Source of the DNA: Patescibacteria group bacterium
GTDB lineage: Bacteria > Patescibacteriota > Patescibacteriia > Patescibacteriales > WJLG01
DNA length: 37,630 nt
Assembly (NCBI GenBank): GCA_028716485.1
Contig: JAQUPS010000014.1
Coordinates: 1-37,630, forward strand
Reading direction: 5' to 3'
A program made the position numbers and the translations under genes. The notes under the pieces were generated by a model that saw nothing but the letters and a program-made list of their open reading frames with translations, was not told the origin of the DNA and did not search any database. Shown in pieces: positions 1 to 37,630 of the stretch (the stretch's first letter is position 1; each line of letters begins with the position of its first letter).

Positions 1-135
1 GATTGTCTTGAGGCATAGGTTTAACTAAAAAATTAGTTATTGCTATACCTTAGGCCAAACTGACTTCGTCCGCAAGAGGAAACCTCGGACGACCGGCTTC
101 GCCGGTGGATTTCTTTATTTATTAAAGAGAAAAAC

Positions 136-168
136 AAAACAAAAACCCGCTTTAAGCGGGCTTTTATG
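136..168 (-). terminator. Rho-independent terminator after the minus-strand operon
   Basis: Minus strand reads AGCCCGCTTAAAGCGGGTTTTTGTTTTGTTTTT: GC-rich stem plus T tract, just past the stop of the 180..620 ORF. Confidence 0.75.
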
Positions 169-179
169 ATAGAAGTCTA

Positions 180-620
180 TTATCTTCTAAAACGTCGTCT
201 TCTCTTAGAATATCTTCTCCCCGGATCCTTCAGATACGGCCAAAACCCAGACAAGTGTAATAGTAATCCAGTCGAAATAAATACTACAAGATGAGCAACG
301 TAAGGCAATATCAAACAATATGCGGTGTCGCCGAAAAATAACTTGAATATCAAAAAAAGCAGAGTCTGAAATCCTAAATAAGCGCCACTGCCCACGAAAC
401 GATTAAAAGTAGGAGAAAAACCATTTTCAGAATTATAGTGCGCCCTTCCATTGCGGGTTATAATCTCCCAAATAACCCATGTAACTATAGCCAGAAAAAT
501 CGGGATCCAATGCCATGGCCATAGAAAAATAATAATTTGCCACAGAAAAGCTGAAACAGATGAAACCGCCGAAACAGAAATTATTAAGCAAACATCACCT
601 AAAGAAAACACGGTATTCAT
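180..620 (-). CDS. Small multi-TM membrane protein, basic C-terminus
   Basis: 146-aa ORF with several hydrophobic segments and a YSKRRRRFRR tail; distal end of the minus-strand defense-type gene run. Confidence 0.55.
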   Translation of the reverse strand: MNTVFSLGDVCLIISVSAVSSVSAFLWQIIIFLWPWHWIPIFLAIVTWVIWEIITRNGRAHYNSENGFSPTFNRFVGSGAYLGFQTLLFLIFKLFFGDTAYCLILPYVAHLVVFISTGLLLHLSGFWPYLKDPGRRYSKRRRRFRR

Positions 621-753
621 GTCGATCGACTATTTTTACAATTAAATTTAATTATTTTCTCGAACTACTTCTATGGAAATTTTCACTTTAAACCACTGTC
701 ATTTTTTTATTAACAATAAATATTTATTCATATATTCTCAATCCCCGTCACCG

Positions 754-2556
754 TTACTTTGGCTGTTCACTATTTCTTACTAGCGACAAGCAAAACAAAA
801 CATGAACGAGACGATTCGCAACATCTTCACTTTCAAATAACTTAATATTAATGCCGTGGGCAAAGTTATTCCTCAAATTCCAACCGACCCTTTCTGTCAG
901 CAATACCCTAAAATAGTATTCAGCATCTTCTCCAACCGCCTGAAACACTTCCCTTATTAATCCTCTATTCAATAATTTATCTAAATTAACAACGTCATAA
1001 CCATCGTCAACGTTAGGCCTTATATAGGTTTGGTTATTAATTCGATATAAATTTCTAACTGCATCCTCAATAAGGGGGACGCTTAAACAACACGTGGTAA
1101 GATAGTCCTTGTCCCAAAATGATTTTAATAGCTTCAAAATATAATCCTTATCGTCCTCCTCAAAGACCGGGGACAGGAACAAAACATCAAGAATCTTTTC
1201 TGGTATATATAACTCACGTAATTTATCGAATGCGATTCGAAGAAAAAATGCATGGAAATGCAAATTTCGAGAAAAATTCTCCAAAAGATGTTTATCATAA
1301 TCTTCGGTAATTGAACCAAACTTTACGATAGGATACCCATCTTCCGAGGAGATAACATGACTCATTAAATATGTTAAGGGGTGATTTTTAGACAAATCAT
1401 TAAGCTGGTCCGCAACAGTTTTCTTGCGCAAAATAAAATTAACGGCAATCTTTGCTATTATCTTGTCTGGCGAATCAGAATTATCTACTCCAAAAATTGC
1501 GGTCACAAATTTCTCAATATCTGCGTTCTCGACTTTTATTTCAGTAGAAAATTCATGCATTGCAAACTTACCACGGTTACCCAAGCTGCTTAATTCGTTT
1601 ATAATTCTTACTCGAGCATCTTTAGCAAACTGAAAAACTAAATACTCAAGATAAATATCAATGAATTTTTCAAGATAGTTAGTTATCAGCATTCCGTCCG
1701 AATTTGCGTACTTATTTTTTCTAAACGCAGTCTCAAAATCATTAAGCACTCGTTTAAGATTGGCTTCATCGTTATTAATTGAATAGTAAGATGCTAATAA
1801 TCTAATGACACACTCCACGTGCCAAGGATCAGGATCTTCCATTGCCATAAATCGTTTCAATCTCCCTTCGAGATCGTCCAACAGATTTCGGATTTCTTCA
1901 TTAGACAATGCTAAATTTAATTTCTTTTCGAGTACTAACCACTGGAATGCATAGCCCCAAAGACCAGGCTTATTGTCCTCTGCGTATTTTTTCTCTGTTG
2001 CGATTATCACGTCTTTTAACCCACTCATCCTTGTCTCGTCATTAATCTGGACAGCCAAAGATAAGCACCGCTCAAGCTTAAACCTGCAACCCAATCCATC
2101 ATTCAGATTAGTATTACAAATTTCTATGCCAGAATCTATAATTTTTTGTGCCAGCGTAAAATCAATGTTCTTTTTCAAAACTGCGGGTTCAAAATTAAAA
2201 ACTAAATCAGCATATCGATGGACTAGAACAGGGTGTTTGCATTCAACGGCTCTTTTTCTCCAGTAAGCCAATATTTCAGAATCAACCTGCTTAATACTTG
2301 GAAACTCTACAAATTCACCACTTTCATTTTTCCACACAATCTTGGGACCAAAGTAAATTCCCCAACCGCTATCCTTATTGGAATAATGATCCATAAACTG
2401 AAAAGCTATATATTCGGCTAATTCCTCCTTGTCCGAAAGTTTTTCCTGTTTGACGTTCAAAATTTCCCCGATTTTTTCACCAATCGCAAATTCCTCGATC
2501 GACTCGAGCTTATTCTCCAATTCAGCAAAATAATCTTGCAACCCCCTTCTAATCAT
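754..2556 (-). CDS. DUF4209/HEPN-like protein, putative RNase-type effector
   Basis: 600-aa ORF; C-terminal VGWNLRNNFAHGINIKLFE contains R-N-x3-H followed by G, like the HEPN Rx4-6H motif and the DUF4209-type RNxxAHG motif. Confidence 0.65.
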   Translation of the reverse strand: MIRRGLQDYFAELENKLESIEEFAIGEKIGEILNVKQEKLSDKEELAEYIAFQFMDHYSNKDSGWGIYFGPKIVWKNESGEFVEFPSIKQVDSEILAYWRKRAVECKHPVLVHRYADLVFNFEPAVLKKNIDFTLAQKIIDSGIEICNTNLNDGLGCRFKLERCLSLAVQINDETRMSGLKDVIIATEKKYAEDNKPGLWGYAFQWLVLEKKLNLALSNEEIRNLLDDLEGRLKRFMAMEDPDPWHVECVIRLLASYYSINNDEANLKRVLNDFETAFRKNKYANSDGMLITNYLEKFIDIYLEYLVFQFAKDARVRIINELSSLGNRGKFAMHEFSTEIKVENADIEKFVTAIFGVDNSDSPDKIIAKIAVNFILRKKTVADQLNDLSKNHPLTYLMSHVISSEDGYPIVKFGSITEDYDKHLLENFSRNLHFHAFFLRIAFDKLRELYIPEKILDVLFLSPVFEEDDKDYILKLLKSFWDKDYLTTCCLSVPLIEDAVRNLYRINNQTYIRPNVDDGYDVVNLDKLLNRGLIREVFQAVGEDAEYYFRVLLTERVGWNLRNNFAHGINIKLFESEDVANRLVHVLFCLSLVRNSEQPK

Positions 2557-2615
2557 AATTTATTCATTTTGAAAAATTGCTAACTTAATAACACTCTAAA
2601 AAATATGAATTACTA

Positions 2616-3359
2616 TTAAATCGCATTATTCAACTCTAAATTCAATTTTGCTTCATCATCCATGATTTTGTCCAATTTACCAGAGAGCGCCATCTCCTCC
2701 AATTCTTTATCTTTTTTTTGCAACGCAACCGCAGGTCTTAATAACTGAATTTGAATTATCTTAACTTTATTTTTTAAACAATCTTCTATTCCCAAAATAT
2801 ATTGTCTTTGATCTTCTTGAAAACTTTTTATCGTCTCGTCTTTTGACTTAATATTCACTTTCAAATCTTCAATATTATATTTATATAAAATTCGAGGGGA
2901 TTCCTCGTACATCTCCAGCCAGGAATTAAATTTTTTAGCCGCAGAAACTGCAATATCAATTTGCTGTGAAATAATATGATGAAAATTCTTACTTAAAACA
3001 AACAGTCTTTCTTCGTTAATATATATTTTATTAAATTCCGCCGGAAGAATTACATTTAATTCTGCTGCCCTATTTTTTAGTATCTCCCCAGATTTATTTA
3101 CAAAATTTTTAAGATTGCCAATTGAATCTTGACACTCCCTGGAAGCCCTGAAAAAAATATTCTCGACTTCTTTTTTATCCCCCTTTATCTGACTATTTTT
3201 TTCAAAATGTGTTTTTATATACCACAATCCGATAGATGATATTATAGCCAAAAAAGAACCGACGATCGAGCCAATTAATGTCTGATATTCTTTTATAAAT
3301 TCTGCTAAATTCATACGGCATTTTTCATTTAGACTTTTCTGGGGCGGTGTTATAACCAT
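2616..3359 (-). CDS. N-terminally membrane-anchored coiled-coil protein
   Basis: 247-aa ORF; TM segment LIGSIVGSFLAIISSIGLWYI then a long charged helical region; start overlaps the nuclease gene end (3325-3359). Confidence 0.6.
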   Translation of the reverse strand: MVITPPQKSLNEKCRMNLAEFIKEYQTLIGSIVGSFLAIISSIGLWYIKTHFEKNSQIKGDKKEVENIFFRASRECQDSIGNLKNFVNKSGEILKNRAAELNVILPAEFNKIYINEERLFVLSKNFHHIISQQIDIAVSAAKKFNSWLEMYEESPRILYKYNIEDLKVNIKSKDETIKSFQEDQRQYILGIEDCLKNKVKIIQIQLLRPAVALQKKDKELEEMALSGKLDKIMDDEAKLNLELNNAI

Positions 3360-4098
3360 TTATTGCCTCAACATAATTACAGTAATCACAATCAGTACTA
3401 GCATCAGGAATTTTTTTGGCGTTGAGACATTTGTGAGCTTCAATGATGGTTTTTTCTACCCAGGAATCATCGCCCTCATAAGGGATTAAGGTAACGTCGA
3501 ATTCAAGCTTAGCATCAAATGCCTTGCGGTCTGTCTGACCGTTACAATAGACAAAATAACCGGTATCAGAAACTTTATAGCCATTTTGTCTCAAAAGCCA
3601 CTGGTAAACCTCCATCTGTCTTTTATAACCAATCTGCCAATCTTTATTTAGTTCTGTAATATCTTCGTCTTTAGAGGTTGCCTTATAATCTACAACGATG
3701 TACTCCCCTTTTGAATTCTGCCAAAGGTCATCAATAGCGCCAAATATCAATAAATTAGTTGGCTTATGCAAATATTGAACCCCGGTGAAATTATGGCGCC
3801 ATTTATCTAAATCCTTATGGGCAATGGGAGTGGCGTCAATGCCGTATTTTTCAATCAAAGGATGTTTAGTCCCCTTTGCGCGATGAATATCAAATTCCAA
3901 CTTTAAAAGATGGTCAACGGCCGAATTCAACGCGAAAGGAAAGCCTGGCGGCCGACCGACGCCAAGTCGACGATCATAATAAAAACATCTTGGACAATTC
4001 AAAAAAAGATCAATTTTTGATCTTGATAATTTAAAAGATTCTGACGATTCCGGATCATACAAGCCCTTAATTCTTTGTGAATTATAGTATTCGGACAT
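3325..4098 (-). CDS. Cas4/RecB-like PD-(D/E)XK nuclease with candidate Fe-S cysteines
   Basis: 257 aa; LSRSKIDLFLNCPRCFYYDRRLG N-terminus, GAIDDLWQNSKGEYIVVDYKAT (D..DYK core), QMEVYQWLL, C-terminal CDYCNY; CPRC plus CDYC give four Cys. Confidence 0.85.
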   Translation of the reverse strand: MSEYYNSQRIKGLYDPESSESFKLSRSKIDLFLNCPRCFYYDRRLGVGRPPGFPFALNSAVDHLLKLEFDIHRAKGTKHPLIEKYGIDATPIAHKDLDKWRHNFTGVQYLHKPTNLLIFGAIDDLWQNSKGEYIVVDYKATSKDEDITELNKDWQIGYKRQMEVYQWLLRQNGYKVSDTGYFVYCNGQTDRKAFDAKLEFDVTLIPYEGDDSWVEKTIIEAHKCLNAKKIPDASTDCDYCNYVEAINGYNTAPEKSK

Positions 4099-4104
4099 AA
4101 AATT

Positions 4105-5496
4105 TTAAATTTTTTTTAATTTTTCTATACGCTTCAAAATAAGACGACTATCAATTTTACTTTTCCCGTAAAAATTCAAAAGTTCGTAATGAAAAGCGTT
4201 GTGAATCAATTTTCGTGAAAGAGCATTGAGCTTTTTTATAAATTCCTGCCTGTCGTTTTTGTTGAGCAATTTGTAGATTTTTTCTAAATGAATAGCCCTT
4301 GCATTTTTTAAATATTCATCATCCAGATAACAACTTATTAACTTCGTTTTTTTAGAAAAATCTATGCTTTTCAAAGCCGAGCAAAACAAAGCCTTGTTTA
4401 ACAATGGAGCTCCATTATCTTTTATATTTATTAAACCTGACTTATCCAATAAATCAAAATAATAATCAACAAATTGCTCAACTTTCTTTTTATCTTTTCT
4501 GTCTTTATCTTCTTTCAGCAAATCAAAAATCTTGAAAGACCGATTATTGATTAAATCTTCTGTCGTCCTCACTTTAACCTTTTTCTGATTGACCGATAAA
4601 CCAAGTGAATTTAGTTTTTTGGATACCTTAAAAATCAAGATGTGAAGTTTATTTTTATCTTCCGCAAAAAGAAACTGATCGTCGGCATATCTCAAATACT
4701 TACATTTATTTTGCTTGCATAATTCATAAACAATTTTGTCATATGGTTGTAAATAAAAATTGGCAAGAATACGCGAGCAGTCGCCCATTGCGTCTTGTGG
4801 TATGCCGACCGTTTGCTTATTGTATAAATTTGTATTTCTATTCCAATAGTTCAAAAAATGAAATAACAAACTGACAATATCCGCGTGTTCTTCGTTGACA
4901 ATCTCCCTGATACGCATTTCTAAAATATCCAAACGGATTGAGTCGTAGTAATTGGCTATGTCTAACTCGGCAACATATTTAAAATTCCTTGCTTTTGCAG
5001 AAGCGTATAATTTCGCGTTCAAATCGCCATACGCCCTAGCCCAAGCCGCCGGATTGAAAGAATATTCGCTAACTGATATGCCGTGAAGTTCGGCGATAAA
5101 ATCTTCGCGGCGATTAAAATTCTTTCGTCTTTTTTCCATTTCATCATCTTCGCCCTTTCTCATCAAACCGCCCAATGTCCAGCCGCCAAAGGTATTTTCT
5201 ACGCGGTTATAAGCGATTTTGTCCTCAATTTTTTTGATGCAGTAATAATAAACGCAGTAATCTTTCAAAGTAAAAACCGGCACAATTCTAGTAACGCCAT
5301 TACCTTTATCTCGGTCAATATAACAACGAGGAACGGACGGATAATATGTTCGTTCCTCAATTTCCTTATATAATTTTTCTACAAAAGAATCTTTATCGGT
5401 TTTATTTTTTGGTATATCAAAAAAGGACTGCTTGTCCTGAAAAGCTCGCCAAAAATCACGATTGAAATATTGTTTGAATTTTTTAAGATCATCCAT
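4105..5496 (-). CDS. Stand-alone reverse transcriptase (UG/Abi/DRT-like class suspected)
   Basis: 463 aa; AELDIANYYDSI (motif A), TVGIPQDAMGDCSRILANFYL (motif B), KYLRYADDQFLFAED (motif C), LNSLGLSVNQKKVKV (motif D), then a ~150-aa helical tail; no HNH/maturase domain. Confidence 0.9.
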   Translation of the reverse strand: MDDLKKFKQYFNRDFWRAFQDKQSFFDIPKNKTDKDSFVEKLYKEIEERTYYPSVPRCYIDRDKGNGVTRIVPVFTLKDYCVYYYCIKKIEDKIAYNRVENTFGGWTLGGLMRKGEDDEMEKRRKNFNRREDFIAELHGISVSEYSFNPAAWARAYGDLNAKLYASAKARNFKYVAELDIANYYDSIRLDILEMRIREIVNEEHADIVSLLFHFLNYWNRNTNLYNKQTVGIPQDAMGDCSRILANFYLQPYDKIVYELCKQNKCKYLRYADDQFLFAEDKNKLHILIFKVSKKLNSLGLSVNQKKVKVRTTEDLINNRSFKIFDLLKEDKDRKDKKKVEQFVDYYFDLLDKSGLINIKDNGAPLLNKALFCSALKSIDFSKKTKLISCYLDDEYLKNARAIHLEKIYKLLNKNDRQEFIKKLNALSRKLIHNAFHYELLNFYGKSKIDSRLILKRIEKLKKI

Positions 5497-7411
5497 AGAT
5501 TGACTTTATGATTGCCCCTATCTTTCCTTTGTTTTTTGCTATCTTCTCTGTATATTCTCTATTTTCTCGGTTATATCTTTCAATATCATTCATTATCTTT
5601 TGTTGATCTTTAATAGACGGCAACGGAATTATGATATTCCCAACATCAGAGGTTTTTAATGAGGGGTAATCTTGATCATTAGTTAAGCTGCGAGCATCAA
5701 TACTAAGCAATATATGAAATAAGAAACTCGGAATAATTTTAGCTTCATCCGGAATTATCGTTGCGAGATGGCTTGATACATATCCAGACACACCCAACAT
5801 GGCTCTATGATTTAGAAATGTTGAAGCACCGCTTTTCGGAAAAAGAATTGTATTTTTTGGGAATAATTTTAAACCTTTTATGCCCGCTTCATTTAAATTA
5901 TCCCGGGAAGAAATTAAATTATCAGAGATATGAACAGCACCAACATCTGATGTTCTAAAAAATGGAAATTTACCATTTTCAAATAATTTTTTTTCTTGGG
6001 GCGCAGAATTACCTGAGCCAATTTCAGCGACCTCATTAACCCTAACTAATTGCCATTTTTTGTTAGTCCTCTTAATCGTGCGGTAAGTACTACCGGTCAA
6101 GTTTAGAGATTTGTTATTAACAATATCGGCTCTCGCCAAAGTGAAATAAGAAATTTCGTTAAATGTTTTTTGTTTTCCATTTTGTAATTCCGATCTATAA
6201 GACTTCAGTATTTCAATAGTGTTTGGAATGTCGTTCTCTTTAACTGGGCTTGGATTTGTTGTAAGAGAAAATCCGTGATTTTTAATCTCATAAAATAGAA
6301 TATTTTCTGGCTTTAATGTTTTATCTAAAAATATGATATTCGTTTTTTTACCAGAATATGGGTTAAAAACTCCAGATGGTAATGAAACAACGCACCAAAG
6401 ACCATTATCTAAAAATAATTTGCGGATTGCTTGATGTCCTTTGCTTCCGTCAAAAATTATTCCTTCCGGCACAATTACGCCCATTCGTCCGTTGAAATTG
6501 AGATGATGAACCATATACTCGCAAAACAATACTTCAGTTTTGTTTGAAGTAATCGCGAAACGAGAATGTCGGCGCGCGCCGCCTTTCGGTGTAATAAACG
6601 GCGGATTGGCGACAATAATATCAAAAGTGTGTTGCCAAAGATTTTCATTGAGAAGCGTGTCGTTTTCAGAAACATTCGGCACTTTCAATCCGTGTAGATA
6701 AAGGTTAGCGAGAGAAAACTTGACCATTAACGGCTCCATATCCCAACCGAAAATAGTTTCGTTGTAGAGCTTTTTTGTTTGTTCCGGATTGAGTTTTAAC
6801 CTGCCTTTTTCATCTGTGTATTTTCCTTTGAGATAATTAAAAGCGGCGACTAAAAATCCAGCCGTTCCGCAAGCCGGATCGGCAATTTTTTCGCCGATGT
6901 TCGGATCAACGACACGAACAATAAAATCAATAATATGTCGTGGTGTGCGAAATTGTCCCAGCTCGTTTTGCGTTCCTAAAATTGGCAATAAGCTTTCATA
7001 AAAATCGCCTAAATCCAAACCATCGGAAAATTTGTCATTCAAGTATTGCAGAAATGAGCTTAAAACTTTTGGCTCAAGGATTTTCAAATATGAACGCTCA
7101 AAAACTTTGCGGACAGTCGGATCTATATGGGGATTTTTGTAAAGCGATTCAACGGCTTCGCGACATTCTTTGACTAATTCTTCGCCACTATGACGCATTA
7201 AAACATCGAAGTGATAACGTTCCCATGCGCCGGTAAAAATCAATTCTTTTGAGCCAATCCGAACAAGATCATCATGCTTTCTAGATAATTGCTTCAAAAA
7301 CAGAAACAAAGTTATTTGCTCTATTTGATCAGTCGGCATTGCCACCTTGCCAACAATGATTTGGCGCAAGTCGGCAATGACTTTATTTAATTCTTGTGGT
7401 TTAGTTGACAT
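5489..7411 (-). CDS. hsdM: Type I restriction-modification DNA methyltransferase fused to an HsdS-like specificity region
   Basis: 640 aa; ADPACGTAGFLVAA, FDIIVANPPF (NPPF), then WQLVRVNEVAEIGSG...FFRTSDVG...SLKTSDVGNIIIPLPSIKDQQKIMNDIERY, typical HsdS TRD/conserved helix. Confidence 0.93.
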   Translation of the reverse strand: MSTKPQELNKVIADLRQIIVGKVAMPTDQIEQITLFLFLKQLSRKHDDLVRIGSKELIFTGAWERYHFDVLMRHSGEELVKECREAVESLYKNPHIDPTVRKVFERSYLKILEPKVLSSFLQYLNDKFSDGLDLGDFYESLLPILGTQNELGQFRTPRHIIDFIVRVVDPNIGEKIADPACGTAGFLVAAFNYLKGKYTDEKGRLKLNPEQTKKLYNETIFGWDMEPLMVKFSLANLYLHGLKVPNVSENDTLLNENLWQHTFDIIVANPPFITPKGGARRHSRFAITSNKTEVLFCEYMVHHLNFNGRMGVIVPEGIIFDGSKGHQAIRKLFLDNGLWCVVSLPSGVFNPYSGKKTNIIFLDKTLKPENILFYEIKNHGFSLTTNPSPVKENDIPNTIEILKSYRSELQNGKQKTFNEISYFTLARADIVNNKSLNLTGSTYRTIKRTNKKWQLVRVNEVAEIGSGNSAPQEKKLFENGKFPFFRTSDVGAVHISDNLISSRDNLNEAGIKGLKLFPKNTILFPKSGASTFLNHRAMLGVSGYVSSHLATIIPDEAKIIPSFLFHILLSIDARSLTNDQDYPSLKTSDVGNIIIPLPSIKDQQKIMNDIERYNRENREYTEKIAKNKGKIGAIIKSIYG

Positions 7412-9950
7412 AGGCGATATTAGATTCCTTTATATAACTCACTACTTTTTCCACTTCGTCACGCTTTATTCTGCCAACTGGGACAATTCCACCGAAAGTT
7501 TGATCATCAAGCACGCCCAAATTCCCTTTTTCCAGCGCGTGGCGATAATCTGGGTTGGTAAGGTAGCATTGATAAATATTTTCAAAATAATTCAGTTTTT
7601 CGTAAGGCGTGTCGGAATAGACAAGTTTAAATTCTTCAAAGCCCTTATTCATGCGGTCGTATTTATCCGGCAATCGCTCAATAACACCAGCGGCTTTGCG
7701 TAGAAAATCAGCGAGGCCGTTTGAGGTTTGGTATGCCTTGCGCAACGATTCCAAGGAAAAATAATATTTTGGTTTTTCAAGTAATTTTTCTTTAGCAATG
7801 CGCTCGGTTTCATCCACATCGTTATTTTCAAGAGCAGATTCAAAATCTTTGTCTGTTCCCATTAAATCTTTAACAGATTGCTCAAAATGATTTCGATATG
7901 CTTCGCGATCAACTTTCATGCAATCCTCGCCGATTTGGATTTGGTTATCGCGCACCAAAAAATCCGTACCAATATAAATAAACTTGCCGTGAGAGACGGC
8001 TATTGGCATTTCCATTTGAACGCCCAGAGTTTCTTGAGATTTCATGGATTCATATTGAGCCGTTCGTTCTTTTATAATCAACTCGTATTTATCTTGCTGT
8101 TTTTGTTCTTCGGTTTTACCAGCTAAAAATAGCGGTTCGGAATAATCATATCTTTCTTCAAAATATTCACAAACGCCAAAAAAATCTATTAGATGATAAA
8201 AATCTTTTTCAACGACTTGGCCGGTAAGTTCATTTTTAAAAGCATGTCTTCTTGTTCCTCTACCTTTGATTTGAACGAAATCGCTAACCGAAAAGATCGG
8301 TTTCATTAAAACAACATTCAACAGGTCAGTGCAGTCATAACCAGTTGTCATCATATTGACGGTAACGGCTATACGAGTATTGCCCAATTGATTATTACGG
8401 TATTTTTTCGTAAGTTCCTGACTGCCAACAACATTGCTCGTAATTTGACGAGCAAAAACTCCGCTGTGTCCAGAATATTTTCCGGGCCAGTTTTTGTCGG
8501 CCGCTTCGTTCAAAATGCGAGCAATTTTTGAGGCGTGGTTTTGTGATATACAGTAAATAATTGATTTGCCGATTTCTCCGGTGATCGGATCTTTCTTTGC
8601 AGTTTTCAAAAACTCATCAACGATCAAATGATTCAAACTATCGGAAAATACCTTGCGTTCAAGCTGGCGAATTTTGAAAGTTTCTTCCGCTTGCTCGCCG
8701 GTTGTTTCGTCAATAAATGCGTCCTGCCAGCCTTCCTCTGACTGCATTTGATTAGTTTTATCGCTTCGCTTATCGTAAATAACTGGATTAACAAGATACG
8801 GCGGCTTATGCGTGACTGCTTCTTTCAAATCAAAACGAAAAGTCGGTTCACCTGATTCACAACCAAAAGTTTTATAGGTATCTTGCAAAACTCTCTTTTC
8901 CAATTTGCGGGGGTCGGTTTCAACAAGCTTCTTTTCATCAATTCCTTTGAGATAATCTTTTGGCGTGGCGGTAAGGCCGATTTTCGCGCCTTGAAAATAC
9001 TCAAAAATTGCCCGATTATTTCCGTAAATACTGCGGTGGGCTTCATCGGAAATAAGCAAATTAAAATCAAACTGACCAAAGTATTTCAAAAAGTTTTGGT
9101 TGTAAGACAAACTTTGAATTGTCGCAATAACTACTTGATTTTGAAGCGCTTGCTCTTTGTTTTCCTTGAAAATAGCGATGTTGTATTCCTTGAGATAGGA
9201 GCTGATATTTTGACTGGCTTGGTCGGCAAGCTCTATACGGTCAACGAGGAATAAAATTCTGTTCGCATTGCCGGTTTTTAAAAATAGCTTGATAAGCGCG
9301 GCCGCCAGCAAGGTTTTTCCGGTTCCAGTTGCCATTTCCAAAAGGAAACGACGGTTGCCGTCATCGAACTTACTTGAAATGGTATTGATAGCGTCAAGTT
9401 GGTAATCTCTCAAAAATTTTCTATCTACTTCGGCAACAGCGCCCTGACTTTGCACAATCCAATCATCTTTTATATCAATGCCGGACAAAGACATTGCGGT
9501 TGTTGCGGTTAGCAACTTCGTTAAATCTTTCTGTGTTGGGAATTTTAAAATTATTTTTTCGGCATTTTGATTCAAATCCCAAAAATAATGTGTATCACCG
9601 TTGCTCAAAATAACAAAACGACATCTTTTTGCTTTGGCGTAATCCTCGGCTTGTTTTTTTCCGACAACAGGATCCTTGCTTCCTGATTTTGCCTCCAAAA
9701 CGGCAAGAGGAAATCCTTTTGTATCTAGAAGTAAATAATCAATAAAACCTTTACCATGCTCAAAATCATCGCCCAAACTTTCTAAATTAACATTGCCCTC
9801 AACTTCAATATTTCGAGCGCCAATTTTGTCGTCAAAAAATCTCCAGCCAGATTCTTGGAGTAGATTGTTTATTTTTAATCTTGCCTTAGCTTCTTTTTGC
9901 ATACATTGAAATATTATTTTCCCACTTTCTAAAACAAAAGTCAATCCCAA
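7401..9950 (-). CDS. hsdR: Type I restriction endonuclease subunit R (start may be 9902)
   Basis: 849 aa; GFPLAVLEAKSG nuclease motif, LEMATGTGKTLLAAALI Walker A, LLISDEAHRSIYG DEAH box, IGLTATP, QIKGRGTRR. Confidence 0.95.
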   Translation of the reverse strand: MGLTFVLESGKIIFQCMQKEAKARLKINNLLQESGWRFFDDKIGARNIEVEGNVNLESLGDDFEHGKGFIDYLLLDTKGFPLAVLEAKSGSKDPVVGKKQAEDYAKAKRCRFVILSNGDTHYFWDLNQNAEKIILKFPTQKDLTKLLTATTAMSLSGIDIKDDWIVQSQGAVAEVDRKFLRDYQLDAINTISSKFDDGNRRFLLEMATGTGKTLLAAALIKLFLKTGNANRILFLVDRIELADQASQNISSYLKEYNIAIFKENKEQALQNQVVIATIQSLSYNQNFLKYFGQFDFNLLISDEAHRSIYGNNRAIFEYFQGAKIGLTATPKDYLKGIDEKKLVETDPRKLEKRVLQDTYKTFGCESGEPTFRFDLKEAVTHKPPYLVNPVIYDKRSDKTNQMQSEEGWQDAFIDETTGEQAEETFKIRQLERKVFSDSLNHLIVDEFLKTAKKDPITGEIGKSIIYCISQNHASKIARILNEAADKNWPGKYSGHSGVFARQITSNVVGSQELTKKYRNNQLGNTRIAVTVNMMTTGYDCTDLLNVVLMKPIFSVSDFVQIKGRGTRRHAFKNELTGQVVEKDFYHLIDFFGVCEYFEERYDYSEPLFLAGKTEEQKQQDKYELIIKERTAQYESMKSQETLGVQMEMPIAVSHGKFIYIGTDFLVRDNQIQIGEDCMKVDREAYRNHFEQSVKDLMGTDKDFESALENNDVDETERIAKEKLLEKPKYYFSLESLRKAYQTSNGLADFLRKAAGVIERLPDKYDRMNKGFEEFKLVYSDTPYEKLNYFENIYQCYLTNPDYRHALEKGNLGVLDDQTFGGIVPVGRIKRDEVEKVVSYIKESNIAYVN

Positions 9951-10095
9951 TTTTGCCTTATTTTACTATCTTTATCAAACAAAAAATCACCCTGATAAGG
10001 CGATTTTAGAGACTTTTTATGGTATATGGGACGCTCTGGACTCCTTCAAGCCGCTGCGTCATCAATGTTGTTGTAACTAAGTAACCAATAACCTT

Positions 10096-11445
10096 ATGCA
10101 ACAACAAGCAACAAACACGGTGGTATTATCCGCAAGCCTAGGGCGAAATTTGAGGTCAAATTCAGTCCCATTGGCGACTCCGGTGAAATACTGCCTCTAC
10201 GCGAGAAAATCAAGCGAATCCGAGGAAAGACAGGTTCTGTCGATTGATAGCCAAATCAAAGAGATGCTTCAGCTGGCAGAACGTGAAAATTTAGAAGTTG
10301 TAACTATGAAGCAGGAATCTCATTCAGCCAAGGAAACAGGTCAAAGACCGATTTTCAATGAGATTATCGAAGAGTTAAAATTGGGGAAATTTAATGGCAT
10401 TCTAACTTGGGCGCCGGATCGTATTTCCAGAAATGCCGGGGACTTAGGCAGAATCGTGGATTTGATGGACTCGGGGGCGTTAAAAGAAATACGAACTTTC
10501 GGACAAAGTTTTAGCAATAACCCAAATGAAAAGTTTTTATTAATGATTTTAGGATCACAAGCAAAACTGGAAAACGACAATCGTGGAGTGAACGTAAAAC
10601 GCGGATTACGAGCTAGGGTTGAGATGGGACTCTGGCCCGGCATGGCACCAGTCGGTTATTTAAATCAAAAAATGATGGATAAAAAATGCCAGATTATCCA
10701 GGATCCGGCGCGAGCGCCAATCGTGAAGCAAATGTTTGAAAAAGCGGCTTTTGAAAAATGGTCGGTAAGAAAAATTTATAACTGGTTAAAATTTGAGTTG
10801 AATTTCAAAACTGTTGGCAATCATAATATGTCAGCCGGCGGTATTCATCGGATGCTGGTCAATCCACTGTATTACGGTGTCTTCGAATATCCTAAAAATT
10901 CCAGCAACTGGTATCAAGGAAAACATGAACCAATTATCAGCAAAGAATTATACGATCAAGCAGTCCAGCAACTTAAACGAGATAATATTCAACGACAAAG
11001 TCATGAGTTCGCCTATACCAAATTAATGGTCTGCGGCCTCTGCGGATCTAGCATCTCGGCTGAAGAAAAATACAAACTGCTGAAAGACGGAACAACGGCC
11101 AAATATATTTATTACGGCTGCGGCCGATCAAAAGACAGGAACTGCAAAAGTCATTATCTGCGAGAGAATGAACTGGTTGAACAATTAATCAAACTATTTA
11201 ATCAAATCGAAATAAACGACTTTGGCATCAAAATTAAATTCGAAGAAGAATTGAAAAAATTCAATAAATTCCAGAAAGGCGTACTTGGCATATCAAATCC
11301 GGAAACAAAACATCGGGATATTGATATGAAAACTTACGCCAGTTACACCCTAAAAAATGGAACTAATGAAGAAAAACGAGAGCTAATGGGATGCTTTAAG
11401 TCAAAAATAAAAATCACCAAAGGAGTAGTGACAATTGAAAAATAA
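10096..11445 (+). CDS. Serine recombinase (resolvase N-terminal, recombinase and zinc beta-ribbon domains)
   Basis: 449 aa; YCLYARKSSESEERQVLSIDSQIKEM, ITWAPDRISRN-like segment, GGIHRMLVNPLYYG, CGLCGSSISAEEK...YYGCGRSKDRNCKSHYL. Confidence 0.93.
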   Translation: MQQQATNTVVLSASLGRNLRSNSVPLATPVKYCLYARKSSESEERQVLSIDSQIKEMLQLAERENLEVVTMKQESHSAKETGQRPIFNEIIEELKLGKFNGILTWAPDRISRNAGDLGRIVDLMDSGALKEIRTFGQSFSNNPNEKFLLMILGSQAKLENDNRGVNVKRGLRARVEMGLWPGMAPVGYLNQKMMDKKCQIIQDPARAPIVKQMFEKAAFEKWSVRKIYNWLKFELNFKTVGNHNMSAGGIHRMLVNPLYYGVFEYPKNSSNWYQGKHEPIISKELYDQAVQQLKRDNIQRQSHEFAYTKLMVCGLCGSSISAEEKYKLLKDGTTAKYIYYGCGRSKDRNCKSHYLRENELVEQLIKLFNQIEINDFGIKIKFEEELKKFNKFQKGVLGISNPETKHRDIDMKTYASYTLKNGTNEEKRELMGCFKSKIKITKGVVTIEK

Positions 11446-11454
11446 CACCCTAAA

Positions 11455-11502
11455 AAGCAAAAAGTTCGAATCCCACGTGGGTTCGAACTTTTTGCTTTTA
11501 TC
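11455..11502. repeat. Long near-perfect palindrome 3' of the recombinase gene
   Basis: AAAAGCAAAAAGTTCGAA-TCCCACGTGGGT-TTCGAACTTTTTGCTTTT: 18-bp outer stem arms plus a CCCACGTGGG core. Confidence 0.85.
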
Positions 11503-11563
11503 GACTCCCAGAAAGTGCCGTAAAATCAAGGCACTCGGGTCATCCGATAAAAAATAGTCCCTG

Positions 11564-11650
11564 CGGAGAGGATGGGATTCGAACCCATGAACCCATTGCT
11601 GGGTTAACACATTAGCAGTGTGCTGCTTTCAGCCACTCAGCCACCTCTCC
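11564..11650 (-). tRNA. tRNA-Ser(GCT)
   Basis: Minus strand GGAGAGGTGGCTGAGTGGCTGAAAGCAGCACACTGCTAATGTG...GGGTTCGAATCCCATCCTCTCCG; acceptor 7 bp, long variable arm, loop CTGCTAA. Confidence 0.93.
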
Positions 11651-11654
11651 ATTC

Positions 11655-11690
11655 TCGGATATCAGATATCGGATATCGGATATCGGCTCT
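11655..11690. repeat. GGATATC-type tandem word repeat
   Basis: CGGATATCAGATATCGGATATCGGATATCGG; related words recur at 12567-12605 and 12660-12685. Confidence 0.7.
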
Positions 11691-11756
11691 ATTTTACGCA
11701 TACTTTAAAATATGATATAATCATAATATAAGATAAAAAATTGACTGTCAAACAAT

Positions 11757-12320
11757 ATGGCGCAAACCGAGGATATTAAATCAGAGGATGATGTCATCAG
11801 CTGGCAAATACCCGAATACCGGGGCGAGGAAAAAACCAAACTCTGGTATGCCGTCTATTCGCTCATCGCCATCGCGCTGCTGACTTACGCGATTTTTACG
11901 CAGAATTTTATTTTTGCCATTATCATTATTTTTGCGGCAGTTTTGATCGTGATTTTTGACGGCGGCCATCCGGGAATGCTGGACGTGGCCATCAGCGACC
12001 GCGGCGTGATGGTCGGCAAGGAATTTTATAATTATGATCAGATTGCCGATTTTTTCATAATCTACGAACCTGACGCCGGAGTAAAAAATCTTTATCTGGA
12101 ATTCAAGAGATTTGCCAAACCGGCTTTGCCGGAAAACGAACCGAATCGCTATAGCTGGCTTTTTTGGATAGTTAACTTCGCTCGCACCCGTTTTTCCATC
12201 CCTTTGCAGGACATGAACCCGATAATCATCAGAAGGAATTTATTAAAATACGTGAAAGAAAATTTGGAAAGAACGACCATTCCCCTTTCCGAACAGTTGA
12301 CAAAACTATTCAAGTTATAA
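11757..12320 (+). CDS. Two-TM hypothetical membrane protein
   Basis: 187 aa; YAVYSLIAIALLTYAIFTQNFIFAIIIIFAAVLIVIF hydrophobic hairpin followed by a soluble domain. Confidence 0.7.
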   Translation: MAQTEDIKSEDDVISWQIPEYRGEEKTKLWYAVYSLIAIALLTYAIFTQNFIFAIIIIFAAVLIVIFDGGHPGMLDVAISDRGVMVGKEFYNYDQIADFFIIYEPDAGVKNLYLEFKRFAKPALPENEPNRYSWLFWIVNFARTRFSIPLQDMNPIIIRRNLLKYVKENLERTTIPLSEQLTKLFKL

Positions 12321-12386
12321 CAATATAGATAATACATCGGCTTTGGCCTTGGCCATATTCACGCTTTTGGCCAAGGATTTATTTTT

Positions 12387-12458
12387 GCTCTCGTCGTTCA
12401 ATGGATAGGACGCAAGCTTGCGGAGCTTGTGATGCAGGTTCGATTCCTGCCGAGAGCA
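12387..12458 (+). tRNA. tRNA-Arg(GCG)
   Basis: GCTCTCG...CAAGC-TTGCGGA-GCTTG...GCAGGTTCGATTCCTGC-CGAGAGC-A; 72 nt, all arms pair. Confidence 0.9.
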
Positions 12459-12504
12459 CTTACACAAGTCGTTTCACCCAGAGGGTGACCACCCACTGGG
12501 TGGC

Positions 12505-12564
12505 AACGGATAGGACGCAAGCTTGCGGAGCTTGTGATGCAGGTTCGATTCCTGCCGAGAGCAC
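12505..12564 (+). pseudogene. 5'-truncated tRNA-Arg(GCG) copy
   Basis: AACGGATAGGACGCAAGCTTGCGGAGCTTGTGATGCAGGTTCGATTCCTGCCGAGAGCA matches the upstream tRNA, but the 5' acceptor GCTCTCG is replaced by CACCCACTGGGTGG. Confidence 0.85.
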
Positions 12565-12693
12565 AATTTCAGATATCGGATATCGAATTTCAGATGTCCG
12601 ATATTTTATAACGCTCGCTTACTCGCTTAATCATTAAGAATTTTTGATTGAACATCCAGAGTATCGGCAATCAAATATCCGACTTCCGGTATC

Positions 12694-12765
12694 GCTCTCG
12701 TCGTTCAACGGATAGGACGCAGGCCTCCGAAGCTTGCGATACAGGTTCGATTCCTGTCGAGAGCA
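12694..12765 (+). tRNA. tRNA-Arg(CCG)
   Basis: GCTCTCGTCGTTCAACGGATAGGACGCAGGCCTCCGAAGCTTGCGATACAGGTTCGATTCCTGTCGAGAGCA; anticodon loop CTCCGAA. Confidence 0.92.
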
Positions 12766-12828
12766 CAAACCGATTTCCGAATTGCGATTTACGATTTTCG
12801 AATTGACAAAAGCTTGACATCAACCGGA

Positions 12829-12876
12829 CTTTTTATTTTTCCTTTTTATTTTTCCTTTTTATTTTTTTATTTTTCC
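12829..12876. repeat. 13-bp T-rich tandem repeat (CTTTTTATTTTTC x ~3)
   Basis: ctttttatttttc ctttttatttttc cttttta... read directly in the sequence. Confidence 0.85.
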
Positions 12877-12961
12877 CTTGCCTTTTTGTTTTGTTTGTGT
12901 TAATATATCTTATCAATCTGGGTAGAGTAAATTTGCACCTTACAACAAAAAAGGATATTTT

Positions 12962-13414
12962 ATGGAGACAAAAACTCCTGAATTCGGAATGATGGGTAAT
13001 CCCATTTGGTTTCACCATCACGGCAGTAAAATGCGATTAACACTTTTTCATCGGGAGGGAGAACATATAGCGATCGACGGAAGCGCGACGCACCTAAGAA
13101 TATCAATGGGATTAAAGTATTACGAAGTAACATGGTCAATCAAGCATAGTCCGGATGAATATGCGCGCGGGCGCACGCTAATGGACAAAAAAACATTGGC
13201 CAACGCTTTCGGCTTAGCTAACGACACCCCCAACTGTTACAGCCACTGGCTCATTGAACGTTACGGCGGCGACAATGCTGAGCAATTCAAATTCATTCGT
13301 TATCGTAACTACTTAAATATCCCCTGCCCGGGCACTGGGAATGACGGCGACCCGAATATTTCTATCGAACTTGATGACGAAATAAAGCAGGCCGTCACTA
13401 AATTACTTTCTTAA
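12962..13414 (+). CDS. Hypothetical protein
   Basis: 150-aa ORF between tRNA-Arg and recG, followed by a hairpin (AAGCGGAAAAAATTCCGCTTTTTTT, 13436-13460). No family recognised. Confidence 0.6.
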   Translation: METKTPEFGMMGNPIWFHHHGSKMRLTLFHREGEHIAIDGSATHLRISMGLKYYEVTWSIKHSPDEYARGRTLMDKKTLANAFGLANDTPNCYSHWLIERYGGDNAEQFKFIRYRNYLNIPCPGTGNDGDPNISIELDDEIKQAVTKLLS

Positions 13415-13435
13415 AACTGAACATTTTCAAGGGAA

Positions 13436-13461
13436 AGCGGAAAAAATTCCGCTTTTTTTAT
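13436..13461 (+). terminator. Rho-independent terminator
   Basis: AAGCGGAAAAAATTCCGCTTTTTTTATTT stem plus T run. Confidence 0.8.
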
Positions 13462-13496
13462 TTGAAAAATTGGTGAAAAAGCGATAAGATTGATTT

Positions 13497-15605
13497 ATGA
13501 TCAGCTTACAAACAACGATAACTGAGCTTAAAAGCGTGGGCGCGAGCATCGGCAAGCGCTTGGCGCAAATCGGCCTTAATAATATTGAAGGCCTGCTTTT
13601 TTATTTTCCTTTTCGCTATGAAGATTTTACTCGCACTACCAAGATAAAAGATTTACAGCCGAATATGACGGCCAACGTTGTCGGTCAGATTGAACTGATC
13701 GAAAACCGCCGCGCTCATCACCGGCGGATGTATATTACTGAAGCGCTGATCAATGACGGTACGGAAACACTGAAAGTGATTTGGTTCAACCAGCCGTTTA
13801 TTGCCAAGACCTTAAAAATCGGCGACACGGTTTCATTAGCCGGCGTTGCCGAAGACCAGGGAGTTTTGACTTTTGTGTCGCCGGTTTACGAAAAAATTTA
13901 TTCCGGCGGCTTGATCCATACGGCCGGTTTGGTGCCCAATTATCATTTGACCGAAAAAATCACCCAAAAGCAATTACGTTATTTAATCAGCCAAGTTGTC
14001 GAAACGGCCGCGCAAATTTCTGATCCCTTGCCGGAGGAAATCAGAAAAAAATTAAATTTACTTTCATTAAGCGATGCCGTAAAAAAAATTCATTTTCCCA
14101 AAAAATGGTCGGATATCGATGAAGCCCGCCGCCGGCTGGCGTTTGATGAATTATTCTTGCTGCAATTAAAATCGCAGCTGGTAAAAAAAGATCATGATTC
14201 GGCGCGCGCGGAAATAATCGAATTCAAGGAAAAAGACACTAAGGAATTCGTTGCCGGATTGCCTTTCAAGCTGACCGAAGACCAGCGCCAGGCCGCCTGG
14301 ACGATTCTTGGCGATTTGGGCAAGACGCGGCCGATGGCGCGATTATTAAACGGCGATGTCGGATCGGGAAAAACTTTGGTCGCGGTCATCGCTTTGCTGA
14401 ATGTTGCTTTGAATAATAAGCAGGGCGTGCTGATGGCGCCGACGGAAATTCTGGCGCAGCAGCATTTTAATACGGTTTCAAAATTGCTGGAAAATTTTCC
14501 ACTAAGGATTGCTTTGTTAACGAATAATTATCGTTTATTAAATAATGATACCCTCCCCGCCTCGCCGGACTCGGCACCCCTCCCGCGGAGGGGACTTAAT
14601 CGAGCGGAAATTTTGAAGATGATTAAAGCTGGCGAAGTTGATATTATCATCGGCACGCACGCCTTATTGCAAGAAGATGTTCAGTTTAAAAATCTGGCGC
14701 TGGCGATTATCGATGAACAGCACCGCTTCGGCGTTGAGCAGAGAAAAGAATTGATGAAAAAATCCGGGCATCCGGCGCTGACACCGCATTTACTATCAAT
14801 GACGGCCACGCCAATTCCGCGCTCGTTAGCTTTAGCGCTGTTCGGCGATTTGGATATCTCGGTGATCAAGCAGATGCCTATCGGCCGCAAACCGATTATG
14901 ACTAAAATAGTTCCGGAAGAAAAACGCGCCGCCGCTTACAATTTTGTCCGGGAGCAGATCAAAACCGGCCGGCAGGCCTTTGTCATCTGCCCTTTGATTG
15001 AAGAATCTGATCTGTTCGGCGTAAAATCAGTCAAAGAAGAATTTACCAAATTAGATCGAGGCGTTTTTCCGGAAATAAAAATGGCGGCTCTGCACGGACG
15101 GTTGAAAGCCAAAGAGAAAGAGGAGATTATGCGCGGCTTTCTCGCCAATGATTATAAAATTATGGTTTCCACCTCGGTTATCGAAGTCGGCGTGGATGTT
15201 CCCAATGCCACGATTATGATGATTGAAGGCGCTGATCGTTTTGGTCTGGCGCAGCTGCACCAATTCCGCGGCCGCGTCGGCCGGGGCGCGGAACAATCAT
15301 ATTGCTTTCTCTTCCCTGCCTCGAATGATGAAAAAACCAGGCGACGGCTGGAAGCGATGGAAAAAATTTCCGACGGTTTCGCGCTGGCCAAAATGGATTT
15401 GAAATTACGAGGTTCGGGTGAAATATTCGGTACGGCGCAATCCGGCTTTCCCGAATTGAAAATCGCCACGCTTTGGGATTATGAATTAATGCAAACGGCG
15501 CAGGCCGAAGCCGCCTTATTGATGCAAACAGATCCTGAACTGGAAAAAAATCCGCTGCTGCGTGAAAAAATAAATATCTTCGAGGATAAAATACATTTGG
15601 AATAA
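13497..15605 (+). CDS. recG: ATP-dependent DNA helicase RecG
   Basis: 702 aa; LLNGDVGSGKTLVA, IIDEQHRFGVEQR, SMTATPIPRSLALALFGDLD, HQFRGRVGRG. Confidence 0.97.
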   Translation: MISLQTTITELKSVGASIGKRLAQIGLNNIEGLLFYFPFRYEDFTRTTKIKDLQPNMTANVVGQIELIENRRAHHRRMYITEALINDGTETLKVIWFNQPFIAKTLKIGDTVSLAGVAEDQGVLTFVSPVYEKIYSGGLIHTAGLVPNYHLTEKITQKQLRYLISQVVETAAQISDPLPEEIRKKLNLLSLSDAVKKIHFPKKWSDIDEARRRLAFDELFLLQLKSQLVKKDHDSARAEIIEFKEKDTKEFVAGLPFKLTEDQRQAAWTILGDLGKTRPMARLLNGDVGSGKTLVAVIALLNVALNNKQGVLMAPTEILAQQHFNTVSKLLENFPLRIALLTNNYRLLNNDTLPASPDSAPLPRRGLNRAEILKMIKAGEVDIIIGTHALLQEDVQFKNLALAIIDEQHRFGVEQRKELMKKSGHPALTPHLLSMTATPIPRSLALALFGDLDISVIKQMPIGRKPIMTKIVPEEKRAAAYNFVREQIKTGRQAFVICPLIEESDLFGVKSVKEEFTKLDRGVFPEIKMAALHGRLKAKEKEEIMRGFLANDYKIMVSTSVIEVGVDVPNATIMMIEGADRFGLAQLHQFRGRVGRGAEQSYCFLFPASNDEKTRRRLEAMEKISDGFALAKMDLKLRGSGEIFGTAQSGFPELKIATLWDYELMQTAQAEAALLMQTDPELEKNPLLREKINIFEDKIHLE
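14551..14594. repeat. GC-rich palindromic repeat family R1, copy 1 (inside recG, in frame)
   Basis: CCCTCCCCGCCTCGCCGGACTCGGCACCCCTCCCGCGGAGGGGA; matches 18431-18478 and 37305-37350. Confidence 0.85.
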
Positions 15606-15609
15606 TTAG

Positions 15610-15677
15610 TAGGAACGCAATATTTTGCGTTCTAAATTTCGTGAAAATAATTGGAACGCAAGATATTGCGTTCCTAC
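15610..15677. repeat. Palindromic repeat family R2, paired copies (GGAACGCAAGATATTGCGTTCC)
   Basis: TAGGAACGCAATATTTTGCGTTCTA and TTGGAACGCAAGATATTGCGTTCCTA; recurs at 28276-28360. Confidence 0.85.
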
Positions 15678-15725
15678 GAAAAAAAATTAGCCCGACTTGC
15701 CTAAGCAAATCGAGCTAAAAAAATT

Positions 15726-15944
15726 TTAGATGAATACCCTGGAAAGAAAATCCAGGGCCGCGGCAATCGGCGCCAACCAGCCGGCTAAAAGCTTGGCATC
15801 ACCCCAGACCCACAATATCGCGGTTCCGGCGATGTAGGGCATGGCTACGCATATGACAAAAAAAACTAAAAAATTACTAAACCTTTGCATCGCCACTTCA
15901 TAGTCAACCTGACTATGATAGGCACTGTATTCTCTCGTCGTCAT
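15726..15944 (-). CDS. Small membrane protein
   Basis: 72 aa with hydrophobic segments FLVFFVICVAMPYIAGTAILWVWG and WLAPIAAALDFL. Confidence 0.55.
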   Translation of the reverse strand: MTTREYSAYHSQVDYEVAMQRFSNFLVFFVICVAMPYIAGTAILWVWGDAKLLAGWLAPIAAALDFLSRVFI

Positions 15945-16116
15945 ATACCCTCCTATGTTGAAATTTTTATATAAAAGGTTCGATATTTCTATTTTATTAA
16001 TACTTTAATCATACCATATTTATAATAAAAAGTCAATAGTTGATTTTTGGGCTTATATTTGCTATGATTATTATTCGGAAAACATCGCGCGCCAGAAACT
16101 TCAAAGGAGGTTTACG

Positions 16117-16374
16117 GTGGTAAAAAATAGCAAAAGCGTGGAGACGATTTTGGGCAAAGAGATGGTCTGTGAACTTACCGGAAGATTAATGAGTCCGGAG
16201 GAAAAAATTTATGTCCTGCCTAAGTTAAAAAAAATCATTATCATGACGATCGTCTCTCCTGTCGGCCCGCTCTTTATCCGTCTAACCTACGTCCCTTTTA
16301 TTCCCAGCAGAGACTGGGAGCTATACACCAAAAAAAAGAAGGCGATGGGCCTTCTAACAAACATCCGATTTTAA
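16117..16374 (+). CDS. Small hypothetical protein (GTG start)
   Basis: 85 aa; upstream AAAGGAGG SD seven nt from GTG. Confidence 0.6.
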   Translation: MVKNSKSVETILGKEMVCELTGRLMSPEEKIYVLPKLKKIIIMTIVSPVGPLFIRLTYVPFIPSRDWELYTKKKKAMGLLTNIRF

Positions 16375-16414
16375 GTCATCTCAACCGGCACCGCATAATG
16401 TGATGCCGGATTTT

Positions 16415-17785
16415 TTATACGCCGATGAGTTCAGAAACATTTTTGATCTTGGTGATTTTCATTTTGCCGGCGGAAACTTTGGCGTCGGGAATGATGGCTC
16501 GGGTAAAGCCGAGCTTTTCCGCTTCTTTCAAGCGATCGGCTAATTTGGGCACGGCTCGCACTTCCCCGCCCAAACCGACTTCGCCCAGAACAATCGTTTT
16601 ATTATCAATCACTTTATTCAATAAGGAAGAAATAATCGCCAGGCTTACCGCCAAGTCCATCGCCGGATCATTCAATTTCAGGCCGCCGACAATATTTAAA
16701 ACCACATCCTCGGCGGTCAGATTTATTTTGGCTTTTTTGGTGAGCACGGCGACTAAAACCTGCAAGCGATTCAGATCAAAACCGGAAGCCCGGCGCTGAG
16801 GATAACCGAAAGAAGTTTTGGTGGCGAGCGCCTGGACATTGACAATGAACGGCCGGGTGCCTTCCATTACCGCGCTTAAAACCGAACCGGAAATATTTTC
16901 CAAACCGCTTTCCACGAACACCAGCGACGGATTGACGATTTCCTTAAAGCCCGAGCCGGTCATCTCGAAAATTCCCAGCTCGTTTACCGAGCCGAAACGA
17001 TTTTTCATCGCCCGCAAAACGCGGTAATCATTGGTTGTGTCGGCTTCCAAATATATCACCGTGTCGACGATATGTTCCAATGATTTTGGTCCGGCAATCT
17101 GGCCGTCTTTAGTAATATGACCTATTAACAGCACGGCCACGCCATCCTGCTTGGCGACTTCCAAAAATTTTACCGCCGCCCCGCGAATTTGATTCAAGCT
17201 GCCGGCTTCGGACTGGATTTCCGGACAATAAACCGTCTGGATGGAATCAATGATCGCCAGCGCCGGTTTTAATTTTTTCAAAGCCGAACAGATTTTATCG
17301 GCGTCGGTTTCGCTGATGAATTTGATATTATCCAGCCCGCAATTCAAACGGTCAAGGCGGGATTTCACCTGCGCCGCCGACTCTTCGCCGGAAACATAAA
17401 AGACATCGCCTTTGCCGCTTTGCCCGATCTTGTCAGCCACTTGCGCCACGATCGTTGATTTGCCGATACCCGGCTCGCCGGATAAAAGCAGTAAAGATCC
17501 GGGCACGATGCCGCTGCCGACCACGCGGTCGAATTCACCGATGCCGGTGGCCAAACGGTTCAAACTTATCTCTTTTATTTTATTCAAATCAATGATTTCC
17601 GCCGGCGCCGATTCCGGCGTTCCCGCGCCTTTCATTTCGTCTTCGCCGACAGTTTTCAATTGCAAAGTCCCCCAGCCGCCACATTCCAAACAACGCCCGC
17701 TCCATTTGATGGATTGGGCGCCGCAATTCGAGCAGACATAAATATTTTTTAGCTTAGCAGACATAATTCTATTTATTTTTTCCAC
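16415..17785 (-). CDS. radA: DNA repair protein RadA
   Basis: CSNCGAQSIKWSGRCLECG zinc finger, LLSGEPGIGKSTIVAQVA, KNRFGSVNE motif, Lon-like C-terminus. Confidence 0.97.
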   Translation of the reverse strand: MEKINRIMSAKLKNIYVCSNCGAQSIKWSGRCLECGGWGTLQLKTVGEDEMKGAGTPESAPAEIIDLNKIKEISLNRLATGIGEFDRVVGSGIVPGSLLLLSGEPGIGKSTIVAQVADKIGQSGKGDVFYVSGEESAAQVKSRLDRLNCGLDNIKFISETDADKICSALKKLKPALAIIDSIQTVYCPEIQSEAGSLNQIRGAAVKFLEVAKQDGVAVLLIGHITKDGQIAGPKSLEHIVDTVIYLEADTTNDYRVLRAMKNRFGSVNELGIFEMTGSGFKEIVNPSLVFVESGLENISGSVLSAVMEGTRPFIVNVQALATKTSFGYPQRRASGFDLNRLQVLVAVLTKKAKINLTAEDVVLNIVGGLKLNDPAMDLAVSLAIISSLLNKVIDNKTIVLGEVGLGGEVRAVPKLADRLKEAEKLGFTRAIIPDAKVSAGKMKITKIKNVSELIGV

Positions 17786-18387
17786 ACCGCATTATCAACT
17801 AACCAATTATTATTTTGTTTGACGAAGGTGATAGTGATGTCTTGCTGAGTCGTAACCGGACTGCTTGTGCCATTAACGGAAACTTTTTGCGTGTGGACTA
17901 TAATATCAGCCCGCCCCTTGGCATTATCGAAATTGGCAATCTCCGCGGAAATCGCTTGCGTAGTCACCCCCTGATAAATGCCGGAATACGCCGCCTTCTG
18001 ATTGGCGGCAATATATTTATCAGCCCAAGATTGCATCGAAGCCGTCATATATAATTTCAGCTCTTTAATATTGTCGAAATTAGCCTGATTGGAATAACTG
18101 CCCAAACGAGCCGCGAATGATTCGGCGATTTTTACCAGATTATTCTGCGTAATAGTATCGCTGGAGGCCGGCGGAGCGCTGGGATTTTTTGCCGGCGTTG
18201 CCGGCGCGGCCGCTGGCGGCGCGGAATTTTGCAGATTATTGTTAGTTGATGTCACTACCGGCGTCTTAACCGGCTGCGGAATCACCGCTCCGGGAAATTT
18301 AAACATAAAAAGAAAATAAGCAACGATAAGAAGCAAAATTATTATTCCCAAGATGATGAGAATGTTGCGGAAGGTTCGATTGTTCAT
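17773..18387 (-). CDS. Single-TM exported hypothetical protein, T4SS operon
   Basis: 204 aa; N-terminal TM ILIILGIIILLLIVAYFLFMF, Pro/Ala linker, then a soluble domain. Confidence 0.7.
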   Translation of the reverse strand: MNNRTFRNILIILGIIILLLIVAYFLFMFKFPGAVIPQPVKTPVVTSTNNNLQNSAPPAAAPATPAKNPSAPPASSDTITQNNLVKIAESFAARLGSYSNQANFDNIKELKLYMTASMQSWADKYIAANQKAAYSGIYQGVTTQAISAEIANFDNAKGRADIIVHTQKVSVNGTSSPVTTQQDITITFVKQNNNWLVDNAVWKK

Positions 18388-18430
18388 AAAATGATATGCG
18401 AATTAATTATGTCTCTGATAACCCGGCAAA

Positions 18431-18478
18431 CCCACCCCGTCTCGCGCGGCGCGATCCACCCCTCCCGCGGAGGGGAAT
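18431..18478. repeat. Palindromic repeat family R1, copy 2 (intergenic)
   Basis: CCCACCCCGTCTCGCGCGGCGCGATCCACCCCTCCCGCGGAGGGGAATT. Confidence 0.85.
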
Positions 18479-18484
18479 TCATTA

Positions 18485-20407
18485 TCAAATTTCCATCTCC
18501 GGCAAAGCAGGGGTTGCGGCCGGCTGGGCAGGAGCTTGCTCGCCCATCGAGGCGGCGAATTCTTTTTTCGCTTCTTCGATTTCCAATAATTGCCGCGGGT
18601 CGGAAGTGATCAGCTGATCTTCACTGTAAGAGGCGACAATTTTGATGGCGGCGTGCTTGTTGCCGGCAAAAATTATCCCCTCACCCACGCCCGATTCCAG
18701 CAATAAATATTTCTCGCCTTCAGTCAGAGCGAAAGTTTTTTGGATCAGATCGATAGCGGCCGGCGACTGCTTCAATAATAATTGCAAAGACGAGTTGGTA
18801 ACGATCGCTTGTCCATAGGGCGAGCGTAAAAAATCATTGACGTCCTGCGTAATAGTGGTCACACCCAGATAATATTTGCGGCAGCGCTTTACCAAGGCGT
18901 AAATGAATTTGGCGCTGTCTTCATTCTGCATCAGCCACCAGGCCTCATCAATCACCAGAATTCTTTTTTTCAACTCCGAACGGACAATATTCCAGATGTA
19001 GTTGATGATGGTATAAATCGCCAGCGGCCGCAATTCATCTTCCAGGTCGCGCACGGAAAAACAAACCAATTGATTATCTAATTTCACGTTGGTGGGATTA
19101 TTCAAAATTCCGGCAAAAGTTCCCTCGGTGAATTTGCGCAAGCGCATCGATAAATCCGCGCCGCCCTCGATGCCTTCCAAAACTTCCTGGAAATCCTGCA
19201 TCACTGGCGCCTCCACGGTTGCCAAATCAGCGTCAGGAGTAATATCTTTCTTGGCGTAAGTTTCCAAGAGCGCCCGGTCAACGATGGAGTCTTCAGTGTG
19301 GTTCAAATCGCCGAGCATCAATCTGACCAAGCCTTTTACGGTGATGACCGCGCCGCGGATGATATCGGCCGGCTTGGATTCGCCGCCGATGGAGCGGGGC
19401 AGATCGAACGGATTGATTTTTTCTTCGCTCGCTAACGATATATTAATGTATGTCCCGCCGACTGATTCGGCCAGATGCTTATATTCATATTCGGGATCGA
19501 TGATGATTACGTCCGTGCCCATCATCAAGGAGCGCAAAATTTCCAGCTTAATCGCGTAGCTTTTGCCCGCGCCGGAAGTGGCGAAGACGACATTGTTGGC
19601 ATTCTGCAGACTGAATCGGTCAAAAAGAATCAAACTATTGTTATGACGGTTGATGCCGTATAAAATTCCGTGATCAGAAGTCAAGTCGCTGGAAATAAAG
19701 GGAAACGAAGAAGCGGCCGGCGAAGAATTCATATTGAAAGTGATATATAATTCGTCATTGCAGAGCGGCACGGTGGAATTAAAACCCTGTTCGGATTGGA
19801 AAAAAACTTTTTTGGAATAGACTAGGCGCGAACCGAAAATATCCTCGACTTGATTGGATAATTTGTCCAAATCTTCTTTATTATTAGCATAAATAGTAAC
19901 GTAAAGGGAAAACTGGAAAAATTTCTCAATCCCCTGCGTCAGAGCATCGCGTAAATATTCAATATCTTTCAAGGCGGTTTCGCGCAAGGGATCGCGAGCC
20001 GCGCCCTTTTCCGCGTCGGAAATTATCTGCGCTTCAAGCGAGCCGACTTTTTTCTTTAATTGTTTGAGGATGATGGCCGTATTGACCGGATAGAAAAACA
20101 TCGCCACGTCAAAAACTTCATTCAAATTGATAACCGGCGCGAACCAGCCGACGCTGATATAGCGCGGATAGCCGATAATGAAAATCGTGCGCGCGAATTT
20201 ATCGCCTAGCCGGAGATGGTCGGGAAACATCTGCATCGCTGCCGGCGAAATCAAATCCAGCACGGATAAAACGCCGCGGCGGAAAGCTTTTTCCTCCGAG
20301 ATCAGCTCCTCGACAACCTCGACGTTCTCATTGCCGGCCAAACCGGCCGACTCTTCCTCGGTCAGCGGCTTCTTTTCTTCTAAATTGGATTTTCTAATAT
20401 CAATCAT
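18485..20407 (-). CDS. VirB4/TraC-family T4SS ATPase
   Basis: 640 aa; VFATSGAGKSYAIKLE Walker A, VIIIDPEYEYKHLAES, RILVIDEAWWLMQNE Walker B, GVTTITQDVNDFL. Confidence 0.93.
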   Translation of the reverse strand: MIDIRKSNLEEKKPLTEEESAGLAGNENVEVVEELISEEKAFRRGVLSVLDLISPAAMQMFPDHLRLGDKFARTIFIIGYPRYISVGWFAPVINLNEVFDVAMFFYPVNTAIILKQLKKKVGSLEAQIISDAEKGAARDPLRETALKDIEYLRDALTQGIEKFFQFSLYVTIYANNKEDLDKLSNQVEDIFGSRLVYSKKVFFQSEQGFNSTVPLCNDELYITFNMNSSPAASSFPFISSDLTSDHGILYGINRHNNSLILFDRFSLQNANNVVFATSGAGKSYAIKLEILRSLMMGTDVIIIDPEYEYKHLAESVGGTYINISLASEEKINPFDLPRSIGGESKPADIIRGAVITVKGLVRLMLGDLNHTEDSIVDRALLETYAKKDITPDADLATVEAPVMQDFQEVLEGIEGGADLSMRLRKFTEGTFAGILNNPTNVKLDNQLVCFSVRDLEDELRPLAIYTIINYIWNIVRSELKKRILVIDEAWWLMQNEDSAKFIYALVKRCRKYYLGVTTITQDVNDFLRSPYGQAIVTNSSLQLLLKQSPAAIDLIQKTFALTEGEKYLLLESGVGEGIIFAGNKHAAIKIVASYSEDQLITSDPRQLLEIEEAKKEFAASMGEQAPAQPAATPALPEMEI

Positions 20408-20566
20408 AGTCTTGGTATTTCGTATTTCGTATTTTTTATAAACCCGACGGTTATCTTATAAAAATTAATCTCAAAATCATACGCTTCTCTATAAAAATTT
20501 ATATCAGCAAATAACTTTATTTTAAACATATACGAAATACCAAATACGAGATACGAAATACGAATC

Positions 20567-21253
20567 TCATTCTGTTATCTGCAAATTTTTCATCGCGGTT
20601 AATTTTTCATTTTCCGAAGTGACCGGATTATAAGTATTATAGTACAGCTCAATCAATCCTTGGGTGTCCAGCTGGACGGTTTTCAGTCCGGCCGAAGCCA
20701 GACCCGAGGCGATGCTTTCCAGGCGGCGCATCAGTTCGACTTTATAGCGGTCAAATCTTTTTCCTTTCATCCGCACCAGCGTCGCTGGCTTGAAAACTTC
20801 GTTGACCGAAGAAAAAAAGCCTTTGTGCTTGTCGGATAAAGGATTGTACGGCACCACCAGATAAAAACTTTTGCTCATAATATCGCCAAGCGACACCAAT
20901 TCCTGAATGTATTGGATGTATTCCTGCGTCTGGATTTTCAACAGTTCGTTCAGCTGTTCTTTTTCTTTCTGCTTCAATTCGGCGAGGTAAGCTTCGATAT
21001 TCAACTTGCGCGACTGGATGACGATCTGCACGGGAAAATTTATATTATTCAAAAATCCGACGTAAGAGGAAACGATCGCTTCCTGTTCCTCTTCGCTTTT
21101 CAGGGCGAAATTGATGCTGGACACCAAAAGCACGGCCCGCAAAGTGCCGTCGCGCATCACCACCACGTCATCCTTGATTTCCGCAATATCCAGATATTGC
21201 TGGGTGGAAACGGAAATTTTTCCTCTGGCTAATTGATTTGGTTTATCGGCCAT
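20567..21253 (-). CDS. TraC/VirB4 N-terminal-like T4SS component
   Basis: 228 aa; DIAEIKDDVVVMRDGTLRAVLLVSSINFALKSEEEQEAIVSSYVGFLNNINFPVQIVIQSR. Confidence 0.75.
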   Translation of the reverse strand: MADKPNQLARGKISVSTQQYLDIAEIKDDVVVMRDGTLRAVLLVSSINFALKSEEEQEAIVSSYVGFLNNINFPVQIVIQSRKLNIEAYLAELKQKEKEQLNELLKIQTQEYIQYIQELVSLGDIMSKSFYLVVPYNPLSDKHKGFFSSVNEVFKPATLVRMKGKRFDRYKVELMRRLESIASGLASAGLKTVQLDTQGLIELYYNTYNPVTSENEKLTAMKNLQITE

Positions 21254-21284
21254 ATATTAGTATTTGGTATTTAGTATCAAGTAT

Positions 21285-21650
21285 TTAGTATTTTATCTTC
21301 TTAATAAGACCGTTAATTAATTTATGGACTATAATTGTTTTATTGGCGGCTGAATCGAAATTTTTTTGATCCAAATAACCAATATCTCTGGCGGCTAATA
21401 ACTGATTTTGAATTTCCACTAACGATGTTCTAGCTATTATATAAAAATGGCATTTATCTTTATTTGTTTCTCTGCCGAAGCCTTCGGCGATATTTGAGGA
21501 AATGGAAATGACCGCTCTCCGCATTTGGTTGGTTAATCCGAAAATTTCCGCCTTGGGAAAAACATTGGTTATCCGATAAATAATAATCACTAGACGATGA
21601 GCTTCCTGCCAGGCAACCAAATCAGCAAATGACTTTATTTTTCCCTCCAT
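21285..21650 (-). CDS. Four-helix bundle protein (S23/IVP/bAvd family)
   Basis: 121 aa; SFADLVAWQEAHRLVIIIYRITNVFPKAEIFGLTNQMRRAVISISSNIAEGFGRE is a family signature. Confidence 0.95.
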   Translation of the reverse strand: MEGKIKSFADLVAWQEAHRLVIIIYRITNVFPKAEIFGLTNQMRRAVISISSNIAEGFGRETNKDKCHFYIIARTSLVEIQNQLLAARDIGYLDQKNFDSAANKTIIVHKLINGLIKKIKY

Positions 21651-21678
21651 ATACCAAATACTAAATACTTAATACCAA

Positions 21679-22131
21679 TTAAACTATTTCTTCCCCTTCT
21701 TCTCCTTTGTAAACTCCTTTGGTATCGACAATCAGCGCTAATTCTTTCAAGTGAGAACTGACCGGGCGTTCTCTCTTTGCCACTGTCTTAGGCACGGCAT
21801 GCATTTCTTCGGCGGCGGCCTCCTCGGCTGACAACAAATCTTTCAAGGGATTCTTGTGATTCCAAATCCGCAGATTGGGTTTCTTGAAAGTCTGGATAAT
21901 ATTCAAAACAAAATAATGAAATGGCCGGCCGTTTATTTTCACGAAAGCGAACGCGCCGATAATTATAAAATCGAGCAAAGCTACTAAAATAAACCAGATC
22001 AAATCAAGCAATTTCCAGGCGGGCACCAGAAAACCCAGGCCGACCAGGCAGATGATGAACTGTCTGGCGGTAATCGGCCCGATAATTTTATCCTCAACAT
22101 CGATGAATTGAGGAACGGTGAACATCTGCAT
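21679..22131 (-). CDS. PrgI-family T4SS protein
   Basis: 150 aa; MFTVPQFIDVEDKIIGPITARQFIICLVGLGFL followed by two TM segments. Confidence 0.88.
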   Translation of the reverse strand: MQMFTVPQFIDVEDKIIGPITARQFIICLVGLGFLVPAWKLLDLIWFILVALLDFIIIGAFAFVKINGRPFHYFVLNIIQTFKKPNLRIWNHKNPLKDLLSAEEAAAEEMHAVPKTVAKRERPVSSHLKELALIVDTKGVYKGEEGEEIV

Positions 22132-22137
22132 CGGAAA

Positions 22138-22266
22138 TTTTTAATTTCTAATTTTTAATTTTTTAAATAATTTTTAAATGCTTAATTTTTAAATAATCAG
22201 CCTTGATGTCAAATTTAAAAATTAAAAATTTGGATTTATTTTAAAAATTTAAAAATTAAAAATTTT
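22138..22266. repeat. AT-rich word-repeat spacer (TTTTTAATTTTTAAATAA / AAATTTAAAAATTAAAAATT)
   Basis: Both orientations of the same A/T word sit in the spacer between prgI-like and the 528-aa gene. Confidence 0.7.
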
Positions 22267-22275
22267 GTATTTATC

Positions 22276-23862
22276 TCAAAACCGAAGGTTATTATTCAAA
22301 TCCATCACCGCCTCGAATTCGTCTTTGGACAAATAATTCAGCCCCTGATCCTTGCGCTCTTTCATTATAACATCAATTGTTTTGCCTGAGCTAATGCTTT
22401 CCTGCCCCATGGCCAAATAAGTCTTATTGACCGGGTTCAACCGCCAAACTCTGATGCCTTCAATCTTCTTATCAATTCCCTCTTTTTCTAAAAGGGCGAT
22501 TTTTTCCTCGATTTTAGCGACGCGGCGCGAAGGCACCGGATCAAGGCGGCGAAAATTAACCAAGTCCATATAAGCCAGTTCGTCAATCGGACTCATTGTT
22601 CGCGGCGCTGGCTTGATATCTTCCATCCTTTTTTTATTTCCCACCACCGCGGCTGTCCGCTTTGTTTCATTGTCCGCCGATTTTAACGGCTGCGGAATTT
22701 CGACTTTCGGCGCCGCGGCCGGAATCACCGGCGGCTTGGGCGCTTCCGTTATTTTTAGCGCGCCGGATGGAATATTTTTTGCCAGGGATTGAGGCAAAAT
22801 TTCGCCGGTCAGCGAAACCGCTCCGATATCGGATTCCGCGGCTGGCTTGTCCTCGGCGACAGCTGAACGTTTTCTTAACGCTGTCAGATCATAATCAACA
22901 TCGCGAGCCGCGGACGCTTTCAAATCAATCGGCTTGCCGGTCATAGCTTGGGCGGAGGCGGGCTTGCTTTTCGGCGGCACAGTCCGCTGAGCGATAGCCT
23001 GTTTTATCTCCTCCTCGTTAAAAATAAAACTGGTTCCGCCGATATTGCTTCTCGCGCTTACTTTCCCCGGGCTGACGCCGAACTTTTGCTCATCAACTGC
23101 CAATTTTTTCTGCGCGATTCCCAAAATCCGATCCGCGTCCGGCTCGGACATTTTCAAGCCGCCGGAGGCGATATCTTTCAGCAAATTCTCTTTAACATCG
23201 ACCTTGGTGCGCACGCCGCGCAAATAGGTAAGCAATAATTCTTGAAATCTTTTGCGCAAATTTTCACTGGCAAAACTTACCCGGGTTTCGTTCATCACTT
23301 CTCCCAGCATCAGATTGACTTTTTCTTCCGGCACTATTTTTAAAGCCGTGGATAATTTTCCCGCCGCCGCGATATCCGCCTTGTCTTCTTCTAAATAATT
23401 GACCGGCGTTGGCGGGTTTACCGGCTTGTCCTCCGCAGCCTTGGCGAAGGGGGACCTGCCAGTCATAGCCCCGCCCTGCGGAGCGACGACTGGGGCGCGC
23501 CTCACCACCGGACCGCTCGCCGCCGCTTTATTGCCGTAAAATGGCGAGGTTACTTCAGGTTGCGGTGAAGCCTTTTTGGACATCGCGCCGCTCAAATAAT
23601 CCATCGCCGAAACAAAAATTTTATCTTCCAGCTCCTTGGCCAATTTATTGGCGACAACAGGGGCCAGATTATATTCGATGATCAGATTGGCGGTAAGATT
23701 TTTGTAATACAATTCCCCCACCATCACGCGCATCACGAAGTTGGCCAATTCCACGCCATATTCGCTTTCCAATTCTTCCAAGCGCGCCAAAACCGCGCCA
23801 GCAGAAATTTTCTGCTTGACGTCGGCGGGAAGATTATTGAATTTTTCTAAATACTCGAGCAT
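22276..23862 (-). CDS. T4SS-operon hypothetical protein with Pro/Ala-rich linker
   Basis: 528 aa; folded N-terminus, low-complexity Pro/Ala middle, conserved-looking C-terminus. Confidence 0.75.
   Translation of the reverse strand: MLEYLEKFNNLPADVKQKISAGAVLARLEELESEYGVELANFVMRVMVGELYYKNLTANLIIEYNLAPVVANKLAKELEDKIFVSAMDYLSGAMSKKASPQPEVTSPFYGNKAAASGPVVRRAPVVAPQGGAMTGRSPFAKAAEDKPVNPPTPVNYLEEDKADIAAAGKLSTALKIVPEEKVNLMLGEVMNETRVSFASENLRKRFQELLLTYLRGVRTKVDVKENLLKDIASGGLKMSEPDADRILGIAQKKLAVDEQKFGVSPGKVSARSNIGGTSFIFNEEEIKQAIAQRTVPPKSKPASAQAMTGKPIDLKASAARDVDYDLTALRKRSAVAEDKPAAESDIGAVSLTGEILPQSLAKNIPSGALKITEAPKPPVIPAAAPKVEIPQPLKSADNETKRTAAVVGNKKRMEDIKPAPRTMSPIDELAYMDLVNFRRLDPVPSRRVAKIEEKIALLEKEGIDKKIEGIRVWRLNPVNKTYLAMGQESISSGKTIDVIMKERKDQGLNYLSKDEFEAVMDLNNNLRF
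23430..23460. repeat. Palindromic repeat-like in-frame segment encoding RSPFAKAAEDKP
   Basis: CTTGTCCTCCGCAGCCTTGGCGAAGGGGGACCT; imperfect inverted repeat GTCCTCC...GGGGGAC. Confidence 0.55.
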
Positions 23863-23965
23863 TGCTAAATTGTTATATCGCTATATTGCTAAACTTGGTC
23901 AACTTTGCTACTCAACAATTTAACCGTTTAGCAATTTAACAATCCTTACTTTAAAACTTTTAACT

Positions 23966-24973
23966 TTATAACTTTCTGCTTGTCTTCTTAATTTCTTCTT
24001 CCACCGCCTTTCTTTGCAGGCTATTAGGGGGATATTTTTCCATTATTTTATTCAACTGTTCCAGTTTTTCTTTCCTCTCCTCTTCCTCTTTTTCCTCAGC
24101 CAGATGGCGGGCGGAAAATACAACCGCCTGTTTTGACTCTGCCACTTGTTTCGGCAAACTCTCGATTTTTTCTTTGGCTTGCGCTAATTTTTCCTCGGCC
24201 GGAATTTCAAAAGGCAATATCTGCCAGCCTTCGCCGGTATCATCCGGCATGCTTTCGGGAAAAAATTTCAGATTGCGATAAATCGTCAGAATCTCCTTGA
24301 CCTTTTCTTTTTCCGGCTGGCTCAATTTTACCGCGCTCTTTGAGCCGATTAAATAACGGGATAAGGCAACGCTGTCAAAAATCGAACTGCCGTTAACTTC
24401 AATAAAATTTTTCAGCCAATTGCCGATGGCGCCGGATAAAGACTTTCCGCCGGCCAGCACGGTGCCGGAGGTCAAAATTTCCTCATTGGCCAGCAACATC
24501 TTAACCAGTTCGCCGCTAAATTTCAGATCCTTATCCAAAATATAAAAGATCTGATGATTGATGGCGTCTAAAATAATCGGGTGATTTTTCAGTTCGGAGA
24601 GCAAATTTTTCATAAACATTTCGGACAAATAATTCTTCTCCTCCTCGACAGTCATCGTCTTGCCAGGATTAAAATTCAAAAAATCCAACCGTTTTTTCAG
24701 CGGATTGACTACGCTATCGATAAAATCAGCGGTAATTTTCTGCGCCGTGGCCGAAGATGTTTCCAGCCTTTCTTCCAGATAGGGCGCGATTTTATCCATC
24801 GATAAATCATCAGTGGCCAAAAAAATCAGCGCCATGCTCAAAGGCCCGGTTTCAATATTGTTTCTTTGCGCTACCGCTTCAATATTTTTTACGGCCTCGT
24901 CGCCGTCCACAGTTAAAATCACCTCGGGCTCGAGTTCGCTGAATTTGTTCAAGCTGTCTTGGATGTATGGCAT
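23966..24973 (-). CDS. T4SS-operon hypothetical protein
   Basis: 335-aa ORF, alpha-helical and Glu/Lys-rich, ends 4 nt before the VirB6/TrbL-like gene end. Confidence 0.75.
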   Translation of the reverse strand: MPYIQDSLNKFSELEPEVILTVDGDEAVKNIEAVAQRNNIETGPLSMALIFLATDDLSMDKIAPYLEERLETSSATAQKITADFIDSVVNPLKKRLDFLNFNPGKTMTVEEEKNYLSEMFMKNLLSELKNHPIILDAINHQIFYILDKDLKFSGELVKMLLANEEILTSGTVLAGGKSLSGAIGNWLKNFIEVNGSSIFDSVALSRYLIGSKSAVKLSQPEKEKVKEILTIYRNLKFFPESMPDDTGEGWQILPFEIPAEEKLAQAKEKIESLPKQVAESKQAVVFSARHLAEEKEEEERKEKLEQLNKIMEKYPPNSLQRKAVEEEIKKTSRKL

Positions 24974-24976
24974 AAA

Positions 24977-27550
24977 TTAGGCTTTCTCAATGACTATGTC
25001 CTTAAAATCATCGACTGTCTTATTATCAGGTTCGAAATCCGGTCCATTATTAGGAATTTGATTAGAAACGTTAATAACTTCACTGAACTTGGAAATATCT
25101 CCTCCGCCCTTACTGAGAGCGGCCAAACCTTGCTTAAGATTTTTAACAATTTTGGCTTCTTTAGCGCCAGGTCCGCCGGTTTTCGCCGCGATAATTCTAA
25201 GTTGTTTAACCATATTTTCCAAAGCCTTATCATTGCCCGCGAAACTTTTCAGCCGTTCCTTGCTTTTTTCGCTTTGGCCTTCGGCGTTATAAAAAGAATT
25301 GTCCCCCAGTTCAAGTAAGGTTGAGGCTCCCGCGCCAAACGCATCGGCTAATTTTTTAGCGCCCTCCTGAATTGCGATGGCCTCCTTGGTAGCGTCCATT
25401 GTCACTTTATTGGGATGATACCCCTTAATCATATCACGCAGAGCCGCTGGTAAATTGGCTCCGACGCCGGCCGCCAAATTATTTTCTTTTTCTCCGTAAT
25501 CCTTTTCAACTTTCTCTTTTTGCGTCTTTTTTTCTAGCGGCTTCAGATTCGAGTTAGCGTCAATGGCCGCGAGATCAATAGATTTTTGCGTGCGTAATTT
25601 GCCCAAATCGGTCTGATTGAATTTATTATCATAATCCGTTTCTGCTCGTTTCTTCTTCTCCTCAAATTCAACTTCAATCGGCTTAGTCTTCGCTTTAAAT
25701 TCAACTTCAATCGGATTAATTTTTTTAGTATACCCTTCCTCGGCTTCATTGACTTTTTTCTTATACTCTTTTTCGGCCTCTTCTTTCTTGTTTTTGTAAT
25801 ATTGGTGCTCTTCTTCCCTGCCTTTATAGCTCGGGTCTAAAGTCCGGACGTAATTTTTTGCCTGACCCAAAGAATTATCCATGAATGTTGTCGCGGATTT
25901 TATGGCGATATTCTTTTCCTCTAAGTAAGATTTCTCATCAGCTTGGCGCTTAATATCGTAAGGTTTAATTTTTTCATCGTGCTCCGCTTGTGCGGCGCTG
26001 ATTTTATTGTCCCGGGTATTTTTTAATTTATTATATTCTCCGGCTTTCTTGGCGGCGCGTCCAGTCGCTACATGGCGGCCAAGATGAACTATACCCGGAA
26101 CCGCGGCCAGTAAGCCGGCCGGACCTATAAAGCTCGCTGCGCCAATTCCAGCCAACGCGCCTCCGCCAACGCGCAAGGCGGTTTTTCCGCCCTTGGCCAA
26201 ACGAGTATTAGCAAATTCTTGAATTGCTTTTTGTTGTTCAGGCCCGCCCAAGCCGACCTTCTTCAAAGTCTTTGACCAATCCGCGGCTTTTTCCTTGGCG
26301 ATTCCACCGACTATACCCTTAGCGCCAGAAGTGCCGACTCTGCCCAAAGCCTGTAAACTTTTTCCAGTGCCAAGCCCGGTTCTTGCCTGTATTTTCCCCA
26401 GTCCAAGCGCCGCCCCTCCGGCAATACCCATAGCCGCCGCGCCGCCCATTTTCGCGGTATCCGTAACGGCTCGAGTAGCTTTTTTCTGTAAAAATTTCGC
26501 GCCGCCCTGAAGCTTGGCCATACCCGCGCCGGCGATTTTGCCGACTGCGCCGCCCATTTGCTGAGCGATGATTAATCCGCCCAGCAACATACCGATGGAA
26601 ATAATAAATTTTGTAATATCATCAGTGGTCATTATTTTCGTCAACCCGGCAGGTTGGATTGAAGAATCGGCAACATTAAAACCCAAAATAGAGGATCCGG
26701 AGTTTGCATTGCCCAAAGAAACAAAAGATAGCCAGAGAAAAAAAGCTAAAACCGGGCCGACAATGACATTTTTCGTAAATTCGTCCCACCATTGAGAAAC
26801 ATATTTCTGTCCTTGTGGAAAAGTCGCCAGAAGATAAGCCAAAGGCGAAAGAATAATATATATCCAAAGCATAATTATCCTATAAACCAAAACACACAAA
26901 AGCACGATCAAAACAACCAAAGCGATTATTACATAAACTAAAGCAAAAAGATAAGCGCTAAAAATGCCAGCCGCGTCAGCGGCAGTATTAGCCGAACCAA
27001 CTGCTGTCTGGATGGTAAGCAAGTCATTAAGCCCCAACATTTGTGTCAGTTTTACGCCGCCACTAATATTGAAAGCACTGACAAAGGTATTCATAATCAA
27101 TTGCGCCGCGTCAATGATCAGGCCGCAGATTGTTTTGGAAAAATTTATCAGGATTGCCATGATAATCAGTTTGGGAACCATTTTTTTAATGTCATAACCC
27201 TCAACCCGCAAAATAGTGGCAAAAGCGATTACCAGAAGAATCAAAATAAAAAACATGTTGCATAAATCCCGCACAAGCACCCAGCCATTCGTAACCGCGG
27301 TCGAAGTAATGAATCCGTTATAATCGGCCACCTGAATTAGAATCGCCATTATCATAGTTAATACTTTACCGAGCGCGTTGACAATAGAACCTATTATGCT
27401 GGTGAGCAGATTAACGCCATCGGCGACAAAATCGGCATGGGCGAAATTGCCGGCAACGAATATTCCGAATATCAAAAACAAAACAATGCCGGAAACCATC
27501 CGCTTGTTCGAGGAAAAAAAATTTTTATTTTTTATATTTCTTTCTACCAT
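24977..27550 (-). CDS. VirB6/TrbL-like membrane protein with long C-terminal coiled coil
   Basis: 857 aa; N-terminal signal/TM, multiple TM segments (FFILILLVIAFATIL, YVIIALVVLIVLLCVLVYRIIMLWIYIILSPLAYLL), Gly/Ala-rich then charged helical tail. Confidence 0.85.
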   Translation of the reverse strand: MVERNIKNKNFFSSNKRMVSGIVLFLIFGIFVAGNFAHADFVADGVNLLTSIIGSIVNALGKVLTMIMAILIQVADYNGFITSTAVTNGWVLVRDLCNMFFILILLVIAFATILRVEGYDIKKMVPKLIIMAILINFSKTICGLIIDAAQLIMNTFVSAFNISGGVKLTQMLGLNDLLTIQTAVGSANTAADAAGIFSAYLFALVYVIIALVVLIVLLCVLVYRIIMLWIYIILSPLAYLLATFPQGQKYVSQWWDEFTKNVIVGPVLAFFLWLSFVSLGNANSGSSILGFNVADSSIQPAGLTKIMTTDDITKFIISIGMLLGGLIIAQQMGGAVGKIAGAGMAKLQGGAKFLQKKATRAVTDTAKMGGAAAMGIAGGAALGLGKIQARTGLGTGKSLQALGRVGTSGAKGIVGGIAKEKAADWSKTLKKVGLGGPEQQKAIQEFANTRLAKGGKTALRVGGGALAGIGAASFIGPAGLLAAVPGIVHLGRHVATGRAAKKAGEYNKLKNTRDNKISAAQAEHDEKIKPYDIKRQADEKSYLEEKNIAIKSATTFMDNSLGQAKNYVRTLDPSYKGREEEHQYYKNKKEEAEKEYKKKVNEAEEGYTKKINPIEVEFKAKTKPIEVEFEEKKKRAETDYDNKFNQTDLGKLRTQKSIDLAAIDANSNLKPLEKKTQKEKVEKDYGEKENNLAAGVGANLPAALRDMIKGYHPNKVTMDATKEAIAIQEGAKKLADAFGAGASTLLELGDNSFYNAEGQSEKSKERLKSFAGNDKALENMVKQLRIIAAKTGGPGAKEAKIVKNLKQGLAALSKGGGDISKFSEVINVSNQIPNNGPDFEPDNKTVDDFKDIVIEKA

Positions 27551-27602
27551 TTCTCGCGAGAAAAATTATTAAAGTCAAGGTTTCATTGTTGAATAAAAAA
27601 TA

Positions 27603-28376
27603 TCAATTGCCTGGCGATCCGGGCGCGTGAAATTGCTGCAACATCGTTTGATCGGCATAGGTTGAATATCCGGGACTCGCTGACAAAGTTTCTAGTCCCG
27701 AATTCACGATTGTTGACGGCGACAAACTCATTATTCCGATAATAATCACTGCCAAAATAAGCGGAACGATAATGGCAATTAAGTCCAAAAAAATCAATCC
27801 AATTTTTTCCAAAAGGCCGATTTTTTTAGCCGCATTCTTAAAAGTTTCTGACCCGGAACCGCTTTGCAAATTATTCGGCAGCCATTCCTCGCCCAAAGAG
27901 CAAAATATTTTTTCACCAAAAACCGAATGGCCAAAAACGTGGAGATTGATATAGGCCAAGGCCAGCGGAATGGCGAAAGGATCAAGCATATTTATCCAGG
28001 CTTGCTTAAGAAATCGGCTGGTGGCGGATGATGCGCCGCCGGAAGATCCTCCGGCAGATGAAGCTTCGGCGCCAGGCTTGCCGGCCTCTTTGGCCATCTT
28101 CGCTATACTTTTTTTCTGTCCCAAAGTATCGCCGGTTTCATTTTCTTCCGCTCCGGCGGTGGCGCTCAATCTTTCCTGCGCGTTATCTTCCCGCAGCTGT
28201 CCGGCAGCGCGAAGCTGTTCACTCTCGGATAAGGTCGGCCGGTTCAATAATGCTTCATCAATATTTGCCATATCATTTTGGTAGGCGCGCGATATTTTGC
28301 GCGCTTTTGGACGCGGTATCTCGCGCCCAGCGGATTTGAACGCAAGATATTGCGTTCCGGCGTATCTCAAAATCAC
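27603..28376 (-). CDS. T4SS-operon membrane protein
   Basis: 257 aa; TM LIFLDLIAIIVPLILAVIIIGIMSL; Ala/Gly/Ser linker; likely start at MANIDEALLNRPTL. Confidence 0.65.
   Translation of the reverse strand: MILRYAGTQYLAFKSAGREIPRPKARKISRAYQNDMANIDEALLNRPTLSESEQLRAAGQLREDNAQERLSATAGAEENETGDTLGQKKSIAKMAKEAGKPGAEASSAGGSSGGASSATSRFLKQAWINMLDPFAIPLALAYINLHVFGHSVFGEKIFCSLGEEWLPNNLQSGSGSETFKNAAKKIGLLEKIGLIFLDLIAIIVPLILAVIIIGIMSLSPSTIVNSGLETLSASPGYSTYADQTMLQQFHAPGSPGN
28276..28360. repeat. Palindromic repeat family R2, second locus
   Basis: GGCGCGCGATATTTTGCGCGC, GGACGCGGTATCTCGCGCCC and GAACGCAAGATATTGCGTTC: three related hairpin units. Confidence 0.8.
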
Positions 28377-28590
28377 CTAAAAACAACCTGATAAATACCA
28401 AAAAATACGGGAATTTGCTTGCTCGCTGTATTGCTATAATTATAACATAATCAATAAAATTGTTGAATAGCCGAGAGGTGAAAAAAAATCCCGAAAAAGA
28501 CAAAGAAATTCGGGTCTAAGCCGCCGCGCCTTTTTTCTTGTTTGACAAATAAAAACCCGCGATTTTAAAATCGCGGGACCGATTAATAAG

Positions 28591-29377
28591 TCACATAATT
28601 CTCAATCGTCTGATTGCGCCGTTGAATTTAAGAATATAAATGCCAATCGGCAAAACAACATTCTGCCGATTTTGGCCAGAGGGATAATATCCGTTGATGG
28701 ATTTTTTCTCCCGTCCGGAAAGATCATAAATTAACAAGGAGATATTTTTCGCGATCCCCAGACCGAAAACGATTTTTCCGTCTTGCCAAAAAACGCAGTC
28801 GCTATTTTCATTTTTTCGGAAAAGACTGCTGATAGCGGTAATGAAGATGGGAACCATCGCCAGTCGCACTTTTAATGCAATAACCGGTGTTGCCGCAGAA
28901 ACCTATTAGCTGACCGCGTGAAAGACTCTGCCCCTCTTTAACTCTTGTTAAATAGTCAACACCGTCTTTGATCTGATTCGCCATATGGCAAAACCTGCCA
29001 TACGTTCCGTCATTGTAAGCGACAACAACGATGTTGCCAAATCCATAATTATCCACACTGGTAGTGCCAGGAATATTTTTTACCCTAACCACGGTGCAAG
29101 GCGCTGGCGAAACGATTTGATCGCCCCAGGCCAGCGCAAAATCAAAAGCATACATCATTGTCTTGAACTTAGGACTGGCATTATGCGTGGCATTATTTAA
29201 CCCGATTTGATCATCTTTACTCGCCCTTGCCAGCGGGTCGTCATAATTTCCTTGAGTGCATGAATAAGTTTTCCCGATCGGGAATGGCAGCATATACCAT
29301 TCCGGCGGATCGACGGTTTGGCCAGACGCAGCCAAACAGCAAATAAAATACATCTGGAATAAAATCTTGCCTTTCAT
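28591..29377 (-). CDS. M23-like metallopeptidase plus T9SS/Por-like C-terminal domain, split by a frameshift (ORFs 28808..29377 and 28591..28869)
   Basis: N-terminal signal-like MKGKILFQMYFICCLAASGQT; GDGSHLHYRYQQS (HxH); the other frame gives IVFGLGIAKNISLLIYDLSGREKKSI...LPIGIYILKFNGAIRRLRIM. The two join at CTTTTCCGAAAAAATGA. Confidence 0.8.
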
Positions 29378-29417
29378 TCCAATCTCCTTTTTTAGGTTTT
29401 GAAAGAACGTTTATATT

Positions 29418-30056
29418 TTAATATATTTTGATTGTGGAAATCGTCTTTTTAAAAAATGCTGACTTGTCGCCCCCGTCATTATAACCCATTCTTAGTATGA
29501 GAATGTTCTTGCCATTATTGATTGGGATTAAAAACGAATAGCTATGATCTGAATAGGAATAATCGGGAGTGTTGTAATCATAAAAAAAAGCTTGACCTGT
29601 CTGCCCGCTGGCAACAACAATCTTCTCCATTTTTAGAAGGCTATCCTGCGCTATCGGAGCTTCTTCTTCAAAAAATCCTTTATTAAGGCTTTCAATGGTG
29701 CCAGTGGCTACGATAATGCCTACATCGCCAGTCCCATAAGCTTCTGTGGCTTCCTTAATCGGCACGATATCGCCTTTTAGACTGCTGCTTGCGGAAACCA
29801 TGAGACTGAATTTATATCGGTTATCGGTTATAATTTTTTTCTGACCTTCATATTTAACCGTAATATCATAGCCAGAAAGGTCATACTGTTGAGTTTCGCC
29901 AGCCGTGCTCGAAGCCTTATTTTCCGCGGAGCTTGAAGCGGTTACAGAAATCGGCACGGTTTGAGTTGCTTGATTAGCTGGCTTTACGGTTTGATAAGCG
30001 CAGCCGGTTAAAGTGATCGATAACGCAATAGTTAAAATTAAAATTTTGTTTTGCAT
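29418..30056 (-). CDS. Lipoprotein
   Basis: 212 aa; MQNKILILTIALSITLTGCAY with an LTGC lipobox. Confidence 0.85.
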   Translation of the reverse strand: MQNKILILTIALSITLTGCAYQTVKPANQATQTVPISVTASSSAENKASSTAGETQQYDLSGYDITVKYEGQKKIITDNRYKFSLMVSASSSLKGDIVPIKEATEAYGTGDVGIIVATGTIESLNKGFFEEEAPIAQDSLLKMEKIVVASGQTGQAFFYDYNTPDYSYSDHSYSFLIPINNGKNILILRMGYNDGGDKSAFFKKTISTIKIY

Positions 30057-30242
30057 ATTTTTATGTTGATATTAAATTATGCCTTATTTTTACCAAAAAT
30101 TCATTATTCTGTCAAATTAGCTCGTGTAAAAAATTCGAGTAAGCGCCGCTATATAATAATGTGTATATTTTTTAAGTTAATCTTACGGCGAATATGGCGT
30201 TTCCACCAACCATTTTTAACCATTAAACCCCTAAAAAAGAAA

Positions 30243-30275
30243 AAGACTCGCAACCGTAGTGTTACGAGTCTTTAA
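30243..30275 (-). terminator. Terminator downstream of the first radical SAM gene
   Basis: AAAGACTCG...CGAGTCTTT inverted repeat, T-rich on the minus strand (TTTTTCTTTTTTAGG). Confidence 0.75.
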
Positions 30276-30287
30276 AGCGCAGAGCGA

Positions 30288-31589
30288 CTAACTAATGCTA
30301 ACAAATTCCTTTCTAATCACTGCTTCAAATATCCTTATAAAGGACTTTATCGCGGAATCACCCGCAATATTTTTCGTTAATTCTTTGATAGTTAACGGTA
30401 GAGATTTTTCCATCCAGCATATGAAACGAAACATTTCTTCGTTGACAACCATTAAATTACCGCCTCCCCTTTTCGATGTAACGGAATAATACCCGTCGAA
30501 TTCATTGCGCCAGCGAAGTTTTCCTCTGAAATTCACGATGGAATTTTCGTTAAAAATAACATTTCTCCGCTTTTTTTCAAAAAAATTAACTGGGCCAATA
30601 GTTAATCGATCCGGTTCATCCAATCGTCCCGTAACCGCCATAGCGTTCGTGCGACAAGCGCCGCGACAAGATTCAACGGCCGCGCAACTCTTACAAATGC
30701 CGGGAACCGTACCATTGTTTCTGTAAACGGCCATCTTATCCCAAATCGACTCCATTGATTCTTTAAATAAGTTGCCGTAAACAATGGGATTGTGAGGACA
30801 AGGACGGACATCTCCAATATTGGAAATATTAACAGTCATTCGGCCAGCCTGACAAGTTCGGTACTTAAGCAAGGGACTACTCCTCTCCCACCACCAAACC
30901 GGAAAAAAACATTTAGGCAGCGCGACCAGAGTGTCAACTTCCAAACCAAGGACATCGGCGCACCAACGTAAATCTTCCAATAAAACAATAGTCTGTTTTT
31001 TACTGAGCAAACCATCTAAGTCAGGATGCTCAACATTCAAACAAGCCGGCGTAACAGAGAAACGTTTAACGCCCATTTTTTTCAAATCTCTCGCGGTACT
31101 TCTGATAAGCGGAAAATTTGTTTGCGTCACAACCATGTTAACGAGACATGAAAAATTGGCATCCAACAACATCCTTAACTTTTGGGTAAACTTGTCGTAA
31201 TCGCCAAGGCGCGTAATCTCTCTGTAAATATCCGGCTCGCTTGCCGGGCACGATACCAAAAAACTATCAATATCCGATTCTTTCAATGCCGAAATAATCT
31301 GAGGGGTAAGAAGTAATAGATTAGTATTGACTGATACATACATTCCGGCCGTTTTTGCCAACTCCGCCGCCCTGATTAAAGTTTTTGGACGCGCCAATGG
31401 CTCTCCGCCGGTGATAACAAGCGAGTAAATCCGGTTATCTATCATTTTCCGTATCACCTGAAGAACTGCGTCATCGCTCAAATCATTGGACGCCGGCATA
31501 TTGTCAGTGTCAAAATGGTAACAATGTTTGCAACGCAAATTGCACACATCGGTGATCTCAACCTGTGCCTGAAATGGCAGCCTTAACAT
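30288..31589 (-). CDS. Radical SAM/SPASM peptide maturase A with probable C-terminal PqqD-like RRE
   Basis: 433 aa; CNLRCKHC (CX3CX2C), VITGGEPLARP, SPASM CKSCAAVESCRGAC (CX2CX5CX3C); C-terminal FNENSIVNFRGKLRWRNEFDGYYSVTSK...FICWMEKSLPLTIKEL; SD AAAGGAG. Confidence 0.92.
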   Translation of the reverse strand: MLRLPFQAQVEITDVCNLRCKHCYHFDTDNMPASNDLSDDAVLQVIRKMIDNRIYSLVITGGEPLARPKTLIRAAELAKTAGMYVSVNTNLLLLTPQIISALKESDIDSFLVSCPASEPDIYREITRLGDYDKFTQKLRMLLDANFSCLVNMVVTQTNFPLIRSTARDLKKMGVKRFSVTPACLNVEHPDLDGLLSKKQTIVLLEDLRWCADVLGLEVDTLVALPKCFFPVWWWERSSPLLKYRTCQAGRMTVNISNIGDVRPCPHNPIVYGNLFKESMESIWDKMAVYRNNGTVPGICKSCAAVESCRGACRTNAMAVTGRLDEPDRLTIGPVNFFEKKRRNVIFNENSIVNFRGKLRWRNEFDGYYSVTSKRGGGNLMVVNEEMFRFICWMEKSLPLTIKELTKNIAGDSAIKSFIRIFEAVIRKEFVSIS

Positions 31590-31651
31590 AAAATTCTCCT
31601 TTTTTTGGTATGAATATTATTTTTTAAAGTGCGGGAAATATTTATAAATCC

Positions 31652-32269
31652 TTATTCTATGAATTTAGAAAAATAATCCTTGCTAAACTTAAAACCGTAT
31701 ATTTTGTAAAATTTAGCGGCAAATTGATGTTTGTTGGAAATACACTCCATGCTGTTTATTAATTCTGTAAATTTTTTCTTACCGAATTTTTTCAATAAAA
31801 ATTCAACCCAATATTGGCCAACCATGTATATATCGGAATTTGTCTTCTCAAAATAAGAAAAAACATCTAAAAGTTTGTCTTTATACCCCCTCGACAATAC
31901 TAATTTTTTACCCGAGATATAACAAGCCAGCCCTTCATTTAACCATGAAGGATAATGGCTCTTGGTTATTCGGGTATAAAACGCATGACAGTATTCATGT
32001 TTTAAGATGCGCCGGAACTCATCTTCTTTATGGCTGGATTCTTTTTCGAAAACCATAGGATTTAAAAGATAAATATTGCCATGTTTAAAAGCTCCGACAA
32101 ACCAATTTTCTGTTTTTTTATCAAAAATAAAATCCAAATCCTTTCGGTGGTCAACTAAAAATAACAATGGCTCATCGGCCTTAAGATTAAAAAAGACGCT
32201 CAATTCTTTGTTGATTATTTTGAGAAATTTTTCCAGCCCCTTGTTAAAATTGGCCGATTTTACTTTCAA
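31652..32269 (-). CDS. HExxH gluzincin-like metalloprotease A
   Basis: 205 aa; LKHEYCHAFYTRITKSHYPSWLNEGLACYISG: HExxH with a downstream NEG-type third ligand. Confidence 0.82.
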   Translation of the reverse strand: MKVKSANFNKGLEKFLKIINKELSVFFNLKADEPLLFLVDHRKDLDFIFDKKTENWFVGAFKHGNIYLLNPMVFEKESSHKEDEFRRILKHEYCHAFYTRITKSHYPSWLNEGLACYISGKKLVLSRGYKDKLLDVFSYFEKTNSDIYMVGQYWVEFLLKKFGKKKFTELINSMECISNKHQFAAKFYKIYGFKFSKDYFSKFIE

Positions 32270-32358
32270 ATACTTTTTTATATATTTATGAATTTAATTT
32301 TTAAAGAGGTCTTCATGAATTTGCAATTTCCATGAAGACCTGGCGCGATTAGCGCGCA

Positions 32359-32472
32359 TTAATCGTTGCTGCCGCTTTCACATTCACACCCAGAACCGCC
32401 ACTCCCGCTGGAATCGCAGTTGCACGCGGCCGAAAAAGTGGCGATTTCCATTTTGTCAAAATCGAACGGCAT
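32359..32472 (-). CDS. Putative RiPP precursor peptide A (37 aa)
   Basis: MPFDFDKMEIATFSAACNCDSSGSGGSGCECESGSND; ATG at 32472 preceded by GAAAGGAGTAATATT. The ORF-track start at 32547 is an unsupported TTG. Confidence 0.8.
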   Translation of the reverse strand: MPFDFDKMEIATFSAACNCDSSGSGGSGCECESGSND

Positions 32473-32604
32473 AATATTACTCCTTTCTTCGCCCATTTCT
32501 TCAAAACAGATTCCTTTGTCGAGATTCTTATGAGCCTCGCTTAGCAAAATGACATGAAATCTGATTAATTATTATGGGGCTTTTATTGAAAAGGTCATGA
32601 GTAG

Positions 32605-32633
32605 AAATTATCATATCGTCTAATTTCTGTCAA
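32605..32633 (-). promoter_or_regulatory. Sigma70-type promoter for unit A
   Basis: TTGACA-N17-TAATTT on the minus strand (-35 at 32628-32633, -10 at 32605-32610). Confidence 0.65.
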
Positions 32634-32663
32634 ATTAAATTTTTCACATGACTAAAAATTTTC

Positions 32664-32863
32664 AAAAAGAAAAAGGCTTGCAACTGGAATGTTGCAAGCC
32701 TTAATAAATGAGCAAGCTGAAATTTATCTGACGATAAATTTTTCAGCCTTAACGTTGCCGCTTACCGACCGGGACACCGTAAGGTAAGTTCCGGAAGGAA
32801 GGGAATGAGCGGAGAAGGAATTGGCGGCGATTTTCAGGCCGCGAAGGTCGAAAGCGCCGACGA
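32664..32863. repeat. Direct repeat D, left copy (terminator plus T9SS-like CTD relic)
   Basis: Matches 35810-36009 at offset 3146, nearly identical to about 32823, then diverged. Confidence 0.93.
32674..32703 (-). terminator. Strong hairpin terminator (left copy)
   Basis: AAGGCTTGCAAC-TGGAAT-GTTGCAAGCCTT; T tract on the minus strand. Confidence 0.85.
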
Positions 32864-32870
32864 CTAAGGA
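32713..32870 (-). pseudogene. Relic 3' end of a T9SS/Por-like CTD protein
   Basis: Translates NSLVVGAFDLRGLKIAANSFSAHSLPSGTYLTVSRSVSGNVKAEKFIVR*; an in-frame TAG sits just upstream and there is no start. Confidence 0.85.
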
Positions 32871-32928
32871 GTTCTAATACCGGGAGTAAGGCAATTTTGG
32901 CGAACAGCGGTTGCGCTGTTGCCGAAAA

Positions 32929-33108
32929 TTATTTTGTGGCATTTTTTGTTACACCTGAATCAACCGATGAATTATTATCTCCGGCATGGGTCGATTTGTT
33001 AGTTACTGATTTTGATACTTCTAAATTAACAATAATGCCCAATACGCCAATTAACAAGGTTATCACAACAATGACCAGACCTTGCTTAACATCTTTTAAT
33101 GTAATCAT
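32929..33108 (-). CDS. 59-aa single-TM peptide
   Basis: MITLKDVKQGLVIVVITLLIGVLGIIVNLEVSKSVTNKSTHAGDNNSSVDSGVTKNATK; absent from the supplied ORF track (just under its apparent 60-aa cutoff). Confidence 0.55.
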   Translation of the reverse strand: MITLKDVKQGLVIVVITLLIGVLGIIVNLEVSKSVTNKSTHAGDNNSSVDSGVTKNATK

Positions 33109-33224
33109 CTTTTAAAGTGAATAGGGCGCCGCTGGATGCCTGCGCCCCCGACATTTTACATTGTTTAATTTAGGAAATTGCTTTAGTGAAGAATAACTGC
33201 TAAAATAGGAATATAAACAAGAAG

Positions 33225-33929
33225 ATGAAACGTCTAATATTCAAAAAATACGACACCGAGATAGATACCTCAAATATCAAAGAAAGGTTATTTGGGAAAG
33301 TTAATTTTGGTCAAAAAATTAACAATAACATATACCCTTTCACGTTGGATTTTATAAAAAAATTAAAACTTCAACCCCCAAAAAAACAGGACAAAATTAT
33401 CAGGAAATTTTTAGTTTCAAAACAATTACAAATAATCCTGGAGAACCAAAGGAAGCTGACTAACAAATTGTGGTCTCGAAAACTGGAATCTGAATATTTT
33501 AACTCGACTAAAAAATTTTTAAATATAACTCTTGACGAAAAAGACTGTTTTAAAGCTTATTTTACATACATACTGCTATGCGCCTATTATGTAGATAAAA
33601 AATATTTTTTTATTAGTGCTTGGAATAGTCCATTGTACCATATTAACATAATCGCTCATGAGCTATTGCATCTGCTTTTTATTAAGAATTATAAAAAGTA
33701 TTGCATCAATCAAGGACTGACTGAAAATCAATTTGAAAATTTAAAGGAAGCGTTGACTTTTATTTTAAATGAAAAGGAATATAAAAAGATTGTTATCGTC
33801 AGAGATAATGGTTATCCAGATCATAAAAAGTTTAGGCAATTTCTAAGCAAACAATGGAATAAAAAAAGAAATTTTTCGGAATTACTGGCTTACGGATGCG
33901 AATATTCAAAGAAACACTTCTCTAAATAA
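33225..33929 (+). CDS. HExxH metalloprotease-like protein B
   Basis: 234 aa; INIIAHELLHLLFIKNYKKYCINQGLTENQFENLKEALTFIL; followed by terminator hairpin AAAAAGGATGGATTTGGTCCATCCTTTTT. Confidence 0.75.
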   Translation: MKRLIFKKYDTEIDTSNIKERLFGKVNFGQKINNNIYPFTLDFIKKLKLQPPKKQDKIIRKFLVSKQLQIILENQRKLTNKLWSRKLESEYFNSTKKFLNITLDEKDCFKAYFTYILLCAYYVDKKYFFISAWNSPLYHINIIAHELLHLLFIKNYKKYCINQGLTENQFENLKEALTFILNEKEYKKIVIVRDNGYPDHKKFRQFLSKQWNKKRNFSELLAYGCEYSKKHFSK

Positions 33930-33935
33930 TTGAAT

Positions 33936-33967
33936 TTAAAAAAGGATGGATTTGGTCCATCCTTTTT
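33936..33967. terminator. Bidirectional terminator between convergent genes
   Basis: AAAAAGGATGGA-TTTGG-TCCATCCTTTTT. Confidence 0.85.
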
Positions 33968-33969
33968 AT

Positions 33970-35295
33970 TTAAATCTGAGCAATTGCCTCCTCCAGTATT
34001 GCCCGAACCATTTTTCTGGCAAAAATGCAGAAGTGATGATCAGTTTTCCAGATTGTTCCGTATTTTATAAATGAGGTGTATGGACAACCGCCGCCGCATA
34101 ACCCCAGGGCCAGGCATCTTTCGCAAGCCTTTATTGTTAAAGGCGATCTTTTTTGCCACTCTTTAACTGTCGGACTTGCCCAGTAATCAAATTTTTGATC
34201 ATGAACATCCCCGAAGAAAAAATTGTTCATACCCGTGCCTTCGTGACAAAGACCTACTTTTCCCGAAGGCGAAACAACAATTTGTCTTCCAGGAGCGGCG
34301 CAATTATATGGCAGCATTCTCTGGCTTAGGAAAGTTTTGTATCTCTTGAGAAAAGTGTCATTTTGGATGCCGCAATCCTTAGTTAACCTAAAATGGCTGG
34401 CGATATTATTAGAATACCGTTTAACTAATGCAACATCCGACGTCATCGCGTCAGTATCAATTAGACTATTGAAGCCTATTGAATAGATGCCGAACTCATC
34501 GTTCAACCATTTAGAAAACTCGACCATGCTATCAACGTTATGCTCAAGGATGGTGCAGGATATCCCGACGTTTATTTGTGCTTGGCGCAAAGTCTTGATT
34601 GTTTTTAAAACTTTATCGAAAGTTCCTTTACCCCTCCTGTCTTTTCGATAAAGATCGTGTACGTCGCGCCTGCCATCAAGAGAAATCCCTACTTGAATAT
34701 TATGCTTCTTGATACTCTCGATGAGACTATCGTTCATAACAGATCCGTTGGTAATCAAGTTGAGCTGAATTTCCTTGGGAAAATTAGACTTTATTTTTTC
34801 AATATAGTCTAAACTTTCTTGGAACACAAGGTGATTAAGCAAGGGCTCTCCGCCAAAGAAGAAAATGGAATAAGGTTTTTTATCTAAAAACTTATCTCTG
34901 TCATTTCTTGATACGGTTTTTAGAAACAACTCGATTGACATCTTTATAGTTTCCAAATTCATTTCGCTAAATTTATAACTGCCTTTCATCGTATTTCTGA
35001 TAAAACAATAAGAGCAGTCAAAATTACAGCGATCAGTTAGTAGGAGAAATAAGGTGTTTACATATCTGACGTCTACGTACACCCTTCTTACGGAATTGAG
35101 AAATTCAGTATCCTCTCTGCTGGAATCAACGAGCATATTGAACTTTTTTAAGACTTTTATCTGTGCGCTACTAAGACTTAAAAAATCAAAATTACTGCCG
35201 GACTTTTTTAATTTGAAAATTTCAAAAGTCAAAGTATGGAACAAATAGCTCACATTCCTTATTTTCAACACTTTAACAAACCGTGAGAGACGCAT
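33970..35295 (-). CDS. Radical SAM/SPASM peptide maturase B
   Basis: 441 aa; CNFDCSYC (CX3CX2C), FFFGGEPLLN, SPASM CAAPGRQIVVSPSGKVGLC...CERCLALGLCGGGC; N-terminal SYLFHTLTFEIFKL..., as in maturases with an N-terminal RRE-like region. Confidence 0.93.
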   Translation of the reverse strand: MRLSRFVKVLKIRNVSYLFHTLTFEIFKLKKSGSNFDFLSLSSAQIKVLKKFNMLVDSSREDTEFLNSVRRVYVDVRYVNTLFLLLTDRCNFDCSYCFIRNTMKGSYKFSEMNLETIKMSIELFLKTVSRNDRDKFLDKKPYSIFFFGGEPLLNHLVFQESLDYIEKIKSNFPKEIQLNLITNGSVMNDSLIESIKKHNIQVGISLDGRRDVHDLYRKDRRGKGTFDKVLKTIKTLRQAQINVGISCTILEHNVDSMVEFSKWLNDEFGIYSIGFNSLIDTDAMTSDVALVKRYSNNIASHFRLTKDCGIQNDTFLKRYKTFLSQRMLPYNCAAPGRQIVVSPSGKVGLCHEGTGMNNFFFGDVHDQKFDYWASPTVKEWQKRSPLTIKACERCLALGLCGGGCPYTSFIKYGTIWKTDHHFCIFARKMVRAILEEAIAQI

Positions 35296-35369
35296 TTTAT
35301 TCTCCCAAATGAAGCGGGGAAGGTCATTATTAACCTTCCCCTAAGTTGTTTTTTCCCGCATTTCCCGCA

Positions 35370-35477
35370 TTATTGCGGTCCGCAAGGAAAATTAACGCAG
35401 GCATCACATGAAAGCTGTTTTTTGCCGGTCAGCCGCTTTAAGAGCAGCTTCCGCTGTTTTTTACTCAGCGTTTTCAT
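35370..35477 (-). CDS. Putative RiPP precursor peptide B (35 aa)
   Basis: MKTLSKKQRKLLLKRLTGKKQLSCDACVNFPCGPQ; SD GGGAGGGGG upstream of the ATG; immediately upstream of maturase B. Confidence 0.8.
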   Translation of the reverse strand: MKTLSKKQRKLLLKRLTGKKQLSCDACVNFPCGPQ

Positions 35478-35534
35478 TTTTCTCACCCCCTCCCTTTTGT
35501 TTAGATTAAAACGAACTATCCAATATTTATGCTT

Positions 35535-35563
35535 ACTATAGCAGATTTAGTGCTTTAATGCAA
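35535..35563 (-). promoter_or_regulatory. Sigma70-type promoter for unit B
   Basis: TTGCAT-N17-TATAGT on the minus strand (-35 at 35558-35563, -10 at 35535-35540). Confidence 0.65.
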
Positions 35564-35630
35564 GGCTCACATAAAATTGTTCAAAATCATCTCGTATCTT
35601 TACCTCTTTGACTTAAACAAAAAACATAAC

Positions 35631-35699
35631 CTAATCATGTTCTTTGCCCTTGGCTAAATATAGCCAGCCACGGCAGTTTTTAAAAACGGCGAATTTCAC
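35631..35699 (-). CDS. 22-aa small ORF with strong SD
   Basis: GTG-start MKFAVFKNCRGWLYLAKGKEHD; AAAGAGGAGG five nt upstream of GTG. Confidence 0.45.
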   Translation of the reverse strand: MKFAVFKNCRGWLYLAKGKEHD

Positions 35700-35761
35700 G
35701 ATATCCTCCTCTTTGGTCTTCTCAAAGAAGAACTAGAATAATCTGCGATATGCATAGATTA

Positions 35762-35798
35762 AATCGGCAATATCATAATATTGCCGATTTTTATTTCA
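35762..35798 (+). terminator. Hairpin terminator in the spacer
   Basis: AAATCGGCAATAT-CATA-ATATTGCCGATTT then TTTATTT. Confidence 0.75.
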
Positions 35799-35809
35799 CC
35801 TAACTTATA

Positions 35810-36009
35810 AAAAAGAAAAAGGCTTGCAACTGGAATGTTGCAAGCCTTAATAAATGAGCAAGCTGAAATTTATCTGACGATAAATTTTTCAGCCTTAGTG
35901 CTGCCGCTTACCGACCGGGATACCGTAAGGTAAGTTCCGGAAGGAAGGGAATGAGCGGAGAAGGAATTGGCATTGGCGATTTTCCGGCCCTTGAGGTCGA
36001 AAATTCCGA
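35810..36009. repeat. Direct repeat D, right copy
   Basis: Covers the terminator and the CTD 3' end of the 35870..37111 gene; matches 32664-32863. Confidence 0.93.
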
Positions 36010-37111
36010 CAACTTTATAATCGCCGAGGGGAATGCTCTTGGCAATGAGCGGATTGCGGACGGCAGTGGGAGCGATATTTTCCACCCAGGCGTAATGGCC
36101 GGCGAAAATAACCTTGCCCTCATCGGTGATGGACAAAGCGGTCTGATCGCCCGGCGCCCAGGAATATGTTCCGGCAAGGACTCTGTCCTCGGTCATCGTG
36201 GACAAATCAACCTTGCCAAGTCCGCCTTGACTGGCCGAGAACCACAGGACATTATTTTTGTCTATCCTGATGTTCCCAAAAGCTCCGTCACCTGGCTGGC
36301 TCCTGGTAACAAGATGTTCTGTCCAGACCGTGCCGTCGAATTTAGCCAAACCATTATCATGTAAGTCTTTAAGGCCTATCAACATAGAATCTCCCACCAT
36401 TAATGTGTCAAAGACTTGCCGGCCAAAACTTAACCAAAAATTGCCGTCACGATCAACATCCCCGGAAACAGGGTTCCAAAACTGGGAATACTCAACCCAA
36501 TTTCCGGCGGTGAAACGATAAACTTTTTTGTTATTTATCGCCCAAATCTCGCCTTTCACCACCACTATCTGGTGGATGGTAACACTCAAAGCGTTTGTCC
36601 AGGTCGTGGGCTTGCCGTTGGCATCCAGCGCGGAAACGCCGACACCTTTGTCGGTGCCGACGATGATCCGGTTATTAACCGTGTCGGCATAGACAGTCTT
36701 AATGTAATTAGACGGCAGGCCGTCTTTTACAGAATAGACTGACGTGTCCAGCGAACCGAAACGGATAAGACCGCTATCAGTCGCCACCCAAATATCGCCA
36801 GCCTTACCAAAATCCAAATCGTAAGCGAAATAGTTCGCATAAGCACCCCGCAAAAGCGTAGACACAATAACAGTTTCATAAATAGTAACATCAATATCCC
36901 CAATATACACATTGCCATTGTGCTTCGCAACAAGAAACGGCCGATCCTCTGATACTTCCGTTTTCTTCCAAACTTTCGAGTCTGAAAAGTCCAGACCCGC
37001 CGACACGGTCGCGAACGCGACCAATGCTGCTAACATGGCTAAAACGAATTTCATCAGAAACCTCCTTGGTTGTTGTTTTATTCCTTCTCTTTTGTTGTAA
37101 AGAACCCTCAA
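35870..37111 (-). CDS. Secreted beta-propeller-like protein with T9SS/Por-like C-terminal domain (likely start at MKFVLAMLAALVAF)
   Basis: 413 aa; signal peptide KFVLAMLAALVAFATVSAG; repeats such as IWVATDSGLIRFGSLDTSVYSVKDGLPSNYIKTVYAD; C-terminus YKVVGIFDLKGRKIANANSFSAHSLPSGTYLTVSRSVSGSTKAEKFIVR. Confidence 0.85.
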   Translation of the reverse strand: MRVLYNKREGIKQQPRRFLMKFVLAMLAALVAFATVSAGLDFSDSKVWKKTEVSEDRPFLVAKHNGNVYIGDIDVTIYETVIVSTLLRGAYANYFAYDLDFGKAGDIWVATDSGLIRFGSLDTSVYSVKDGLPSNYIKTVYADTVNNRIIVGTDKGVGVSALDANGKPTTWTNALSVTIHQIVVVKGEIWAINNKKVYRFTAGNWVEYSQFWNPVSGDVDRDGNFWLSFGRQVFDTLMVGDSMLIGLKDLHDNGLAKFDGTVWTEHLVTRSQPGDGAFGNIRIDKNNVLWFSASQGGLGKVDLSTMTEDRVLAGTYSWAPGDQTALSITDEGKVIFAGHYAWVENIAPTAVRNPLIAKSIPLGDYKVVGIFDLKGRKIANANSFSAHSLPSGTYLTVSRSVSGSTKAEKFIVR

Positions 37112-37304
37112 TAAAGGGTAATTAATCTTATTGTAATGATACCATATTTTCGTAAAATGGTCAACGAAAAGACGAAAATATGGCTAAAAATAAATAAAAA
37201 TCAATCGGGCTGGATTGCTCTCAAACAGAAAGGCTTTACTAAGAAAGGCCGGATAGCTTTGTTTCCGAAACACACCCGTCAGGCCGCGGCAGTGACTATA
37301 GATA

Positions 37305-37374
37305 CCCACCCCGCCTCGCCGAGCTCGGCACCCCTCCCGCGGAGGGGAATATTCACCCCTCTCAAGAGGGGATT
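37305..37374. repeat. Palindromic repeat family R1, copy 3, with extra hairpin
   Basis: CCCACCCCGCCTCGCCGAGCTCGGCACCCCTCCCGCGGAGGGGAATATTCACCCCTCTCAAGAGGGGATTT. Confidence 0.88.
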
Positions 37375-37629
37375 TTATGTGCCGGGCTCGTGAACGATTA
37401 TTTGTCCGGGCGACTCCCACCAGCTATCAGCGCAAATACCGTAGCTTGGGCTTTTCCCGATGCAATCGTTATTCGTTTTACAAGGAAAAGTTAACGTGGC
37501 AGGATTTTTCTCTTTATTTTTATTCACGCAAACGCCGGTCGGACAAGACGCGCCGTCTATCCCTTCCGAGCACCAGCCCCAATTGTCGGTGAGTTTAATG
37601 CGCGGTTTGACATAACAAATATTTCCTCC
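37375..37629 (-). CDS. Cys-rich secreted-type protein, 5' truncated by the window edge
   Basis: Open minus-strand frame with no start in the window: GGNICYVKPRIKLTDNWGWCSEGIDGASCPTGVCVNKNKEKNPATLTFPCKTNNDCIGKSPSYGICADSWWESPGQIIVHEPGT*. Confidence 0.7.
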   Translation of the reverse strand, partial: GGNICYVKPRIKLTDNWGWCSEGIDGASCPTGVCVNKNKEKNPATLTFPCKTNNDCIGKSPSYGICADSWWESPGQIIVHEPGT

Positions 37630-37630
37630 G

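Follow-up and report, generated by a model that had tools for sequence, protein, structure and literature searches.

The window, i.e. the complete stretch of 37,630 nt analyzed here, belongs to a patescibacterial genome of 1.15 Mb which is 99% complete. It harbors a small group of genes and signals, hereafter cassette B, the features of which are collected in Table 1. A previous sequence-only reading had pointed to an open reading frame (ORF) of 35 codons with a strong Shine-Dalgarno sequence, skipped by the annotation and located directly upstream of the gene for a radical-SAM maturase. This observation is real and goes beyond chance. The frame translates into MKTLSKKQRKLLLKRLTGKKQLSCDACVNFPCGPQ followed by a stop codon, starts with ATG and is preceded by GGGAGGGGG at a distance of 8 nt; the maturase B gene is the next one on the same strand and begins 74 nt 3′ of the ORF. 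A GTG at position 35486, three codons earlier, is a possible alternative start but falls within the Shine-Dalgarno sequence. With the boundary between leader and core placed at the first cysteine, the peptide consists of the basic and amphipathic leader MKTLSKKQRKLLLKRLTGKKQLS and the core CDACVNFPCGPQ, whose three cysteines show the spacing C-x2-C-x4-C given before. The promoter TTGCAT-N17-TATAGT proposed in the same reading did not hold: the letters exist, but eight promoter-like sites were found against 9.7 expected in shuffled sequences and this site scores below the threshold of the promoter scan, so that the promoter argument carries no weight.

Table 1. Features of cassette B and its flanks; positions refer to the window.
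Feature	Position	Strand	Remarks
Left direct repeat	32656..32865		Remnant of a gene 3′ end with terminator
Gluzincin-like peptidase, 234 aa	33225..33929	+	H145, E146, H149, E175; convergent with maturase B; probable leader peptidase
Maturase B, radical SAM/SPASM, 441 aa	33970..35295	-	RRE-like domain 1-75; CX3CX2C 90-97; SPASM Cys 332, 350, 391, 394, 400, 404, 423
Stem-loop GGGGAAGGTTAATAATGACCTTCCCC, 11-bp stem	35316..35341	-	Between precursor and maturase B; probable attenuator
Precursor peptide B, 35 aa	35370..35477	-	Leader MKTLSKKQRKLLLKRLTGKKQLS 35477-35409; core CDACVNFPCGPQ 35408-35373
Shine-Dalgarno GGGAGGGGG of precursor B	35486..35494	-	From sequence
Right direct repeat	35802..36014		3′ end of the 35870-37111 gene with terminator

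Two further elements, a hairpin and an HExxH peptidase, were absent from the earlier account. The hairpin in the gap between precursor and maturase gene has a folding energy with a z-score of -3.6, and a strong hairpin occupies the corresponding gap at most homologous loci, the energy lying at least two standard deviations below that of single-nucleotide shuffles in about 26 of the 33 gaps folded. We infer that this arrangement fits an attenuated read-through from a plentiful precursor message.

Cassette B is bracketed by two direct repeats of 91-96% identity, the sole two copies in the genome, which represent the 3′-terminal part of a gene that encodes a sorting tail similar to those of the type IX secretion system (T9SS), together with its terminator. 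The right-hand repeat and its gene found no match in the two nearest genomes. The GC content is uneven, with 28% for the peptidase gene, 38% for maturase B, and 47-49% for recG and radA. Repeats and uneven base composition fit a patchy gain and loss, and recombination between the repeats could lead to loss or exchange of the cassette. T9SS-type C-terminal tail-like sequences are encoded by 35870-37111(-) and 28591-28869(-), the first of which matches TIGR04183 with 15.5 bits, below the cutoff. Further to the left, cassette A (30288-32472(-)) comprises the radical-SAM/SPASM protein A, a second HExxH peptidase (31652-32269) and the acidic peptide MPFDFDKMEIATFSAACNCDSSGSGGSGCECESGSND, the start of which is near 32472 and not at 32547. 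Relatives of radical-SAM protein A in other Patescibacteria adjoin acidic Asp/Cys-rich peptides and those of maturase B peptides with leaders related to that of precursor B, which supports the earlier suggestion that the two maturases act on different substrates.

Maturase B matches the Pfam families PF04055 (2e-20) and PF13186 (2e-6), both above the cutoff. C90, C94, C97 and six SPASM cysteines are invariant in the alignment of its homologues and C391 is nearly so; the CX3CX2C motif and the cysteines of the SPASM auxiliary clusters, which mark a radical-SAM/SPASM RiPP maturase at the superfamily level, are thus complete. An AlphaFold2 model based on 28 homologues (pLDDT 92, pTM 0.91) predicts an N-terminal RRE-like domain, a radical-SAM core and a seven-cysteine SPASM domain. 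Within residues 1-75, with pLDDT mostly above 90, strands 7-12, 15-20 and 26-28 are followed by helices 38-40, 43-51 and 59-73, i.e. the three strands and three helices of an RRE. In Foldseek searches, CteB (5why/5wgg), which forms thioether bonds, was the top match and TigE (8vpo) the second. The best NCBIfam matches are peptide or protein maturases, several of them thioether-forming, namely FibroRumin (210 bits), PapB (163), QhpD-type (161) and SCIFF (127). All these scores are below the respective curated cutoffs, and maturase B is therefore akin to these enzymes without belonging to a curated family.

Homologues of maturase B share 24-38% identity with it and are distributed patchily among the Patescibacteria. 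Including the own genome, they are encoded in 8 of 98 near genomes and 19 of 384 genomes of the class; the copies from other genomes of these two sets are 26-36% identical. The same-genus genome G001 lacks maturase B and there is no close orthologue, the best identity being 37-38%, both of which were counted against the proposal made below; a single-protein scan of genome contigs likewise yielded no close relative. In a scan of named genomes, the best 80 loci were retained; they represent Patescibacteria together with a scattering of other phyla. Tree reconstruction with 84 sequences places the window maturase on a long branch near a sequence from Bacteroidetes (L105, 37% identity) and patescibacterial sequences, apart from the true FibroRumin enzymes, with weak support for the exact position. 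Viral contigs contained distant radical-SAM proteins only (best identity 27% over the core domain), so that there is no link to phages, and the best matches on plasmids are of the FibroRumin and PeaB types. One homologue (L015/L037, 6758-8185(-), G153:C3) contains a single TAG codon and is a pseudogene, affected by a sequencing error, or recoded at this stop.

The search for precursors beside these homologues was carried out with a rule applied to all genes of the loci: an ORF of 25-90 aa with ATG start, Shine-Dalgarno sequence and at least three cysteines, ending at most 200 nt upstream of the gene. It was satisfied by 37 of the 75 strong maturase-B homologues, which are not fully independent as a few loci represent one genome taken from two collections, against 12 of 493 other genes at the same loci. 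About half of these 12 are genes for other radical-SAM peptide maturases. The enrichment is not built into the data, since the loci were retrieved by the maturase alone. Conservation of the ORF upstream of maturase-B homologues had been named as a test on which the proposal could fail. The result favors the proposal: the core is not conserved, whereas a leader-related cysteine peptide is present at many homologues. Cores such as CYTSCTRC, CGACASC, CSCACR and CTACSSCRC have cysteine as the sole common element and are otherwise dissimilar. The leaders share a motif composed of a short hydrophobic stretch (often V-P), four residues, an aromatic residue or Arg, and spaced hydrophobic residues. A leader profile built without the window peptide gave 8.4 bits for the window leader, compared to 1.9 +- 1.7 bits for its shuffles, 4 of 1000 of which reached 8.4 bits. 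With a full-length profile of foreign precursors, again leaving out the window peptide, the latter ranked first among the 334 small ORFs of the window (score 14.0 bits, E-value 8e-4; runner-up 5.1 bits). The closest foreign leader, MKQFYVPSKKQRKHVLRMVNTQEGSNLKCCYTSCMRC, is from the Paceibacterota locus L110, which likewise adjoins a radical-SAM gene and a peptidase gene, and aligns with VPSKKQRKHVL to LSKKQRKLLL of the window peptide. At loci with maturases near by tree path, the cores start with LKCGACNSC (L048) or LKCGACASC (L054, L079), compared to LSCDACVNFPC in the window. A search of the own genome with the blind foreign-precursor profile found nothing, although its initial stage may miss so short a query; an own-genome match to a profile containing the window peptide was discarded as evidence because the query alignment included that peptide.

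Peptides of other types occur at some loci. At L064, L066, L069 and L075, from bins assigned to Kerfeldbacteria, Alphaproteobacteria, Thermotogae and Bacilli, peptides of ASYCCE or AYCCES type (repeated in L064 and L066) adjoin the maturase-B homologue, mostly together with the peptidase. At L092, L107, L111, L114 and L122, genes for peptides of 61-66 aa with CGVxxCCP near the N-terminus precede that of a more distantly related maturase; the single peptide checked had no NCBIfam or Pfam match.

The pairing of precursor and maturase assumed in the sequence-only reading has gained support from the recurrent genomic association, the common leader motif, the recurrent hairpin and the predicted N-terminal RRE-like domain. 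A cognate precursor next door, as is characteristic of a radical-SAM/SPASM RiPP maturase, is present, and the adjoining enzyme very probably acts on the 35-aa peptide as its substrate.

The protein encoded by 33225-33929 has no significant relative in Pfam, NCBIfam, PDB sequence or PDB fold searches; one member of its family weakly resembles DUF5700 (1.3e-4). H145, E146, H149, E175 and Y197 are invariant in an alignment of 19 sequences, and E175 lies in the helix next to the HExxH helix of the predicted model, as in gluzincins, so that HExxH and a downstream Glu as predicted third zinc ligand are present at the level of sequence motifs. It appears to represent an undescribed gluzincin-like family. 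This family occurs in 42 of 384 genomes sampled across the phylum, and its genes adjoin maturase-B homologues in many lineages in downstream, upstream or convergent position: a peptidase gene lies within 1.5 kb of the homologue at 21 of 33 patescibacterial loci, compared to 4 of 50 loci from other groups. The window peptidase is most similar to the copies of L054, L079, L050 and L048 (30-33%), and peptidase and maturase seem to travel together, since the maturases of these loci are likewise among the nearest. A second copy in the own genome (L155, 3244-4005(-), G000:C22) had no detectable maturase-B homologue within the 9 kb read. The family also adjoins Asp/Cys-rich peptides, e.g. MIASTLPRIVVLSDQKGDECDRECDCIELCDCDSCDCHDCDCDVCDD, mostly with a different radical-SAM type (L169, L172, L182, L187, L188, L192).

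Among known systems, FibroRumin (maturase TIGR04136, cysteine-rich precursor TIGR04135) provides the top NCBIfam match of maturase B and shares the order of precursor and radical-SAM gene; true precursor leaders (L083, L086, L098) have a comparable Y-x2-h-[FY]-G-x-I motif. Membership of cassette B was nevertheless rejected for both components, as maturase B attains 209.8 bits with a TIGR04136 cutoff of 400 and scores of 462-808 for true members, and precursor B has no TIGR04135 match at E<=1 compared to 59-65 bits for true members. In addition, precursor B is basic with three cysteines whereas FibroRumin precursors contain many, and the true loci L083, L086 and L106 lack such a peptidase within 1.5 kb. 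The CteB/SCIFF ranthipeptides (5wgg, 5why; TIGR03974) resemble cassette B in the whole fold of the maturase (RRE, radical-SAM, SPASM) and in the small upstream cysteine peptide, but maturase B misses their cutoff (127 against 425 bits) and the core has three cysteines instead of six in 45 residues. The second-best match, PapB of the freyrasin-type ranthipeptides (NF047865, 163 bits), has a cutoff of 340, and the CX3D/E motifs described for PapB-type ranthipeptides (PMC9413430) are missing from the core of precursor B. Since PapB accepts Cys-Asp spacings from 0 to 6 (PMC9413430), a C24-D25 link in precursor B would be allowed. Metalloproteases acting on RiPP leaders include members of M1, M16, M61, M103 and M50 (reviewed in PMC10885120). 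A zinc-motif peptidase encoded with RiPP genes is also found in cassette B; it differs from them by lacking a significant sequence or fold match, its fold showing a weak and non-significant resemblance to an M61 member from Myxococcus fulvus and to selecase.

Taken together, we favor, with a probability of roughly three in four, a RiPP cassette that resembles FibroRumin, is of the thioether type (ranthipeptide-like) and brings its own leader peptidase. The ORF would encode a minimal RiPP precursor, whose leader would dock on the RRE-like domain at the N-terminus of maturase B, and this domain in turn would present the core to the radical-SAM/SPASM active site. There, 5′-deoxyadenosyl-radical chemistry would most likely link at least one cysteine thiol to a nearby residue, forming a thioether with a loss of 2 Da per link; as a chemical class, ranthipeptides have thioethers between a Cys sulfur and a non-alpha carbon. 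These steps are proposed on the basis of fold and homology. Afterwards, the convergently encoded peptidase would most likely cleave off the leader, a step suggested by its association with the maturase and its intact zinc-site motif, while the hairpin would probably hold the level of precursor mRNA above that of maturase mRNA. The data demonstrate the ORF, the order of the genes, the kinship of the leaders, the recurrent association, the completeness of the cofactor-ligand and zinc-site motifs, and the folds as predictions; leader binding, cross-link type, cleavage and export we infer, the chemistry from homology.

Several other explanations were considered. A chance reading frame in the 5′ leader region of maturase B would account for a length of only 35 codons, a core that is not conserved, and the lack of a close orthologue, but is highly improbable in view of the Shine-Dalgarno sequence, the first rank in the blind profile search, the downstream hairpin and the identical gene order at many loci. 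Another alternative is a true precursor-maturase pair with a non-thioether modification. As a group, SPASM maturases carry out C-C and C-O cross-linking, epimerization and other reactions, maturase B stays under every curated family cutoff, and TigE ranks second among solved proteins; we regard this alternative as unlikely because cysteine is the only element kept across unalike cores and the nearest solved structure, CteB, is of a thioether-forming enzyme.

Equally doubtful to us is that the peptidase acts elsewhere, e.g. in regulation or immunity, and that a housekeeping protease or the export process takes off the leader. The solitary second copy in the own genome, the absence of a peptidase within 1.5 kb at about a third of the patescibacterial loci and the lack of a characterized relative would agree with this, but the tight association with two radical-SAM types and their cysteine-rich peptides and the intact gluzincin zinc-site motif argue against it. 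As to the product, a secreted bacteriocin or signal is our guess by default; the window contains no evident transporter, which was counted against the proposal, and the only C39-type transporter/peptidase in the own genome is a single short domain that lies unlinked on a different contig. A modified peptide that remains intracellular and serves as a redox or metal-binding cofactor would suit the very short three-cysteine core, the missing transporter, and the NCBIfam matches of maturases B and A, which include QhpD-type and PQQ/mycofactocin-type maturases. Hypervariable cores are, however, ill-suited to a conserved cofactor, and this is improbable.

Radical-SAM RiPPs are a known kind of natural product. 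A system that joins a minimal basic precursor to a FibroRumin-like maturase and an undescribed peptidase family is not described for Patescibacteria in the literature searched, which covers a minority of the subscription journals; there, FibroRumin was not mentioned, ranthipeptides were not reported together with Parcubacteria, and no description of such cassettes was found. One metagenome survey reported no biosynthetic clusters in its Patescibacteria MAGs (PMC11613949) and another reported nine in Patescibacteria (PMC8692599). With their tiny genomes, these bacteria are rated poor in biosynthetic clusters and natural-product pathways of this kind are hardly known from them; genes of 35-60 codons are missed by annotation. 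Related precursor-enzyme pairs, often with the undescribed metallopeptidase, recur across these tiny-genome bacteria of the CPR. On balance, the data lean slightly towards a class of radical-SAM RiPPs that is centered on Patescibacteria and combines very small precursors, their cysteine cores being hypervariable and their leader common, with a FibroRumin-like maturase and a dedicated, undescribed gluzincin peptidase; as this peptidase family would also serve a second radical-SAM type with Asp/Cys-rich peptides, these ultra-small bacteria would use it generally for the cleavage of RiPP leaders. Leader profile, hairpin and peptidase ease the discovery of further precursors. If the cassettes are functional, RiPP engineering would gain substrates of very small size as well as a new peptidase family, and CPR bacteria would produce modified peptides that may mediate contact with their hosts or competition around them.
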